This document shows, in pieces, positions 1-64,000 of a stretch of 64,000 nt of DNA. Location: positions 251,342-315,341 of the forward strand of contig MTLY02000001.1 in assembly GCA_002011035.2 (NCBI GenBank). Direction: 5' to 3'. The position numbers and the translations under genes are program-made. The notes beneath the pieces were generated by a model. That model did not search any database. It saw only the letters and a program-made list of their open reading frames with translations, and had not been told where the DNA came from. The stretch's first letter is position 1. Each line of letters starts with the position of its first letter. The stretch comes from Candidatus Hecatella orcuttiae (lineage in GTDB: Archaea; Thermoproteota; Bathyarchaeia; Hecatellales; Hecatellaceae).

Positions 1-341
1 CCTTTTCCGTCGTGGTAGACTTGGGAGGTTTTCCCGTGCAGCGGCCCGGACTCGGCTCTGTCCACTTTCCCCCCGAAGGCTTCCACGATGGCTTGGTGGC
101 CTAGGCATACGCCGAGGATGGGGATGGAGGCGAGTTTCCTTATCACAGCCATGGTGTTGCCTGTGCTCTTCCGGGGATGCCCGGGGCCGGGGGATATTAT
201 GATTCTCTGAGGCCTCATTTCAGCTGCCTCCTGCGCGGTCAGGATGTTATCCGCTACTACCACCTTGCAGCCTTGGCTGGCCACGTAGTCGACGAGAATG
301 TAGACGAAGGAGTCCCGGTTGTTGATGAAGAGAACCTTCAC
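1..341 (-). CDS. trpG: anthranilate synthase component II, glutaminase (partial, C-terminus off the left edge)
   Basis: Class I glutamine amidotransferase that supplies ammonia to TrpE in the first committed step of tryptophan synthesis. The visible protein starts KVLFINNRDSFVYILVDYVA, the usual TrpG opening, followed by the SPGPGHP oxyanion motif and the LGVCLGHQAIVEAFGG nucleophile elbow with the catalytic Cys. The start is GTG, overlapping the trpE stop as GTGA, which indicates translational coupling. The His-Glu part of the catalytic triad lies beyond the window edge. It is the last gene visible of the minus-strand trp operon. Confidence 0.93.
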   Translation of the reverse strand, partial: MKVLFINNRDSFVYILVDYVASQGCKVVVADNILTAQEAAEMRPQRIIISPGPGHPRKSTGNTMAVIRKLASIPILGVCLGHQAIVEAFGGKVDRAESGPLHGKTSQVYHDGK

Positions 342-1828
342 GCTACGTTCACCTTCGCCTCCGCCATGCCTACGGCCTTCACTAGGCTTCGCATTTTGTT
401 CTCCGTTTCAATCCACTCCAGCCTCGGCTGGGAGTCGGCTACCACCCCGGCTCCAGCTTGAACGGTGGCCGTGGAGTTCAAGAGCTGGATGGTTCGGATG
501 GTGATAGCCCAGTCCATATCCCCGTTGAAGGCCATGTAGCCGATGGCTCCCGCGTAGGGGCCTCGGGGCTCCTTCTCCAGCTCTTCGATGACCTCCATGG
601 CTCTCAGCTTGGGGGCGCCGGTTACCGTTCCTGCGGGGAAGAGGCATTTTAACACGTCGAAGGAGTTCATTCCTCTCCGAAGTCTTCCCTCCACGGTGGT
701 GACTAAGTGCATCACGTGTTTGAACCTCTTCACTGTCATGAAGCCTCTCACTTGGACGGAGCCCGGCTCGGAAACCTTTGAAACGTCGTTCCTGGCCAGA
801 TCCACCAGCATGACGTGTTCAGCTCTTTCTTTGCTGTCTGTCTTCAGCTCCCTGAGCATCCGCCCCTCATCCACCTTGTTCCAGCCTCTCCGCCTTGTCC
901 CCGCGATAGGGACGGTGGTTATCTTTTCACGGTTTAGGCTTACTAGGGCTTCAGGGCTGCTTCCCACAAACCTGAGGCTTCCGAAGTTCAGGTAGAACAT
1001 GTAGGGGGAGGGATTCAGCCTCCTCAAAGCCTCGTAGATCGCCAAGTCTCCAGCCTCAGTTTTCCGACCTACCTTCCGGGAGACCACAACTTGGAAGATG
1101 TCTCCGCTCCAAATGTATTCCTTGCACTGTTCAACCATGTGAGAGAATTCCTCCTGCCCCACGTTGGACTTGAAGTCTTCGACGGAAATGTCCCCGCTGA
1201 CATCATCCTTTCTCCCTCCCTCAGCCCTGTAGCTTTTCAAGGCTTTTCCCAGATCTTGGGAAACATCGCCTGCGCCTCCCACCCCGTTGTCCACCTGCAG
1301 CAAGATTTCCCGAGCGTGGTCGTAGATGAGGACCGTGGTATGCATCCCCAACATGACCTCAGGGGTTTCCGCTCGACGTTTGAAGCCCACCCACGGGGCT
1401 ACCGCGTCGTAGGCCACATAGCCTAGGTAGCCGCCGAAGAAAACCTGCCTCCTGAAGAAGGGAGGCCTCCGCAGTGCGGTTTCAGGAAAATATTCTTCAA
1501 CCCTGTCCAAGGCCAAGATTCTGTTCTCAACCCTATCCTCCACAGCTCGGTGGGCTGCGCTGGGCATTTTCCGTTGAGGCTGGAGCCTGCGGAGGATCTG
1601 CTCCCCTCTCTCCGTTAGAATCTCCTCAACCCTCGGCCTGTCTTTTTTGACGGTTAGAATGTAATCGGGGTTGAAGCAGAGAAAAGAGTAGAGGGGTTTG
1701 TGTTCGCTGAGGGATTCCAGAAGGAAAGAGAAGCGAGGTTCCAGCCTCTCCGATAGGTGTTTGAAGAGGGAGAAGACGTTGCACCGTCCTCCCACCCTTG
1801 TAACCTTCGGCTGAATGCTGGTAGGCAT
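338..1828 (-). CDS. trpE: anthranilate synthase component I
   Basis: Converts chorismate plus ammonia from TrpG to anthranilate. At 496 residues it has the family's usual length. The N-terminal domain contains FLLESL, the LLES element that in characterised TrpE enzymes forms part of the tryptophan feedback site, so the enzyme is probably inhibited by tryptophan. The C-terminal chorismate-binding domain carries PIAGTRRRG and FPAGTVTGAPKLRAM. It lies between trpA and trpG, and its stop overlaps the trpG GTG start. TrpE is preferred over PabB because of the trp operon context. Confidence 0.96.
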   Translation of the reverse strand: MPTSIQPKVTRVGGRCNVFSLFKHLSERLEPRFSFLLESLSEHKPLYSFLCFNPDYILTVKKDRPRVEEILTERGEQILRRLQPQRKMPSAAHRAVEDRVENRILALDRVEEYFPETALRRPPFFRRQVFFGGYLGYVAYDAVAPWVGFKRRAETPEVMLGMHTTVLIYDHAREILLQVDNGVGGAGDVSQDLGKALKSYRAEGGRKDDVSGDISVEDFKSNVGQEEFSHMVEQCKEYIWSGDIFQVVVSRKVGRKTEAGDLAIYEALRRLNPSPYMFYLNFGSLRFVGSSPEALVSLNREKITTVPIAGTRRRGWNKVDEGRMLRELKTDSKERAEHVMLVDLARNDVSKVSEPGSVQVRGFMTVKRFKHVMHLVTTVEGRLRRGMNSFDVLKCLFPAGTVTGAPKLRAMEVIEELEKEPRGPYAGAIGYMAFNGDMDWAITIRTIQLLNSTATVQAGAGVVADSQPRLEWIETENKMRSLVKAVGMAEAKVNVA

Positions 1829-1844
1829 TTCGAGCCGCCCCCTT

Positions 1845-2660
1845 TCACGCTTTTTTAGCCGTCGCTGCTTTGAGGGTGTGGACGTAGGCGGAAACCTTCT
1901 CCAAGGCTTGAGCAGGGTTTGAAGCTGAGCTGGTGTAGAGGTCGATGAGGGCGGAGCCCACGATGGCTCCGTCTGCTCCCGCCGCTATCACTTCCCGGAC
2001 GTGCGGGGGCTTGGAGATTCCGAAGCCCACGGCTACGGGAATCCTCGCCTCCACGTGTTTGGCTATTCTTGAAATCGTCTTCTTCGTCAACGCGGAGAGG
2101 CTTTCCCTCGCCCCCGTCACCCCTAAGAGGGACACTAAGTAAAGGAAGCCCTCTGCCGCCTTCACGATTTTTTCAAGCCTCCGCTCCGTAGTGGTCGGTG
2201 CCACCAAGAAGATCAGGTTGACTCCCGCGTCCTTTCCAGCCTTGGAAACCGGCTCCGCCTCCTCCACGGGAAGGTCGGGGACGACCACCCCGTCCAACCC
2301 TGCCTCGGCGAAATCCCTGAAAAATCCAGCGACCCCCCGGCGGAGGACGGGGTTGTAGTAGCTCAGAAGGACCAAAGGCGTCTTGACCTTATCCCTGAGC
2401 TTGCGGACAGCCTCTAAGGCCCTGTGGGTGTTCATTCCGGCTTTAAGGGCCCTCTGATAGCTGGCTTGGATGGTCGGCCCGTCGGCCACGGGGTCTGAGA
2501 AAGGGAGTCCCAGCTCCAAGATGTCAGCTCCGCTTTCAGCCAGCCTCCGGGCTAACTGGACGGAGCGTCTGAGGGAGGGGTCCCCGAGGGTTGTGAAGGT
2601 GATGAGGGCGCCTTCCTTTCTCTTTTTAAGCTGGTTGAAGGTTTCCTGTATTCTGCTCAT
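1845..2660 (-). CDS. trpA: tryptophan synthase alpha subunit
   Basis: Cleaves indole-3-glycerol phosphate to indole, which is channelled to TrpB. The 271-residue TIM barrel shows [15 protein letters not shown] with the catalytic Glu and Asp expected near residues 50 and 61, and a C-terminal phosphate-binding region around VGFGISKP and [11 protein letters not shown]. The ATG start overlaps the trpB stop by four bases, as expected for subunits of one complex. Confidence 0.97.
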
Positions 2661-3871
2661 TTTCTGTCCTCCATGAATTTCTGAACCACTCCTAGGTCCT
2701 TGTCCCCCCTCCCCGAAAGGTTGAGCACTACGATGCTGTCTGGGGGAAGCCGCCGGGATATCTTCGCCAAGTGGGCTAGGGCGTGGCAGGGTTCTAGGGC
2801 TGGGAGGATGCCCTCCAGCTTGGCGAGCATGTGGAAGGCTTCCACAGCTTCCGCGTCCGTGGCCGTGTAGACTTTCAGCCTTCCTGTTTCTTGGAGAAAA
2901 GCCAGCTCCGGGCCTACGCCGGGATAGTCCAAGCCGGCGCTGATGCTGTGGGATGTTTCAATCTGCCCGTATTCGTCTTGGAGGATGCGGGTGTAGGCTC
3001 CGTGGAGAACCCCGAGGCTTCCAGCGGCCAAGGAAGCTGAATGCCTTCCGGTCCTGAGTCCCTGGCCTCCAGCCTCCACTCCGTGCAGCTGGACGGAAGG
3101 GTCTTCCAAGAAGTCGTAGAAGGCTCCTAGGGCGTTGCTGCCGCCTCCGATGCAGGCAACTAGGAGGCTGGGCAGTCTTCCTTCTTTTTCCAAGACTTGC
3201 TGCCTTATTTCCTTCCCTATGACCCTCTGAAACTCGCGGACGAGGAGAGGGTAGGGATGAGGCCCCACCACCGACCCCACCACGTAGTGGGTGTCACCCA
3301 CGTGGGCTATCCAGTCTCGGAAAGCTTCGTTGATGGCGTCCTTCAAAGTTCGACTCCCAGACTTCACCGGGTGAACTTCCGCTCCCAGCAGTTCCATCCT
3401 GTAGACGTTATGCCTCTGCCTTTCCACGTCCTCCTCCCCCATGTACACCTCGGTTTTCAAACCCAACACCGCCCCGGCCATGGCGGTGGCTAAGCCATGC
3501 TGCCCGGCTCCTGTCTCCGCTATAAGCCGCTTTTTCCCCATGCGGAGGGCTAGGAGGGCCTGGCCTAGCGTGTTATTGAGCTTATGAGCTCCTCCGTGGG
3601 TTAGGTCTTCCCGCTTCAGGTAAACCTTGCAGCCCAGCCGCCAGCTTAAACGCTGAGCGTAGTAGAGGGGCGTAGGCCTGCCGGCGTAGTCCCTCAGATA
3701 CCTCCCCAGCTCCCCTTGGAATCCGGGATCTCGGTGGTGCCGGAGGAAGGCTTCATGCAGTTCCTCCAAGGCCGGCATCAAAATCTCGGGGGCGAAGATG
3801 CCTCCGTACCTGCCGAACTTGCCCTTTTCGTCGGGATACCTCCCATAATAGGAGAGGCTGGTTTTTTTCAC
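2657..3871 (-). CDS. trpB: tryptophan synthase beta subunit (TrpB1 type)
   Basis: PLP enzyme condensing indole with serine to form tryptophan. The 404-residue protein has the PLP lysine in [13 protein letters not shown], the catalytic Glu in AETGAGQHG, and the phosphate-binding loop [10 protein letters not shown]. The length, the motif spelling and adjacency to trpA point to the TrpA-partnered TrpB1 form rather than the longer TrpB2. It overlaps trpF and trpA by four bases on either side. Confidence 0.97.
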
Positions 3872-4536
3872 CCTGTTTCAACTCCTGCGGTTTTGGCTTT
3901 TCTTATGAAAGCCTGAATCTGGGAGTAGTCCTTGACCCCCGGGGAGGATTCAACCCCTGAGGACACGTCCACGGCGTAGGGTTGGACGGCGGCTATGGCT
4001 TCCTGGACGTTGCCGGCGGTGAGCCCCCCGGCGAGGATGAAGGGCTTGGGGCGGACAGCCTCCCCGACCATCCGGGCTACCTTCCAGCTGACGGGGCAGC
4101 CGGTTCCTCCGTAGCCTTCGGCTGTGGTGGAGTCGAAGAGAACCGCGCTCGCCACCTCGGCCAGTTTTTTCGCCTTCTCCTTCAGCTCCTCTTCCTTTTG
4201 GGAAGGATTCCAAGCTAAAACTCCGATGACCTGAGACTTGAGGGTGGAGGCTACGTGCTTCACGGCTGAAGGCTGGGTTATTCCGTGAAGCTGAACCGCG
4301 GAAGGGTTCAGCCGTTCCGTGGCCCTCACTATGGCGTCGGGGGAGGTGGTTGCTGAAACCAAGACTGAGGAGACAAAGGGGGGAACCGCTGAGAGGATTC
4401 TTCCCGCCTCTTCCAAAGACAGGTTTCTCGGGGATCGGGGAGAATAGACCACCACCCCTACAGCGTCGGCTCCGCTGTCGACAGAGGCTTGAAGGTCTTC
4501 TCTGCTTTTCAAACCGCAAATTTTAACCCTGACCAC
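3868..4536 (-). CDS. trpF: phosphoribosylanthranilate isomerase
   Basis: Isomerises N-(5-phosphoribosyl)anthranilate to CdRP, the third trp step. A 222-residue TIM barrel beginning [14 protein letters not shown], which holds the catalytic Cys of the family's KICG motif, with the catalytic Asp expected in [15 protein letters not shown] and the phosphate site near [12 protein letters not shown] start. It is followed directly by trpB in an overlapping operon arrangement. Confidence 0.96.
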
Positions 4537-4539
4537 GGT

Positions 4540-5310
4540 TCAGGCCTCCACCAGCTCCCTCACCTTACTGGCCACGTTTTCAGCAGCCATGATGGCTGAG
4601 CCTACCAAGACAGCATCAGCGCCCCACCTGCGAACAGCCCGGACATCCTCCGCTGTGCGGAGGCCGCTTTCACTCACCACAACCGCCCCGGGGCACGCTA
4701 CTCGAACCTCCGGCAGCAGCCTCTCCGTCACCTTCAGGTCGACTTGGAAAGTGGTCAGGTTTCGGTTGTTCACCCCCACCAGCTTAGGGTGGAGGGAAGC
4801 AGTCTTCTCCAAGTCCTTCGGGTCATGGATTTCCACCAAGGGCTCCAGTCCGAGGGAGAGGACGAGGCGGTGGAACTCCTCCAGCCTGGGACATAAGGAC
4901 GCCACTAGGAGGACGGAGTCAGCCCCTGCCTCGAAAGCATGGTAAATCTGCCGTTCGTCTAGGATGAAGTCCTTCATCAGAATGGGAACCTGAGGGAAGG
5001 CCGCCTTCACCCTCCTGAGGTTTTCCATGCTTCCCCCGAAGAAATCCGGCTCGGTGAGGACGCTGAGCCCCACGGCTCCGCCCTGGAGCATTTCCCCCGC
5101 CACCTCTTCCACGGAACCTATCTTCCGCAGAGGACCCTGCATCGGGGAGGCTGGCTTGACCTCGGCTATCACCGGCACCTTGGAGCAGCCTCGGATGGCT
5201 TCGGTCAGGCTCACCCTCGGCCGGCGGCTTCCTCCGCTCGGCTGGTAGGCTCGGTAGTCTCTGTCGACTCTTCGCCTTACGGATTCGAGGATTTCTTCCA
5301 TCCTAATCAT
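4540..5310 (-). CDS. trpC: indole-3-glycerol phosphate synthase
   Basis: Closes the indole ring from CdRP. The 256-residue TIM barrel contains VIAEVKPASPMQG with the catalytic Glu and Lys, LMKDFILDE, GVNNRNLTTF, and VVSESGLRTAEDV near the C-terminus, all standard for IGPS. It begins eight bases inside trpD and ends three bases before trpF, so it is in the same transcript. Confidence 0.97.
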   Translation of the reverse strand: MIRMEEILESVRRRVDRDYRAYQPSGGSRRPRVSLTEAIRGCSKVPVIAEVKPASPMQGPLRKIGSVEEVAGEMLQGGAVGLSVLTEPDFFGGSMENLRRVKAAFPQVPILMKDFILDERQIYHAFEAGADSVLLVASLCPRLEEFHRLVLSLGLEPLVEIHDPKDLEKTASLHPKLVGVNNRNLTTFQVDLKVTERLLPEVRVACPGAVVVSESGLRTAEDVRAVRRWGADAVLVGSAIMAAENVASKVRELVEA

Positions 5311-6355
5311 GCTCCAAGGCCTCCAGCTTCCCGGGGTCTCCCCCAGACTCTTTTATGAGAAGTCTAAGTTTTTCCAAGGCCTTTCCTGAGGACAAGGCTT
5401 CCCAGGCGAGCTCGAGGCCTTCTTCCACCCTTTCCACCTTGGAGGCGGCTAGGAGGGCGTAGGCGGCGTTGAGGGCAGTCATTTCGGCTTTGGCGTTTCT
5501 CACCCCCCCGAGGACCTCCAAACTTTCCCGAAGGTTTTGCTTCAGCTCTCCTCCCCTCAGTTCCTCGACGGTTTTCCCTTCCTCCAACCCAAACTGGCGG
5601 GGGTGAACGTCGTAGCTTTTGACGGTTCCATGGTTTAACTCTGCAACGTGGGTCGGCCCTACGAGGGATACCTCGTCGACTCCTATCAGGCCGTGGACGA
5701 CGAAGGCTTTCTCCAAGCCCAGCTTCTCTAGGACGGCGGCCAGTTTTTCCACTAGGTCGAGGCTGTAGACGCCTAGGACCTGAGCCTCCACCGGCGCGGG
5801 GTTAGTGAGGGGGCCGAGGATGTTGAAGACGGTTCTGATCTTTATCTCCCTCCGAGGCAAGAGAGCATGCTTCATAGCTTGGTGAAATTTGGGGGCGAAC
5901 ATGAAGCCCACGCCCACCCTCTCCACGCAGCGTTCCACGGTTTTAGGCTCCGCTTGGATGTTGACCCCGAACCCCTCCAAGAGGTCGGCGCTGCCGCAGC
6001 GGCTTGAGACAGCCCGGTTGCCATGTTTGGCCACGTATCCCCCGGCTGCGGCTACCGTCAGGGCTGAGAGGGTGCTGACGTTGAAGGTCTTGACAGGGCT
6101 GCCTCCTGTGCCGCAGGTGTCGATGAGGCAACCGGGAACTTTGGGATGGATCTTCACGGAGAAGCTTCTCATCACCCCGGCGAAGGCGGCTATCTCCTCC
6201 ACGGTTTCCCCCTTCATCCTCAGGGCCGTCAGGAAGGCGGCTATCTGGGGCGGGGAAGCCTCGCCGCGGAGAATGGCCCCCATGGCCTCCTCCGCCTCCC
6301 CCGGAGTCAGGCTCCTTCCCTCCACCACCTTCACTAGGGCGTCGGCTAGGCTCAC
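5303..6355 (-). CDS. trpD: anthranilate phosphoribosyltransferase
   Basis: Transfers phosphoribosyl from PRPP to anthranilate. The 350-residue protein has the glycine-rich PRPP loop DTCGTGGSPVKTFNVST and the anthranilate-binding region KHGNRAVSSRCGSADLLE. The start is GTG, preceded nine bases upstream by a GGAGG ribosome-binding site (positions 6367-6371 on the plus strand read CCTCC). It is the promoter-proximal gene of the trp operon. Confidence 0.97.
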   Translation of the reverse strand: MSLADALVKVVEGRSLTPGEAEEAMGAILRGEASPPQIAAFLTALRMKGETVEEIAAFAGVMRSFSVKIHPKVPGCLIDTCGTGGSPVKTFNVSTLSALTVAAAGGYVAKHGNRAVSSRCGSADLLEGFGVNIQAEPKTVERCVERVGVGFMFAPKFHQAMKHALLPRREIKIRTVFNILGPLTNPAPVEAQVLGVYSLDLVEKLAAVLEKLGLEKAFVVHGLIGVDEVSLVGPTHVAELNHGTVKSYDVHPRQFGLEEGKTVEELRGGELKQNLRESLEVLGGVRNAKAEMTALNAAYALLAASKVERVEEGLELAWEALSSGKALEKLRLLIKESGGDPGKLEALEHD

Positions 6356-6590
6356 CGGCCGCAGCCTCCAACCTCTAAGGTTGTTGCGAAGAAAAATCTG
6401 GTAGGTAAGGAAAGAAAGAGCCGCAAGAGGAGGGGGGAGGGTAATCTAAAACTGCAGGAGGCTTTGGGAAGGTTTATCTCCAGTCCAGCTGGTGCACTCG
6501 CTCCCCACCGTCAAAACTACTGTATCAGAGAACAATTCTTATTTAAGGCTTATGCGTAGGCTTCTGTTTCACGCTCTCTTTTCCGCGGTT
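6356..6590 (-). promoter_or_regulatory. trp operon upstream region with candidate distant TATA element
   Basis: This 235-base spacer separates trpD from the end of hisC. The only convincing TATA-like element on the minus strand is CTTAAATAAG at 6538-6547. That would leave an untranslated leader of roughly 160 bases before trpD, long for an archaeal operon. A GTG-initiated 20-codon reading frame in the leader contains a single Trp codon, which is weak evidence for attenuation. No tRNA or known riboswitch was recognised. Confidence 0.35.
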
Positions 6591-7691
6591 TTAGAGCCTT
6601 TCTGTCACCAGCCGCTCTAGAGCGTTGATGAGAGCTTGGTTTTCCTCAGGGGTTCGGACGCAGAACCTGAGGCAGTCTCCCAGCCCCGAGGCCTCGTCGA
6701 AGCTCCGGGGGACTATTCCCTGCTGGAGCAGCCTCCTGTAGGCTTCCGGAGCTGGAGGAGTCTTAAACCGGATGAGGATGAAGTTGGCTTGGGAAGGATA
6801 GACTTGAAGGCCTGGGATGACTTGGAGGGCTTTGATGAGCCGCTCCCTCTCCTCCGTCACCCACTGGACGTTTCTTCGGAGGAGTTCCAAGTTCTCCAAC
6901 GCCAGCCCAGCGAGGGCTAGGGAGATAACACTCAGGCTGTTGGGCGGCCTTACCTTGTTGAGCAGCCGGACGGTTTTCTCGTGGGCGACCATGTAGCCCA
7001 CCCGAGCTCCAGCGAGGGAGAAGGCTTTAGAAAACGTCCTGATGACTATTAGGTTCTCGTAGGCGTCCACCAAGTCCACCACCGTCCGGCCGCAGAACTC
7101 GGCGTAGGACTCGTCCACCACCAGCGGGCAGCCGGACTCCTCCAAAACCTTCATGATGTCGGAGCGGTCTGTCAGGTTTCCAGTGGGGTTGTTGGGGCTG
7201 CAGATGAAAACCAGCCTAGTCTGGCGGCTGCAGGCCTCCAGCAAGGCGTCCACGTCCTCCGAGAAGTCTTCCCTCCGAGGAGCTAGAACCAGTCTTCCTC
7301 CCATCACCTCGACAATAGTGCTGTAGAAAGAGTAGGTGGGCTTTGAAGCTAAAGCCTCGGTGCCTGGGTCGATGAAAGTTTTAGCCACGATGTCCAAGGC
7401 CTCATCCGCACCCGTGGTCACGGTTAACTGTTCCACCCTCCGCCCCAGATATTTGGCGAGGCCTTCTCGAAGCTGGGTGTAAGACGTGTCCGGGTAATCG
7501 TTCACCCCAAGCCCGGGCAGCAACTCAGCCAGCTTCGACAAAAGCTCCTTGGGGGGGCTGGGCATGGTGTTGGTGTCAAACCGGAGCACTTGCTCCTTTC
7601 TTAGGCCCAGTTTTTTTGAAAGCTCGTCGGTGGAAGGCTCCCACTGGTAGGGTCTGAGGGTCTTCACAGCTTCCCTTATCTTCATGCTCAT
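6591..7691 (-). CDS. hisC: histidinol-phosphate aminotransferase
   Basis: Class I/II PLP aminotransferase converting imidazole-acetol phosphate to histidinol phosphate. The 366-residue protein shows RFDTNTMPSPP (the usual NENP-like N-terminal motif), ICSPNNPTGN, the Asp of VVDESYAEF, and the PLP Schiff-base lysine in RTFSKAFSLAGARVGY. It sits apart from the main his operon and supplies the one transaminase step missing there. A role in aromatic amino-acid transamination is possible given the neighbouring trp genes. Confidence 0.9.
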   Translation of the reverse strand: MSMKIREAVKTLRPYQWEPSTDELSKKLGLRKEQVLRFDTNTMPSPPKELLSKLAELLPGLGVNDYPDTSYTQLREGLAKYLGRRVEQLTVTTGADEALDIVAKTFIDPGTEALASKPTYSFYSTIVEVMGGRLVLAPRREDFSEDVDALLEACSRQTRLVFICSPNNPTGNLTDRSDIMKVLEESGCPLVVDESYAEFCGRTVVDLVDAYENLIVIRTFSKAFSLAGARVGYMVAHEKTVRLLNKVRPPNSLSVISLALAGLALENLELLRRNVQWVTEERERLIKALQVIPGLQVYPSQANFILIRFKTPPAPEAYRRLLQQGIVPRSFDEASGLGDCLRFCVRTPEENQALINALERLVTERL

Positions 7692-7859
7692 ACTCTAAGC
7701 CTGCCTCCAGTGTTAGATGAAAGAAAACTGGTAGAAAAACCCTTACATGACCCCCCAGTTGGCAGCCGGCTTCGGCGCTAGATTTATGTCCTTCCAAAAC
7801 CTTCTCCCTCTAACCTCAGGGCTGAAGACTTCTCCCTGAAAACAAAGGACCTGAAAAAA

Positions 7860-8870
7860 TTGAGGACCCTTGTGCCTCCGAGCCATGTCTACCTCAGAGA
7901 CAACATCGCGGCCAAGGGGAACCCTTTCGGAGCCCCTGCCAAGGCTAGGGCTGAGTGGGCTCAGGGGTTGAATCTGCCTTCCAATGGAGAATGCTTCTTT
8001 TTTGCAGGCTGCGGCTACCAGTTCATGGACCGCGCGGAGACATGGTTGAAAGCTGTCCGAGGCTTAGAGAAAAGAGGCCTGCCTGTCGAACGGGTCTTGG
8101 GTGTGTCCAAAACTCTCAAAAAGGTAGGTGTGGACTTGGCCGGAGTCTACGGGAAACTAGCCGGCTCGGGGAAGACTACCGCCTACATCAACGCCCTCAT
8201 CAGCGCCGTCAATGTCCTGAGAAAACTGGGAGTAAACCCCGCTTACCTCTACGATAAAGAACCTTGCTGCGGCTCACCCTTGTACTCTTCAGGCTTTGAG
8301 GAGGACTTTGCTGAAAACGCCCGCCGAACCTACCGGCTGTTGAAGTCCTTGGGGGTGAGGAAGCTGATAAGCCTTGTGCCCGCCTGCACTCACACGCTGC
8401 GAAACCTCTACCCCAGATACGTGGACGGCTTCGACCTAGAGGTCAGGCACTTCTTGGAAGAGGTTGCCGGCAGGCTGAAAAATGCCGGCATCCAGCCGGC
8501 CTTGAAAGAAGAGATGGAGCTGACTTTCCACGACCCTTGCCAGCTGGCTAGGTTCCTAGGCATCACCCAAGAGCCCAGAGAAATCTTAAGCAGAGTGAGA
8601 AATCTGAGGCTCAGGGAAGTTACGTCCACAAGCAGAGAGCGAACCACCTGCTGCGGCGGCGGGGGAGGCGTGGAGTTCACCTTCCCCGAATTGAGCGGAA
8701 TGCTGGCTGAGGAGAGGATGAAAGAGCTCCTCGAAACAAAGGCCTCCGTCATCGCCACCCACTGCCCCGCCTGCCTACTACAGCTCAGGGAAGCCCGGGA
8801 GAGGATGAGGGCTCAAGTCCAAGTTTTAGACATAGCCCAAGTTTTGGACAAAGCCTTGCGGGGAGGTTAA
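7860..8870 (+). CDS. CCG-domain Fe-S protein of the LutA/GlcF/HdrD type
   Basis: A 336-residue protein with two cysteine-rich CCG domains: CCGSPLYSSGF with VPACTHTLRN in the first half, and DPCQLAR, TCCGGGGGVEF and HCPACLLQL in the second. Such domains bind an iron-sulfur centre in heterodisulfide reductase HdrB/D, glycolate oxidase GlcF and lactate-utilisation LutA. TTG start at 7860 with a weak AAAGGA ribosome-binding site. Six bases separate it from the LUD-domain partner downstream, so the two probably form one soluble electron-transfer complex. Substrate unknown; no lactate or glycolate dehydrogenase gene is adjacent. Confidence 0.82.
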   Translation: MRTLVPPSHVYLRDNIAAKGNPFGAPAKARAEWAQGLNLPSNGECFFFAGCGYQFMDRAETWLKAVRGLEKRGLPVERVLGVSKTLKKVGVDLAGVYGKLAGSGKTTAYINALISAVNVLRKLGVNPAYLYDKEPCCGSPLYSSGFEEDFAENARRTYRLLKSLGVRKLISLVPACTHTLRNLYPRYVDGFDLEVRHFLEEVAGRLKNAGIQPALKEEMELTFHDPCQLARFLGITQEPREILSRVRNLRLREVTSTSRERTTCCGGGGGVEFTFPELSGMLAEERMKELLETKASVIATHCPACLLQLREARERMRAQVQVLDIAQVLDKALRGG

Positions 8871-8875
8871 AAAAG

Positions 8876-10111
8876 ATGGACCCTCAGGAAACCTTCGCCA
8901 AGGAATACCGGGCTAGGCTTATGCAGGCGGCTAGGGATGAGAAAATCAAGCGCGCCCTCTCCCGAGCCATAGCCTCCTTCAGAAAAAACGTGGACACAGC
9001 CCTTTCAGCCTTCCCCCACACGGTGAAGCTGACCAGGGAGGTCCGGAGGATCAAGGAGGAATCCGTAGAGCGGATGGAGGAGCTTGTGGAAGCCGCAGCC
9101 ACCTCGGTGAGGAAAGCGAAGGGAGAAGCCTACTTGGCCAAAGACGGAAGGGAGGCTGAAAAAATCATCGGGGAACTGGTGGGAAGCGGTAAGTTGGTGG
9201 TCAAGTCCAAAAGCCTGACCGGGGAGGAAATAGAGCTACGGCAGTACCTGGAAAGGCGGGGCAACCAGGTTTACGAAACAGACCTAGGAGAGTTCATCGT
9301 CCAGCAGCTCGACATCAAGCCCATGCACATCCTCAACCCTTCCATCCATGTGCCCCGGGAAGCGGTGGCTGAAATGTTGAGAAAGCTAACAGGGGAGGAG
9401 GTGCCCCCGGATATAGCTGAAGAGGTTCAGGTGGTAAGGCGGCTGCTTCGGGGCAAGTTTTTCGAAGCTCACGTGGGAATCAGCGGAGCCAACGTGGTTT
9501 CAGCCGACACGGGAAGCCTTTTCATCTTGGAAAACGAGGGAAACGCCCGGCTGGCCACGGGAGCCCCTCCGAAGCACATAGCCCTCGTGGGCATGGAGAA
9601 GGTGGTCCCCACCCTCCAAGACGCTTGGAAGGTGGCGGAGGTAACTTGGCGCTACGCCGGCTATGCTGCTCCCTCCTACCTCAACATGATCACGGGGCCC
9701 AGTAAGACGGGAGACATTGAGAAGGCGATAACCTACGGCGTCCACGGCCCCCGAGAGCTTCATGTGGTCTTCCTCGACAACGGCCGCCTGAATTTTTCAA
9801 GACACCCGGTTTTGAAGGAAGCCCTCTACTGTCTTCGGTGTGGAAACTGCCTCTACGAATGCCCAGTTTTCTCCCTCACGGCAGGATACTTCGGGGACAG
9901 ATATTTTGGAGGAATAGGCGCTGTGTGGGCGGCTATAGTTTCAGGGGACATCTACGGGGAGGAATTTTACAGGGCGATCCCCCTGAGCTACACCTGCCTA
10001 ACCTGCGGCCGATGCAAGGTAAGATGCCCTGTGGAAATCGACGTGCCTGAAATGATCGTGGAACTGAGAAAGCTGGCTGTGAGAAGGTTTTTGGAGAAAC
10101 CCCCAAGCTAA
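8876..10111 (+). CDS. LUD-domain iron-sulfur protein (LutB/LldF-like)
   Basis: A 411-residue protein combining an N-terminal LUD domain (about residues 60-290, with GISGANVVSADTGSL) and a C-terminal pair of [4Fe-4S] motifs, CLRCGNCLYECPV and CLTCGRCKVRCPV. This is the layout of LutB/LldF subunits of L-lactate oxidation complexes. ATG start just after a strong GGGAGGTT site. It is co-transcribed with the CCG protein; LutC is not in the window. Its 3' end overlaps the convergent transporter gene by four bases. A role in oxidising a 2-hydroxyacid is family inference, not seen directly. Confidence 0.83.
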   Translation: MDPQETFAKEYRARLMQAARDEKIKRALSRAIASFRKNVDTALSAFPHTVKLTREVRRIKEESVERMEELVEAAATSVRKAKGEAYLAKDGREAEKIIGELVGSGKLVVKSKSLTGEEIELRQYLERRGNQVYETDLGEFIVQQLDIKPMHILNPSIHVPREAVAEMLRKLTGEEVPPDIAEEVQVVRRLLRGKFFEAHVGISGANVVSADTGSLFILENEGNARLATGAPPKHIALVGMEKVVPTLQDAWKVAEVTWRYAGYAAPSYLNMITGPSKTGDIEKAITYGVHGPRELHVVFLDNGRLNFSRHPVLKEALYCLRCGNCLYECPVFSLTAGYFGDRYFGGIGAVWAAIVSGDIYGEEFYRAIPLSYTCLTCGRCKVRCPVEIDVPEMIVELRKLAVRRFLEKPPS

Positions 10112-11397
10112 AACAGGCCTGCCAGAAACGTCGAGATTAAAAAGGCGTCCAAGACCAGCAGGACTCCGAAAATCAGCCATCCGGCCGCTCTGAAATGCAT
10201 TTTGTTGGCGGCGTCTCTGAGCAGTTCACGGCTGTTGGCCGTAGTGAGGATGAGGAGCATGACTAGGGGGCTGAAGATGAAGGATATGACCATGGAGTAA
10301 ACCATAGCTTGAATGGGTGTGACACCCAAAAGGAGAACCGCGTAGCCGATGATGAAGCAGGCTGTGAAGGTCAGATAAAAATGGAAGGCCTCCGCCACCT
10401 TCTTGTTCAGCCCCCTTTCCACTCCGAAGAATTCTCCGAAGGCATAGCCGGAGCTACTGACCACCACTCCGGTGCCGATGACGGAGGAGGCGAAAAAGCC
10501 TATGGAGAAGAGGATGAAGGTGGCAGCCCCGAGATAGGGAAACAAAGCCAAGGCAGCATCCCTAGGTGTGTCCACAGTGATCCCAAGGGGGTGCAGAACC
10601 GTGGCTGTGACCACAACGATGGCGAAGGCTTCAATGCCGGAAACGGTGATCCCGAGAACCGAGCCGGTTCTCCCCAGTTTCAAGTCCTTAAGCTTGACGC
10701 CTTTATCCACGAGGGCTGAAGTCAGGTAGAACTGCATGTAGGGAGAGATAGTCGCTCCGATGACAGCTGCCGAGAAAAGCAAATAATCAGGGGTCGGCTT
10801 GTGAACGATCCAAAAGGTACCTGCAGCCACAGCCTCAGGGGAAGGCTTAGCCATGAAGGCTACTGCTACATAGGCTAGGAGGGTTAAGCTTACCACGGAG
10901 AAAATTCTCTCCACCGGACTGTAACCTTTCTTCAGCAGGAAAGCCCAAACGCTGAAAGCTAGGATGGGAGATAAAACCACGTAGGGCGTGTAGAGGCCTA
11001 GGGAGCCTAGGAGAAGCTCCAGCCCAGCAGCCATGCCGGCTATTTGAGCCACGATGGTGGCAAAGTTCACGGTTAGAAGACCCAGCAGATAGGTGAATCC
11101 TACCCTGATGCCGAATCTTTCCCGGGCATGTTCTATCAGCCCTTTACCCGTGCCCACAGCGATCCTCACGCACATGTCTTGGATGAAAACGGAAAAAACT
11201 AGAGCTAAAAGTAGCGCCCACAAAACCGAGTGCCCATAGAGGGCCCCTGCAGAGGCAAGGCTTCCGATACTCGCCGCGTCGTTCCCAGCAGATCCCACGA
11301 TGAGCCCTGGGGCAACAAGCCAGAGGAGATGTCTCACCCGCTTCGCTCGAGGAAAAATGCCTCTCTTGGCTTTCTTACCTCTTTTGGCAGTTTTCAA
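10108..11397 (-). CDS. Nramp-related divalent metal transporter lacking the DPGN motif
   Basis: A 429-residue polytopic membrane protein with about 11 hydrophobic helices and an Nramp (SLC11) fold. In the first helix the canonical DPGN metal site is replaced: the sequence reads APGLIVGSAGNDAASIGS, keeping an Asp near residue 40 but losing Pro, Gly and Asn. In the sixth helix the usual MPH element is replaced by ATISPYMQF. These spellings resemble the Nramp-related Mg2+ transporters (NRMT) more than Mn/Fe Nramps, so Mg2+ or another hard cation is the likelier substrate. A secreted small protein lies just upstream in the same direction. Confidence 0.82.
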   Translation of the reverse strand: MKTAKRGKKAKRGIFPRAKRVRHLLWLVAPGLIVGSAGNDAASIGSLASAGALYGHSVLWALLLALVFSVFIQDMCVRIAVGTGKGLIEHARERFGIRVGFTYLLGLLTVNFATIVAQIAGMAAGLELLLGSLGLYTPYVVLSPILAFSVWAFLLKKGYSPVERIFSVVSLTLLAYVAVAFMAKPSPEAVAAGTFWIVHKPTPDYLLFSAAVIGATISPYMQFYLTSALVDKGVKLKDLKLGRTGSVLGITVSGIEAFAIVVVTATVLHPLGITVDTPRDAALALFPYLGAATFILFSIGFFASSVIGTGVVVSSSGYAFGEFFGVERGLNKKVAEAFHFYLTFTACFIIGYAVLLLGVTPIQAMVYSMVISFIFSPLVMLLILTTANSRELLRDAANKMHFRAAGWLIFGVLLVLDAFLISTFLAGLF

Positions 11398-11406
11398 GGT
11401 CTTCCA

Positions 11407-11805
11407 CTAGTCTAAGTTCACTTCAAACCTGAATTCGGTCTCCTCCGTAGATATGATGACCAGCAACTCCTTACTGGTTGAAACACCGTGAATGAGAATA
11501 GTCTCACCTGGAGAGTTCAAGGTGGTAGCTCCCCAAACGCGGGGGCTTGGTCGATAGGTTCCAGGCTTTTCCGGGTCTGGCTCCAGAACCTCCAATCGGG
11601 CGGGAAGCGAGGCTTCAGGGGAGGTCTTAACCCGTAGGTCAGCGTGGTCTCCGTCCCACCAAGCCTTGACGGTGAAGCCTCCTGCGGAAGCTGTGTAGGA
11701 GTTTTCCGTCAAAGTTAGCGCTGAGGCGGTTAACCCGGTGGTGATAAGGATGATGAAAGGCAGCACTACAGCTAGGCTGTGAACATCAAACCTGTAAGCG
11801 CTCAA
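11407..11805 (-). CDS. secreted or membrane-anchored small protein of unknown function
   Basis: A 132-residue protein with a hydrophobic N-terminal segment at about residues 9-30 (LAVVLPFIILITTGLTASAL) that looks like a signal peptide or anchor, followed by a beta-rich, polar domain with no recognised motif. It has no cysteines, so disulfide stabilisation is unlikely. It is nine bases upstream of the Nramp-like transporter on the same strand and is probably co-transcribed with it, suggesting an extracytoplasmic accessory role. Function unknown. Confidence 0.6.
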   Translation of the reverse strand: MSAYRFDVHSLAVVLPFIILITTGLTASALTLTENSYTASAGGFTVKAWWDGDHADLRVKTSPEASLPARLEVLEPDPEKPGTYRPSPRVWGATTLNSPGETILIHGVSTSKELLVIISTEETEFRFEVNLD

Positions 11806-11946
11806 AGCCCATTCAACCTAGAAACAGTTCTCACTATTAGACTGATAGGTTTTTCGAACCCATCCTGCTGGCAAAGGAAAGAAATAATTACTTCTCCCCA
11901 ACATTCATGGAGGTTAAATCCGGCTGCGAAATGGAGGGTTAACCCC

Positions 11947-12552
11947 GTGAGGCTGTGCGAAAACTTCTTAGGGAAGACCGTTGTGACGGCGGAAGGTGAA
12001 AAGCTGGGAAAACTCTACGACATCATAGTGGACCCCAAACATGTCTTCCCTAAGATTGACTTCATCGTCGTCAGAGCTCGAAGGCGGAATTCGGAGAGAA
12101 TTTCCCTACGCAAGATAATCCGCTCAGTCAAACTTGGGCGGAAAAGTTTTCTCTACATTCCATGGAAATATGTGGATGAAGTGGAAAGGAAACGAATCCT
12201 CCTCCGGGTGAACGCTGAAAGGCTGGAGGAGATGTGGGATGAATTTTCAGAATTCAAAAACGCCAAAAAGAAATATTCGCTGGTCAAGGACGTTCTGGAC
12301 GAGCAGGTTGTAGATTCTGACGGCCGTTTTATCGACAGGGTTGACGATGTGAAAATTGAGCAGGTAGGTCGAACTTTGAGGGTCATAGGCTTGGACATAG
12401 GGATTGAAGGGGTGCTGGAAAGATTGGGGTTCGAGAGAATCTTGAAGAACATCGGAATAAAGCTTCCGGAAAAAATGATCCCTTGGTATCTGGTCAAACT
12501 ATCTAAGAGAGCTAGGAGGATTCAGTTAAAAGTTCCAGGAGAAATCCTGTGA
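11947..12552 (+). CDS. PRC-barrel domain protein
   Basis: The 201-residue protein begins at GTG 11947, eight bases after a GGAGGG site; an upstream extension to 11779 is open but unlike the family. The N-terminal PRC barrel shows FLGKTVVTAEGEKLGKLYD, and a second barrel-like half occurs around residues 115-155 (VVDSDGRFIDRVDDVKI). The intervening YVDEVERKRILLRV region recalls proteins that combine PRC and MgtE-N modules. It is divergent from the Nramp-like operon; similar PRC/MgtE-N proteins next to Nramp relatives in other genomes are recalled but not checked. A role as a metal-responsive partner is inference. Confidence 0.75.
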   Translation: MRLCENFLGKTVVTAEGEKLGKLYDIIVDPKHVFPKIDFIVVRARRRNSERISLRKIIRSVKLGRKSFLYIPWKYVDEVERKRILLRVNAERLEEMWDEFSEFKNAKKKYSLVKDVLDEQVVDSDGRFIDRVDDVKIEQVGRTLRVIGLDIGIEGVLERLGFERILKNIGIKLPEKMIPWYLVKLSKRARRIQLKVPGEIL

Positions 12553-12589
12553 AACATCCCTTTAACCCCTGCGCTTTTAAGAAGAACAA

Positions 12590-12599
12590 TTTTTATAAC
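12590..12599 (+). promoter_or_regulatory. TATA box of the thrC-hom operon
   Basis: TTTTTATAAC in an AT-rich patch, about 55 bases before the thrC start. Transcription would begin near 12620, leaving a leader of some 30 bases. Confidence 0.6.
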
Positions 12600-12651
12600 T
12601 TCCCCTGAGCTATGAAAAGCGATTCAGAACTCCCTAGGCCGGGTTAATCGG

Positions 12652-13881
12652 TTGTTTCACCTCGAATGCATCGGATGCCATGAAAAATTCGGCGGAGAAA
12701 AAGTCATCTACGTCTGTGAAAGATGCGGAGACCTGCTTGACGTTAAATACGATTATCTGGAACTGGAGTCAAAGCTCCGCTCCAAGGAATGGGAGAAACA
12801 GCCGCTCTCCGTGTGGAAGTACAAGGACTTCCTCCCAATCTTAGACCTCTCCAAGGTGGTTTCTCTAGGAGAGGGGGGAACGCGTCTCTACGAGTGCAGT
12901 CGGCTGGGACGGAGGCTGGGGGTTAAGAAGCTTTACGTCAAAAATGAGGGAGACAATCCCACAGGCTCTTTCAAGGACAGAGGCATGACCGTGGGGGTGA
13001 CCAAGGCTTTAGAATACGGAAGGAAGGCGGTTCTCTGCGCTTCCACGGGGAACACTTCCGCATCCCTAGCCGCCTACGCTGCCAAAGCAGGGCTACGCTG
13101 CGTGGTGGTGGTTCCGTCCAAAAAAATAGCTCGGGGTAAACTGGTTCAAGCGGTGGCCTACGGCGCCCAGCTTATTCCGGTGAAGGGAGGATTCGACGAC
13201 GCCTTGAAGATCGTGTTGAAGCTTTCCCAAGCCAGGAAAGACCTCTATCTGCTTAACTCCATCAACCCTTACAGGATTGAGGGGCAGAAAACCTTGGCCT
13301 ACGAGATCGCAGACGGCCTTCGGGGGAGGCCTCCAGACAAGGTCTTCATTCCCGTGGGCAACGCCGGGAACATCAGCGCCCTCTGGAAGGGCTTCAAAGA
13401 ATATAGACGCCTAAATCTCATAGACAGCCTGCCTCAGACTATAGGGATTCAAGCCGTGGGCGCTGCGCCCATTGCCGAGGCGGTTAAATCAGGGTCGGAG
13501 ACGGTGAAGCCTAAATCGCACCCTGAGACGGTAGCTACCGCCATTCGCATAGGCTCCCCTGTAAGCTGGAAGAAGGCGCTTCAAGCCATATGGGAGTCGC
13601 GGGGAACAGCGGAAACAGTGACCGATGGTGAAATCATGGAAGCTCAAAGGATGCTGGCCAGTCAGGAGGGGCTGTTCGTTGAACCTGCCAGCGCCTCCAC
13701 CATCGCAGGCTTGAAGAAGCTGGTGGAAGAGGGTGTGGTGGGGAGAGATGAGGAAGTAGTCTGCATCGCCACAGGCCACGGGCTCAAGGATCCTGATACG
13801 CCCCTAAAATTCAGCGAAAAAGCCGAGGAAGTAGAGGCTGAGGTTGAGGCGGTGGAAAAAGCCATCGGTGTCTTGAGATGA
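12652..13881 (+). CDS. thrC: threonine synthase
   Basis: PLP enzyme converting O-phosphohomoserine to threonine. The 409-residue protein has an N-terminal zinc-ribbon-like segment (CIGCHEKF and CERCGDL), the PLP lysine in NPTGSFKDRGMTVG, the STGNTSASLAAYAA phosphate-binding stretch, and the C-terminal IATGHGLKDP motif. TTG start. Its stop overlaps the homoserine dehydrogenase ATG (ATGA). No homoserine kinase gene is visible in the window. Confidence 0.95.
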   Translation: MFHLECIGCHEKFGGEKVIYVCERCGDLLDVKYDYLELESKLRSKEWEKQPLSVWKYKDFLPILDLSKVVSLGEGGTRLYECSRLGRRLGVKKLYVKNEGDNPTGSFKDRGMTVGVTKALEYGRKAVLCASTGNTSASLAAYAAKAGLRCVVVVPSKKIARGKLVQAVAYGAQLIPVKGGFDDALKIVLKLSQARKDLYLLNSINPYRIEGQKTLAYEIADGLRGRPPDKVFIPVGNAGNISALWKGFKEYRRLNLIDSLPQTIGIQAVGAAPIAEAVKSGSETVKPKSHPETVATAIRIGSPVSWKKALQAIWESRGTAETVTDGEIMEAQRMLASQEGLFVEPASASTIAGLKKLVEEGVVGRDEEVVCIATGHGLKDPDTPLKFSEKAEEVEAEVEAVEKAIGVLR

Positions 13882-14900
13882 GAATCATTCTGGTGGGCTT
13901 CGGTGTGGTGGGTCAAAGTTTCGCCCAACTTTTAGCAGCCAGGTCTCCTGATCTGCTGAAAAACCATGGACTCCGCCCCCGACTGGTGGCCGTGGTCGAC
14001 AGGGGAGGCGCTGCTGTAAACTCGAGGGGCTTGGAACCTCTGAGGACCTTGGCTGCTAAGAGGGAGAAGGGCAGTGTGGCTGCGGATGGGGAAAACGGCA
14101 GACCCGGGTTGACGCCGCTTGAGGTCATAGAGAAAGTAGGGGCTGAGGTGGTGGTGGAGGTTACTCCCACTAACATAGCTGACGCTGAGCCGGGTATAAC
14201 CCACATCAAGGCCGCCCTTAAAAGCGGGAAGCACGTCATCACCACCAACAAGGGGCCTCTAGCCTTGGCTTTTCCAGCTCTCATGGAGCTAGCCGACTAC
14301 AACGGCGTGCTCCTCAGGTTCAGCGGTTGCGTGGGCGGAGGCACACCCATCCTAGAGTTTGCTCGAAGATGCCTGCTCGGTGATAGGATCATGTCCTTCC
14401 GGGGGATTTTGAACGGGACCACCAACTACATCCTATCTCAGATGACGGAGAGGGGATGGTCCTTTCAAGAAGCCTTGAAAGGTGCCCAGGAGGCGGGTTA
14501 TGCTGAAGCTGATCCCTCCATGGATGTGGACGGCTACGACGCAGCCTGCAAGTTGGTCATCATGGCCAACTGGATCCTGAACCGGAAGGCTGTGTTGGGC
14601 GATGTGAAAATAGAAGGCATCCGGGGAATTACCCAGCATGCCATAAAGGAGGCTCTTCGCAGGGGGCGGAAGATAAAGTTGCTAGCTTCCGCCGACGGCA
14701 ACCTCGTGGTTTCTCCCCAAGAGGTCCCGGTGGGACATCCCCTCTGCGTTGATGGAGTCCTCAATGCTGTGAGCTTCATGTCTGAGTATGCGGGGGAGGA
14801 AACCCTCATAGGCAGAGGCGCCGGTGGGAAGGAAACCGCCAGCGCCGTGTTAAGGGACTTGATCCTCATCAGGCAGTCCATCGCTAAGATTCCGGTTTAG
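13878..14900 (+). CDS. hom: homoserine dehydrogenase
   Basis: NAD(P)-dependent reduction of aspartate semialdehyde to homoserine. The 340-residue monofunctional enzyme carries the Rossmann motif LVGFGVVGQSF, VITTNKGPLAL, the signature GILNGTTNYILSQM, and EADPSMDVDGYDAACK with the catalytic Asp/Lys region. No C-terminal ACT domain is present, so feedback control would act elsewhere, for example at aspartate kinase. Co-translated with thrC. Confidence 0.96.
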   Translation: MRIILVGFGVVGQSFAQLLAARSPDLLKNHGLRPRLVAVVDRGGAAVNSRGLEPLRTLAAKREKGSVAADGENGRPGLTPLEVIEKVGAEVVVEVTPTNIADAEPGITHIKAALKSGKHVITTNKGPLALAFPALMELADYNGVLLRFSGCVGGGTPILEFARRCLLGDRIMSFRGILNGTTNYILSQMTERGWSFQEALKGAQEAGYAEADPSMDVDGYDAACKLVIMANWILNRKAVLGDVKIEGIRGITQHAIKEALRRGRKIKLLASADGNLVVSPQEVPVGHPLCVDGVLNAVSFMSEYAGEETLIGRGAGGKETASAVLRDLILIRQSIAKIPV

Positions 14901-14947
14901 GTTTTCGAAAACGTTAAAATCCCTTCTCCTCCACCAAATAGCTGAAG

Positions 14948-16366
14948 GTGTCCTTAGGATTGAGGCTTGTGATGAAGTTCGGGGGAACGTCGCTGGCTGA
15001 CGGAGACTGCATCAGCCGAGCCTGCGGCATTGTAGTCGACAGTTTGAAGGGGGGGAATAAGCTTGCGTTGGTGGTCTCAGCCATGGCTGATGTTACCGAC
15101 GAGCTTGTCGAAGCTTGCAGGTCCGCTGAGGTGGGTAACAGAAGCTTCATCCGGAATACCGTCGTGGAACTCCGTCAGCTACATGAGTCAGCCTGCAGGG
15201 TTTCAGTGACAGATAAGCACCTCAGAAACGAGGTTAAGAAAACCGTGGAAGAGTCTTTAAAGGAACTGGAAAACGTTTTAGAAGGAATCACCTACCTGAA
15301 AGAGGTAACTCCGAAAATCGAAGACTACGTCCTCTCCTTCGGTGAGAGGCTTTCGGCGCCAATAGTTTGGGGGGCCCTCCGCTCTAGGGGGGTGGATGCT
15401 GAATGGTTCACCGGAAAGGAGGCAGGAATAGTGACGGATTCCAATTTCGGAGACGCTAAGCCTCTGATGGAGATGACCGTCCACCAAGTGAAGGACCGAC
15501 TTCAGAAACTGTATGAGGGCGGCATCGTCCCTGTGGTGGCCGGATTCATAGCCGCTGACCAAGAGGGGCGAATTACGACCTTGGGTAGGGGAGGTTCAGA
15601 CTACACCGCAACCATCTTGGGATGCGCGCTGGCTGTGGACGAAGTTTGGTTCTGGACGGATGTGGACGGTTTGATGACCACAGACCCCGCGGTGGAGCCT
15701 TCCGCCAAGACCATTCGGAAGCTGTCCTATCAGGAAGCCTTGGAAATGGCCTTCTTCGGAGCTAAGGCTCTGCATCCTAAGGCGATAGAGCTGGTCATGG
15801 AGCGGGGAATCCCCCTCAGGATAAGAAACACCTTCAATCCTCAAGACCCAGGCACGGCCATTAAGGCTGACCAAGAGGTGGAGCCCAGCTCGGTAGCTAA
15901 GGCTATCTCCCTCATCCCCAAGGTCGCCATCATCACCGTCAGCGGAGCGGGCATGGTGGGAGCGCCCAGCGTAGCCTCCAAGCTTTTCGAAGTCTTAGGG
16001 AGGAAGAAAGTTAATGTTCTCATGATCTCCCAAGGCTCATCGGAGGCCAACATATCCTTCGCCGTCCCTAGGGAAAGCCTAGATGAAGTCCTGAACACGT
16101 TGGAGCTCTCTTTGCTGGGAGGAAAGTACGTCCGCGAAATAAAGGCGGAGGAGGACGCCTGCATCGTAGCCTTGGTGGGAGCGGGCATGCAGGGAACCCC
16201 AGGCGTAGCCGCCCGCATATTCAGCGCCGTGGCTAGGGAGAAAATCAACATCAGAATGATAGCTCAGGGTTCCTCGGAACTCAACATATCCTTCGTGGTT
16301 AAGGAAGCTGAAGGAGAAAAAACGGTCAGAGCCCTTCACAGGGAATTTAACCTAGGCGGGAAGTAA
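14948..16366 (+). CDS. lysC: aspartate kinase with tandem ACT domains
   Basis: Phosphorylates aspartate at the head of the threonine, methionine and lysine branches. The 472-residue protein has the catalytic KFGGTSLADGD opening, GRGGSDYTATILG and FFGAKALHPKA, and two C-terminal ACT domains (about residues 320-470; the repeated motif is MISQGSSEANISFAV and MIAQGSSELNISFVV) that bind effector amino acids in homologues. GTG start chosen; an internal ATG at 14972 beginning MKFGGTS is the alternative. It completes the thrC-hom-lysC cluster. Confidence 0.94.
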   Translation: MSLGLRLVMKFGGTSLADGDCISRACGIVVDSLKGGNKLALVVSAMADVTDELVEACRSAEVGNRSFIRNTVVELRQLHESACRVSVTDKHLRNEVKKTVEESLKELENVLEGITYLKEVTPKIEDYVLSFGERLSAPIVWGALRSRGVDAEWFTGKEAGIVTDSNFGDAKPLMEMTVHQVKDRLQKLYEGGIVPVVAGFIAADQEGRITTLGRGGSDYTATILGCALAVDEVWFWTDVDGLMTTDPAVEPSAKTIRKLSYQEALEMAFFGAKALHPKAIELVMERGIPLRIRNTFNPQDPGTAIKADQEVEPSSVAKAISLIPKVAIITVSGAGMVGAPSVASKLFEVLGRKKVNVLMISQGSSEANISFAVPRESLDEVLNTLELSLLGGKYVREIKAEEDACIVALVGAGMQGTPGVAARIFSAVAREKINIRMIAQGSSELNISFVVKEAEGEKTVRALHREFNLGGK

Positions 16367-16380
16367 GTCTTCCCCGGCGG

Positions 16381-17058
16381 CTAATCTAAGAGGCGCTTCA
16401 ACAGTTTTCTCGGATTATCCCTGACAACCACTAAGGCATCCTTCCAGCTCAGCCCAGCTCCTAAGGCAACCTGATAGGCGTCTTTTTGGGTGATGAAATC
16501 TTCAGGGCTGTGAAGGTCGGTGTTAACAACCAAGTTCGCTCCGGTTTCCAAACTCTGCTTGGCCACAAAGCCGTTGGTTAAGCAGTGTCCCTTCCGGGTT
16601 GTGAGTTCTAGGTATACTCCGTTACCCGAAGCCTTCTCGCACTCTTTCTCGCTGATCATTCCCGGGTGGGCGAGGATGTCCACTTCCCCGGATTCCACGG
16701 CTGCCAAGTTTGTGCCCCGGGTTACAGGCTCCACCAAAGTTTCCCCGTGTGCTATGACCAGTTTGGCCCCCAGCCTTCTGGCCTTGGAGGCTAAAACCCC
16801 TATGGCTTTGGGTGGAACGTGGGTGAGCTCCACACCTGGGTAGAAACGGGTTTTCCCCGCGTATTTTTCCAGCTCCTCGGCCATGTTTGTCAGCTTGGTT
16901 ACGACGGATTCCAAGTTAGCTGAGTCCACATGGTCTGTCACAGCCACAGCTTCGTAGCCCATGTTTTCAGCCCGCCTCAAAATTTCGCTGGGCAGTAGCT
17001 CTCCGTCGCTGAGAAGGGAATGGGTGTGAAATTCAATCCTTCTGCCAAGGGTCTTCAT
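16381..17058 (-). CDS. PHP-domain phosphohydrolase, candidate histidinol phosphatase
   Basis: A 225-residue PHP-superfamily protein with the metal-binding motifs FHTHSLLSDGELL, VTDHVDSAN, VIAHGE, DILAHPGMI and VNTDLHSPEDF. The ATG at 17058 overlaps the hisI stop as ATGA, so it is translationally coupled to the his operon. The operon otherwise has no histidinol-phosphatase, and bacterial HisK/HisJ phosphatases belong to the PHP family, which makes this the best HisN-equivalent. It is shorter than HisK (about 265 residues), and assignment from context alone leaves other phosphoester substrates possible. Confidence 0.78.
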   Translation of the reverse strand: MKTLGRRIEFHTHSLLSDGELLPSEILRRAENMGYEAVAVTDHVDSANLESVVTKLTNMAEELEKYAGKTRFYPGVELTHVPPKAIGVLASKARRLGAKLVIAHGETLVEPVTRGTNLAAVESGEVDILAHPGMISEKECEKASGNGVYLELTTRKGHCLTNGFVAKQSLETGANLVVNTDLHSPEDFITQKDAYQVALGAGLSWKDALVVVRDNPRKLLKRLLD

Positions 17059-17447
17059 TTCAGGTTTTCCTCCTCCTTGAAGGTTGCTCCTTCCAGTTTC
17101 CGGTAGAAACACGTCCTGTAGCCCCTGTGACATGCTCCGCCTATTTGGCGGACTTTAACCAGCAGGGCGTCGAAGTCGCAGTCTACATAGAGTTCCTTGA
17201 GAAACTGGTAGTGGCCTGAGGTTTCACCCTTCTGCCAAAGCCTATTTCTCTCCGTGCTCCAGTAGTACATCATGCCCGTGGTGAGGGTTTTCTCCACAGC
17301 CTCCCTGTTGGCGGAGGCCACCATCAACACTTCTCCGGTGGAGGAATCCTGCACCACCACCGTCACCCGGCCGTTGTGCCGGTAGTTAAGCTGGCCTGCA
17401 ACCTTCCTAGCCTCCTCTGGGCCTAAGGGCAGATTTGACACCTTCAT
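17055..17447 (-). CDS. hisI: phosphoribosyl-AMP cyclohydrolase
   Basis: Third step of histidine synthesis: zinc-dependent opening of the adenine ring of PR-AMP. The 130-residue single-domain enzyme shows YYWSTERNRLWQKGETSGH and the zinc/metal ligands in VDCDFDALL and GACHRGYRTCFYR. The pyrophosphohydrolase activity is encoded separately by hisE. The ATG start overlaps the hisH stop. Confidence 0.96.
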   Translation of the reverse strand: MKVSNLPLGPEEARKVAGQLNYRHNGRVTVVVQDSSTGEVLMVASANREAVEKTLTTGMMYYWSTERNRLWQKGETSGHYQFLKELYVDCDFDALLVKVRQIGGACHRGYRTCFYRKLEGATFKEEENLK

Positions 17448-18058
17448 TCTCCGATCGACCTGACGAAGTTTTTGAGAAGCCTTAAGCCTTGCGCTCCGCT
17501 TTTTTCCGGGTGGAACTGGGTTCCGTAGAGGCTTCCCGAAACCACCACCGACGGGAAAACCGTCCCGTATTCAGTGGTGGCTAGAACGGCTGCTTCCTCC
17601 GCTTCCCCCACGTAGTAGGAGTGAACGAAGTAAAAGTAGTCTCCGTCGTTTATGCCTTCTAGGAAGCCGTGGGCTTTAACCGTCTTCACGGTGTTCCAGC
17701 CCATGTGGGGGACTTTAACACCTTGGGGTAGAGGTACTACTTTTCCCCTGAGGAAGCCTAAGCCTTTAGACCATCCTCCTTCTAGGCTTTCGCTGAAGAA
17801 CAGCTCCATTCCCAAGCATATCCCGAGGAGAGGGAGACCTCTTTCCACGGCTTTTTTAAGCTGGGGCAGGCGGGGGGTGAGAAACTCAACGGCAGGCCGG
17901 TAGGCGCCCACGCCGGGGAAGACCACGGCGTCCCCCTCTAGGGCGTCCTCTACCCTCGAGGTGATGAAGGGCTGGGCTCCAACTTTCTCCAAGGCCTTCC
18001 GGATGCTCATCAGGTTTCCCACCCCGTAGTCCACCACCGCTATCCTAGGCGGCTTCAA
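17444..18058 (-). CDS. hisH: imidazole glycerol phosphate synthase, glutaminase subunit
   Basis: Supplies ammonia to HisF. The start is set at TTG 18058, two bases after the hisE stop, giving KPPRIAVVDYGVGNL and 204 residues, the family's usual size; an upstream open extension overlaps hisE and lacks homology. The GATase motifs are VFPGVGAY, LGICLGMELFF with the nucleophile Cys, and TQFHPEKSG with the catalytic His and Glu. The GGAGGAGG run inside the end of hisE is a strong ribosome-binding site. Confidence 0.95.
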   Translation of the reverse strand: MKPPRIAVVDYGVGNLMSIRKALEKVGAQPFITSRVEDALEGDAVVFPGVGAYRPAVEFLTPRLPQLKKAVERGLPLLGICLGMELFFSESLEGGWSKGLGFLRGKVVPLPQGVKVPHMGWNTVKTVKAHGFLEGINDGDYFYFVHSYYVGEAEEAAVLATTEYGTVFPSVVVSGSLYGTQFHPEKSGAQGLRLLKNFVRSIGE

Positions 18059-18060
18059 CC

Positions 18061-18345
18061 TTATCGCCTCCTCCTCCGGAGTTCTTGAAGTAGTTCCTCC
18101 AGTTTTATTCCTTTGAAGACCAGTAGCACCCAAGTGTGGAACACTAGGTCGGCGGCTTCATGAACTATCTCCTGCCTTTCTCCTCCCCGAGCCGCCTTCA
18201 CCAGCTCTTGGGCTTCCTCCTTCACCTTGCCCAGAACCTTGTCCACTCCTCCTTTTAAGAGGCTTGAAACATAGGAGCCGGGTTTGGGCCTGTGCCTCCG
18301 GTCTTCGATGACCCGGTAGACTTCGGATAGAACCTCCAAACTCAC
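18061..18345 (-). CDS. hisE: phosphoribosyl-ATP pyrophosphohydrolase
   Basis: Hydrolyses PR-ATP to PR-AMP. The 94-residue MazG-like helical enzyme contains LGKVKEEAQELVKAA and EIVHEAADLVFHTWVLL, holding the acidic Mg2+-binding residues. GTG start overlaps the hisD stop. It ends in an Arg-rich tail encoded by AGG codons that double as the ribosome-binding site for hisH. Confidence 0.95.
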   Translation of the reverse strand: MSLEVLSEVYRVIEDRRHRPKPGSYVSSLLKGGVDKVLGKVKEEAQELVKAARGGERQEIVHEAADLVFHTWVLLVFKGIKLEELLQELRRRRR

Positions 18346-19655
18346 CGACGTCGGCCTCCCTTTCGCCCTTTGAATCTTTTCTCCACCGCCAGCCCATGGG
18401 CTGGAAGCCCTTCCGCCTCAGAGAAAGCCTTCACCGTCTCCCTCAGCCTCTTCAGTCCTTGGGGAGTGAGGTACTCCACGTTGATGGCTTTCATGAAGTC
18501 GTAGACCCAGAGGCCTGAACTGAACCGCGCTACTCCTCCCGTTGGGAGCACATGGTTTGACCCTACAGCGTAATCCACTGCCGGAGTGGGCGTGGAGGCT
18601 CCAAGGGAAACGGATCCCGCGTTGGTGATCATGGAAACAAACTTCTCCGGCTTCCTGCAGAGGACCTCCAAATGCTCCGGGGCGAAGGTGTTGATGAACT
18701 CAGCTGCCTGAGCCGGGCTGTCCGCTAGGAGGAGGACTCCTGACCTTTCCAAAGCCTCTTCCAACACGGTTTTCCTCAGCCCTTGAGAGGCGTAGGTTCG
18801 AAGTTTTTCCCCCACCTTCGCAGCCAATCTCCCGTCTGTAGTGACCAAGATGGGTACGGCAAGGGGGTCGTGCTCCGCCTGGGAAATCAGGTCCACCGCC
18901 ACAAGTTCAGGGTCAGCGGAGCTGTCGGCGAAGACCACCAGCTCCGTGGGGCCGGCGGGGAAGTCGATTCCCACCTCTCCGTAGACCAGCATCTTGGCCG
19001 CGGTGACGTAGACGTTTCCCGGCCCTAGGATCTTGTCAACCTTTGGAATCGTCTGGGTGCCGTAGGCCATGGCACCGACAGCCTGCACTCCACCCACCTT
19101 GAAGACCTCCTTCACCCCAGCTACATCCAAAGCCACAAGGGTGGCTGGGTTGATTCTCCCGTCTGGGGCAGGAGGCGTGCAGGCGACCAGCCTCCGAACT
19201 CCCGCCACCTTGGCTGGGATGGCCAACATGAGGGCGGTGGAAGGATAGGCGGCTTGGCCTCCGGGAACGTAGAGCCCCACCGTTCCCAGAGGACGGAAGA
19301 CCTGCCGAACGTAGACTCCTGCGGTTTTCTTGAGGACTTTGCTCTTGGGCAGCTGTTTCCTGTGGACCTCCCGGATGTTGGACGCAGCCTTTTTTATCGC
19401 CCTGAGCATTCTGCCTCCCACTTTTCCGTAGGCTTTGGCGACTTCGAAGGGCTTAACCTGCAGCTCCTCCGCCGTGATTTCAACTCTGTCGTAGAGTTTC
19501 GCATATTCGACGACGGCCTCGTCGCCTTTCAGCTTCACCGCTTGGAGGATTTCCTCCACCTTGCCTTTTACGAGTTGAAGGCTGAACCTGTTTCTCTGGA
19601 TGAGTCTGCTCAAAGCCTCAGGGCTTAGGTCTTTTATTCGAACAGGCCCTAGCAT
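18342..19655 (-). CDS. hisD: histidinol dehydrogenase
   Basis: Zinc-dependent NAD+ oxidation of histidinol to histidine. The 437-residue protein carries LYVPGGQAAYPST, GPGNVYVTAAK, GPTELVVFADSSADP, SQAEHDPLAVP and the catalytic FAPEHLEVLC region. It starts at ATG, five bases after hisF. All expected zinc and catalytic His/Glu motifs are present. Confidence 0.97.
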   Translation of the reverse strand: MLGPVRIKDLSPEALSRLIQRNRFSLQLVKGKVEEILQAVKLKGDEAVVEYAKLYDRVEITAEELQVKPFEVAKAYGKVGGRMLRAIKKAASNIREVHRKQLPKSKVLKKTAGVYVRQVFRPLGTVGLYVPGGQAAYPSTALMLAIPAKVAGVRRLVACTPPAPDGRINPATLVALDVAGVKEVFKVGGVQAVGAMAYGTQTIPKVDKILGPGNVYVTAAKMLVYGEVGIDFPAGPTELVVFADSSADPELVAVDLISQAEHDPLAVPILVTTDGRLAAKVGEKLRTYASQGLRKTVLEEALERSGVLLLADSPAQAAEFINTFAPEHLEVLCRKPEKFVSMITNAGSVSLGASTPTPAVDYAVGSNHVLPTGGVARFSSGLWVYDFMKAINVEYLTPQGLKRLRETVKAFSEAEGLPAHGLAVEKRFKGRKGGRRR

Positions 19656-19660
19656 AGCGG

Positions 19661-20428
19661 CTACCCCCTAGGCGGCCTCACGGGGACACCTAGCTTCATC
19701 AACTCCCTCTTTATGTCCGCCACGGTATACTGCCGGTAGTGGAACACGGAGGCCGCTAGGGCGGCGTCGGCTTTTCCCTCAGTTAAGGCTTGGTAGATGT
19801 GCTGGGGTTCCCCAGCGCCTCCGGAGGCTATGACGGGAATGTTCACCGCTTCGGCGACGGCTCTGGTAAGTTTTATGTCGTAGCCAACTCTCGTCCCGTC
19901 GGCGTCCATGCTGGTGAGAAGGATTTCCCCGGCTCCCAGCCTTTCCACTTTCTTAGCCCACTCCACCGCGTTGAGGCCTGTGGGAGTGCGTCCTCCGGTG
20001 ATGTAAACTTCCCAGAAGCTCTCCCTCACATAGAGGGCGTCGATGGCTACCACGATGCACTGGCTTCCGAATCTTTCCGCTCCCTTCCTCACTATTTCAG
20101 GGTCTCTGACCGCGGCGGTGTTGATGGAAACCTTGTCGGCTCCCGCCTCCAAGAGCGCTTCCATGTCTTCCAAACTCCGAACCCCGCCTCCCACCGTGAA
20201 AGGTATGAAGAGGTTTTCCGCCGTCTTCTTCACCACGTTGACCATGGTGGCTCTTCCCTCCGGAGAGGCGCCAACGTCCAAGAAAACCAGCTCGTCGGCT
20301 CCCTGCTCATCGTACATCAGAGCCAAGGCTGGAGGGTCTCCGGCATGGCGGAGTCCCTTGAAGTGGATGCCTTTGACGACGACTCCGTTGAGGACATCGA
20401 GGCATGGGATTATGCGCTTGGTTAACGT
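19661..20428 (-). CDS. hisF: imidazole glycerol phosphate synthase, cyclase subunit; apparent ACG start
   Basis: Cyclises PRFAR with ammonia from HisH to IGP and AICAR. From 20428 the frame reads [15 protein letters not shown], the conserved HisF N-terminus with ACG where the initiator ATG normally stands, giving 255 residues. The first conventional start in frame, a TTG about 34 codons later, would delete the first beta strand and catalytic Asp11. ACG directly follows the hisB TAG, and a GGGGGT element lies seven bases upstream. The second catalytic Asp is in VVAIDAL. Coding is certain; only the initiator is unusual. Confidence 0.93.
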
Positions 20429-21019
20429 CTACAAGACCCCCTTGAGGCTGGGCGGCTTTTTCTCCTCCGCCTCCCTCAACCTCGCTGCCTCTGCCAATGC
20501 TCGGCCTAAGGCCTTGAAGGCAGCTTCAGCCTTGTGGTGACTGTTTAAGCCGCGGATGGCTACGATATGCAGGTTGAAGCGGCCTCCTTCCGCCAGCGAC
20601 CTGAAAAAGTGGTCCACCATCTCGGAGGAAAGCTCCCCCAGCTTCGGCTCCTTGAACCTCAGGTTGGAGCGGTAGTAGGGTCTCCCTGAAAGGTCTATGG
20701 AGACCATTATCAGGGCGTCGTCCATGGGTAGGACGGCGCTTCCGAAGCGGTTGATTCCCTTCTTGTCGCCGAGGGCCTTATCCAAGGCCTGCCCTAGGAC
20801 CAAGCCTAAGTCCTCCACCATATGGTGGTCGTCGTAGACGGGGCCTTTTTCTTCGGCTGAGGCTTCGAGGGTGAAGGAGCCGTGGAAGGCCATGGACCTA
20901 AGCATGTGCTCTAAGAAAGGCTTGCCCACCTGCAGCTTAACCTCTCCGGGCTTGTCGAGGTTGACCGCTACCTTGACGTAGGTTTCCTCCGTCTTCCGTT
21001 CAACCTTAGCCTGCCGCAT
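20429..21019 (-). CDS. hisB: imidazoleglycerol-phosphate dehydratase
   Basis: Manganese-dependent dehydration of IGP to imidazole-acetol phosphate. The 196-residue single-function enzyme has [44 protein letters not shown] and [17 protein letters not shown] with the metal-binding histidines. It starts inside the end of hisA and ends TAG immediately before hisF, in the same frame as hisF. Confidence 0.96.
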
Positions 21020-21761
21020 TCCTAACTATCTCCTTCGCTTCCTTTAACGTAAAGACTCCCTCATATAAGGCCCTTCCAACCACAGCGCCCCAGACTCCCG
21101 CCTTTGCCAAGTGGAGGAGGTCTTGAAGGGAGGACACTCCACCCGCGTAGATGACGGGTTTATCCGTAGAGTCTACAACCTTTCTAACCAACCCCGTATC
21201 CAGTCCGCTTAACGTCCCTTCCACATTCACATCCGTGTAGAGAAAAGCCGCCACCTCCTGCCGGGTGAAGAACCGTATGAGGTTGAAGGGGGAACCTGCT
21301 GCCTCTGCAGTCCAGCCTCTGGTCACCACCCTCCCCCCTCTGGAGTCTAAGGCCACGATAACCCGGTCGCCGCCTACACGGTTTAGGAAGACTGAAATCG
21401 CCTGAGGTCTTTCCACGGCGACGGTTCCCAGGATAACCCACCGAGCCCCCGCCTCCACCAGTTCCCGGGCGTCCTCCACCCGCCTGATGCCGCCGCCTAC
21501 TTCCACAGGGATGCGGAGGCTTCTGATGATTTTTTTCACGGTTTCCCTGTTTTTCCTGCTGCCTGTGAAGGCCGCGTCTAGATCTACCACGTGGAGAATT
21601 TCCGCTCCTTCCGCTTCCCAAGCCTCAGCTACTTTCAAGGGATCGTCCGAGATCTCCCGCCCTGTTCCGGGTTTTCCTTGGACAAGTTTGACGCATTTTC
21701 CATCTTGGATGTCGACGGAGGGTATCACCTTCATCGGCTGGGGGCGCTTCCCTTCTTTCAC
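21006..21761 (-). CDS. hisA: ProFAR isomerase
   Basis: Isomerises ProFAR to PRFAR. A half-repeat TIM barrel with the catalytic Asp in VIPSVDIQDGKCVKL, VVDLDAAF, EVGGGIRRVED and VIVALDSRGG. The GTG at 21761 overlaps the hisG stop as GTGA and adds nine residues before the family-like MKVIPSVDIQ; ATG 21734 is the alternative start. HisA rather than TrpF is indicated by the barrel motifs and operon position. Confidence 0.95.
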   Translation of the reverse strand: MKEGKRPQPMKVIPSVDIQDGKCVKLVQGKPGTGREISDDPLKVAEAWEAEGAEILHVVDLDAAFTGSRKNRETVKKIIRSLRIPVEVGGGIRRVEDARELVEAGARWVILGTVAVERPQAISVFLNRVGGDRVIVALDSRGGRVVTRGWTAEAAGSPFNLIRFFTRQEVAAFLYTDVNVEGTLSGLDTGLVRKVVDSTDKPVIYAGGVSSLQDLLHLAKAGVWGAVVGRALYEGVFTLKEAKEIVRNAAG

Positions 21762-22621
21762 GGGACAACCCTCTCCACGGGTAGGACTATGATGTCTCTG
21801 GCTCCAGCCGTCTTAACCGAGCTTATGACATGGGGGATTTCCCCCTCCTCGACAACAGAGTACACCTCCCACATGGGGACGGGAGCCTCAACCTTCGCCA
21901 ACGTGGGGCCGCCCATGGAAGGGAGGACACCTAGAACCCGCTGCAGAGCTTCTTCGGGAACGTTCATCATCAGGAGCTTCTTTTTTCTAGCCATTAAAAC
22001 ACTTCGGAGAGCGGTGGTGATTTCCTTTATCTTCTCTCCTTTCTCCGCCAAGGCCTTCTTGTTGACTATTAGCCTAGCCGAGGACCTCAGAACCTCCTCC
22101 ACAATCCTCAGACCGTGAATTTTCAAGGTGGCCCCGGTGTCGACGATGTCTAACACAGCCTCTGCCACATTCATAAGGGGCGTGATCTCTACGGCTCCTG
22201 AGACCTTCACTATCTTAGCCTTCATACCTTTAACCTTGAGGTAGTTGCCGGCTATGGAAGGATATTTGGTGGCAATTCTAGTCTGAGCGGTTAGGTTTCG
22301 GGGAGACTCTATCCCTGACTCTTCAGGGGCGGCTAGAACTATCCGGCAGCCTCCGAACTCCAAGTCAAGAAGCTCAGCCACTTCCGCTCCGCTTTCCACG
22401 ACGTAATCGTAACCTGTGACGCCCAAGTCTACTGCTCCTCCTTCCACCAACGTCGGTATGTCCGAGGCTCTGGCTAGGACTATGGAAAGCCAAGGAATCA
22501 CCGTGGATAGGTAAAGAGAGCGTGTTTTCCAGTTTGATGGCGCTAGGCCTGCTTTCGTTAAGAGTCTGACGGAGGGCTTGTGAAGGCGGCCTTTGTTGGG
22601 TATGGCGATGGTTATTCGGAT
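21758..22621 (-). CDS. hisG: ATP phosphoribosyltransferase, long form; start codon anomalous
   Basis: First step of histidine synthesis, feedback-controlled in homologues. The N-terminus IRITIAIPNKGRLHKPSVR is coded from about 22621, but an in-frame TGA precedes it at 22627-22625 and no ATG, GTG or TTG occurs before 22501. ATC at 22621 (seven bases after GGG) could initiate; alternatively ATG at 22628 would read into frame if the run of five A's after it were four. The 287 residues include the phosphoribosyl loop DIVDTGATL and a C-terminal HisG_C/ACT-like regulatory domain (about residues 210-287). First gene of the his operon. Confidence 0.9.
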   Translation of the reverse strand: MRITIAIPNKGRLHKPSVRLLTKAGLAPSNWKTRSLYLSTVIPWLSIVLARASDIPTLVEGGAVDLGVTGYDYVVESGAEVAELLDLEFGGCRIVLAAPEESGIESPRNLTAQTRIATKYPSIAGNYLKVKGMKAKIVKVSGAVEITPLMNVAEAVLDIVDTGATLKIHGLRIVEEVLRSSARLIVNKKALAEKGEKIKEITTALRSVLMARKKKLLMMNVPEEALQRVLGVLPSMGGPTLAKVEAPVPMWEVYSVVEEGEIPHVISSVKTAGARDIIVLPVERVVP

Positions 22622-22648
22622 TTTTCATCCCTTCTTGTGGGAAATTTG

Positions 22649-22662
22649 TGGGTTTAAACCCA
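22649..22662. promoter_or_regulatory. 14-bp perfect palindrome in the hisG / AbrB-ACT divergent promoter
   Basis: TGGGTTTAAACCCA is a perfect inverted repeat lying between the two divergent starts and touching the minus-strand TATA-like sequence. It is well placed to be an operator for a dimeric DNA-binding protein such as the neighbouring AbrB-family regulator. The binding partner is inference. Confidence 0.5.
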
Positions 22663-22686
22663 TAATATACACATAAGTATATAAAC
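22662..22686. promoter_or_regulatory. back-to-back TATA boxes for hisG (minus) and the AbrB-ACT gene (plus)
   Basis: On the plus strand AGTATATAAAC at 22676-22686 lies 30-40 bases before the GTG of the regulator gene. On the minus strand TGTATATTATG at 22661-22671 is placed to drive the his operon with a leader of about 20 bases. Confidence 0.65.
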
Positions 22687-22715
22687 TTTCCCGCACCAAT
22701 ACATAGTATTACAAG

Positions 22716-23132
22716 GTGAGAGCTACGCGCATCTCAGAAATCATCCGCATAGACAACCGAGGAAGAGTGATCATCCCCGCTTCCATCCGAGAAGCCTTCG
22801 GCCTGAGAGAAGAAGCCTATGTAATGTTGATGGCGGACTTGGAAAGCCAAGAAGTGAAATTCATCCCCTTCGCCGACCCCGACGCCAAGCTCTTCGAAGT
22901 AAAACTCTCCCTCACCGACGTGCGGGGGGCGCTGGCCAAGGCAGCCATGAAAATGGCGGAGCTGGGAGTAGACCTCCTCTCCACCCAATCCAGAACCCTG
23001 CAAAGGGGAAAGTCCGCCGAGTGGCATGCCATCGTCGACCTCTCCAAGTGCAAGCTTACGCTGGGCGAGCTTAAGCGCAAGCTGGTGGAAGAGGGAGCTG
23101 CTAAACACGTGGAGATAAAACAGTTCGGGTGA
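22716..23132 (+). CDS. AbrB/SpoVT-type DNA-binding protein fused to an ACT domain
   Basis: A 138-residue protein. Residues 1-50 form a swapped-hairpin AbrB/MazE DNA-binding domain (IIRIDNRGRVIIPASIREAFG). Residues about 58-138 look like an ACT domain (VKLSLTDVRGALAKAAMKMAE then STQSRTLQRGKSAEWHAIVD), the module that binds amino acids in regulators and enzymes. It is divergent from the his operon and precedes the lysW operon, so an amino-acid-responsive repressor of one or both is a natural inference. GTG start; TATA box at 22676. Ligand and operator unproven. Confidence 0.85.
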   Translation: MRATRISEIIRIDNRGRVIIPASIREAFGLREEAYVMLMADLESQEVKFIPFADPDAKLFEVKLSLTDVRGALAKAAMKMAELGVDLLSTQSRTLQRGKSAEWHAIVDLSKCKLTLGELKRKLVEEGAAKHVEIKQFG

Positions 23133-23156
23133 ATTTTGATTCGTGAAATGTAAAAG

Positions 23157-23186
23157 CTTAAAAAGTTAAGTTGTGATTATTATACC
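23157..23186 (+). promoter_or_regulatory. lysW promoter with small inverted repeat
   Basis: GATTATTATACC at 23175-23186 is a TATA box about 35 bases before the lysW ATG. Directly upstream, CTTAA and TTAAG at 23157-23161 and 23166-23170 form a short inverted repeat that could be an operator half-site pair. The repeat is short and may be chance in AT-rich DNA. Confidence 0.45.
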
Positions 23187-23217
23187 TACATTTGAAGAAG
23201 GTACGATGATTTAGAAA

Positions 23218-23391
23218 ATGAAAGTCAAATGCCCTGAATGCGGCGCGGAATTCGACGCTCCCGACGACGTGATAGTAGGGGAAATCGTCAGCTGCCCGGA
23301 CTGCGGCTTAGAGCTTGAAGTCAGCAGCATCCAGTCTGGAAAAGTCGACGTTAAAATTGTCAGAATTTCCGGCGAAGACTGGGGGGAATGA
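23218..23391 (+). CDS. lysW: LysW amino-group carrier protein
   Basis: A 57-residue acidic zinc-finger carrier for lysine (and in many archaea ornithine) biosynthesis. It has two CxxC knuckles, CPECGAEFD and CPDCGLELE, and the diagnostic C-terminal EDWGE, whose terminal Glu is ligated to alpha-aminoadipate or glutamate. ATG at 23218. The TGA stop is immediately followed, in the same frame, by lysX coding sequence. Confidence 0.95.
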   Translation: MKVKCPECGAEFDAPDDVIVGEIVSCPDCGLELEVSSIQSGKVDVKIVRISGEDWGE

Positions 23392-23404
23392 TCAGTCACC
23401 TCCA
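23380..23404 (+). other. predicted RNA hairpin spanning the lysW/lysX junction
   Basis: In the transcript UGGGGG (23380-23385) can pair with CCUCCA (23399-23404) including one G-U pair, enclosing a 13-base loop that contains the lysW stop codon. The 3' arm UCACCUCC matches the anti-Shine-Dalgarno core of 16S rRNA. It ends at an in-frame AUA that could start lysX. A function in coupling the two genes is inference. Confidence 0.35.
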
Positions 23405-24249
23405 TAGGCATCCTCTACGATCAGATCCGTTGGGAAGAAAAAGCCATAATCGAAACCGCCAAGTCTAGGGGAACACCTGTTAAGCTCTTAGACTCGAAAT
23501 CGATGTTCTTCGAACTGGGAGCCCGGGAGCGCGGAGGAGAAAAATTCGCCGACATAATTCTCCAACGCTGCGTAAGCTATTTCAGAAACCTTCACCTCAC
23601 CGCCCTCCTAGAGAAAAGAGGCTACACAGTCGTTAACCCTTACAAGGTTACCCAGCTCTGCGGCAACAAGCTTCTGACAACCCTCGCCTTGACAAAGGCT
23701 AAGATACCGACCCCTAAAACCTACGTAGCCTTCACCAAAGAGAGCGCGTTGGAAGCCTTGGATAAAATGGGCTACCCGGCGATGTTGAAGCCTGTGGTGG
23801 GAAGCTGGGGGAGACTCATCATCCCCTTGAAGGACAGGGAGACAGCGGGAGCCGTCTTGGAGGAAAGGGAGTACATGTTCCCCCTCTACCAAGTTTACTA
23901 CCTTCAGGAAATGGTCAAAAGGCCGCCGAGGGACATCAGGGTCTTCGTCATCGGAGACGAGGCAGTGACAGGCATCTACCGTTATTCCTTCTTGGACATC
24001 AAGACCAACATCGCCCGGGGAGGAAAAGCTGAACCTTGCCGCATAACTCCTGAGCTTCAAGAGCTAAGCCTCAAGGCAGCGGAGGCTGTGGGCAGCGGAA
24101 TTCTCGGAGTTGACATGATGGAAACCGATGAGGGAATCGTGGTACATGAAATTAACCACACCATCGAATTTCAGGCAACCGCCACGGTGACGAAGGTCAA
24201 CATACCTAAATACATCGTAGGCTATTTGCTTAGAAAAGCCAGAAAATAG
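23404..24249 (+). CDS. lysX: LysW ligase (LysX/ArgX family); no canonical start codon
   Basis: ATP-grasp ligase joining alpha-aminoadipate (and possibly glutamate) to the LysW C-terminal Glu. The frame encodes GILYDQIRWEEKAI, the usual LysX N-terminus, but the 37 codons between the lysW TGA and the ATG at 23503 contain no ATG, GTG or TTG. AUA at 23404 is adopted provisionally; GTC at 23395 is eight bases after the GGGGGG run. ATP-grasp motifs include MLKPVVGSWGRLI and VHEINHTIEF. Starting at 23503 would leave a truncated 248-residue protein lacking the first strand. Confidence 0.9.
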   Translation: MGILYDQIRWEEKAIIETAKSRGTPVKLLDSKSMFFELGARERGGEKFADIILQRCVSYFRNLHLTALLEKRGYTVVNPYKVTQLCGNKLLTTLALTKAKIPTPKTYVAFTKESALEALDKMGYPAMLKPVVGSWGRLIIPLKDRETAGAVLEEREYMFPLYQVYYLQEMVKRPPRDIRVFVIGDEAVTGIYRYSFLDIKTNIARGGKAEPCRITPELQELSLKAAEAVGSGILGVDMMETDEGIVVHEINHTIEFQATATVTKVNIPKYIVGYLLRKARK

Positions 24250-24270
24250 CTGCAGGCGAGGGCTCAGCCT

Positions 24271-25329
24271 ATGCTTCGAGTAGGCGTCATCGGAGGCTCA
24301 GGTTACACCGGAGGAGAACTTCTCAGGCTGCTTTTGGGCCACCCCCAAGTTGAAATAGCTCAGACAACCTCCAGAGAATACGGCGGCGAATACGTTTTCC
24401 GAGTTCACCCCAACCTCAGAGGGCTGACCAGCCTCCAGTTCGCCAAACCAGACTTGGAGAAGACGGTGAAGGAATGCGACCTTGTCTTCACGGCGACCCC
24501 CCACGGAGTTTCCTCCAAGCTTGTTCCCCGGCTGCTGGAGGCGGGGTTGAAGGTGATAGACTTGAGCGCAGATTTCAGGCTGAAGAATCCTGAGGGCTAC
24601 CCCCAATGGTACGGCTGGAGTCACCCTCACCCCGAACTGCTTCAGAAAGCCGTCTACGGCGTTCCTGAACTTCACCGGAGCGACATAGGGAAAGCTCAGC
24701 TTGTCGCTTGCCCGGGCTGCATGGCTGTGGCCAGCATTCTGGCTTTAGCCCCAGCGGCCAAAGAAAGGCTTTTCGAAGAGGACAAGGTTGTGGTCGACGT
24801 TAAGATCGGGTCTTCAGGAGCCGGAGCCAAACCCTCCCGGTCAACCCACCATGCTGAGAGAGCCGGCGTCATCCGGCCTTACAAGCCCACAGGTCACAGG
24901 CATACGGCGGAGATCGAGCAGGAGTTGAACTGGGTTGCAGGCTCCGGGGCGGTGAAGATTTCCATGTCCGCCCACGCCGTCAACGTTGTGAGAGGCATCC
25001 TCGCCACCGCGCATCTTTTCCTGAAAGAGAAGATAGGGCTGGCGGAGGTTTGGAAAGCCTACCGGGGGTTCTACCAGAACGAGCCCTTCATCCGCTTGGT
25101 CAGGGATAAGAAAGGCCTCTACAAGCTTCCCGACCCCAAAACCGTCATCGGCTCCAACTTCTGCGATATAGGCTTCGACTTGGATAAGCATGTCAACAGG
25201 CTGGTGGTCTTGGGGGCTATCGACAACCTGATGAAGGGAGCCGCCGGCATAGCCGTTCAAAACCTTAACCTGATGATGGGCTGGGATGAAAGAACCGGGT
25301 TACTGCCGCCTGCCCTCTACCCTGTCTGA
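24271..25329 (+). CDS. lysY: LysW-aminoadipate 6-phosphate / LysW-glutamyl-phosphate reductase
   Basis: ArgC-family NADPH-dependent reductase acting on carrier-bound acyl phosphate. The 352-residue protein has the Rossmann motif VGVIGGSGYTGGELLRLLL, the catalytic Cys in VACPGCMAVASILAL, KIGSSGAGAKPS, and the His-containing PTGHRHTAEIEQEL. ATG 24271, 22 bases after lysX. The LysW context favours lysY over N-acetyl-based argC. Confidence 0.95.
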   Translation: MLRVGVIGGSGYTGGELLRLLLGHPQVEIAQTTSREYGGEYVFRVHPNLRGLTSLQFAKPDLEKTVKECDLVFTATPHGVSSKLVPRLLEAGLKVIDLSADFRLKNPEGYPQWYGWSHPHPELLQKAVYGVPELHRSDIGKAQLVACPGCMAVASILALAPAAKERLFEEDKVVVDVKIGSSGAGAKPSRSTHHAERAGVIRPYKPTGHRHTAEIEQELNWVAGSGAVKISMSAHAVNVVRGILATAHLFLKEKIGLAEVWKAYRGFYQNEPFIRLVRDKKGLYKLPDPKTVIGSNFCDIGFDLDKHVNRLVVLGAIDNLMKGAAGIAVQNLNLMMGWDERTGLLPPALYPV

Positions 25330-25427
25330 CGGCTTCCCTACCCTGCTCCCGGTCATTTTTGCCTCGAGGTTGAAGGCTGAGTTTTCAGCTATAGGTTTAA
25401 GAAGACGGCTTCATTTTGTTCTGGTTC

Positions 25428-26042
25428 ATGAAGAAGAAGGGTTCCTACCGCGGCAATGCAATGGATAGACTAGTGAGGATAGCTGAGGAGGGGGGAGCCG
25501 CGGAGGTCAAGGTCATCAACGCCAAGGACATCGTTGTGGATAAGAGGGTTAGGATGAAATGTGCCATTCCCCCATGCAACCAGTACGGGAAAAACCTGAT
25601 GTGCCCGCCTTACGTCATGTCCGTGGAAGAGTTCACCCAAATCCTCGGTAAATACAGAAAAGCCTTGCTGGTTCAGCTTGAAACTAACACCGACTCCTCA
25701 GACAAAGCGGACGCGCCCCTCACAGGAGAGCTTATAGAAACGCTAGAGGAAAAAACAGGCCTAGCAGAATGGTCGCTGAAGCTCCATAGGCTGATAAACC
25801 TCCTTGAAACCGAAGCTTTCAAGCTAGGGTTCCCCTTCGCCACAGGCTTCACTTGCGGACACTGCCGCCTCTGTGAAGAATGCGTGCCCCCCGGGAACCC
25901 TTGCCGAAAACCCTTTGAGGCTAGGCCTTCCATGGAGGCCATGGGCATCGACGTCTCCAAGACCTGTGAAAAAGCTGGCATTCCGGTTTCCTTTTCTTCA
26001 AACCGAGCCATAAAGTTGACAGGGCTGGTCTTGCTTTATTAG
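25428..26042 (+). CDS. DUF2284 cysteine-rich metal-binding protein
   Basis: About 204 residues with conserved cysteines in MKCAIPPCNQYGKNLMCPP and TCGHCRLCEECVPPGNPC, the pattern of the predicted metal-binding DUF2284 family. ATG 25428 is chosen; TTG 25416 and ATG 25461 are alternatives, the latter giving MDRLVRIAEEGG. A TATA-like TATAGGTTTAAG lies just upstream at about 25390. It sits between lysY and lysZ, which suggests a link to the pathway, but no biochemical role is established. The cysteines could hold an Fe-S cluster or zinc. Confidence 0.8.
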   Translation: MKKKGSYRGNAMDRLVRIAEEGGAAEVKVINAKDIVVDKRVRMKCAIPPCNQYGKNLMCPPYVMSVEEFTQILGKYRKALLVQLETNTDSSDKADAPLTGELIETLEEKTGLAEWSLKLHRLINLLETEAFKLGFPFATGFTCGHCRLCEECVPPGNPCRKPFEARPSMEAMGIDVSKTCEKAGIPVSFSSNRAIKLTGLVLLY

Positions 26043-26094
26043 CTGCGAAGCTTCTGACTGAAAGCTAAAATACGCCTTCAGACTTTTCTAAAAG

Positions 26095-26120
26095 GAACCG
26101 CGAATTACCAGCGACGGTTC
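26095..26120 (+). promoter_or_regulatory. inverted repeat in the lysZ leader
   Basis: GAACCG (26095-26100) and CGGTTC (26115-26120) can form a 6-bp stem with a 14-base loop just before the AGGAAGG ribosome-binding site of lysZ. A TATA-like GCTAAAATACG is upstream near 26065. It may be an operator or a leader hairpin. Confidence 0.35.
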
Positions 26121-26136
26121 TCAGGAAGGTTTCAGA

Positions 26137-26955
26137 TTGGCTGACAGGTTCCTTGTGGTAAAGGTGGGGGGCAGCCTTCTCAAATCAGGTTTTCCTCCCA
26201 CGCTACTGAAAGACCTGAAAAGCGCGGCCCTAAACCATCGGCTCACCCTCGTCCACGGAGGGGCGGCTCTGGTTACGGAGACCGCCCAGAAGATGGGGAA
26301 AGAGCAGAAGTTCATCGTTTCTCCCGATGGAATGAAAAGCAGGTACACCGACAGGGAGACCATGGAAGTCTACACCATGGTCATGGCGGGTAAAATCAAC
26401 AAGCAGGTCGTGGCTTTTCTGCAGAGCGGAGGGGTTAACGCCATAGGCCTCAGCGGGGCGGACGGCCAGCTTCTCAGAGCTTCCAGAAAGAAAAAACTCA
26501 TCATCTTGGATGAAAGGGGAAGAAAAGTGGCTATTGAAGGCGGCTACACGGGGAAAATCGAAGAGGTGAACCCCCAGCCTCTCCGCTGCCTGATGGACTT
26601 GGGCTACATGCCTGTGGTGGCCCCCATAGCCGTGGACGATGAGTTCCAGCTTCTAAACGTAGACAGCGACAGGGCTGCCGCCTACATAGCCAAAGCCCTG
26701 AAGGCTGACTGCCTCATCCTCTGCACCGATGTGGAGGGACTTATCCTCAACGGCGCTCTCGTCAAAAGGCTGAAGCTGGAAGAGGCTCGGGAAAACCTCC
26801 CCAAGATCGGGCATGGTATGAGAAAGAAGATTTACGCTGCGGTGGAAGCCTTAGAAGGAGGCGTCAGAGAAGTGGTGGTGACGAAGGGCGCCTTGGAAAC
26901 CCCCCTAACCTCAGCTTTAAACCATGAGGCGGGAACCCTCATTGTCCCTCAGTAG
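26137..26955 (+). CDS. lysZ: LysW-aminoadipate / LysW-glutamate kinase
   Basis: ArgB-family amino-acid kinase phosphorylating the carrier-bound substrate. The 272-residue protein shows VVKVGGSLLKSG, LVHGGAALVTE, AIGLSGADGQLL and LNVDSDRAAAYIAKAL. TTG start with AGGAAGG eight bases upstream. Its end overlaps the lysJ start by 32 bases, indicating tight coupling. Confidence 0.95.
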   Translation: MADRFLVVKVGGSLLKSGFPPTLLKDLKSAALNHRLTLVHGGAALVTETAQKMGKEQKFIVSPDGMKSRYTDRETMEVYTMVMAGKINKQVVAFLQSGGVNAIGLSGADGQLLRASRKKKLIILDERGRKVAIEGGYTGKIEEVNPQPLRCLMDLGYMPVVAPIAVDDEFQLLNVDSDRAAAYIAKALKADCLILCTDVEGLILNGALVKRLKLEEARENLPKIGHGMRKKIYAAVEALEGGVREVVVTKGALETPLTSALNHEAGTLIVPQ

Positions 26956-28144
26956 AGATGAGATAATCCGCTGGGAAAACAGCCAGCTGGCCGACGTCTA
27001 CCACCGGAGAAACCTCGCCGTAGTCCGGGGTAAGGACGCCCTCATCTGGGATGCGGATGGAAAGCAGTACATCGACTGCATGGCCGGCTTCGGCGCTGCT
27101 TTCATAGGCCACTGCAACGAAAAAGTGGTAAAGGCCCTTCAAACCCAAGCTGAGAAACTCATAGCATGCCACGGGTCCCTCTACAGTGAGGCTAGAGCTC
27201 AGCTTCTCCGAAAATTGGCCTCCATAGCTCCGAAGGGGTTGGACAAAGTTTTTCTGTCCAACAGCGGCTCCGAAGCCGTGGAGCTGGCTTTAAAGGTTTC
27301 AAGAAAGTTCACGGGAAAGAAAGAGTTCATAGCCATGATGAGAAGCTACCATGGGAAAACCATGGGCTCCCTCTCCGTCACCTGGAACGCCAAATACCGA
27401 GCTCCCTTCGAGCCGCTCATTCCCCAGGTGAAATTTGTTCCCTATGGGCGGTCGGAGGAAGTCAGGAAAGCCCTGACGGCTGACACAGCCGCCATCATCG
27501 TGGAGCCAGTTCAGGGAGAAGGCGGAGTCTACGTGGCTCCGGAAGGCTACCTGAAGGAACTCAGGGAGCTGGCCGACCGCCAAGGGGCACTGCTGATCTT
27601 CGATGAAATTCAAACAGGCTTCGGGAGAACTGGAAAGATGTTCGCCCTCGAACACTGGAATGTCACCCCCGACATCCTGTGTCTGGCAAAGGCAGCGGGC
27701 AGCGGTGTCCCCATAGGCATCACCCTAGCTGGCGAGGAGGTCATGGGCTCGCTGAAGATAGGGGAACACTCCGCCACCTTTGGGGGAAACCCCCTCTCCT
27801 GCATTGCAACCGTCGCCACCATCGACGTGCTGGTGGAAGGACGACTCTGGGAGGCAGCAGCTCGCTTAGGGAAGCACTTCTCAAGCCGTCTAAGAGAGCT
27901 GGGTGAAAGACATAGAATTGTAAGGGAGGTCCGAGGCTTAGGCTTGATGCTGGGGATGGAGCTTCGCTTCGACGTCTTGGACATCCTTAACAAGATGCTG
28001 GAGAAGGGGGTTCTGATAATGAACGCGGGGGTGAAGACTCTCCGTTTTCTCCCTCCCTGCGTAATCTCCCCAAGCCAATTGGATACCGTCGTCGAGAAGC
28101 TGGAAGAATGTCTGAGGGAAAAAGAAGCATCCATAGCTAGATAA
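26924..28144 (+). CDS. lysJ: LysW-aminoadipate semialdehyde / glutamate semialdehyde aminotransferase
   Basis: Class III PLP aminotransferase of 406 residues making carrier-bound lysine or ornithine. Motifs are FLSNSGSEAVELALK, the Asp of LIFDEIQTGFGRTG, the PLP lysine in CLAKAAGSGVPIG, and FGGNPLSC. Gene order lysW-X-Y-Z-J matches other archaeal LysW systems. The final carrier-releasing hydrolase LysK is not in the window. Confidence 0.94.
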   Translation: MRREPSLSLSRDEIIRWENSQLADVYHRRNLAVVRGKDALIWDADGKQYIDCMAGFGAAFIGHCNEKVVKALQTQAEKLIACHGSLYSEARAQLLRKLASIAPKGLDKVFLSNSGSEAVELALKVSRKFTGKKEFIAMMRSYHGKTMGSLSVTWNAKYRAPFEPLIPQVKFVPYGRSEEVRKALTADTAAIIVEPVQGEGGVYVAPEGYLKELRELADRQGALLIFDEIQTGFGRTGKMFALEHWNVTPDILCLAKAAGSGVPIGITLAGEEVMGSLKIGEHSATFGGNPLSCIATVATIDVLVEGRLWEAAARLGKHFSSRLRELGERHRIVREVRGLGLMLGMELRFDVLDILNKMLEKGVLIMNAGVKTLRFLPPCVISPSQLDTVVEKLEECLREKEASIAR

Positions 28145-28166
28145 ACGTGAAAGGAGGTGCAGTAGA

Positions 28167-28328
28167 ATGGAGGAAGTGAAAGTTCTGCTTCAAATCGACG
28201 GGAAGATCGTGCCTCTCAACCGGTTCGCCCAGCGGATATTTCAAACCACTTTGGAAGGGATGGTCTCAGCCCTGAAAGGCATACCCCCTGCCTACCGGGA
28301 GCTGTCCCTCTCGATTAAAAAGAAGTAA
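28167..28328 (+). CDS. 53-residue conserved-looking small protein
   Basis: ATG at 28167 is preceded by GGAGGTG, the strongest ribosome-binding site in this operon. The protein begins MEEVKVLLQIDGKIVPLN and ends in KKK; it has a predicted beta hairpin followed by a helix (about residues 19-37) and no cysteines. It lies 22 bases after lysJ, on the same strand. Similar short proteins with a VDGKEIPLN-type opening are recalled from other archaea, but no function is known. A housekeeping or operon-linked role cannot be distinguished. Confidence 0.65.
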   Translation: MEEVKVLLQIDGKIVPLNRFAQRIFQTTLEGMVSALKGIPPAYRELSLSIKKK

Positions 28329-28336
28329 AACAGCCT

Positions 28337-29104
28337 TCAGATGAAAAGATCGTATTTTGCAGGCCTGACCAACTCGCCGGCTCCCGCGTCCTCACTTTCT
28401 TGGTAAGGGTATCCTCGGATAACCACTACCGGCAACGCCTCAGCCGCTTCGCCCATGAGTAGCTCTCCCGCCGAGGCCAGCTCATCGGCTACGGCTATCT
28501 CCTTCACCTTCAACGTGTAGCCGAACAGGTCTTTTTCTCCCTTTCTGTCGTGGATGGGCCTCAGGCCCGCAACGCCTATGGCGACATTGACTTGCCCCAT
28601 CCTGAAGGGCCTTCCAAACGTGTCTGTTATAATCACAGCCAGCTTTTTCCCGGACAGTTTCATGAGCTGCTCTCTCAATTTTCTGGCAGAAGCATCTGGG
28701 TCTCTGGGAAGAGTTGCCACCGCGTCTCCGCCGGAAACATTGGAGAGGTCGACGCCTGAGTTGGCGCATATGAGGCCGTGGCGTGTTTGGGTGATGAGGT
28801 GGCCTCTGCGAAACCTTACAATGCTTTTAGCCTCTTGGAGGATGATTTCCGCCATCCCCACTGGTTTTTGAATCCGCTCAGCCACGATTTCAGCCATGGC
28901 GCTGGGTTTCACGGATTTTAATCTCACCACGGAGCCTTCAGCCTTGGAGATGACGACTTGAGCGACGACGATGATGTCCCCGTCTTCAAGACGTATTCGC
29001 TGCTTTTTTGCGGTCTTCCAAATAAGCGCGGCCACGTCGTCCCCAGGTTTGACTAGAGGCATGCCGGGGATGGGGATTATCTCGATTTTCCGGGGGGACG
29101 GCAT
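28337..29104 (-). CDS. cofE: coenzyme F420:L-glutamate ligase
   Basis: Adds gamma-linked glutamates to F420-0. The 255-residue protein has GDIIVVAQVVISKAEG, CANSGVDLSNV, ITDTFGRPFRMGQVNVAIG and the C-terminal GELLMGEAAEALPVVVIRGY, all typical CofE. ATG 29104 chosen over a TTG at 29119. It is 3' of polB on the same strand, about 25 bases away. Its presence implies F420 is made, which fits the flavodiiron protein further right. Confidence 0.93.
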   Translation of the reverse strand: MPSPRKIEIIPIPGMPLVKPGDDVAALIWKTAKKQRIRLEDGDIIVVAQVVISKAEGSVVRLKSVKPSAMAEIVAERIQKPVGMAEIILQEAKSIVRFRRGHLITQTRHGLICANSGVDLSNVSGGDAVATLPRDPDASARKLREQLMKLSGKKLAVIITDTFGRPFRMGQVNVAIGVAGLRPIHDRKGEKDLFGYTLKVKEIAVADELASAGELLMGEAAEALPVVVIRGYPYQESEDAGAGELVRPAKYDLFI

Positions 29105-29129
29105 AGGCAAACCTGTCAACTTCCCTTTT

Positions 29130-31808
29130 TTAGAAGTTTAAAAACGACTCTAGTTTGGAGATGCCTATGATCTCTTCGAAGCTGATGTCCAAGGCGTCCA
29201 AGACTTGTTCGAAGGTGGTTTGAATGTGCTCCACATATTTGTTGACGTCGATTTCTTCCAGGGAAGCTTGGGATAACAGTTTAACCCATGGGTCTTTTCT
29301 CACTTTCACATACCTCACCACGGAGCCGGCTCCGATTTTTTCTTGGTCCTCCTTGGAGAGCTCCCTCAAAGCTTTCACATGCTGAGGGGTTGTTTTCTCA
29401 TAGTCCTCCAAGCTCTTACCCAAGACGACGGTGAAGGCTAGGTCTTCCAAAGAATATTCCTTGCTCTTCAGCCGGCTGTAGCATTCTTTGACGATCCCCT
29501 TGATCTTCTCTTTGGCGTTGAAGAAGGCGTCCTCGGTTTCCACTTGGCTGAGGATGTTAACCATGTCGGCGAAGGCCTTCTTCAAAAACTCCGGAGTGTT
29601 CCTCTTCTTCCCGGTTAAGCCTTTTATGTCAACGTTTCCCGTGGGGTAAACTCCGATGTAGTTTTTCTTCCGGGTGGAGAAGACGGTATACCGGTAAACT
29701 TTGTCCACATCCAAATCCATGCCCAAGTTATCTTTAGACCATTCGATGAGCTGGCGGATTTGGGCTTCGGAAGGGTTTTTCAGAAAAACCGAGTCCGTGT
29801 CTCCGTAGATAACTTCAATGCCCAAGTCCTGAGCTTTTTCTATCACCTCCTGAATGGCATACCTCCCCACGCTGGCCGTGGCTTCCGCTACAGGAGGGCA
29901 GTAAAGGACAAAGTGCTCGGCTCCGAAGACCCCGTAGGCAGCGTTCAAGATTACCTTCAGAGTCCTTTGGACAGCAGAATACCATGAACGGACTTCCGGC
30001 GGCACCGAAGGGTCTTTGGCTTTGCTCTTGTACCATCGAACTCGGAGGTCTCGGAGGGAGCCTATTAGGAGGCTGGTCAGCCCTCTTTTCTTCGTGCATA
30101 CCCAGTGGGTTGTTTCCGGGATAAGGTTTCTCTTACATTCTTCATGGGGACATCGGACGGTTTCATAGGAGAGGTTCCACCTTTTGATGATGCTGGGGTA
30201 CAGGCTGCTGAAGTCGAGAACGATGACGTTGAAGTTAACCCCAGCCCTCGGCTCGATGACCACAGCGCCCCGGTATTTCTTTCCCTTGATGATGGAATGG
30301 GTTGCAGTGACGCCTTTCTCCGCGAGGATTTCCTTGGAAGTGGGGATGAGAATTCCCCGCCTCCTATGCTCACTGTACACCATGCTCCTTATCCAATTAG
30401 AAACTCCCTGCCGGGACACATCCTCCAAAGGCATCTTAGCGATTCTCGAAAGAGCGATGATCAACTTCAAAACCAAGTTATCATCCAAAGCCGCCAGCTG
30501 GTAGGTTAGCTCCGAATCCCTGAGACAGTAGGCAGCCAACTCCATGTAGGAGAGCCGGGAAACATCCCTGTCCAACCCCAGCTTACCCAAGCCTAGGAGG
30601 GAAGAGGCTACCTCTTGGAGAGTTATCTCCCTGTACTTCTGGTCGAAAGCGTAAACCTGAATCGACCTGTTGAAGAAAAACCTGTAGAGGTCAAGGTGGA
30701 TGCTCAGCCGGAGGAGGGCGGATTCCCTCCCCAGCTCAATGGGGATATCCTCCCTCGCAAAGCCCAGCCTCTCAGCTCGGTGATGAAGATACCGGAGGTC
30801 AAAGTCATCTCCGTTGAAAGTCAAAACAATAGGGTAGTCGGTGAGGATCTCAAACAGCTGCCTGAGAAGCTCTTTTTCGTCATCGTACCATTCAACCCTA
30901 GCCTCCGAGGGAAGCTCCGCTGAACCTTCGGAGACGACTCCCCTCCGAAGCAGCAGAACTCTTTTAACAGAGTCGGAAGCCACTAAGGAGGCACAAATGA
31001 CCCTGTATAGGGCTTCTTGCGGGCTGGGAACCCTGTCCAGGGTAGGGGACTCTACCTCGATGTCCAAGGCAGCGTACCTCAGCTTGGGAACAGGGCATTC
31101 CAGTAGCCTCGCCCAGTTTTTGATGTACTCAAAAAACTCCGGAGACTCGCCTGCGAAGGCCGCTTCCACTTCGCTGAGGCTGGAGGACAGCCTCGATTCT
31201 AAGGGTATGATCTCCTCTTCCCTGATGGCGTAAGGCATCCCTACCTCCAAGTTTCGATCGTAGAGGTAGTTTTCATAGTATTTTATGTCAGCCTCCCAAA
31301 CCTTCACCGAAGCGTCCTCCGGCTTCCACCGGGGGATGATGTCCCTGATGCACCCCGAAGGCCTGCCTCCGATGGCCAAGGGGTCTCGGGCGACGATCCG
31401 GGTCACCACCACTCGCCGGTCGATTAGAGGGTCCAGCTTCTCCACCTGCTCAAAGCCCTCCAACCCTTCATGGGCCATGAGCTCAGGGATATTCTTCAAC
31501 TCCTCAGGCCGGAGGCTTGTCAGGCAGTAGGGCTTGTGGCCGGTGTTATCGTACCAAAAATAAAGCTGCTCATCGGAGGGGCTGTAAAACTTCAGAACCG
31601 CGCAACGTTTATCACCGTCGTAGGTGGCTGAAAGAAGGTAGGCCTCAGCCAGATCTGAGGCTGGGGCAAGCCTTTCAGCCATATGCTTCCTAATTTTCTC
31701 CCGCCAAGCTTCCATATCCCCGGTTTTAGGGGTTTCAGGGGCTTGCGGCTTTTCCTCAGGCTTCCCCAAGTAGTCTTCTAAGGTTTTTTCCTGCATCTTC
31801 CCAGTCAC
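29130..31808 (-). CDS. polB: family B DNA polymerase with proofreading exonuclease
   Basis: An 892-residue replicative-type polymerase. The exonuclease motifs are intact: LDIEVE (D249/E251), FNGDDFD (332-337) and YCLRDSE (427-431). The polymerase motifs are LDFSSLYPS (A, about 531-539), LKVILNAAYG (B, about 617-626) and YGDTDS (C, 668-673). The C-terminus SKLESFLNF resembles the PCNA-interacting tail of euryarchaeal PolB. No intein. A CxxC-like pair near residues 553-571 may bind zinc. A TATA box lies about 30 bases before the GTG start, so the message may be nearly leaderless. Confidence 0.96.
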   Translation of the reverse strand: MTGKMQEKTLEDYLGKPEEKPQAPETPKTGDMEAWREKIRKHMAERLAPASDLAEAYLLSATYDGDKRCAVLKFYSPSDEQLYFWYDNTGHKPYCLTSLRPEELKNIPELMAHEGLEGFEQVEKLDPLIDRRVVVTRIVARDPLAIGGRPSGCIRDIIPRWKPEDASVKVWEADIKYYENYLYDRNLEVGMPYAIREEEIIPLESRLSSSLSEVEAAFAGESPEFFEYIKNWARLLECPVPKLRYAALDIEVESPTLDRVPSPQEALYRVICASLVASDSVKRVLLLRRGVVSEGSAELPSEARVEWYDDEKELLRQLFEILTDYPIVLTFNGDDFDLRYLHHRAERLGFAREDIPIELGRESALLRLSIHLDLYRFFFNRSIQVYAFDQKYREITLQEVASSLLGLGKLGLDRDVSRLSYMELAAYCLRDSELTYQLAALDDNLVLKLIIALSRIAKMPLEDVSRQGVSNWIRSMVYSEHRRRGILIPTSKEILAEKGVTATHSIIKGKKYRGAVVIEPRAGVNFNVIVLDFSSLYPSIIKRWNLSYETVRCPHEECKRNLIPETTHWVCTKKRGLTSLLIGSLRDLRVRWYKSKAKDPSVPPEVRSWYSAVQRTLKVILNAAYGVFGAEHFVLYCPPVAEATASVGRYAIQEVIEKAQDLGIEVIYGDTDSVFLKNPSEAQIRQLIEWSKDNLGMDLDVDKVYRYTVFSTRKKNYIGVYPTGNVDIKGLTGKKRNTPEFLKKAFADMVNILSQVETEDAFFNAKEKIKGIVKECYSRLKSKEYSLEDLAFTVVLGKSLEDYEKTTPQHVKALRELSKEDQEKIGAGSVVRYVKVRKDPWVKLLSQASLEEIDVNKYVEHIQTTFEQVLDALDISFEEIIGISKLESFLNF

Positions 31809-31829
31809 TTCACTGGTCGAAGGCGATGA

Positions 31830-31841
31830 TTAATAAGTTTT
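31830..31841 (-). promoter_or_regulatory. TATA box of polB-cofE
   Basis: AAAACTTATTAA on the minus strand, centred about 28 bases before the polB GTG, consistent with a very short leader. Confidence 0.55.
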
Positions 31842-31862
31842 TGCTGCCCCACGGCCACTCAG

Positions 31863-32756
31863 TCAATCAAACTTTTTCGCCTCCAGCAAGCACAAGGCTT
31901 CAAATATTATCTTCGCACCAAGGACGGCTGTGATGCCGCTGTCGTATCTTGGGGCTATTTCAACCAAGTCGAAGCCTTTCGCTTTCCCGTTTACCACCCC
32001 CCTCAGAATCTCCAAGAGAAGATGGGAGTTCAGCCCCTCCGGCTCAGGGTTTCCGACGGCGGGAGCGAAAGCAGGGTCCAATACGTCCATGTCGACGGTG
32101 AAGTAGGAGGACTTGAAGCTTCGGAGAAAATCCCTGATGTTTCCAGCAGCCCAAGCGGAGCCTTGGCTGAGGATCTGGTCGGAAGTCAGGTATCTGATTT
32201 TCCGGCTTTCCACGTAAGCCAAGTCCTCCTTGCACACCGCCCTGACACCTGCGAAAATAATTCTATCAGGCCCTATTTTCTCCGCCAGTCTCCTCATGAA
32301 GGTGGTGTGGGAAAATTTTTTCCCCTCATACTCGTCTCGAAGGTCGAAGTGAGCGTCAAAAGAAACTATTCCCGTATCCTTGGGCAAGGATTCGACTGCT
32401 GAAAAAGTTAGGGTATGCTCTCCACCTAAGACCACCGGCTTCTTCCCAGCTTGAAAAATCCTTGAAACCACTTCCTTCAGATTCGAAAAGGATTCAGCCA
32501 CATCTTCAGAGACAGCCACGTCGCCAGCGTCGTGGATTTTAAGGTCCTCTAAGAAGACCCGGGTTCGGAGGCTGTAGGTTTCGATGTTGAGGGAGGCCTC
32601 CCTCAGAGCATTAGGTCCCTCCCGCGCCCCAAAACGGTAAGTGCTGGTGAGGTCGAAGGGAAACCCCACAACGACGTAATCGGCTTCGGAGAAAGGAAGC
32701 GACAGACCGGAAAAGGGGGAGGGCGGAGATGTTAAGAGGGTCTTTTTCCAGTTCAC
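31863..32756 (-). CDS. speB: agmatinase
   Basis: Ureohydrolase converting agmatine to putrescine and urea. The 297-residue protein has the binuclear Mn2+ ligands in GGEHTLTF, SFDAHFDLRDEY and FTVDMDVLDPAFAP. It overlaps the upstream deoxyhypusine synthase gene as GTGA, so a polyamine-producing enzyme is coupled to a spermidine-consuming one. Arginase or another ureohydrolase is possible but less likely in archaea. Confidence 0.92.
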   Translation of the reverse strand: MNWKKTLLTSPPSPFSGLSLPFSEADYVVVGFPFDLTSTYRFGAREGPNALREASLNIETYSLRTRVFLEDLKIHDAGDVAVSEDVAESFSNLKEVVSRIFQAGKKPVVLGGEHTLTFSAVESLPKDTGIVSFDAHFDLRDEYEGKKFSHTTFMRRLAEKIGPDRIIFAGVRAVCKEDLAYVESRKIRYLTSDQILSQGSAWAAGNIRDFLRSFKSSYFTVDMDVLDPAFAPAVGNPEPEGLNSHLLLEILRGVVNGKAKGFDLVEIAPRYDSGITAVLGAKIIFEALCLLEAKKFD

Positions 32757-33745
32757 TTCTCAAATATTCTCTCCATCACGGCTGCCACCATTATGGGGAA
32801 GCAGATGGTGGTGTCACCGATAACCTGAACGTAGCTGGCTTTACTTTTAACCTTACCCCAAGACACAGCCTCCTCCAAAGTGGCTCCCGATAGCCCTCCG
32901 GGTTCAGGGCGGTCCATGGTTATCTGTATGGCGTAGTCCAATTTTTTACCCGTGGTGAAAGCTGCTTGAAAGATGAAGTTTTTCGGAACTCCTCCTCCGA
33001 GAACCAAGGCACCCGTTTTTTTAGAGGCTCTAAACATTTCAAAGAAGTTCTCCATGTCGCCCATGACATCCAATTGAATTTTCGGAACCTCCTTCACGCT
33101 TGGATATTTTCTATCCCACAACAACCCAAAACAGGAGTCGTTGAGAGCCGGAACGTAAATCGGCTTATCAGCCTTGTAGGCTGCGTAGATTATCGAGTCT
33201 TCACAAGGTTTCATCAGCATGCCAACTTTTTTAAAAAACTCAGAGATCGACAGCCTAGGCGAGTTTTTGTTTTTCATCATTTCCCCGTAGATTTCTTGAC
33301 AGATGCCCAGCATCGGCTTATCGAAACAGTCGACAAAATACTGATCCGGAATGAAGACATCGTATATTCTGTCGATTTTCTCGGAATAAAGTTTGCTGTC
33401 GTCGGTTTGACAGGTTCCCTTAAAATGTCGACCTCCGTAGGCTTCAACGAAGTCGTGAACCATGTTGGCTCCGGTGCTGACAATGACGTCTACCATGTCT
33501 CTCTTGATCATTTCGATGACGATCTGCTTCATCCCGGCGGGAACCATGGCGCCTGAAAAACCAAAAAAAATAGTAGCATCATCTCTCAGCATCTGCTCAT
33601 AAATGTCAACAGCCTTAGCCAGCCTTCCAGCTCCAAAGCTTCCAGACCTACCCATTTCAAGGATGAGTTGATTTACAGTCATGCCGCACCTCAACTTCAC
33701 CGGCTCAACAACATCCTTACAGAATTCATGAGCCGTCTTAATCAC
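32753..33745 (-). CDS. dys: deoxyhypusine synthase
   Basis: Transfers the aminobutyl group of spermidine to a lysine of aIF5A. The 330-residue protein contains STGANMVHDFVEA, VLGGGVPKNFIFQ, and EEAVSWGKVKS, which aligns with the active-site lysine region of the eukaryotic enzyme. GTG start; a downstream start is possible because the N-terminal 15 residues are poorly conserved. The aIF5A gene is not in the window. Confidence 0.92.
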   Translation of the reverse strand: MIKTAHEFCKDVVEPVKLRCGMTVNQLILEMGRSGSFGAGRLAKAVDIYEQMLRDDATIFFGFSGAMVPAGMKQIVIEMIKRDMVDVIVSTGANMVHDFVEAYGGRHFKGTCQTDDSKLYSEKIDRIYDVFIPDQYFVDCFDKPMLGICQEIYGEMMKNKNSPRLSISEFFKKVGMLMKPCEDSIIYAAYKADKPIYVPALNDSCFGLLWDRKYPSVKEVPKIQLDVMGDMENFFEMFRASKKTGALVLGGGVPKNFIFQAAFTTGKKLDYAIQITMDRPEPGGLSGATLEEAVSWGKVKSKASYVQVIGDTTICFPIMVAAVMERIFEK

Positions 33746-33885
33746 ACCTATAAGTTTTTAACAATTCTTAAACTGGAAATGGAAATATAAAATTTTCTAA
33801 GAAAATACTTGAAGACCCGGAACAGAATTTTGGATCTCAAAAAAAACCTCGCATCTGAAACGTTTCGAGGCTGGTTTGAATTTTA
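33746..33885 (-). promoter_or_regulatory. AT-rich promoter region of dys-speB
   Basis: The minus strand carries TTTTATATTTCC (about 33783-33795), placed 45 bases before the dys start, and AAAACTTATAGG closer in. Either could be the TATA box; the nearer one would favour a start codon inside the annotated gene. The remainder next to the moeA stop shows nothing recognisable. Confidence 0.45.
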
Positions 33886-35868
33886 TCAGAAAATCCTTTT
33901 ACCTGTTTCTTCGCCTACTTTTAACCCAGGTCTTCGAGCTGTCAGCATCTCTTGAAATTCTTTTGAACTCAGAATTTTCAGGAAAGCTTGAACTGCAGGC
34001 TTGTTAAGCCTGTCTAACCTTATGGCGAAGTCGTAGTTTTCATCCTTTAGATGAACGTAGTCTAGACCGTTCAGGCGGGCCACAGTCTCTATGGCCAATC
34101 CCACGTCGGCTTTTCCGTGCAGGATGGCCGTCGCTAGAGCTGAGTGGGATTTGACTTCGAAGGTGTATCCCTTAATTTTACGGATTAAGTCTTCAAAATC
34201 AACCCGCTTTTTCTTCGCTACTTCCTTTATATAAAAATCCAGCAGAATTCTGGTTCCGGAGCCTGTGTTCCTGTTCACCAAGGTTACATCCTCTCTCCAA
34301 AGGTCTTCTAGGCTACGGATCCCTTTCGGGTTTCTCCTTGCCACCACCAGTCCCTGCCTTCGGATGTAACCCCTCACCAAGGCTGCTTTCCCTTCAAGGC
34401 CGAATTTTTTCATAAACGACACATTGTAGTCTCCGGTTTCTCCATTCAGCAGGTGGATGCCTGCCATGTCAACTTCACCCCTCCTAAGGGCGGACAGGCC
34501 TCCACTAGAGCCGAGGTTGATTATCTTGAGTTTAAAGCTGGGATTTTGCTGAAGGAACAACTCAGCGGCCACATCCAAGCCTAAGCAGTGGCTTCCCCCT
34601 ATCACCAAGTCCGCAGGCTTAAACTGGGATCCGAAAATCCTAACCTGAACGCTTTCCCCCTCCTCTAGGAAAACTCTTCCCTCAGGAATTTCAATAAAGC
34701 CGTCAGCCTCGGCTAAAGTGGATATGGCCCCTGAACCCCCGACGGTGGGGAAAACGATGAACGCTTCCCCCGCCTGAATTATGTGCACTGGCAGAAAGTT
34801 CCTCCTCCCGGGGGTAGAGAAGATTCTTTCCCCCGCCTTGGCTTCAAGGACTTTCCCCTCAACCCACGGGCTTAAGCCGGCCATCTGTCTGAGAACAGGT
34901 TGGACGAGTATGTTGAAAATCATCAGCGCCGAGGTGGGATAGCCCGGCAGCCCAAAGATAGGCTTACCTTGGATCAAGGCAATGATAGTTGGCTTTCCCG
35001 GCTTCACCAACACCCCGTGGACCAGTATGCCGGGTTTTCCAAGGCTGTCCAAGATTCTGTAGAGAATGTCTCCTGCGCCAGCTGAGGTTCCTCCGGAAAC
35101 TAGGACGACGTCGCTTGTTTCAAGCGCCAGCTGGATCCGCTTCTTCAAGGCTTGGGCTTCATCGCCAACTACCCCTAGGAAGCGGGGTTCACAGCCGCAT
35201 TCCAGAACGGATGCGGAGAGGGTGTAATTGTTGATGTCATAGATTTTACCGTAAGGTAAAGGTTGACCTATAGGGGTAATCTCGTTGCCTGTGGAAACCA
35301 CGGCGACCACAGGTTTTCTGTAACATTTTACCTCCGAGATGCCTAAGGCTGCCAGAACCCCTATTTCTACGGGAGTTAAAACCGTCGACTTTCTCAGCAC
35401 AAGCTCCCCAGCCATCATGTCGGAGCCGGCTGCCATAATGTTCTCCCCGGTGGTAACAGGCCTGTAGACTTCGAGGGAATCGCCCGCGGATGACGTATAC
35501 TCCACCATGACAACAGCGTTCGCCCCCGGCGGCAGAGGCGCTCCTGTAGCGATTTCCACCGCCTCCCCTTTCTGCAAGGTGAAGGGGGGCTCTTCTCCAG
35601 CTTGGAGCCGTCCCACTATTTTGAGCCTCACAGCTTTGTCCTCTTCAGCGTTGTAGGTGTCCTCCGCCTTGACAGCGTAGCCGTCCATGGCAGCCCTGTC
35701 AAAAGGTGGAATATCTAAGGGGGCTTCCACATCTTCTGCTGTAACCCTCCCCAAGGCCTCCGTCAACTTTACTGTCTCAACTCCCACTGGTTTCGGTTCA
35801 AAGTGCTCTCGCAGTTTCCTACCTGCTTCCTCAAGGGAGAGGAGATCCCGGAAAATTTTTCTAGCCAT
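33886..35868 (-). CDS. moeA: MoeA molybdopterin molybdenumtransferase fused to a periplasmic-binding-like domain
   Basis: A 660-residue fusion. Residues about 1-405 are MoeA (PPFDRAAMDGYAVKAEDT, the MogA-like domain with VVLVSGGTSAGAGD, GLPGYPTSA), inserting molybdate or tungstate into molybdopterin. Residues about 425-650 form a PBP-like type II domain (VIGGSHCLGLDVAAELFL, NRNTGSGTRILLDFYI), as in archaeal MoeA/LysR-substrate fusions; it is probably an oxyanion sensor or metal-donor domain. No signal peptide, so cytoplasmic. Overlaps the end of the second moeA by eight bases. Confidence 0.93.
   Translation of the reverse strand: MARKIFRDLLSLEEAGRKLREHFEPKPVGVETVKLTEALGRVTAEDVEAPLDIPPFDRAAMDGYAVKAEDTYNAEEDKAVRLKIVGRLQAGEEPPFTLQKGEAVEIATGAPLPPGANAVVMVEYTSSAGDSLEVYRPVTTGENIMAAGSDMMAGELVLRKSTVLTPVEIGVLAALGISEVKCYRKPVVAVVSTGNEITPIGQPLPYGKIYDINNYTLSASVLECGCEPRFLGVVGDEAQALKKRIQLALETSDVVLVSGGTSAGAGDILYRILDSLGKPGILVHGVLVKPGKPTIIALIQGKPIFGLPGYPTSALMIFNILVQPVLRQMAGLSPWVEGKVLEAKAGERIFSTPGRRNFLPVHIIQAGEAFIVFPTVGGSGAISTLAEADGFIEIPEGRVFLEEGESVQVRIFGSQFKPADLVIGGSHCLGLDVAAELFLQQNPSFKLKIINLGSSGGLSALRRGEVDMAGIHLLNGETGDYNVSFMKKFGLEGKAALVRGYIRRQGLVVARRNPKGIRSLEDLWREDVTLVNRNTGSGTRILLDFYIKEVAKKKRVDFEDLIRKIKGYTFEVKSHSALATAILHGKADVGLAIETVARLNGLDYVHLKDENYDFAIRLDRLNKPAVQAFLKILSSKEFQEMLTARRPGLKVGEETGKRIF
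35657..35715. repeat. 59-bp near-identical block shared by the two moeA genes (copy 1)
   Basis: Matches 36924-36982 at 58 of 59 positions, including silent third positions, and encodes the PPFDRAAMDGYAVKAEDT region. Flanking DNA diverges quickly although the proteins remain homologous, which suggests local gene conversion. Confidence 0.8.
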
Positions 35869-37177
35869 AAGCTGGCTCCTCCAGACTTCTCAGCAAGGTA
35901 ACCTTCACGGTTTCCCCTTTTTCTATTCCTTCCTTTTCTTCAGGCACCACCACTAAGCCTTGGGCTTTAACCATGGAGGATATTATTCCAGCTCCTGTGA
36001 TTCTGATAGGTTCAGCCTCATAGCCTTCTCCCGTCTTTCTTAAAGCAACTCGGACAAAGTCTCTGACGCCGGGATGGGAAGGTACTCTCCTCGCCATCTT
36101 CGCCTCCACAGTGTAGCCGGATATTTCAGGCAGAGAAGTCCCCAGCATTTTCCCAATAATCCCCTGCACAAACAAGTAGAAGGTCACCATAGCGGCCACA
36201 GGATAGCCGGGTAAAAGCACCACAGGCTTTTCCCCCACAGCCGCCAAAGCAACAGGTTTGCCCGGGCGAATGGCCACTCCGTGAACAACAATACAGGAGT
36301 CGGGGAAAGACCTCAGAGCTTCGACCACTAGGTCCCTAGCCCCCACAGAGGTGCCGCCGGATAGTACGGTGAGGTCCGCTTTTCTCAGACCCTCCTCCAT
36401 CTTGGCCTTGATGGAGTTCAAGTCTTCGGAGGCTATGCCTAGGTCTAGAGGCGTGCACCCCAGTTCCGCTATCGCAGCCAACAGGAAATAACGGTTTGAA
36501 TCGAAGGTTTTTCCACTCTCAGCCGGCACTCCAGGCTCGACAAGTTCGTTGCCCGTGGAGGCCACAGCGACCACAGGCTTTTTGACCACTTTAACCTTCC
36601 CTTTTCCCAAAGCGGCTAGAAGAGCTAAGTCCTGAGGCTTCAAAGCTAAGCCCTTGGTTAGGACAACTTCCCCCTTCCGGACGTCCTCTCCAACCTTGGA
36701 AACATTCTGCCCCTGACTCACTGTTCGGTAAACTTCTAGGATGCCGGAATCATGGAGGTTGGTGTACTCTAACATGATAACCGCGTCAGCACCTTCAGGC
36801 AGGGGAGCTCCTGTCCAGACTCTCACCGCCTGCCCTTTTTTGACAATGAGCTCTGCCTTCCTTCCCACCTCCACTGTTCCAACCACGTCCAAAAGAACCG
36901 GGTTGGTGGCAGAAGCCCCTGAAGTGTCCTCCGCCTTGACGGCGTAGCCGTCCATGGCAGCCCTGTCAAAAGGTGGAATATCCACTTCAGCCGTGAGGTT
37001 TTGGGCTAAAACCCGCCCCGCAGCATCGGAAATCGGAACCTCCTCAGCATCGCGGACTTTAATTTGAACCGTCGTGAAGTATCGGTCTAGGGCTTCTGCC
37101 GCCTTCAAGGATTCAGCGAATCCTTTCAACTTAACATCTCGCATGTTTTCTGAGATAGGGGACATGACTTTATACAT
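35861..37177 (-). CDS. moeA: MoeA molybdopterin molybdenumtransferase, stand-alone copy
   Basis: A 438-residue MoeA with all four domains: PPFDRAAMDGYAVKAEDT, VWTGAPLPEGADAVIM, the MogA-like core TVLSGGTSVGARD, and LLPGYPVAAMVTF, then a C-terminal beta domain. It is transcribed first, followed by the fused copy. Paired archaeal MoeA proteins are thought to divide molybdenum and tungsten or different cofactor forms; which does which here is unknown. A TATA-like ATGTATATCC on the minus strand near 37217-37226 would drive the pair. Confidence 0.93.
   Translation of the reverse strand: MYKVMSPISENMRDVKLKGFAESLKAAEALDRYFTTVQIKVRDAEEVPISDAAGRVLAQNLTAEVDIPPFDRAAMDGYAVKAEDTSGASATNPVLLDVVGTVEVGRKAELIVKKGQAVRVWTGAPLPEGADAVIMLEYTNLHDSGILEVYRTVSQGQNVSKVGEDVRKGEVVLTKGLALKPQDLALLAALGKGKVKVVKKPVVAVASTGNELVEPGVPAESGKTFDSNRYFLLAAIAELGCTPLDLGIASEDLNSIKAKMEEGLRKADLTVLSGGTSVGARDLVVEALRSFPDSCIVVHGVAIRPGKPVALAAVGEKPVVLLPGYPVAAMVTFYLFVQGIIGKMLGTSLPEISGYTVEAKMARRVPSHPGVRDFVRVALRKTGEGYEAEPIRITGAGIISSMVKAQGLVVVPEEKEGIEKGETVKVTLLRSLEEPAYG
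36924..36982. repeat. 59-bp near-identical block shared by the two moeA genes (copy 2)
   Basis: Second member of the pair described at 35657-35715; the single difference is an A/G at the eighteenth base. Confidence 0.8.
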
Positions 37178-37275
37178 CCCTGTTTAAGATAGACTGAAAA
37201 ACACAGCCTCATAAGGATATACATTATGCCTAATGCGAAAGACCCGGAGAAAGACTTTGGAGACAACGTCTTAAG

Positions 37276-38463
37276 TTAAATTTTTCTGGCAAATTCTTCT
37301 CCGTACTCCAAGCATTTTCGGGTTTCTTCCTCGTCTGGAACCCATTTGACAGTCAAGCCGGGGGACAGTATCTCTATTCCCGCCTGCCGGAGGGCTTCTT
37401 CAATATGCCTCACCGCACCTCCACCCCACCCGTAGGAGCCAAAGGCGGCTGCAACTTTTTTCCTAGGCTTTAACCCCTTTAGGTCTTCGAGGAAGGATGC
37501 AAGAGTTGGGAGGATGCCGCTGTTGATGGTAGAGGAGCCTACTAGGAGGCCTTTAGCTTCAAGAAGCTCCCTAATCAGGGCTCCTCGGTCTGAGAGCGGC
37601 AGCCTGAACAGCCTTACTTCAACGCCTTCCCTGCGGATGCCTTCGACGATGGCTTTAGCCATCTTCTCCGTGCTGCCCCACATAGTATCGTAGACGACTA
37701 GGATTTTCTTTTCAGCCTCTCCCCGAGCCCAACAGAGGTAGGCTTCAAGGATCTTCGCTGGGTTGCTCCGCCAAATGACACCATGGCTTGGAGCTATCAT
37801 GGCGACACTCAGGTTTCGTTGCTGAAGTTCCTCTATTTTCTTTATCACCAAGGAGCTGAAAGGCCAGAGGATGTTGGCGTAATATTTAGCCGCCTCCTCC
37901 ATTAGAATGTTCTCATCCACCTCGTCGTCAAACCGCTTTGAGGTTGCCAGATGCTGGCCGAAGGCGTCGTTGGGCAAAAGCAGACCGTCTTTTCCTACAT
38001 AGGTGAACATGCTGTCAGGCCAGTGCAACATGGGAGCCTCTATGAAGCTTAGAGTCCTTTCGCCGAGGTTTATTTCGTCCCCGGTTTTTACCACCTGAAA
38101 ATTCCAGTCTCTGAAAAAATAGTGTTTAAGTAATCCCTCTTTACATCTGGCCGTGCCTACCACCTTTGCCTTCGGAGCGAACTTTAAAACTTCGGCTAGG
38201 GCTCCGGAATGGTCCGTCTCCACATGGTTGATGACGATGTAGTCAATTTTTTCGGGTTCCACTATCTCCCTGATTCTCTCCATCATTTCCCCTCCAAAAG
38301 GGGCGTAGACACAGTCCACCAAGACTATTTTTCCGTCCACAATGAGGTAGGCGTTGTAGGTTGTCCCCCGAGGTGTGGAGTAAGTGAAGCCGTGGAAGTT
38401 TCTGACGTTCCAGTCCACCGCACCGACCCAGTAAATGTTTTCTAGAACCTCAACCGGCTTCAT
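37276..38463 (-). CDS. fprA: flavodiiron protein (FprA-type O2/NO reductase)
   Basis: A 395-residue two-domain protein. The N-terminal metallo-beta-lactamase-like domain has the diiron ligands HVETDHSG, MLHWPDSM, LLPNDAFG and APSHGVIW; the C-terminal flavodoxin domain begins LVVYDTMWGSTEKMAKAI. Methanogen homologues reduce oxygen with F420H2; the cofE gene makes that donor plausible here. ATG 38463 is chosen because MKPVEVLENIYWVGAVDW is the family start; an upstream extension is open. It points to oxygen or nitric oxide defence in an anaerobe. Confidence 0.93.
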   Translation of the reverse strand: MKPVEVLENIYWVGAVDWNVRNFHGFTYSTPRGTTYNAYLIVDGKIVLVDCVYAPFGGEMMERIREIVEPEKIDYIVINHVETDHSGALAEVLKFAPKAKVVGTARCKEGLLKHYFFRDWNFQVVKTGDEINLGERTLSFIEAPMLHWPDSMFTYVGKDGLLLPNDAFGQHLATSKRFDDEVDENILMEEAAKYYANILWPFSSLVIKKIEELQQRNLSVAMIAPSHGVIWRSNPAKILEAYLCWARGEAEKKILVVYDTMWGSTEKMAKAIVEGIRREGVEVRLFRLPLSDRGALIRELLEAKGLLVGSSTINSGILPTLASFLEDLKGLKPRKKVAAAFGSYGWGGGAVRHIEEALRQAGIEILSPGLTVKWVPDEEETRKCLEYGEEFARKI

Positions 38464-38556
38464 AAAGGACCGCCTGATTTCAGAGAATGTTATCTTAGCT
38501 CCGATAAGAGTTTTCCTCTCCCCCACCTTTCAGCCTACTGCGGAGTGAAGTGATTA

Positions 38557-38567
38557 GCTTAAATAGG
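38557..38567 (+). promoter_or_regulatory. TATA box of the NYN-domain gene
   Basis: GCTTAAATAGG lies about 29 bases before the ATG at 38591, so the message is probably leaderless. Confidence 0.5.
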
Positions 38568-38590
38568 CGGCTTCGGAAAACTATAAAATC

Positions 38591-39220
38591 ATGGCCCAGT
38601 ATGGGTTTACTCCCCCTGCCGCATTCAGGCCTGTGATGGTTTTCATCGACGGAGGCTATGTGCGGGAGATTTTCAGGGAAAAATTCGGCCATGATAGCAT
38701 AGACTTTCATAGATTGGTCACCATCATGAACGAATATCCTTTTCGAGGAAAAAGCATTCAAGGAGAACTGCTGAGAGCCTACTACTACGACGCCATAGTC
38801 GAGCAGACGGAAGACCCCCATCTGTTCAGCAGACAGCAGGCTTACTTTGACAATATTGAAAAGTCTCCCGACATCCAAGTTAGGCTGGGAAGACTGATTC
38901 GAACCCATGCGGGTTACAGGCAGAAAGGCGTGGATGTGCTACTGGCCATTGATATGCTGAGCATGGCCTTCCAAAACCGCTACGAAATCGCCATTTTTCT
39001 GGGCGGAGACGACGACTTTGTAGACCTCATCGACGCCGTTAAAAATTCAGCCGGCAAGAGAGTTTTCGGCTTCTACTACCCTCACCGAATATCTAGACGG
39101 CTCTTCAATTCCTTTGACCAAAGATTCGAATTGGATGAAAACATTTTAAACAGCATTAAAAAACAGGGAGACCACTCTGCACCAGGAACAGACAAAAAAG
39201 GCGGGAACGCTAGGTTTTAG
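38591..39220 (+). CDS. NYN-domain (PIN-like, LabA/DUF88) protein
   Basis: A 209-residue protein with conserved acidic motifs of the NYN nuclease fold: VMVFIDGGYVREIF near the N-terminus, KGVDVLLAIDMLSMAF in the middle and LGGDDDFVDLIDAVK. These Asp residues form the metal site in PIN-like ribonucleases, so an RNA-processing role is likely; targets are unknown. The C-terminal 20 residues are polar and probably disordered. It stands alone on the plus strand, convergent with htpX. Confidence 0.85.
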   Translation: MAQYGFTPPAAFRPVMVFIDGGYVREIFREKFGHDSIDFHRLVTIMNEYPFRGKSIQGELLRAYYYDAIVEQTEDPHLFSRQQAYFDNIEKSPDIQVRLGRLIRTHAGYRQKGVDVLLAIDMLSMAFQNRYEIAIFLGGDDDFVDLIDAVKNSAGKRVFGFYYPHRISRRLFNSFDQRFELDENILNSIKKQGDHSAPGTDKKGGNARF

Positions 39221-39228
39221 GGTCGAGT

Positions 39229-40206
39229 TCACCGCAGTTCTTGAAGAGCCTTAAGCCTTTTCACAATGTTTGGGTGGGTTGAGAAGATCTCCGCAAACCG
39301 GTCAGCCCAAGTAAGCCTCCGGGAGAGAATTTCGTTTACAAGCTGCTGATCCGATGCATATCGAGAATAATGGGAAAGTTCGACGACGTCTCTAGAAGCT
39401 CTGACAGGGTCGGCTATGAAGAGGGATTTGAAGCTGCTCAGGCTGCCTATTTCCCGCCCCTGATACCGCCTCATCCTCCCTGAGAAGCGAACGATCTTAG
39501 CCAAGCCTTCGGACAGTTTACGGGCGCCGTCCTCCACAATGCTGACACTGGTTCTGTCCGCGTAATACTCTCGGTATCGGCTTAAACCCAAGACGAAGAG
39601 AGAGAGAATCCAGTAGATGGCGAGGCAGGCGATGCCGATGAGGAAGGGCGCCGCTGCACCTTGCCCTCTTCTAGCTCCGTAGCCGCCGAACCAAGTGGAG
39701 AGCATGAGGGAATAGCCTAGGAAATAGAATATAGCCGGCAGAACGGAGACGAACATCATAATCTGCACATCTCGATGTTTGAGATGGCCTAACTCATGCC
39801 CTATCACGGCCTCCACCTCTTCCTCTTCCAAGTTCTTGAGCAGCCCCTCCGTTACCGCCACCCTGCTCCCTGTCAAGGGGGAACCGTAGGCAAAGGCATT
39901 GGGAATTGGAAGGCGGGCAATCATCAGCTTAGGCGTCGCTAGGTTTAGCTTCCGGCTTAGCCTTTCCACCATTCCATAGAGGCGACCGTGCTCCGACCTT
40001 GAAGCTTCCTTAGCCTTGTACATGGCCTCTATGAGTTTAGGGGCGAAAAGCCACTGGATGATGTTGAAGATGACCACGATGGGCATCAGAACCAAGAGAC
40101 TGAGACTGCCGGTAAGAGTCAGAATGGCTGCGAAGAAAAGGGTGGAAGCTCCGATGATGAAAGCCAGCGTGCCGTACATGGAGAGGCGAAGCTTCAAAAG
40201 ACTCAT
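39229..40206 (-). CDS. htpX: HtpX-type membrane zinc metalloprotease
   Basis: M48-family protease for membrane-protein quality control. Two N-terminal helices (about residues 10-50), the zinc motif VIGHELGHLKHRD, further helices around residues 150-200 (PAIFYFLGYSL, IACLAIYWILSLFVLG), and the third-ligand region SRYREYYADRTS. ATG 40206 is preferred over ATG 40224 because GAGAGGG precedes it and the TATA box at 40241-40250 would place the transcript start near 40221. Confidence 0.92.
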   Translation of the reverse strand: MSLLKLRLSMYGTLAFIIGASTLFFAAILTLTGSLSLLVLMPIVVIFNIIQWLFAPKLIEAMYKAKEASRSEHGRLYGMVERLSRKLNLATPKLMIARLPIPNAFAYGSPLTGSRVAVTEGLLKNLEEEEVEAVIGHELGHLKHRDVQIMMFVSVLPAIFYFLGYSLMLSTWFGGYGARRGQGAAAPFLIGIACLAIYWILSLFVLGLSRYREYYADRTSVSIVEDGARKLSEGLAKIVRFSGRMRRYQGREIGSLSSFKSLFIADPVRASRDVVELSHYSRYASDQQLVNEILSRRLTWADRFAEIFSTHPNIVKRLKALQELR

Positions 40207-40272
40207 AGGGATACCCTCTCTCATTGAGAGAAGAAAAAGAGGTTTATAACTTTAACGTTGACACATTAAACC

Positions 40273-40313
40273 GCATTCAGTTAGCTGAATGCTCTTGGGG
40301 AAAGCTATTTAAG
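40273..40313 (+). promoter_or_regulatory. perfect inverted repeat and TATA box upstream of the dehydrogenase cluster
   Basis: GCATTCAG-TTAG-CTGAATGC at 40273-40292 is a perfect 8-bp inverted repeat. Thirteen bases later CTATTTAAG (40305-40313) is a TATA box for the gene at 40381. The repeat is placed where an archaeal activator or repressor would bind; the htpX promoter is on its other side. Confidence 0.5.
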
Positions 40314-40380
40314 CAGACTTTGAAAAATACTGCTAACTCTTCCACCTCTAGTAATTGCCGAGAAGCGGAGAAGACCTCTG

Positions 40381-41976
40381 ATGCAGGGAGAACGGTATTC
40401 CCCCCGTATTCAAGAACACCCCATTCTCAGCTTTGAAAGGGGGAGGAAAATAAAGTTCTTCTTCGACGGCCGGGAGATCGAAGCCTACGAAGGGGAAACC
40501 ATTACGGCGGCCCTCTACGCGGCGGGGATAAGACAGCTCACCGAGAGCCTGAAATACAGGCGGCCTCGAGGGTTCTTCTGCGCCATAGGAAAATGCTCCA
40601 GCTGCCTAGCTCAAGTTGACGGTGTATCCAACGTCAAAACCTGCGTAACCTTGGTTAAGGAAGGCATGGATGTCAGATCCCAGAAAAGAAAATTTTCTCT
40701 CCTAGGCTCCTTGGTTTCAGCCGCCTTGAAGCGCGGCCTGTTTCCATCCGTCGGAGGCCATTACAAGAAGCTTGTGGGCGGCCCGCTTGTCTGGCCTCTG
40801 GCCCGGAGAGCCATAAAAGCCATGGCGGGATTCGGGGAATTCCCCGAACCTAACCCGACGCTGGGGAAGTTTCTTCCCAGCGAAACATGGGAAGGAGACT
40901 TGGTGGTGATAGGCGGCGGCCCCGCGGGTATTTCAGCGGCCCTCTACGGAGCTAAGCTGGGTTTGAAGGTGGCGTTGGTGGATGAAAACAGCCGCCTAGG
41001 GGGGCAACTGGTCAAGCAGACCCATCGCTTTTTCGGCTCTAAGGAATATTATGCTGGAACTAGGGGATTTGAGATTGGGAGAATTCTGGAAAAAGAAGCC
41101 GCCAGCTACAGTAACATCACCGTCTTGCTAGACACCACCGTCTTCGGCTTTTACCCCGGCAACATCTTGGGCGCAGTTCAGAAGATAGATTTCTGCAAGG
41201 AGAAGATGGTCAAGCTTAGAGCTAAAAGAATGGTCTTCGCCACCGGAGCCTACGAGAGAACTTTGATCTTCGAGAACAACGACCTGCCAGGGGTTATGGG
41301 AGCCGGAGGCGTTCAAACATTGATGAATGTTCAAGGGATAAGACCTGGGAAAAACGGCCTCATCATCGGAGCCGGCAATGTGGGCCTTATCCTCGCCTAT
41401 CAACTGCTCCAAGCAGGGGTGAGGGTGGAGGCTGTTATTGAGGCCATGCCAGGGGTAGGCGGATATTTCGTCCACGCAGCCAAGATTAGGAGAGCTGGGG
41501 TTCCCATTCTCACCTCGCACACGATCCTGAAGGCATTGGGGAAGGGAAGCGTAGAAGGCGCTGTGGTGGCCAAGCTTGACGACAAGTGGAATCCCCTTCC
41601 CGGCAGCGAGAAAGAACTAGAATGCGACTTTATCTGTGTGGCCGTGGGGTTGCATCCCAGCTTTGAACTCCCCTACCAAGCGGGTTGTCAGCTGAAGTAC
41701 GTGCCTGAGCTGGGGGGAATGGTTCCCGTCCACGACCAATGGATGGAAACCTCGGTTCCCGGGATCTACATCGCTGGAGACACTTCAGGCATTGAAGAGG
41801 CCAGCACCGCCATTCTAGGGGGGAGAATAGCCGGCCTCTCCGCCGGCTTATCCTTGGTTAAAGACCGAGAAGCGGAAAAGTTGCGATCGGAATTCGTGAA
41901 AGCCCTAGAAGAGTTCAGGGACAATCCTCTAAGCGCAAAAATCAGGGAAGGAAAGAAAAAGGCTCAACCGAGGTGA
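40381..41976 (+). CDS. FAD/NAD-binding dehydrogenase subunit with N-terminal [2Fe-2S] domain (sarcosine oxidase / proline dehydrogenase alpha-like)
   Basis: A 531-residue protein. Residues about 20-105 form a [2Fe-2S] ferredoxin-like domain with CAIGKCSSC and a fourth Cys at VKTCVT. A pyridine-nucleotide-disulfide oxidoreductase domain follows, with FAD site VVIGGGPAGISAALYGA, NAD site LIIGAGNVGLILAYQL and FAD-closing IYIAGDTSG. This is the layout of sarcosine oxidase alpha, HcnA/B fusions and the alpha subunit of dye-linked proline dehydrogenases. First gene of a four-gene operon; it probably passes electrons from the DAO subunit to NAD or a carrier. Confidence 0.87.
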   Translation: MQGERYSPRIQEHPILSFERGRKIKFFFDGREIEAYEGETITAALYAAGIRQLTESLKYRRPRGFFCAIGKCSSCLAQVDGVSNVKTCVTLVKEGMDVRSQKRKFSLLGSLVSAALKRGLFPSVGGHYKKLVGGPLVWPLARRAIKAMAGFGEFPEPNPTLGKFLPSETWEGDLVVIGGGPAGISAALYGAKLGLKVALVDENSRLGGQLVKQTHRFFGSKEYYAGTRGFEIGRILEKEAASYSNITVLLDTTVFGFYPGNILGAVQKIDFCKEKMVKLRAKRMVFATGAYERTLIFENNDLPGVMGAGGVQTLMNVQGIRPGKNGLIIGAGNVGLILAYQLLQAGVRVEAVIEAMPGVGGYFVHAAKIRRAGVPILTSHTILKALGKGSVEGAVVAKLDDKWNPLPGSEKELECDFICVAVGLHPSFELPYQAGCQLKYVPELGGMVPVHDQWMETSVPGIYIAGDTSGIEEASTAILGGRIAGLSAGLSLVKDREAEKLRSEFVKALEEFRDNPLSAKIREGKKKAQPR

Positions 41977-41982
41977 AGTAGG

Positions 41983-42468
41983 GTGGAGAAGCGTCTGAGG
42001 CAGGGCTTCATCACCTCAGAGGACCTGAAAAACCTGCCCGACAAGGAGCGGTTGAAGAAGGGCTGGGTTGCCGTGATCGAATGTCCTCAAAACATTCCCT
42101 GCGACGCCTGTATCTACGCGTGTAAAACCCAAGCTTTGGAGATGAAGACGGTGGCAGACCTACCTGTGATAAACTACGATAAATGCATAGGATGCTTCCA
42201 GTGCATGCACGCCTGCCCAGGCGTAGCCATCTTCATGGTGCGCCTAACCGATGACGGAAAAGGCATGGTCAGTCTACCCTACGAGTTCACCGACCTCCCT
42301 AAAGCGGGGGAAACCGTGGACCTCCTCAACCGGTTAGGAGAGAAGCTGGGTCCAGCTAGGGTGATTAGAACCTTCAGCATGGGTAAGGACGCCGCCAAGT
42401 CAAGTTACGTCACCGTGGAAACTGCGCCTGAACTGATATGGGATGCAAGGTTCATTCGAAGAAGGTGA
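41983..42468 (+). CDS. two-cluster [4Fe-4S] ferredoxin subunit
   Basis: A 161-residue protein with cysteine clusters CPQNIPCDACIYACKTQ and KCIGCFQCMHACPG, enough ligands for two [4Fe-4S] clusters. It begins at GTG six bases after the alpha subunit gene and so probably relays electrons inside the same complex. Homologous small Fe-S proteins occur beside archaeal amine and proline dehydrogenases. Confidence 0.85.
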   Translation: MEKRLRQGFITSEDLKNLPDKERLKKGWVAVIECPQNIPCDACIYACKTQALEMKTVADLPVINYDKCIGCFQCMHACPGVAIFMVRLTDDGKGMVSLPYEFTDLPKAGETVDLLNRLGEKLGPARVIRTFSMGKDAAKSSYVTVETAPELIWDARFIRRR

Positions 42469-42474
42469 AAACAG

Positions 42475-42762
42475 GTGGGAAAAGGAAAGGAGATAGTTTG
42501 TTTCTGCGAGGACGTATCCAAGGAAGAAATCGTGAAAGCCATCAAAATGGGCTTCAAGGACTTGGAAACCTTGAAAAGGTTCACAGGCATCAGCACTGGG
42601 CCCTGCCAAGGGAAATCATGCCTTTTCCAAGTCATGAGAATTCTAGCCCAAATGGAAGGCAAAAAAATGGAGGAAATGGCGACCACGACCATCAGGCCGC
42701 CGGCAAGGCCTATCCTCATAGGCGCGCTGGCCGAGGGGGAAACCCGTGCTGGAGAAGGCTGA
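42475..42762 (+). CDS. BFD-like [2Fe-2S] protein
   Basis: A 95-residue protein with VCFCEDVSKEEIV and GPCQGKSC, the C-x-C ... C-x4-C pattern of BFD-type [2Fe-2S] domains found in NirB, NasB and proline dehydrogenase complexes. GTG start; the 3' end overlaps the next gene by 17 bases. Residues after about 70 are low in conserved features. Confidence 0.84.
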   Translation: MGKGKEIVCFCEDVSKEEIVKAIKMGFKDLETLKRFTGISTGPCQGKSCLFQVMRILAQMEGKKMEEMATTTIRPPARPILIGALAEGETRAGEG

Positions 42763-43945
42763 GGTTGTCGTAATAGGCGGGGGAGTCGTCGGCTTATCCG
42801 TAGCCTACAACCTAGTCAAGCGAGGCGTGGGAAAAGTCTCCGTGCTAGAGAGGAGATACCTCGGAAGCGGAGCGTCCACCCGGAACTGCTGCGGAATCCG
42901 AAGCCAGTTTGGAGCTGAGGAAAACATCCGACTGGCTAGGGAAAGTAAAAAAATTTTCCAAGGTCTCACCGCCGAGCTGGGCTTCAACATCCTCCACATT
43001 AAAGGAGGCTGTATGATGCTGGCGTCGACGCCGGAGGAGGCTGAGATCCTAGAACGGAATGTTCGGCTTCAAAACCGTTTAGGTGTGAACACTAGGCTTC
43101 TGAACCCCGGAGAGCTTCGAGCACGGTTTCCCTATCTGAACCCTGATAAGATTAGGGCAGCCTCTTTCGACCCCACGGACAGTAAGGCTCACCATGACGC
43201 GGTGGTCATGGCCTACAGTGAAGCCTGCAGAAGGCTGGGCGTGGAGCTTAACACCTACACCGAAGTCAAAGGCTTCAAGGTGGAGGGGAAAGCCATCAGG
43301 GCGGTGAAAACTAGCCGGGGGGAGGTAAAATGCTCCCGGGTGGTTAACGCGGCTGGAGTGTGGTCTCGGCAGGTGGCCAGAATGGCCGGGGTCAACCTTC
43401 CTAACAGGCCTCTGAGGGCGGAGGGAATGGTTACAGAGCCTTTCCATTATTTTCTCGACCCCACCATCGTTCATCTCAACGGGCCCTTGGAGCTTACTCA
43501 AACTTTGAGAGGTGAGCTGGTAGGCGGGCTGGCGGACGGGGAAGATTTTTCCCTAAACCTTAACTCCAGCCTAAGCTTCGCGGAAAACTTCTGCAAAAGA
43601 GCAGTGGAAATCTTCCCCCGGCTGAAGTTCGCCAACCTCATGAGGCAGTGGGCTGGGTACTTCGACGTAACCCCCGACGGAAGCCCCGTCCTCGGCCCAG
43701 CGGAGGAGGTGGAAAACTTCTTCCAAGCCAATGGTTTCAGCGGCCACGGTTTCACGCTGGCCCCGGTGGTAGGAAGGCTTTTAGCTGAAGTGATAGCGAA
43801 GGGGAAAGCAACCCCATCCCTCGAACCTTTCTATCCCAGCAGATTTAGGGAGGGTAAGCTCATCGTGGAGAATACCGCCCCCGTCGACCGGCTGAGCTGG
43901 GCTTCTACACTTCCAGAAGCCTCTTCTTCAGCGCCGAGTCGTTGA
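42746..43945 (+). CDS. DAO-family FAD-dependent amino-acid dehydrogenase (SoxB / PDH beta-like)
   Basis: A 399-residue flavoprotein with the dinucleotide-binding motif [46 protein letters not shown] and the C-terminal [12 protein letters not shown]. It is the probable substrate-oxidising subunit, acting on a secondary amine such as proline, sarcosine or hydroxyproline; the sequence alone does not settle which. The 3' end overlaps the convergent purE by 41 bases. Confidence 0.87.
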
Positions 43946-44330
43946 GGGCTAGGATTCGGGCTGCGAGCCAAGCTGCGTTTTCTCCATTGTCGATGCCCAC
44001 GCAGGCGGTGGGGACTCCCTTGGGCATTTGAACCATAGAGAGCAGAGCGTCGAGGCCTCCCAGCTTCACGCTTTTGGGCACCCCTATGACGGGTTTGAGG
44101 GTTCGGGAGGCGATGAAGCCGGGAAGATGCGCGGAGAGGCCGGCTATGCCTATAAAAACTTCTGCCTCTGACTTTTCCAAGTATTTCTCCAGTTCCTTGG
44201 GGGTTCGGTGGGCGGAGAGAACTTTGACCTCATAGGGTATGCCCAAGGTTTTTAGGATTTTTTCTGCCTTGGAAGCTATGTCCCTGTCGTTTTCGCTTCC
44301 CATCAGAATAGATACTTTGACTTTCCTCAT
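43905..44330 (-). CDS. purE: N5-carboxyaminoimidazole ribonucleotide mutase / AIR carboxylase
   Basis: A 141-residue PurE with [45 protein letters not shown] and [20 protein letters not shown]. The SAHRTP spelling is that of class I enzymes, which act after PurK; no purK is in the window. Last gene of the purine operon. Its end overlaps the convergent dehydrogenase gene by 41 bases. Confidence 0.94.
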
Positions 44331-44347
44331 TTTTATTCAAATCCTCT

Positions 44348-45835
44348 TCAGGCTTTTAGGACGAGTTTACCTTTTCTGGGAATCCATTCGACGGTTTTCC
44401 CCACCAGCCCTTTTTTAGCCCTGTACTTGTAGACAGCCCGCATAAGCTGGGCCTGCTCTATTCTGACTTCCAGAAGTTCCCTTGAGCCAATGTCGCTTCG
44501 GTGATAAACACCCCAGCCGTCTCCCAGTTTCACGTAGGGCATGCAGGCTTCGGCCTTTTCCCCAGCCTCCATGATGGTTTCGCCTTTGGCGAAGATTTCC
44601 ACCAGCCGGGAGCCGCCTGAATAGATGGCGCCGTCAGGTTTCTGGTCGGTGGATGCGAAGTAAACTCGGCCTCCATGCCTTCTGATGGCTTCGAGGTCTA
44701 TGGAGAGAGGGTGACCTTTGGCCAGCTCTCTCTGGTCCGGATAGCCTCTTGGAGAGACACATTTCACCACGGAGGCAGCATTCTCCAACTCCAGCCTGAT
44801 TTTGTGGAGTTTCTCATCGAGGATGGCCTCGCATATTTCCACCATGTCGGTTTTCAGAAGGGGAAGCACGTTGACTGCCTCCGGGTCTCCCAGCCGGGAG
44901 TAGAATTCGATGATGGTGGGGCCCCAGCTGGCTGTGAGCATCATCTGCCCTGAAACCACTCCCTTGTATTTTTCTCCTGTTTCCGCCTCCACCGCCTTCA
45001 CGCACTTGTTCACAATGCTGACAGACTGCCGGTATTCCTCCATGGTGATGAAAGGGAGGAGAGGACCTTTCCCTGCGATGGAACCCATTCCCCCAGTTTC
45101 AGGACCTATGTCCATTTCGAAGGCGTTTTTGTTGTCTTGAACTAAGGGCAGAGGTCTGACGGTTCTGCCGTCGGTGAAGGCTTGAAGCGTGTACTCAGGC
45201 CCGTCTACTTTTTCTTCAATGAGGATGCGGTCTTCGATGTCCGTGTAATCTTTCATGTGTTCGCTGTAGATGATTTTAGCATGTTCTTCTTTGACGTGGG
45301 ATTTCTCCGCGCTTAGGTAGGCTTGGAGGTCTGCCACCACTTTGACCCCCTTCCCTCCCGCCTGTCTCGCAGGCTTTAAAGCTAAGCTTTCCGCGTACTC
45401 CCGCAGATAGGCGACGGCTTCGCTTACCTCCTTGAAAACCTTGAACCTCAGCCTTCCGGGGATCTTATACTTCCACATAAGCCTTCTCATGGAAGCCTTG
45501 GACATCTCCAACTCCGCAGGACCCTTCTTCGCCCCCACGCAGGGTATTCCCGCCTTCTCCAAGGTGTCAGCCACACCGTGGAAAAGAGGCTCCTCAGGCC
45601 CTACGAAAACCCAATCCACATGGAATTTTTCAGCCGCCTCCCAGACAGTTTGAGGGTTCTTGGAATCCCCTAGGAAAACTTCGCCGCCTGTTTTTTGGCA
45701 GAGGGACGCTATGCCTGGATTGTTCAGCCTCATAACAGCGTAAAGCCTAGGGTTTTGGGGGCTGCGGCAGATAGCTTCCGCTATGGCGTGCTCTCTGCCG
45801 CCTTCACCGACTAGCAAGACCTTAACGGCCATCAT
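44348..45835 (-). CDS. purD: phosphoribosylamine-glycine ligase
   Basis: ATP-grasp enzyme making GAR from phosphoribosylamine and glycine. The N-terminal motif is VLLVGEGGREHAIAEAI; the ATP-grasp body has ALKPARQAGGKGVKVV and FYSRLGDPEAVNVLPLL. At 495 residues it is longer than bacterial PurD (about 430), as in many archaea. The ATG start lies 14 bases inside the upstream purF-like gene. Confidence 0.94.
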   Translation of the reverse strand: MMAVKVLLVGEGGREHAIAEAICRSPQNPRLYAVMRLNNPGIASLCQKTGGEVFLGDSKNPQTVWEAAEKFHVDWVFVGPEEPLFHGVADTLEKAGIPCVGAKKGPAELEMSKASMRRLMWKYKIPGRLRFKVFKEVSEAVAYLREYAESLALKPARQAGGKGVKVVADLQAYLSAEKSHVKEEHAKIIYSEHMKDYTDIEDRILIEEKVDGPEYTLQAFTDGRTVRPLPLVQDNKNAFEMDIGPETGGMGSIAGKGPLLPFITMEEYRQSVSIVNKCVKAVEAETGEKYKGVVSGQMMLTASWGPTIIEFYSRLGDPEAVNVLPLLKTDMVEICEAILDEKLHKIRLELENAASVVKCVSPRGYPDQRELAKGHPLSIDLEAIRRHGGRVYFASTDQKPDGAIYSGGSRLVEIFAKGETIMEAGEKAEACMPYVKLGDGWGVYHRSDIGSRELLEVRIEQAQLMRAVYKYRAKKGLVGKTVEWIPRKGKLVLKA

Positions 45836-47231
45836 CAGCGCCTCCCTCTTCTGGTGGAAGAGGATACTTACCTGAAAAACATCCCAAACACAGACGGCTT
45901 TTGGGAATGCCTAGGGCGTCGGTTAACCCTCGAAGACTCAGCCAGTGGAAACTGTCCGCCCCCACCACCTTTCCCACCTCTCCCGGAGTTAGGTTAGCAG
46001 CTATGAGTTCGTCTTCCGGAGGAACTTCAGTGCCGTAGGGGCATGAGGCCACCAGTCTAGGGCTGCCCACCCGGACGTGAATTTCCTTAGCGCCCATTCT
46101 ATTCCTCATGAGGCTCACCGTGTTTTTGGTGGTTGTCCCTCGGACGACGCTGTCGTCGACGAGAACTATTTTTTTCCCCGCCATAGCAGTCTTGATGGGG
46201 TTGAGTTTAAGCTGAACTCCCACCAGCCTTTCAAATTGAGTGGGCTTGATGGCGCTTCTGACCCTTCTCCCTGTCTGCACAAAACCCAGACCTAGGGGAG
46301 TTCCTGTTTCGTTGGAGTAGGCAACCGCAAAGGGGATGGCTGTCTCCGGGACACCTAACACCACCTCCGCATCCCTGACAGGGTTTTCTTTCGCCAGTCT
46401 TTTCCCGATCTCCATTCTCGCGTTGTAGACGCTGCTTCCGTTGATCCAAGAATCAGGCCTAGCGAGATAGACGTGTTCAAAGGCGCAATAGCTGGGCTGA
46501 GGCTTCACAGCCTGTTTTCTTTTGATGCTTTGGGAGTCGAAATAGTAGATTTCCCCCGGCTTTAGGTCGCTTTTGAAATCCGCCCCTATGACGTCCACAG
46601 CACAGCTTTCGGAGGCTACAACCCCGTAGTCAAAGCCGAAGCTTCCTATGGTTAAAGGCTTAACCCCTCGGGGATCCCGGGCGGCCACCATTTCACCTTT
46701 TCCTGTTAAGATAACAGTCGAGTATACGCCTTTCACCGTCTTCATCAGCTCAGCCATGGCGTCTAGGGGATGCTTTTCCTCCAATTCTCGGGAGAAAAGA
46801 GCTGCGAAAAGTTCAGCTTCGCTTTGGGGAACAAAGGGCTTGACCCTTCCTGTCAATTCCTTAACATTGAGAATTTTTCCATCGAAACATAAGGCAACTT
46901 TTTGAGGCCCCTCTACCAGCGCAGGCTGGATTTTTCCAAGCTCTTTCTCTGGCATAGCTGTTACGCAGCCTATGCCCATCCATCCTTTCAGGGCCTCTAT
47001 GATTTTAGGCTCTGAGAACACTTGGTCTACGAGGCCTGGGGCCTTGTGATGGTAGAGGTTTCCATTCCCTGCGGAGGTGACAATTCCGCAGGTTTCTTGA
47101 CCCCTGTGCTGGAGAGCCATGAGGCCGTAGTAGAGGAAGCGAGCCATCTTCCAAAGGCGGCTGAAGCCGTAAATGCCTATTATTCCACTGCCCACGGTAG
47201 ACGGCCTCCTTCTTTCACCTCTAAACTTCAT
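45822..47231 (-). CDS. PurF paralogue with degenerate glutaminase site
   Basis: A 469-residue amidophosphoribosyltransferase homologue. The N-terminal Ntn-hydrolase domain keeps GLMALQHRGQE but its catalytic features are gone: the nucleophile Cys aligns with Ser15, the Arg of HVRYST is Thr91, the oxyanion Asn of CHNG is Asp117, and the SDAE Asp is Glu138. The PRPP loop VLVDDSVVRGTT and the iron-sulfur cysteines (YCAFEHVY, ASCPYG, CLGC) remain. It probably cannot use glutamine itself and may pair with the neighbouring complete PurF or use free ammonia. ATG overlaps the purF stop. Confidence 0.9.
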   Translation of the reverse strand: MKFRGERRRPSTVGSGIIGIYGFSRLWKMARFLYYGLMALQHRGQETCGIVTSAGNGNLYHHKAPGLVDQVFSEPKIIEALKGWMGIGCVTAMPEKELGKIQPALVEGPQKVALCFDGKILNVKELTGRVKPFVPQSEAELFAALFSRELEEKHPLDAMAELMKTVKGVYSTVILTGKGEMVAARDPRGVKPLTIGSFGFDYGVVASESCAVDVIGADFKSDLKPGEIYYFDSQSIKRKQAVKPQPSYCAFEHVYLARPDSWINGSSVYNARMEIGKRLAKENPVRDAEVVLGVPETAIPFAVAYSNETGTPLGLGFVQTGRRVRSAIKPTQFERLVGVQLKLNPIKTAMAGKKIVLVDDSVVRGTTTKNTVSLMRNRMGAKEIHVRVGSPRLVASCPYGTEVPPEDELIAANLTPGEVGKVVGADSFHWLSLRGLTDALGIPKSRLCLGCFSGKYPLPPEEGGADDGR

Positions 47232-48664
47232 CCTTCCGCTTCAATGTATCGGACGCCTTCTGCAGGCATCTTCACCCGCATTCTATCGGCTAGCCTTTGG
47301 GCCTTAGGAGTAGGGTAGACGCCTGTTAAACAGGCCAAGCAGAGCTCTTCTTCCCTCAGGCCTATGGCTTCCACCAGTCCTCGGACAGTTTGATACTCCA
47401 AGGAGTCAGCCCCTATAAGGCGGCGTATTTCCTCCACAGTTTTCTGGGATGCGATAAGTTCTTGGTGGGTCGCTATATCTATGCCGTAAAAACAAGGGGA
47501 GATCAGAGGGGGACAGGTTATTCGAACATGGACTTCCCTAGCCCCAGCCCTTCTGACCATGTCGACGATCTTCCGGATGGTGGTGCCCCTCACGATGCTG
47601 TCGTCCACGAGGATAACACGCTGCCCTCGGAGCACCGATTTTAGGGGGTTGAGCTTCATCTTCACCGCATCATCCCTCGCCGCCTGAACAGGCATGATGA
47701 AGGTTCTGTGAATGTAGCGGTTTTTAATCAAGCCTTCTGCCACTGGAAGGCTGCTCATCCTAGACATGCCTTCAGCCGCAGGCCTAGAGGTGTCAGGCAC
47801 AGGCACTATCACATCGGCGTTGCAGTCGAAGTCCTTAGCTAATCTTTTTCCTAGGCTGATTCTCACATCGTAAACGCTTTTCCCCTCCATCACCGAATCA
47901 GGCCGGCTGAAGTAGACGTACTCAAACATGCAATGAGCCCTCCGACAGGGAGCAACGAACCGCTTCTTCACTAGGTGGGAATCCGTAATCAGCAGAGCTT
48001 CCCCCGGTTTAACATCCGACAGAAACTCGCCGCCAACCGAGTCCAAGGCCACACTCTCAGAGGCGCAGGCGGCAAAGTCTTCTCCCCTGCCATAGCACAG
48101 CGGCCTCAGCCCAAGGGGGTCCCGGAAGGCTAACAGTTCACTTTGGTCGGTTAGGCAGAGGGCGGCGTAGCCTCCCTCCACCACCTCAGCCAAGGCGGAG
48201 AGGGCCTCAAAAACGTCCCCTGTTTCCCTCCGCTTCTCCAAGAGAATGTTGAGCAAGATTTCAGCATCGGAGGACGACATGAGAGGAATACGTTTCTTCC
48301 ACATCAGCCCTTTCAGCTCCATGTAGTTGACCAAGTTTCCGTTGTGGCAGAAGGCCATCTCCCCGATGCAGAAAGGCTGCGCATTGTCCACGGAGGAAAG
48401 ACCCGTGGTCGAGTAGCGTACATGTCCCAAGCCTATTTTACCTCTGAGACTTAGGGCTTCCTTCAAAAGGGAGCCGCTTCCCACCAAGCCCATGGTTTTC
48501 TTGGCCACCAACCGGCCTTCAGGCTCAGCTAAGGCCATTCCAGCCGATTCTTGCCCCCTGTGCTGGAGGGCCATCAGGCCGGTGAAGATGCGGCCGGCCG
48601 CAGGCTGTGTGGTGCAGCATACTCCGAACACACCGCAGGCTTCCCGAGGATAGTCGTGGCTCAA
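47228..48664 (-). CDS. purF: amidophosphoribosyltransferase
   Basis: Commits PRPP to purine synthesis. The 478-residue enzyme has a complete glutaminase site (propeptide then CGVFGV with Cys10, HVRYSTTG with Arg83, CHNGNL, SSDAE) and phosphoribosyltransferase site (IKNRYIHRTFI, VILVDDSIVRGTT). Cysteines in HCMFEYVYF, SPCFYG and CLAC match the [4Fe-4S] ligands of the Bacillus enzyme. TTG start overlaps the purL stop (TTGA). Followed directly by the degenerate paralogue. Confidence 0.96.
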   Translation of the reverse strand: MSHDYPREACGVFGVCCTTQPAAGRIFTGLMALQHRGQESAGMALAEPEGRLVAKKTMGLVGSGSLLKEALSLRGKIGLGHVRYSTTGLSSVDNAQPFCIGEMAFCHNGNLVNYMELKGLMWKKRIPLMSSSDAEILLNILLEKRRETGDVFEALSALAEVVEGGYAALCLTDQSELLAFRDPLGLRPLCYGRGEDFAACASESVALDSVGGEFLSDVKPGEALLITDSHLVKKRFVAPCRRAHCMFEYVYFSRPDSVMEGKSVYDVRISLGKRLAKDFDCNADVIVPVPDTSRPAAEGMSRMSSLPVAEGLIKNRYIHRTFIMPVQAARDDAVKMKLNPLKSVLRGQRVILVDDSIVRGTTIRKIVDMVRRAGAREVHVRITCPPLISPCFYGIDIATHQELIASQKTVEEIRRLIGADSLEYQTVRGLVEAIGLREEELCLACLTGVYPTPKAQRLADRMRVKMPAEGVRYIEAEG

Positions 48665-50889
48665 TTTTTTCCCTCCATGATCCTAGGAATAGCCTCCCTC
48701 CACCTTTCTTCGATCTCAGCCAAGTCAACTTGGATGACAGGGGTTCCGGAGGCTTGTAGGAGGAAGACGGCGTCATCCACCACTCTGCCTACCTTTCTGG
48801 CAGGTGCGCCTTCTCGGCTTGCCAACTTCAAAACCACATCAACATTTTCCTCGTTGACTGCGAGAATGAACCTTGAATAGGTCTCGGAAAAGAGCAGTTC
48901 GTCTTTACGGGTTACCCCTCTGCAAGGAACATGTTCCAACTCAATTTTCAATCCCAGTTTCCCTTGGACAGCCATCAGTGCCAGCGCCACGGCTAGACCG
49001 CCTTTGGAGCAGTCGTGGGCTGCGGAAACATACCCAGCTCGGATGGCCTTCAAAACAGTTTGAAGGGAGGCTTTCTCCCTAGCCGCCTCAGCTGCAGGAG
49101 GCCTGCCTTGGTTTATCCGGTGAATCTCGCAGTAATATTCTGAGCCACCCATCTCCGGGCGGGTCTCCCCCACCACCAGAACACAGTCTCCGGGGTTTTT
49201 GAGGGCTAGGGTTGTTATCCATTGAAGGTCTTCTATCAGTCCCAACATAACCACGACGGTAGAAGGCTTAACAGCCACCCCTGTCTCGCTGTCCTCGTTG
49301 TAGAAGCTGACATTTCCTCCCACGCATGGAATGCCCAAGCCTCTGCCCATGTAAGCTAGGCCTTCTATTCCTCTCTTAAACTGCCAAAAGATCTCCGGCT
49401 TTTCCGGATTGCCGAAGTTACAGCAGTCAGCATAGGCGACGGGTTCAGCTCCTACGCAGACCACATTCCTAGCTGCCTCCGCCAAGGCTCCGGCATGGCC
49501 GTAGAAGGGATCAAGGTAAGCGTGGCGGCTGTTACAATCAGCCTTGAGGGCTATGGCCTTGGGGATTTCAAGAAGCCGGAGCACGGCAGCATCACCTTCT
49601 CCGGGCTTCACCACCGACCTAACTCCCACCTCATGGTCATATTGCTGGAAGACCCACTCTTGGCTGGCTATGTTAGGCAAGGCCAGGAGGCTGAGGAAAA
49701 CCTCGTTCAGATTCTCAGGTTCCTTGGGCGTCGGATAGTTCTGACCATCCGCCGGGAGGCTTGGCTCTTTGGCTTCTCTCCTGATAACAGGTGCTTGAGC
49801 TAAGATTTCGGAGGGAACTTCCGCCACCTTTTCACCTTGGAAGAAGACGGAAACATTGCCACCTTCCGTAACTTTTCCTACGATGGAGTAAGAGAGTCCG
49901 TATTTCTCGAAGACTCGGAGAACTTGGGAAAGCCCCTGAGGGTTGACGGCAAAAAGCATGCGTTCCTGAGACTCGGAAAGAACCAGCTCATAGGGAGTCA
50001 TGCCTTCTTCCCTGACGTGAACACGGTCAAGGTTTAGCTCCACCCCTCTGCCTCCTTTAAAGGACATTTCTGACGCTGCACAGGTTAGGCCGCCTCCTCC
50101 CAGATCCTTCAACCCCCTAACCTGTCCTGTTTTCAAAGCTTCCAGAACAGCTTCTATCAGAAGCTTTTTGGTGAAGGGGTCGCCAATCTGAACCGCAGGC
50201 CTGTCTTCCTCCGACTGCTGTCCGATGGTTTTTGAGGCGAAGGTCACCCCGTGGATGCCGTCCCTTCCAGTGGGACCTCCCACTAAAACTAAAATGTCTC
50301 CAGGTTCCTTGAACTCAGCTAAGATAATGTCCTCTCTCTTCGCAAGCCCAACGCAGGCTACGTTGACCAAGCAGTTTGTTTCAAAGCTACTGTCAAACTC
50401 AACTTCCCCCGCCACCGTGGGAACCCCGATGCAGTTACCGTAGTCGCCTATCCCTCTCACCACATGCTTGAAAAGCCACTGGGTGCGCCCTGACCGGGGG
50501 TTCCCGAATCTCAGAGAGTCTAAAAGGGCAATAGGCCTGGCTCCAACGCAGAGGACATCCCTGACGATTCCTCCAACGCCTGTAGCGGCTCCGTTGTAAG
50601 GTTCGATGGCAGAGGGGTGGTTGTGGCTTTCAACCTTGAAGGCTACCACGTAGCCGTCCCCTATGTCCACGATGCCTGAATCGTAACCCGGCCCTACGAC
50701 GACCCTTGGGGAACGTGAGGGCAACAAGCTCAGCATGGGTCGGCTGCTCTTGTAGGAGCAGTGTTCGGAATACATGATGTCGAACATGCCCCACTCTACC
50801 GGATTTGGCTCTCTTCCCAGCCGCTTCCTTATCTCCTCCGCTTCTTCCCTAGTTAGGTGGGTTTTTATGGGCGGTGATAGAGTGGACAT
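48661..50889 (-). CDS. purL: phosphoribosylformylglycinamidine synthase, synthetase subunit
   Basis: A 742-residue small-type PurL converting FGAR to FGAM with ammonia from PurQ. It contains MYSEHCSYKSSRP, AFKVESHNHPSAIEPYNGAA, GVGGIVRDVLCVGARP and the second-half repeats such as HAGALAEAARNVVCVGAEP. The small type requires PurS and PurQ, and both lie upstream in order purS-purQ-purL. Confidence 0.97.
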   Translation of the reverse strand: MSTLSPPIKTHLTREEAEEIRKRLGREPNPVEWGMFDIMYSEHCSYKSSRPMLSLLPSRSPRVVVGPGYDSGIVDIGDGYVVAFKVESHNHPSAIEPYNGAATGVGGIVRDVLCVGARPIALLDSLRFGNPRSGRTQWLFKHVVRGIGDYGNCIGVPTVAGEVEFDSSFETNCLVNVACVGLAKREDIILAEFKEPGDILVLVGGPTGRDGIHGVTFASKTIGQQSEEDRPAVQIGDPFTKKLLIEAVLEALKTGQVRGLKDLGGGGLTCAASEMSFKGGRGVELNLDRVHVREEGMTPYELVLSESQERMLFAVNPQGLSQVLRVFEKYGLSYSIVGKVTEGGNVSVFFQGEKVAEVPSEILAQAPVIRREAKEPSLPADGQNYPTPKEPENLNEVFLSLLALPNIASQEWVFQQYDHEVGVRSVVKPGEGDAAVLRLLEIPKAIALKADCNSRHAYLDPFYGHAGALAEAARNVVCVGAEPVAYADCCNFGNPEKPEIFWQFKRGIEGLAYMGRGLGIPCVGGNVSFYNEDSETGVAVKPSTVVVMLGLIEDLQWITTLALKNPGDCVLVVGETRPEMGGSEYYCEIHRINQGRPPAAEAAREKASLQTVLKAIRAGYVSAAHDCSKGGLAVALALMAVQGKLGLKIELEHVPCRGVTRKDELLFSETYSRFILAVNEENVDVVLKLASREGAPARKVGRVVDDAVFLLQASGTPVIQVDLAEIEERWREAIPRIMEGKN

Positions 50890-50899
50890 GGTTTTTCCC

Positions 50900-51601
50900 T
50901 CAATGTTTGATATAGTCGACCATGGACTGGAAGATCAGCGCACCGTCTCTCCGCCTGCTAGGGTTGAGGATAGGCTCTGAAGCCCTCTCTGGATGAGGCA
51001 TGATACCTAGGACATTTCCCCGCTCGTTAGCAATAGCGGCTATGTTCCCAACTGCCCCGTTAGGATTAGCCTTAGAGGAGGGCTCACCTTTTTCATCCAC
51101 GTATCTGAACACGATTCGACGGGAGAAGCTAAGGGCCTTGAGGGCTTCTGCCTCATGAAAGTATCTTCCCTCATGGTGGGCTATGGGCATGTGAAGCATT
51201 TGTCCCTCCGAAATGAGGCTGGTGAAAGCGGTGTGGGCTGTTTCACATCGGAGGATAATCCACTTGCAGATGAATTTTAAGCTGTCGTTGGGCAGAAAGG
51301 CTCCGGGGAGAATTTCAGCTTCGACCAGTATTTGGAAGCCGTTACATATTCCTAAAACTGGTTTCCCTTCTTCTGCCATGAGTTTAACTTCCTCCATAGC
51401 CGGGCTTCTCGCCGCTATAACTCCGCATCTCAAATGATCTCCGTAAGAAAATCCTCCAGGTAAAACCACGGCATCATAGCCGCTGTGCTTGAATTCCTTA
51501 TGCCAAACCAGCTCCGTGGGAACGTTTAGAACGTTTTTTAGAACATGGACCACATCTAGGTCGCAGTTGGAACCGGGAAACTTAATGACAGCAACCCTCG
51601 T
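50900..51601 (-). CDS. purQ: phosphoribosylformylglycinamidine synthase, glutaminase subunit; apparent ACG start
   Basis: Class I GATase feeding PurL. From 51601 the frame reads T-RVAVIKFPGSNCDLDVVHV, the conserved PurQ N-terminus with ACG in place of the initiator ATG, giving 233 residues. The first conventional start (GTG 51553) would remove the first strand and the GSNCD motif. GAGGGAG lies eight bases upstream of ACG, and the purS stop is two bases upstream. Catalytic motifs: LPGGFSYGDHLR, VLGICNGFQIL with the nucleophile Cys, and MPHPERAS. Coding is certain; the initiator is unusual. Confidence 0.93.
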   Translation of the reverse strand, partial: TRVAVIKFPGSNCDLDVVHVLKNVLNVPTELVWHKEFKHSGYDAVVLPGGFSYGDHLRCGVIAARSPAMEEVKLMAEEGKPVLGICNGFQILVEAEILPGAFLPNDSLKFICKWIILRCETAHTAFTSLISEGQMLHMPIAHHEGRYFHEAEALKALSFSRRIVFRYVDEKGEPSSKANPNGAVGNIAAIANERGNVLGIMPHPERASEPILNPSRRRDGALIFQSMVDYIKH

Positions 51602-51603
51602 TT

Positions 51604-51864
51604 CTATTTCTCCCTCACTTGGATGCGGCTTGTGTGAACCACAGGATTGTAGAGACGAAGAGCGTTACACATTTCAAAAACCAGCTTTTCAGCATCTTCA
51701 GGACCCTCGGCTTGAACTTCCAACTGAATGTACTTTCCAGCACGAACAGACTTCACATTTTCATATCCTCCCTTTAATAGGAGGTCACGGTGGATCGTTT
51801 CGCCTTCTGGATCCCGAGCGACAGGTTTATTTTGAATCACTACCTCAACCGTGTAATTTTTCAC
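51604..51864 (-). CDS. purS: phosphoribosylformylglycinamidine synthase, PurS subunit
   Basis: An 86-residue structural subunit bridging PurL and PurQ. It shows the PurS pattern: VEVVIQNKPVARDPEGETI, then SVRAGKYIQLEV and EDAEKLVFEMCNALRLYNPV. GTG start. First gene of the purine operon; a TATA box (51932-51941, minus strand GTTTATAGA) lies about 70 bases upstream. Confidence 0.95.
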   Translation of the reverse strand: MKNYTVEVVIQNKPVARDPEGETIHRDLLLKGGYENVKSVRAGKYIQLEVQAEGPEDAEKLVFEMCNALRLYNPVVHTSRIQVREK

Positions 51865-52258
51865 TCATATCCCCCACATTCAACTTCGGTTTTGAAGCTA
51901 CTTCCTTCATCTTTCCCAGCAATGAGTCTCGTCTATAAACATCGCTATCTATGGTTTCCTAGTTTTGTTCCCCGTGAAGGGGGGAGGTTATTGAACTTCA
52001 AATTTACTCCAGCCCGGATGGAAGACTCGTGAACACGGCTTTTCCTCTTCAGCTTATACGACGAATCTCGCTCTTCCTCTTGGAGTAAGATTGCAGATGT
52101 TTGATATAAAAAATTTTTTGCATAAATGATTAAAAACTTTGAAAAATTTACATTTATATGTATATCATTTGAGTTGAAACGGTCAAACCTAAAAGTGAAA
52201 AATTTAAAAGAAAAACTTATAATATCTAAAGATCCCGTAAGGATTCAATCCTAGAAGG
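51865..52258. promoter_or_regulatory. 394-base divergent intergenic region (purS / Sm-like gene)
   Basis: The purS-proximal part has a minus-strand TATA box at 51932-51941. The last 130 bases are strongly AT-rich and contain ACATTTATATG near 52150 and CTTATAATATC at 52216-52226, the latter about 40 bases before the Sm-like gene. Between them (about 51960-52090) there is a small CCCC/GGGG hairpin at 51970-51984 but no tRNA, C/D-box pair or other RNA that I recognise. Confidence 0.5.
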
Positions 52259-52495
52259 TTGAACTTCGTGGAAACCGGGAAGAAACCCATAGTGTTCTTG
52301 GCTAAAAACTTGAACGCGAACATCAGGGTTAAACTCAAGAACGACCTAGAATACAGAGGTCGACTGGTTAAATGCGACAACTACATGAATCTCATCCTGG
52401 ACAACGCCACAGAATATGCCAGCGATGAACCAGTGGTTCAATACGGTAGCATCTTCATCAGAGGTAACAACATCATCATGATATCCTTCCAGTGA
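52259..52495 (+). CDS. Sm-like archaeal protein (LSm)
   Basis: A 78-residue RNA-binding protein that forms heptameric rings in archaea. Sm1 motif VKLKNDLEYRGRLVKCDNYMNLIL and Sm2 motif SIFIRGNNIIMISF are both present. TTG 52259 or GTG 52268 can start it; GTG, nine bases after AAGG, gives VETGKKP. It precedes metK by 46 bases and may be co-transcribed. Confidence 0.93.
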   Translation: MNFVETGKKPIVFLAKNLNANIRVKLKNDLEYRGRLVKCDNYMNLILDNATEYASDEPVVQYGSIFIRGNNIIMISFQ

Positions 52496-52541
52496 AGTAA
52501 GAAGCAACTTTATTCAGTAATTCTAAACGCGGGGAAATAGA

Positions 52542-53738
52542 ATGGCCAGAGTGCTTATAGAAAGCATCGGAAGAAAGCCTACTGTTGACTACGGCATAGA
52601 AATAGTAGAAAGAAAAGGTAAAGGGCACCCCGACTACATAGCCGACGCCGTAGCGGAAAACCTCAGCCGAGAATTGTGCAAATGCTATTTGGAAAAATTC
52701 GGAGCCGTTCTCCACCATAACCTAGATAAAGGTTTGGTTGTAGGTGGAAAGTCAAATCCAAGATTTGGAGGAGGAGAAGTCCTCGAACCTATTCACATCA
52801 TTGTCGCCGGGAGAGCCATTACAAAAAGTGGTGGAGAAGTCGTTCCGCTGGGAGAACTGGTTGAAAACTCCGTGAAGGCTCTCATAAAAAGAAACTTCAG
52901 GTTTCTTGACCCTGACAAACATGTGAAGGTGTACCATAAAATTCGAGAGGGTTCAATGGATCTTGTTAAAATCTTTCAGGCTGGGAAGACGGTGCCCCTT
53001 TCCAACGATACATCTTTCGGTGTGAGTTTCGCTCCATTAACCCCCACGGAGAAACTTGTTTTGGAGGCTGAAAAATACCTGAACTCAGAAGGCTTCAAGA
53101 AGGAACTCCCTGAGGTGGGGGAGGATATTAAAGTCATGGGTTTGAGGAATAGAAACAAAGTGAAGTTGACGATATCCGCAGCCATGATAAGCCCTCTAAT
53201 CCCCAACAAAGAGCATTATATAAGTGTGAAGGGGGAGGTCTGTAAGAAGGTTAAGGAACTGGCCGCCACACTAACGGATATGGATGTAGACGTGAAGGTG
53301 AACGTGGGCGATAGGCCCAGAGTAGGCTGCTTCTATCTCACAGTTACAGGGACCTCAGCTGAGATGGGAGACGACGGAAACACGGGGAGGGGGAACAGGG
53401 TGAACGGGTTGATAACCCCTTGCAGACAGATGAGCCTTGAAGCCACCGCGGGAAAAAACCCCGTCAGCCACGTGGGAAAAATCTACAACCTTCTCGCCCG
53501 AATTTTGGCCAATAAGATTTATGAGGAAGTTAAGGGCATCCGCGAAGTATACGTAAAAATCCTAAGCCAAATAGGAAAACCCATCAACAAACCCCTGATG
53601 ACCAATGTTCAGACGGTGATGGAGAAAGGGCGAACCTTACAAAGTATAAAAGATGATGTGAAATCCATCGTCGACGAGGAAGTAGCTGGTGTGACAAGAC
53701 TGACGGAGGACATCCTCCGTGGAGTTGAACTTTTCTAG
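52542..53738 (+). CDS. metK: S-adenosylmethionine synthetase, archaeal type
   Basis: A 398-residue archaeal-type MAT, distant in sequence from the bacterial form. Motifs include [45 protein letters not shown] and [19 protein letters not shown] 52542 after GGGGAAAT. It ends convergently with rio2, 11 bases apart. It supplies SAM, for example to diphthamide synthesis. Confidence 0.96.
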
Positions 53739-53749
53739 GGCGGCTGCTT

Positions 53750-54628
53750 CTACTCTTTACCGACTATTTTTAATGCTTCTTCCAGAGTCATCCTAATTTT
53801 AAATTTTCTCTGAAAAAACGTCCATATGTTTTGAATATCCCTTTTTAGGAGAAAATCCGCATTGGGGTGGGTTGCGGTGACATATTGAGGCCAATCGATT
53901 ATTTTCAGAGAGCCGTCCGGGGAGATCATGACGTTGTATTCACTGAGATCGCAGTGAATTATTCCAGCTTCCCTCCAAGCCTTGCCGATGTTTTCCAAGA
54001 TCTCCATCATAGTCTGCTTCGGCCGAGGTAGCTTAGTAACGTGCACAAGCCTTCTTCCTTCTATTTTATCCATCAAGACAGCGTGGCGGTTCTGGGCTAT
54101 GGGCCTCACCACTTGGATCCCATGTGCGTGAAGCTTCTCAAGGGCTTCGTACTCTCTTTCCGCAGCAGCTTTGGAGCGGAAAAGCCATAGGGCCTTCTGT
54201 TTTACATAGCCTCTCACACGCCTTGTTTGTCTGAAGCTTATCCTGCCAAGTCTGTGAAATTTCAATGCAAGGAGGGCCCCTTGGGGGTTAAAGGCCTCAT
54301 AGACATCGGCCTCCTTACCGAGGCCTAGGCTTCCGCCTAAAGCCTCTATTAATTCAGCTTTGACGAAGAAGTTTAAGGCGAGAAAATCATAGCCTAAGTA
54401 ATTTAGAGAGTACCCCACGTAGGGGCGGGAGGTTCTTCTCAGCACACCCAGTTTCTCAACCCGCTCTAACCTGTAGAGGGCTTCCTCTGGGGGGAGGTTT
54501 GAGTAGCTTAAAACAAGGTCCCGGGGAACAAACTCGTGACTAGTCATCCCCGTTTCCACCCCTAGGAGAATGCGGAAGTCCCGGGGATCCAGTTGCCTGA
54601 ACCTCTGCATCACAGACTTAAAGGACAT
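53750..54628 (-). CDS. rio2: RIO2-family atypical serine kinase/ATPase
   Basis: A 292-residue protein with an N-terminal winged helix (about residues 1-85) and a RIO kinase domain: GLGKEADVYEAF (P-loop), LALKFHRLGR (ATP lysine), IHCDLSEYNVM (catalytic loop) and KIIDWPQYV (metal loop Asp). RIO2 acts in small ribosomal subunit maturation. It has its own promoter downstream of pyrG. Confidence 0.96.
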   Translation of the reverse strand: MSFKSVMQRFRQLDPRDFRILLGVETGMTSHEFVPRDLVLSYSNLPPEEALYRLERVEKLGVLRRTSRPYVGYSLNYLGYDFLALNFFVKAELIEALGGSLGLGKEADVYEAFNPQGALLALKFHRLGRISFRQTRRVRGYVKQKALWLFRSKAAAEREYEALEKLHAHGIQVVRPIAQNRHAVLMDKIEGRRLVHVTKLPRPKQTMMEILENIGKAWREAGIIHCDLSEYNVMISPDGSLKIIDWPQYVTATHPNADFLLKRDIQNIWTFFQRKFKIRMTLEEALKIVGKE

Positions 54629-54654
54629 AGTTGTTGAAAAATGCGGAAAAGACG

Positions 54655-54672
54655 TTTTTAAATATATAAATG
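54655..54672 (-). promoter_or_regulatory. TATA box of rio2
   Basis: ATTTATATATTTAAAAAC on the minus strand between pyrG and rio2, about 35 bases before the rio2 ATG. Confidence 0.6.
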
Positions 54673-54679
54673 GGAGCGG

Positions 54680-56299
54680 TCACCCGCCGCCCTGTTTTCT
54701 CCGGAGGCATGCCTCTATAAAGCCGCGGTAAACCGGCTCCGGCTTCCCGGGTCTGCTTTCAAATTCCGGATGGAACTGCACTCCCATGTGAAACAGGTTT
54801 CTTGGATATTCGCATATTTCCACCCTTTTTCCGTCGGAGCTTTTCCCGGAGAGGAGAAGTCCGCCCTCCTCTAGGATGGGCCAATATTTGGGGTTTACCT
54901 CAAATCGATGCCTGTGCCGTTTCCGCACCAAGCTGCTCTTGTAGAGTTTATGGGCTAGGGTTTTAGGCTCTATTCGAACCTCTTGGGCGCCAAGCCTCAT
55001 GGTTCCCCCTTTAAGCTGCACGTTTTTCTGCTCAGGAAGCAAGTCAAGAACTGGGTGGGGCGTCTGAGGATCGTTTTCGGTGCTGTTAGCTTTCTCCAAG
55101 CCGCATACGTTTCTGGCGAACTCCACCACTGCCATCTGAAAGCCGAAACAAATGCCTAGGAAAGGTATGTTCTGTTCCCTTGCATGTTTAATCGCAGCGA
55201 TTTTACCTTCAGTCCCCCTCACTCCGAAGCCTGGAGGTGTCAGAATTCCATTGTACCCATTCAGAATGCTGAGCTTGGAGAGGTCTTCCTCGAAGATTTC
55301 AGTTTCAATCCAATCCATCTTCACCGAGACTCGAAAAGAGCCTCCCGCGTGTTTTAAAGCCTCGTTGATGCTGATGTAGGAGTCAGCTAGTTTGGCGTAT
55401 TTTCCACAGAGGGCAATTTTAAGCTCCACGGTGGGCTTGGAGAGGTCTTCGACGACCTTTAACCAACCGTTCCACGCCGGCTTTTGCTTGGGCAGACCTA
55501 GTCTTTCGCAGAGGTATTCGCCCATACCCTGTCGGTCGAAGGTGAGGGGCAGCTCGTAAATGTTAGGTATCGTCGGGGAACAGAAAACACTTCGCTCTTC
55601 CACGTTTGCAAAGAGGGCTATTTTCCTCTGAGCCTCTGGCTCAACCATCGTGCTACACCGGGATATAACGATGTCCGGCTGTATTCCTATCCGCCGCAGC
55701 TCGTTTACGCTGTGTTGGAGAGGCTTGGTCTTCTGTTCCTTGGTAGTTTCAAGAACTGGGACCAGTGCCACATGGACAAAGAGAGTGTTGAGGTAGCCTT
55801 CTTCAAGGCGCAGCTGCCGGATGGCTTCTAAGAAAGGTAAGCCCTCGATGTCGCCGGTGGTACCTCCGATCTCTGTCAGCACGATTTCAGCCCGCGTCTT
55901 CTCAGCCACGCGACGTATTCGCCTCTTTATTTCATCGGTTATGTGAGGGACTATCTGGACGCATTTTCCTAGATAGTCGCCTTGCCTTTCCTTTTGGATA
56001 ACCTCCCCGTAAATCTGCCCTGTGGTGATGTAGTGGTCTTTGCTCATGTTTAAATCCAAAAACCGCTCATACCAGCCGAGGTCGAGGTCTGTTTCTCCTC
56101 CATCTTCGGTGACAAAAACTTCCCCATGCATGTAGGGGTTCATCGTCCCCGCGTCCACATTGAGGTAAGGGTCTATCTTAATGGCGGTGACGTAGAATCC
56201 TCTAACTTGGAGCATCTTTGCTATGGAGGCCGCTGCAACCCCTTTCCCAACGCTGGATAAGACTCCTCCGGTTACGAAGATGTATTTCGTCAACACCAT
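54680..56299 (-). CDS. pyrG: CTP synthase
   Basis: Amidates UTP to CTP. The 539-residue protein has the synthetase domain ([40 protein letters not shown]) and the class I glutaminase domain with Cys in [17 protein letters not shown] and His-Glu in [12 protein letters not shown]. Length and motifs are standard. The upstream gap (56300-56436) has AT-rich promoter-like sequence near 56345. Confidence 0.97.
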
Positions 56300-56436
56300 T
56301 CTCTCCTACGCCGGACTCCGTCATAAACTCTTTTCACCTAGCTTAAAAAATAACTTATTAATTAACTCCCCGCCCTTCAAATCCAAGGCTAAATAGCGCC
56401 TAGAAAACGCTCGACGGCCACAATAGCAGAAAGCCG

Positions 56437-57246
56437 CTAGAATTTGGTCATGCTGAGGGCTGAACTGCAAGGGCAATGTCTATCCTTGGAAATTTTAGGT
56501 ACGACCTCGTAGATAAGCTTCTTCACATTTTCAATGTTTTGGGTTAGAACCTTTAAGATCTCCAAGTGGCTGACAGGTTCAGGCTGCCAGACATCGTAGT
56601 CCGTTACCAAGGAAATGTTAACGTAGCAGATCTCCAACTCTCGGGCCAGTGTGACCTCGGGATACTGAGTCATGTTGATGACCTCCCAGCCGAAGCTCTT
56701 GTACCACCGGCTTTCAGCCCTAGTGCTGAACCTAGGCCCCTGCACCACCACCACGGTGCCGCGGTCGTGAACCCGCAGTTTTAAGCTTCTCCCAGCTTCA
56801 ATGACCCATTTCCGTAGCTCAGGGCAGTATGGGTCGGCTGCTGACACATGAGCTGTCACCGGGCCGTCATAGAAGGTGTCTACTCTCCCCGATGTCCTGT
56901 CTACAAACTGGTCACATATTACAATGTCGCCCAATTGAACGTGAGGTTGAAGGCTGCCTACTACACAGGGGGCCAGAATTCTCTTCACCCCCAGCTTCCC
57001 CATAGCCCAGAGGTTAGCTCGGTAGGGTATGGTGTGCGGGGGATGCTGGTGGTGTCTCCCATGCCGGGGGAGGAAAGCCACTTTTCTGCCTGCGATTTCC
57101 CCTAGGGCCAAGAGGTCGGAGGGGGGTCCGTAGGGGGTGTCTATTTTTATCTCTCTGGGTTTCTCCAGCAGCGAGTACAGCCCTGTGCCTCCCAGTATGC
57201 CTATTTCAGCTTCCTCTCCCAGAGGCTTGTTTTCTCGATCCTTCAA
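56437..57246 (-). CDS. 5'-methylthioadenosine/purine nucleoside phosphorylase family protein
   Basis: A 269-residue enzyme with GILGGTGLY, FLPRHGRHHQHPPHTIPYRA, GTVVVVQGPRFSTRAES, INMTQYPEVTLARE and SLVTDYDVW, typical of MTAP/MTIP phosphorylases that salvage the by-product of polyamine and SAM use. TTG start overlapping the dph6 stop (TTGA). Whether it prefers methylthioadenosine or methylthioinosine cannot be told from motifs alone; metK and agmatinase in the region fit either. Confidence 0.92.
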   Translation of the reverse strand: MKDRENKPLGEEAEIGILGGTGLYSLLEKPREIKIDTPYGPPSDLLALGEIAGRKVAFLPRHGRHHQHPPHTIPYRANLWAMGKLGVKRILAPCVVGSLQPHVQLGDIVICDQFVDRTSGRVDTFYDGPVTAHVSAADPYCPELRKWVIEAGRSLKLRVHDRGTVVVVQGPRFSTRAESRWYKSFGWEVINMTQYPEVTLARELEICYVNISLVTDYDVWQPEPVSHLEILKVLTQNIENVKKLIYEVVPKISKDRHCPCSSALSMTKF

Positions 57247-58025
57247 GCTATTGCGGCCCTCCTTTTCCCTGATTTATCTATCAGCTTGGCTTCTTTAACT
57301 TTGAGGTATCCCCAGTATCCCCGCCAAACCTTCTCAACGCCGCAGAACTCCACCTTTCTCGCGAAAAAAGGAGTATCCTTCACGAAAGTTTCCCCTTCTC
57401 CCCCTTCCAAAGAGGGGTGGACTCCGAATTTTTTGTTAAGGATCTTAAGGTCTCGAACAGCCTCCTCATCCAGTCTCCGGTTAAGCCAGCTTTCATCAAA
57501 ACCTTCAGCTGCCACAGCGGTGAAGACAATTTCGAAACCTAAACTCAGAACTTCCTCTAGAAGTTTTAAAGGATCCCTGCCCCACAGCGGATTCAGGCTT
57601 ATTAAGCCGGTTTCTTTGCAGATTTTTTCGATGCGGGATTTCTGGTACTGGCTTTCAACAGCACCTGAAGCAACGGCCTCGATCCGATATTTCTTTTTCA
57701 AGAACTCCAACGCTCTTCTCAGGTCTTGAAGTTCTTCTTCTTTTCTCCCAGAAGTCGCCTGGATATGGAGAGGGAGTCCCATGGCTTGGGATTGAAGGGG
57801 AGTCAGGTCGATGCAAGGATGATGGAACATCCAAGATTCGGGGTTTGCTGGTTTAACCGTCAGTAGAGCTGAAACTCTATGTCCGAGGCTGACTGTTTTC
57901 AGCACAGCTAAAGTGGAGTCTTTCCCTCCGGAGAAGAGTACCGCCACTTTTAAGGGCTTCACGGCTACCATTCGCCTGAGTTGATTAATTTTAAGGCTAC
58001 CTAGTTTGACCGACCTTCCTGCCAT
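57243..58025 (-). CDS. dph6: diphthine-ammonia ligase
   Basis: Final step of diphthamide formation on aEF2. The 260-residue ATP pyrophosphatase has the PP-loop VAVLFSGGKDSTLAVLK near residue 30, ASGAVESQYQKSRIE, SLNPLWGRDP and the terminal EGGEGETFV motif, characteristic of Dph6. Co-translated with the phosphorylase downstream; purA is divergent. Confidence 0.92.
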   Translation of the reverse strand: MAGRSVKLGSLKINQLRRMVAVKPLKVAVLFSGGKDSTLAVLKTVSLGHRVSALLTVKPANPESWMFHHPCIDLTPLQSQAMGLPLHIQATSGRKEEELQDLRRALEFLKKKYRIEAVASGAVESQYQKSRIEKICKETGLISLNPLWGRDPLKLLEEVLSLGFEIVFTAVAAEGFDESWLNRRLDEEAVRDLKILNKKFGVHPSLEGGEGETFVKDTPFFARKVEFCGVEKVWRGYWGYLKVKEAKLIDKSGKRRAAIA

Positions 58026-58132
58026 AGATTAAAGGGGATGGTGTATTTTTCGTTTTCAGCTGAAGAAAACCTTTTTCTTCTAGGGACGCCTACTAGCTCT
58101 GAAATCCGCAAACACTCTCTCGGTGTCGAAGA

Positions 58133-59146
58133 ATGCCCTGCACGGTTACCGTCGGAGGCTTTTGGGGAGACGAAGGCAAAGGCAAAATCCTGTCCTACTT
58201 GGCGGTGAAAGACCAAGTCAAATGGGGGGTCAGAGGCGGCGTAGGCCCTAACGCTGGGCACACCGTCATTTACAAGGGCAGAACATTGAAGCTTCGGATG
58301 CTTCCCAGCGCCGTCGTCAACCCGAACACGCAGCTTGGAATAGGAGCAGGGGTGCTGGTGAACCCCCGTTTGCTACTGAGCGAAGTGGAAATGACAGGCT
58401 GTCACGGACGCCTCCTCCTCGACCGCCAGTGTGCTATCATCGAAGATCGACATGTGGAAGCTGACAAGGCTTCAGCGCATCTATCCGGGAAGATCGGAAC
58501 CACGGGAACGGGAACAGGACCTTGTAACGTGGAAAGGGTTCAGAGGACGGTTAAAATCGCCGAGGAACACTCTGAACTTAAGGCTTACTTGGGTGACGTG
58601 GCTGGGGAAGTAAACGAAGCGCTGGATAGGGGAGAAAAAGTCTTGGTGGAAGGAACTCAGGGGACTTTTCTCTCTCTCTACCATGGAACCTATCCGTATG
58701 TCACGTCCAAAGACGTTACAGCCTCCTCCATCTGCGCCGACGTAGGCATCGGACCTACCCGAGTAGATGAGGTTTTAGTGGTGTTCAAAGCCTACGTCAC
58801 CCGAGTTGGAGGAGGGTTCTTACCCGGCGAGCTTCCTCCTTCGGAGGCAGAGAAAAGAGGCTGGAGCGAAACAGCCACGGTAACCGGTCGAACAAGGAGA
58901 GTAGCGCCTTTCAACGTTGAACTGGCTAAAAGGTCGGTGAAGCTGAATGGAGCAACTCAGATCGCCTTGACCAAAATGGACGCCCTTTACCCTGAATGCC
59001 GGGGGGCTAAAAAACTGGACCAAGTGCCTCTGGAGGGAAGGAGATTTCTCCAGAAAATCGAAGACCTACTAGGCGTGCCTGTTACCCTTGTGGGGACAGG
59101 CCCTGACCTCGAAGATGTTATCGACCTCAGAAAAGGCCGAATTTAA
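58133..59146 (+). CDS. purA: adenylosuccinate synthetase, short archaeal form
   Basis: GTP-dependent conversion of IMP to adenylosuccinate. The 337-residue protein is about 100 residues shorter than bacterial PurA, as in other archaea. Motifs: VGGFWGDEGKGKILSYLA, GGVGPNAGHTV, GTTGTGTGPCNVERV, VEGTQGTFLSLYHGTYPYV and GRTRRVAPFNVEL. ATG start. It is separate from the main purine operon. The 3' end overlaps the next convergent gene by four bases. Confidence 0.96.
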   Translation: MPCTVTVGGFWGDEGKGKILSYLAVKDQVKWGVRGGVGPNAGHTVIYKGRTLKLRMLPSAVVNPNTQLGIGAGVLVNPRLLLSEVEMTGCHGRLLLDRQCAIIEDRHVEADKASAHLSGKIGTTGTGTGPCNVERVQRTVKIAEEHSELKAYLGDVAGEVNEALDRGEKVLVEGTQGTFLSLYHGTYPYVTSKDVTASSICADVGIGPTRVDEVLVVFKAYVTRVGGGFLPGELPPSEAEKRGWSETATVTGRTRRVAPFNVELAKRSVKLNGATQIALTKMDALYPECRGAKKLDQVPLEGRRFLQKIEDLLGVPVTLVGTGPDLEDVIDLRKGRI

Positions 59147-59529
59147 ACAGGAGGGCTTCTTCCTTCTTCTCTTTTAACCTGCTCTTGCGAAGCAAGAAGG
59201 TAGCGCTTAGCAGCCCACAGTTTTTCAGAAACCTGTCCTCGACCTTCAGAGGCATCGCAGAGTTCCAAAGCTTCTTGGAGGAGGGTCTGCGCTCTAACCA
59301 CGCACTCCGCAGGGTTCTGTTTTTCATCTTCGCAGTTCAGGTTCTCTGGTTTTAGGTAAATTGGTTCTCCGTCGATTTCCAGTAGGAAGAGGGCATATTC
59401 GACTTCCGATGACGCCTCCCAGATTTTCAGCTCCGCCTTCGAGGGTGTTCTTTGGATATAGTCCTCCAAGGATGACTCCAGTTCCTTCAAGGCTTTTTCG
59501 ATGGATGTTTTGACTTCTGGGGAAGCCAT
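59143..59529 (-). CDS. hypothetical helical protein
   Basis: A 128-residue, acidic, mostly helical protein with no signal peptide and no motif I recognise; three cysteines lie at about 77-103. The pattern of long amphipathic helices (KALKELESSLEDYI, ECVVRAQTLLQEALELC) recalls small helical-bundle regulators, but this is only structural resemblance. ATG start. Convergent with purA. Confidence 0.55.
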   Translation of the reverse strand: MASPEVKTSIEKALKELESSLEDYIQRTPSKAELKIWEASSEVEYALFLLEIDGEPIYLKPENLNCEDEKQNPAECVVRAQTLLQEALELCDASEGRGQVSEKLWAAKRYLLASQEQVKREEGRSPPV

Positions 59530-59599
59530 GGAAAAGTCGCCGTTTTCCTTTGCCGGCTACTCCCATAATGTAATAGGGTCTTTCAGTTAAATTTTTGCC

Positions 59600-60250
59600 T
59601 CAGCGGGAAAAATTGGTGTTGAGGGTTGTCCGGATGAGAGTTTCGTATTTTTCCAGAACTTTTTCCCAGTCGATTTTCCATATTACGAAAACAGTTACTA
59701 GGAGAGCGGCGAAAGTTATGACCGTGAAAACAAGTGTGGTAACTGGGCCGCCTCCTCCCACCAGAGAGCTTGCGATTCCGCCTAAATATTTACCTCCAAA
59801 CACCAGCATGTAGAACATGGCCAGTTTACCTATGATGCAGGGAATGAAGGCTCTGAGGAAATTGAAGTGAAGAAGACCGAGGGGAACAAAGAGAATATCG
59901 TCGGGCAGAGGGGTGAGAGCAAAGAGAAATATCAGAAGAGGCCAGATGTTTTTATGCCTCATCAGTATTTTCAACATGGCGTCGAACTTTCTCTTCCGCT
60001 TTTCACTGACCACATGTTTCGCTGCGTAGCCTAGGATATAGCCGGAGAGCTCCCCCACAGCGGAACCCAGTCCCGCCACCGCGGCGAGCATGTAGGGGTT
60101 GATGGGCATATTGAGGCCTAGCCACAAGATCACCACCGTATAGGGGATGGGGATGATCACCGAGGAGGCGCCTATGAAGCTTATCAGAAACACTCCTACG
60201 AAGCCCAGCTGCCTAGCGAGATCCCATAGAAGCTGTTCAACGCCGACCAA
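59600..60250 (-). CDS. DedA/VTT-family membrane protein
   Basis: A 216-residue polytopic protein with four to six hydrophobic segments, including GVFLISFIGASSVIIPIPYT and LLIFLFALTPLPDDILFVPLG, the latter matching the VTT/SNARE-associated family re-entrant motif (F-x-R/L-x-P-x-P). Homologues act in phospholipid or cation homeostasis of membranes. TTG start; a TATA box (minus strand GATTTATATTG, 60283-60293) lies about 38 bases upstream. Confidence 0.82.
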   Translation of the reverse strand: MVGVEQLLWDLARQLGFVGVFLISFIGASSVIIPIPYTVVILWLGLNMPINPYMLAAVAGLGSAVGELSGYILGYAAKHVVSEKRKRKFDAMLKILMRHKNIWPLLIFLFALTPLPDDILFVPLGLLHFNFLRAFIPCIIGKLAMFYMLVFGGKYLGGIASSLVGGGGPVTTLVFTVITFAALLVTVFVIWKIDWEKVLEKYETLIRTTLNTNFSR

Positions 60251-60387
60251 TCAGTTCACTTCTATGCTAGTATGAGATTTAACAATATAAATCTAAATCC
60301 GCATCACCTCACCCCTTATGCCGGAAAAGATGGTCATCTGTTAGAAAAACACATTTCGACCTTTAAACCACAACCATCGACAGCCTT

Positions 60388-61362
60388 TTAGTAAAAGAAT
60401 TTTGCCAGTTGGAATAGGTAAACGACGTAGAGGCTTAATAGAAGGAGGCCTTTCCACCTTGTCAGCTCATATCGGTGCCGCATTAACAGCAACATCACCG
60501 CAACCACCAGAAGCATCCACGGATAGGCGAACTCGATGGTTTTAGGGTCCACTTTTATCGGGTTTACCAAGGCTGAGACGCCTATTATCCACAAGATGTT
60601 CAAAACATCAGCGCCGAGGATGTTTCCTACGGCTATTTCGCCTTTGCCTTTACGGGCTGAAACCACGGCGGTGCTTATCTCCGGCAGGGAGGTCCCTAGG
60701 GCGATGACCGTTAACCCTATAACCACTTCAGGTATCCCGAAATATTCAGCTATGGAAAGCCCTGACCACACCACCAGCCTAGCTGAAACTATAACGCCGC
60801 CGGCGCCTGTGAGAAACAGGAGTAAAACCCTTCGAAAGGTGACCTTTCGAGCCTCAACGTAGCCTTCCGTGTTTAGGTGGCTTTTCCTCTGCTGAGCCCC
60901 GGTTTTTATGAGGTAAAGATAATATCCAACCAGCAGAGACGCCAACACCAAACCTTCAACTCTCGTAACCGAGGCGTCTAGGGCCAAGAGGTAGGATAAA
61001 AGAGCTGAGAATATCAGGAAGACTCCGAATCTCTTCAACACTTGCTTGTCGATGGAAATGCCGGCTATAATTGCAGCTAAAGCCAATGCGAAGGCGTCGT
61101 CGGCAACCACCGATCCTACAGCGTTGCCCAAGGCTACCTCAGGATGCCCTAAGTAGGCTGCCTGCACGGAGACAGCGAACTCCGGGGAAGTTGTGAGAAA
61201 TCCCATGAGCACTATGCCAATGAAGATTCGGGGAAGTCCGAGTTTGTCCGCTAACCCCGCAGCCCCATCGACAAAAAAGTCTGCACTTTTAAGCAAAAAA
61301 ATAAAAGCTGAGATAAAGACGGTAAAGGAAATGAGGGGTGCTTCCGTCAAATCCGCCGACAA
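60388..61362 (-). CDS. CaCA-family Na+(or H+)/Ca2+ exchanger
   Basis: A 324-residue membrane protein with about ten helices and two alpha-repeats: MGFLTTSPEFAVSVQAA with GNAVGSVVADD, and ALGTSLPEISTAVVSA with VGNILGADVLN. The second repeat has the canonical acidic site; the first has V where many members have N in GSN. The 10-helix length matches archaeal NCX-like proteins. It lies 10 bases downstream of apgM, probably in the same transcript. Confidence 0.9.
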   Translation of the reverse strand: MSADLTEAPLISFTVFISAFIFLLKSADFFVDGAAGLADKLGLPRIFIGIVLMGFLTTSPEFAVSVQAAYLGHPEVALGNAVGSVVADDAFALALAAIIAGISIDKQVLKRFGVFLIFSALLSYLLALDASVTRVEGLVLASLLVGYYLYLIKTGAQQRKSHLNTEGYVEARKVTFRRVLLLFLTGAGGVIVSARLVVWSGLSIAEYFGIPEVVIGLTVIALGTSLPEISTAVVSARKGKGEIAVGNILGADVLNILWIIGVSALVNPIKVDPKTIEFAYPWMLLVVAVMLLLMRHRYELTRWKGLLLLSLYVVYLFQLAKFFY

Positions 61363-61371
61363 CCCAGCTGG

Positions 61372-62619
61372 TTATACGCCGAACTTTTTCAGTCTTCCAA
61401 CCAGATTCATGAGAATGGGCATAAGGTCTTTACCTCGAATCCTGCCTAGCCCTCCCTTGGCGCAGGCCTTCTCTGAGAACTGGTTGACATCGTCTGCCAG
61501 CACCCCCCAGCCGGCTATGGTTAGGGGAACAGGGTCTCCGGAGTGGTTCCGCATGGATAGAGGCGTTGTATGGTCAGATGTCAAAGCTATCACAGTCTCT
61601 TCCAAGTTTAGGTTGTTTAACAGAAATTTCACCATGGAATCTAGCTTTTTAACCATGGCCATTTTCCCCTCTAGGTTTCCGTCGTGGCTGGCGTTGTCTG
61701 CTCCCTTCACGTGGAGAAAGAAAAAGTCGAAGTTCTGAAAGTTCTCCACCAGCTTCTTAGCCTTAGCTATTACGTCTGTTTCCAGTGTTCCCGTCGCACC
61801 TTCGACGTTGAGAAGCTCCATTCCAGCCGCTGCGCTTACCCCTCTGACTAGGGCGGTGACGGCTATGCATGCGGCTTTCACGTTGAAAAGCCGTGTCATG
61901 GGAGTTATGGGCGGTAGAATGCCTGCTCCCCTGAAAAGGACGCAGTTGGCAGGTTTTGCACCCTTCTCCGCGAGTTCCCTATTCAGCGGATGCTCTCTCA
62001 GTATTTGATGAATTTTTTTCGTCAGACGGTTGAGGATGCCGGCTGTTTTCAGTGCTTCAGGACTCTGGTCTGTTGCTTTCACCTCCAAAACCTTGGAAGA
62101 GGTACGCCCCGGGTCAGAGTCGGTTACATTGCGGGAAAGTCCTTCCCCCCTCAGGATTAGGGCTCCTCGGTGTTCGGTGGTGTGAAGGAAGGAAACCTTC
62201 ACGTCCGGATATTCAGGTAGGGAAAGATTTTGAAGTTGGGGGGCCAGTTGAGCGGCTAGTTCGGTTCTTATTCTTCCCGCCCTCCGGTCTAAGACCGTCA
62301 TGTCCTCGTCGACGGTGGCGAAGTTAACCCTGAAGGCCACATCACCCGGCTTCACCGGGAAACCTCCACCTAAAGCCTCCAGCGCCCCTCTGCCCCGGTA
62401 GACTTGGAAGGGGTCGTAGCCGAAGAGAGCCAAATGAGCGGTGTCACTGCCAGGAGGTATCCCAGGGGATATTACATCCATGATCCCGTTGACCCCTAAC
62501 TTGGCGAGTTCGTCCATGGAGGATTTATCCACAGCCTCCAGCGGGGTTCTTCCCTCCAGCTCCTTCACAGGCCTGTCGGCTAGGCCGTCGCAGACGATCA
62601 GCACTGCTTTGGGTTTCAT
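61372..62619 (-). CDS. apgM: 2,3-bisphosphoglycerate-independent phosphoglycerate mutase, archaeal type
   Basis: A 415-residue alkaline-phosphatase-superfamily enzyme interconverting 3- and 2-phosphoglycerate. Metal and nucleophile motifs are VCDGLADRPV, IPPGSDTAHLALFGYD (Ser nucleophile), LHVKGADNASHDG and LTSDHTTPLS. ATG start after a GGGGAGG site; divergent from proS. Confidence 0.94.
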   Translation of the reverse strand: MKPKAVLIVCDGLADRPVKELEGRTPLEAVDKSSMDELAKLGVNGIMDVISPGIPPGSDTAHLALFGYDPFQVYRGRGALEALGGGFPVKPGDVAFRVNFATVDEDMTVLDRRAGRIRTELAAQLAPQLQNLSLPEYPDVKVSFLHTTEHRGALILRGEGLSRNVTDSDPGRTSSKVLEVKATDQSPEALKTAGILNRLTKKIHQILREHPLNRELAEKGAKPANCVLFRGAGILPPITPMTRLFNVKAACIAVTALVRGVSAAAGMELLNVEGATGTLETDVIAKAKKLVENFQNFDFFFLHVKGADNASHDGNLEGKMAMVKKLDSMVKFLLNNLNLEETVIALTSDHTTPLSMRNHSGDPVPLTIAGWGVLADDVNQFSEKACAKGGLGRIRGKDLMPILMNLVGRLKKFGV

Positions 62620-62660
62620 GCTAACCCAGCCTCCCCTTCTTTCAGCTTCATCTCTAAAAC

Positions 62661-62694
62661 CTCTTAAATACTGTGTTTCTCTCTAATTAAAATT
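62661..62694. promoter_or_regulatory. divergent promoters of apgM (minus) and proS (plus)
   Basis: Minus strand TATTTAAGAG (62661-62670) lies 45 bases before apgM. Plus strand TAATTAAAATT (62684-62694) lies about 36 bases before the proS ATG. Confidence 0.5.
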
Positions 62695-62724
62695 GGTTTT
62701 GAAGAGGGCTCGGTGTAGGGGTTT

Positions 62725-64000
62725 ATGGCTGTGGAGAGAAAGCGATGGCAGAGGGAATTCGGAGACTGGTTTCACCAAGTTATTTGGGAGTCAGGGCTGA
62801 TGGATTACCGCTACCCTGTGAAGGGTTGCGGGGTATGGCTTCCCTACGGTTTCAAGCTGAGAAACAACGTGCTAAACCTCATGCGGAGGCTGCTGGATGA
62901 GACAGGGCATGAGGAAACCCTCTTCCCCCTCATGATAACCTCCGACATGGTGAAGAAGGAAGCTATTCATGTGAAAAGCTTCGAAGACCAGCTTTTCTGG
63001 GTAACCAAGGCTGGAGACCGAAAGCTGGATGAAGAGCTCGCCCTCAGACCCACCAGTGAGACAGCCATATACCCTATGATGCAGCTTTGGATACGCTCCC
63101 ACGCCGACCTCCCCAAGCGGGTCTACCAAGTGGTTAACACATTCCGCTATGAAACCAAGGCCACTAGGCCGCTGATCAGGGTTAGGGAAATCTCCACCTT
63201 CAAGGAGGCTCATACTTTTCACGCCACCTTCGAAGAGGCGGAAAGACAGGTGGAAGAGGCTGTGAGAATCTACAGCCAATTCTTCGACAGCCTCGCCATC
63301 CCCTACGTGGTCTCCAAGAGGCCGGAGTGGGACAAGTTCCCGGGAGCCCTCTATTCCATAGCCTACGACACCGTTCTCCCCGACGGGAAGGTCCTGCAAA
63401 TAGGAACCGTCCACAACCTAGCTCAAAACTTTTCCAAAGCCTTTGATATAACCTTCGAAAACGCTGAGGGCCTCAGGGAGTATGTCTGGCAGACTTGTTA
63501 CGGAATCTCAGAAAGAGTCATCGCAGCCCTAATAGCCGTTCACGGAGATGATAAAGGGCTTATACTTCCCCCGGGGGTCGCTCCCATTCAGGCTGTTGTC
63601 ATTCCCATACCCTATAAGAGCAAAGAAGCTGCCGTCACTGAAAAAAGCAGAGAAATCAAAAAAGTCTTGGAAAAAGCGGGCGTGAGAGTTTGGCTGGATG
63701 AGAGAGATAAACTGACTCCCGGCTCCAAGTTCTACGAATGGGAATTGAAAGGCGTGCCCCTTCGGATTGAAATTGGCCCAAGAGATCTAGAGTTCCGCAA
63801 CCTCACATTGGTGAGAAGGGACACGATGGAAAAGTTTCAGGTACCTGAAGAAGAGGCAGCATCCAGAGTTTTGGAAACATTTTCCGAAATCCAGTCTTCA
63901 CTTTCAAGAAAAGCATCCGAATGGTTGAGGCAAAGGATCCATCAGGCTGGGAACCCCGAGGAAGCCGTTGCTTTATTCCGTGAAAAACAGGGCATTGTTG
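62725..64000 (+). CDS. proS: prolyl-tRNA synthetase (partial, C-terminus off the right edge)
   Basis: Archaeal/eukaryotic-type class IIa synthetase. The 425 visible residues begin MAVERKRWQREFGDWF and include ALRPTSETAIYPMM, FRYETKATRPLIRVREI (motif 2), VGTVHNLAQNFSKAFDI-like content (motif 3 region) and the start of the anticodon-binding domain (about residues 285-400, PIPYKSKEAAVTE). The bacterial-type insertion domain is absent. The C-terminal zinc-binding domain would lie beyond the window. Confidence 0.95.
   Translation, partial: MAVERKRWQREFGDWFHQVIWESGLMDYRYPVKGCGVWLPYGFKLRNNVLNLMRRLLDETGHEETLFPLMITSDMVKKEAIHVKSFEDQLFWVTKAGDRKLDEELALRPTSETAIYPMMQLWIRSHADLPKRVYQVVNTFRYETKATRPLIRVREISTFKEAHTFHATFEEAERQVEEAVRIYSQFFDSLAIPYVVSKRPEWDKFPGALYSIAYDTVLPDGKVLQIGTVHNLAQNFSKAFDITFENAEGLREYVWQTCYGISERVIAALIAVHGDDKGLILPPGVAPIQAVVIPIPYKSKEAAVTEKSREIKKVLEKAGVRVWLDERDKLTPGSKFYEWELKGVPLRIEIGPRDLEFRNLTLVRRDTMEKFQVPEEEAASRVLETFSEIQSSLSRKASEWLRQRIHQAGNPEEAVALFREKQGIV

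Follow-up and report, generated by a model that had tools for sequence, protein, structure and literature searches.

The AbrB-ACT protein encoded beside the histidine operon of this archaeon is probably a dedicated local regulator of that operon, repressing it with histidine as the most likely effector, a role that has not been described before. The computed elements of this reading are the fold of the protein, its gene neighborhood, a predicted operator with its genome-wide uniqueness and the spacing of that operator from a TATA element. The window, that is, the whole 64,000-nucleotide stretch of DNA that was analyzed, contains the following genes in this region.

16381..21761, minus strand: hisA, hisB, hisF, hisD, hisE, hisH, hisI and a PHP-type histidinol-phosphate phosphatase, the remaining genes of the his operon
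21758..22628, minus strand: hisG (long form, HisG_C present), which opens the divergent his operon
22716..23132, plus strand: putative AbrB-ACT regulator, 138 aa, GTG start, with AbrB/SpoVT at residues ~5-52 and ACT at ~58-137
23218..28144, plus strand: LysW/LysX/LysY/LysZ/LysJ operon, the downstream neighbor, whose linkage is not kept beyond the family

The original prediction placed the AbrB-ACT gene between a divergent his operon and a downstream LysW operon, and both placements are seen, with identities from NCBIfam. These models assigned the his genes of the window, LysW and LysX, the exception being hisE, which was named by its position and neighborhood labels only.

Several of these genes have unusual starts. 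The ATG of hisG in relatives (22626-22628 in the window) is out of frame here, with an A5 run, ATGAAAAATCC, and the HisG frame of the window (21758-22501) opens straight after a TGA, with no ATG, GTG or TTG before 22501. This may reflect either a one-base assembly indel or real decay or odd initiation. At the start position of hisF (~20428) the window reads ACG; the codon there is ATG or TTG in almost every relative and GCG in one. LysX (~23391) is without ATG, GTG or TTG near the conserved start, which is ATG in most relatives. That the three neighboring genes hisG, hisF and LysX are without a canonical start may be due either to sequence quality or to near-cognate initiation.

The N-terminus of AbrB-ACT is matched at residues 10-39 by TIGR01439, the curated looped-hinge AbrB model, with 30.9 bits, above the cut-off of 28.3. 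PF04014 scored 20.2 bits against the N-terminus, under its cut-off of 24.7, and the match of PF02381 (MraZ) was also sub-threshold. In the profile searches no Lrp/AsnC or HTH model matched the protein, nor did PF01371, the TrpR-family HTH of HisR type, and an AbrB domain stands in the place of a ribbon-helix-helix N-terminus such as that of NikR. The DNA-binding fold is thus AbrB rather than Lrp/AsnC, as had been proposed. For the C-terminal part, the ACT model PF01842 gave a weak match to residues 62-123 (15.5 bits, cut-off 27). An AlphaFold monomer, calculated from an input of 16 homologues (the window protein and database orthologues), has a mean pLDDT of 91.5 and a pTM of 0.77. Its elements (E59-66 H72-82 E86-96 E100-108 H116-125 E131-136) follow the βαββαβ order of an ACT domain over residues 59-136, and in Foldseek its top PDB matches carry ACT domains (serine-bound PGDH and the stand-alone ACT protein 1zpv); NikR and SpoVT were also among the PDB matches. 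The architecture first read from the letters, AbrB joined to ACT, is therefore confirmed, since TIGR01439 exceeds its cut-off and the ACT fold, the absence of which from residues 58-138 would have spoken against the proposal, was found there. A DxPGxL loop is family-wide in the ACT domain; the window protein reads DVRG where the family has DxPG.

AbrB-ACT aligns end to end with NCBIfam NF006352/PRK08577 ("hypothetical protein"), scoring 128.5 bits over residues 5-137. This misses the curated cut-off of 140, which the orthologues in G039, G047 and G169 pass. With a threshold of E≤1e-15, an orthologue is present in 23 of the 257 genomes of the class. Beyond the class, the protein occurs in other Thermoproteota, Heimdallarchaeota, Brockarchaeota, Methanomethylicota, Thermofilaceae, Pyrodictiaceae and Diapherotrites.

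Divergent his genes adjoin AbrB-ACT at every one of the 23 class orthologues (257 genomes). The first divergent gene at these loci is hisZ, hisG or hisC (hisZ and hisC assigned via NCBIfam), and it is hisA in G001. The linkage is repeated in other families of Thermoproteota (L079, L083, L087 and, among the loci listed, L138, L140, L141 and L143-L146) and in Brockarchaeota (L063). In Diapherotrites (L066) AbrB-ACT lies upstream of hisG and is co-directional with it, and in Thermofilaceae (L064) it is divergent from an amino-acid ABC transporter whose binding protein is of the SBP_bac_3 type. On the AbrB-ACT tree the distribution of his linkage needs 3 changes, compared with 16.8 when the labels are shuffled. 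In two genomes (G004 and G006) a gene of 400-470 aa is found between hisG with its operator and AbrB-ACT (L028 2117-3337, L029 513-1922); by eye, this intervening gene resembles a glycoside hydrolase.

HisG is present in 126 of the 257 class genomes. About 100 class genomes have HisG and are without AbrB-ACT, so the regulator is not required for the pathway. The best 21 HisG matches all come from genomes that possess the regulator, which indicates that it accompanies one lineage of the his operon. Elsewhere in the genome (G000:C3:191538-192050) lies a second HisG, a 316-aa frame of a different type; G001 has HisG only of this second type, and hisA still adjoins AbrB-ACT there. Homologues located away from amino-acid operons had been named as a finding that would weaken the idea of an amino-acid sensor. 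The neighborhood survey revealed that homologues of the his-linked subtype sit at amino-acid operons, and that a Cys-type subfamily, described below, is located away from his genes.

Two features in the region between hisG and AbrB-ACT bear on the regulation of these genes.

22637..22674, no strand: predicted operator GTGGG-N6-GTGGG-N6-CCCAT-N6-CACAT, 38 bp, conserved across loci
22678..22684, no strand: inferred shared TATA element TATATAA, its centre 25.5 nt from the operator centre

The four half-sites of the predicted operator (22637-22641, 22648-22652, 22659-22663 and 22670-22674) have an exact 11-bp pitch, one helical turn, and the consensus of the divergent intergenic regions is GTGGG-N6-GTGGG-N6-CCCAY-N6-CMCAY. 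The palindrome TGGGTTTAAACCCA at 22649-22662, originally put forward for DNA-binding assays, is present but is not the whole operator; as an entire operator this 14-bp sequence was rejected, being the centre of the 38-bp four-half-site array. A shuffle control of the operator is descriptive only, because the motif was taken from the same sequences, and the independent test is provided by uniqueness in the genome, a class-wide scan for the core and the distribution of the regulator. The three-half-site core occurs with 0 mismatches once in the 1.75-Mb genome, and every other site has at least 2 mismatches. A slightly relaxed core was found in 20 of the 257 class genomes, and the reversed-pattern control gave 0. 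The regulator is present in 18 of these 20 core-bearing genomes and the core in 18 of the 23 regulator genomes (Fisher p=3e-21, a value that overstates independence because the genomes are related); the reversed-control scan and the single site in the 1.75-Mb genome do not depend on this p-value. Where a gene has been inserted (G004, G006; L028, L029), the operator and TATA remain beside hisG. The operator of G007 is a variant with N8 in the middle, only CCCAC-N6-CCCAC remains of it in G008 and G014, and the intergenic region of G260, in which AbrB-ACT is his-linked, has no recognizable operator. A phylum-wide pattern scan yielded scattered extra matches at about twice the level of the reversed control, and no further regulon is therefore claimed.

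We regard it as exceedingly improbable that this conserved stretch between the genes acts as an RNA leader, such as an attenuator or a T-box-like element, and not as an operator bound by protein. Half-sites 1 and 2 would fall within the his leader, as the RNA reading would allow, but the half-sites straddle the predicted transcription start site (TSS) and the sequence strictly co-occurs with the regulator gene. The best Rfam score was 22.9 bits against a gathering threshold of 43.7 and lay inside the regulator gene, so that no credible match was obtained, and an RNA element was rejected with no Rfam family matched.

The distribution of the operator and of the linkages also bears on the ligand, which had been suggested to be histidine, lysine or arginine. 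In the window AbrB-ACT is co-directional with lysW and lies 85 bp upstream of it, and three further genomes of this family likewise have it ahead of lysW, as would be expected if it controlled the LysW (lysine/arginine) operon. We consider such control very improbable. The LysW operon is downstream of AbrB-ACT only in the window, G004, G006 and G007, all of one family, and this linkage is missing elsewhere; in L033 and L052 lys genes are downstream of AbrB-ACT but on the opposite strand. Further, a pattern scan detected one operator in the whole genome and none upstream of lysW. Control of LysW/arginine by AbrB-ACT was rejected because the linkage is restricted to the family and the operator is absent there. 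Of the suggested ligands, histidine is thus favored by the invariant his linkage in the class, and lysine and arginine are not.

The geometry of the promoter suggests how a protein bound at the operator may act. Across loci (n=19) the distance from the operator centre to the TATA centre is 24.3±1.8 nt. Transcription in archaea begins roughly 25 nt away from the TATA box, which places the expected his start site at the centre of the operator, so that a bound protein should block his transcription. By inspection, GAAAGTTTATATA on the minus strand is a plausible BRE-TATA for his. Since the TATA element lies between both genes, the gene for AbrB-ACT itself is probably controlled too.

Contact with DNA, the oligomeric state, histidine as ligand and repression rather than activation are what we infer beyond these computed results, and the mechanism may be pictured as follows. 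The AbrB domains of dimers, or more likely of a dimer of dimers, would contact the four half-sites with their TGGG cores; an array of two direct and two inverted half-sites, each offset by one helical turn from the next, would fit a dimer of dimers. The predicted operator would extend from the TATA side to just ahead of the his start codon, centered on the predicted TSS. The effector, most likely L-histidine, would bind the ACT domain at the dimer interface, and the histidine-bound protein would block recruitment or escape of RNA polymerase at the his promoter. It is unlikely, but deserves consideration, that the same local regulator responds to another effector (a different amino acid, an intermediate of the pathway or a signal related to purines) or is an activator that histidine releases. 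Amino acids are the usual ligands of ACT domains and the neighbor in L064 is an amino-acid transporter, both of which argue against an effector other than histidine, and an operator centered on the predicted TSS fits repression. These considerations must be set against the facts that a sequence does not disclose ligand specificity and that archaeal Lrp-type regulators work both ways, with varied effectors (PMC2995911). As a whole, the fold, the conserved neighborhood and the conserved predicted operator support the proposal of an amino-acid-sensing AbrB-ACT transcription regulator. Given the ACT domain, L-histidine is its likely co-repressor, by analogy with the functionally similar bacterial HisR.

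Two residues distinguish subfamilies of AbrB-ACT. S92-R93-T94 and A101-E102-W103 are kept by all his-linked members except L087 and L116, which deviate at 93, and L066, which deviates at 94 and 102; Ser92 and Trp103 are present in all three. In a hyperthermophile clade (L068-L082), Cys at 92 and 103 replaces Ser92 and Trp103. These Cys-type proteins constitute one supported clade on the tree (98/90) and are not his-linked, and HisG is absent altogether from many of their genomes. The SRT/AEW-type proteins of Heimdallarchaeota and Methanomethylicota are also not his-linked, and L019, L020 and L024 belong to a distant group, at 20-23% identity, that lacks the SRT/AEW signature. Judged by register, the two Cys residues would face each other across the β2-β3 hairpin, suggesting a different signal for the hyperthermophile subfamily, for example metal or redox. 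In several hyperthermophile orthologues (L068-L082) a DUF72 gene follows AbrB-ACT; the neighbors of these orthologues (DUF72, PRTase and others) present no amino-acid theme save for the L064 transporter. We tentatively raise the possibility that AbrB-ACT proteins are an undescribed archaeal class, with a Ser/Trp subtype that is a histidine repressor and a Cys/Cys subtype that is another sensor, both reading helically phased TGGG half-sites. If this were true, Bathyarchaeia and several further lineages of archaea would have the Ser/Trp subtype as their histidine repressor, and the hyperthermophile Cys/Cys subtype would sense a different signal (metal, redox or thiol).

As far as the literature searched shows, the function proposed here, the operator and the link to his are new, the family being known as hypothetical. 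The search on his control named bacterial HisR, T-boxes and attenuators and found no archaeal his regulator, and no paper joining AbrB, an ACT domain and archaea was found. A putative function is thus assigned to an uncharacterized family, and a precise predicted operator is offered for in vitro work. With one site per genome, the system would be a clean model for feedback control of one operon. AbrB plus ACT would be an unusual pair for an amino-acid-responsive one-component regulator, a task that in archaea usually falls to HTH-RAM proteins.

Among known systems, NF006352/PRK08577 has the same AbrB-ACT layout over its full length and is a family with no assigned function, in which the his-linked subtype carries Ser92/Trp103 and the hyperthermophile subtype Cys. 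HisR, a member of the TrpR family in Firmicutes, is a dedicated regulator of the his operon that is often beside it, and in R. gnavus it needs L-histidine for DNA binding (PMC9413887). AbrB-ACT would resemble HisR as a dedicated his-operon regulator that often adjoins the operon, whereas HisR is bacterial, has a TrpR-type HTH and a 20-bp palindrome, and is without an AbrB or ACT domain (PMC9413887). NikR, a Foldseek match, likewise joins a small beta-type DNA-binding domain to an ACT-like sensor, but its N-terminus is ribbon-helix-helix, it senses nickel and it has no AbrB domain. SpoVT of B. subtilis, the best AbrB match of the AbrB-ACT family profile among solved structures, shares the plan of an AbrB N-terminal domain with a C-terminal sensor domain; that domain is a GAF in SpoVT and an ACT in AbrB-ACT. 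MraZ belongs with AbrB-ACT to the AbrB/MazE superfamily and differs in its tandem AbrB-like domains, the lack of ACT and its targets, which are cell-division genes; E. coli MraZ reportedly binds direct repeats of TGGG that are spaced by roughly one turn. Finally, Lrp/AsnC proteins such as LysM and FL11 are archaeal, sense amino acids, act on biosynthesis genes and have a RAM sensor that resembles ACT (PMC2995911), but their DNA-binding domain is a helix-turn-helix, in place of which AbrB-ACT has AbrB.
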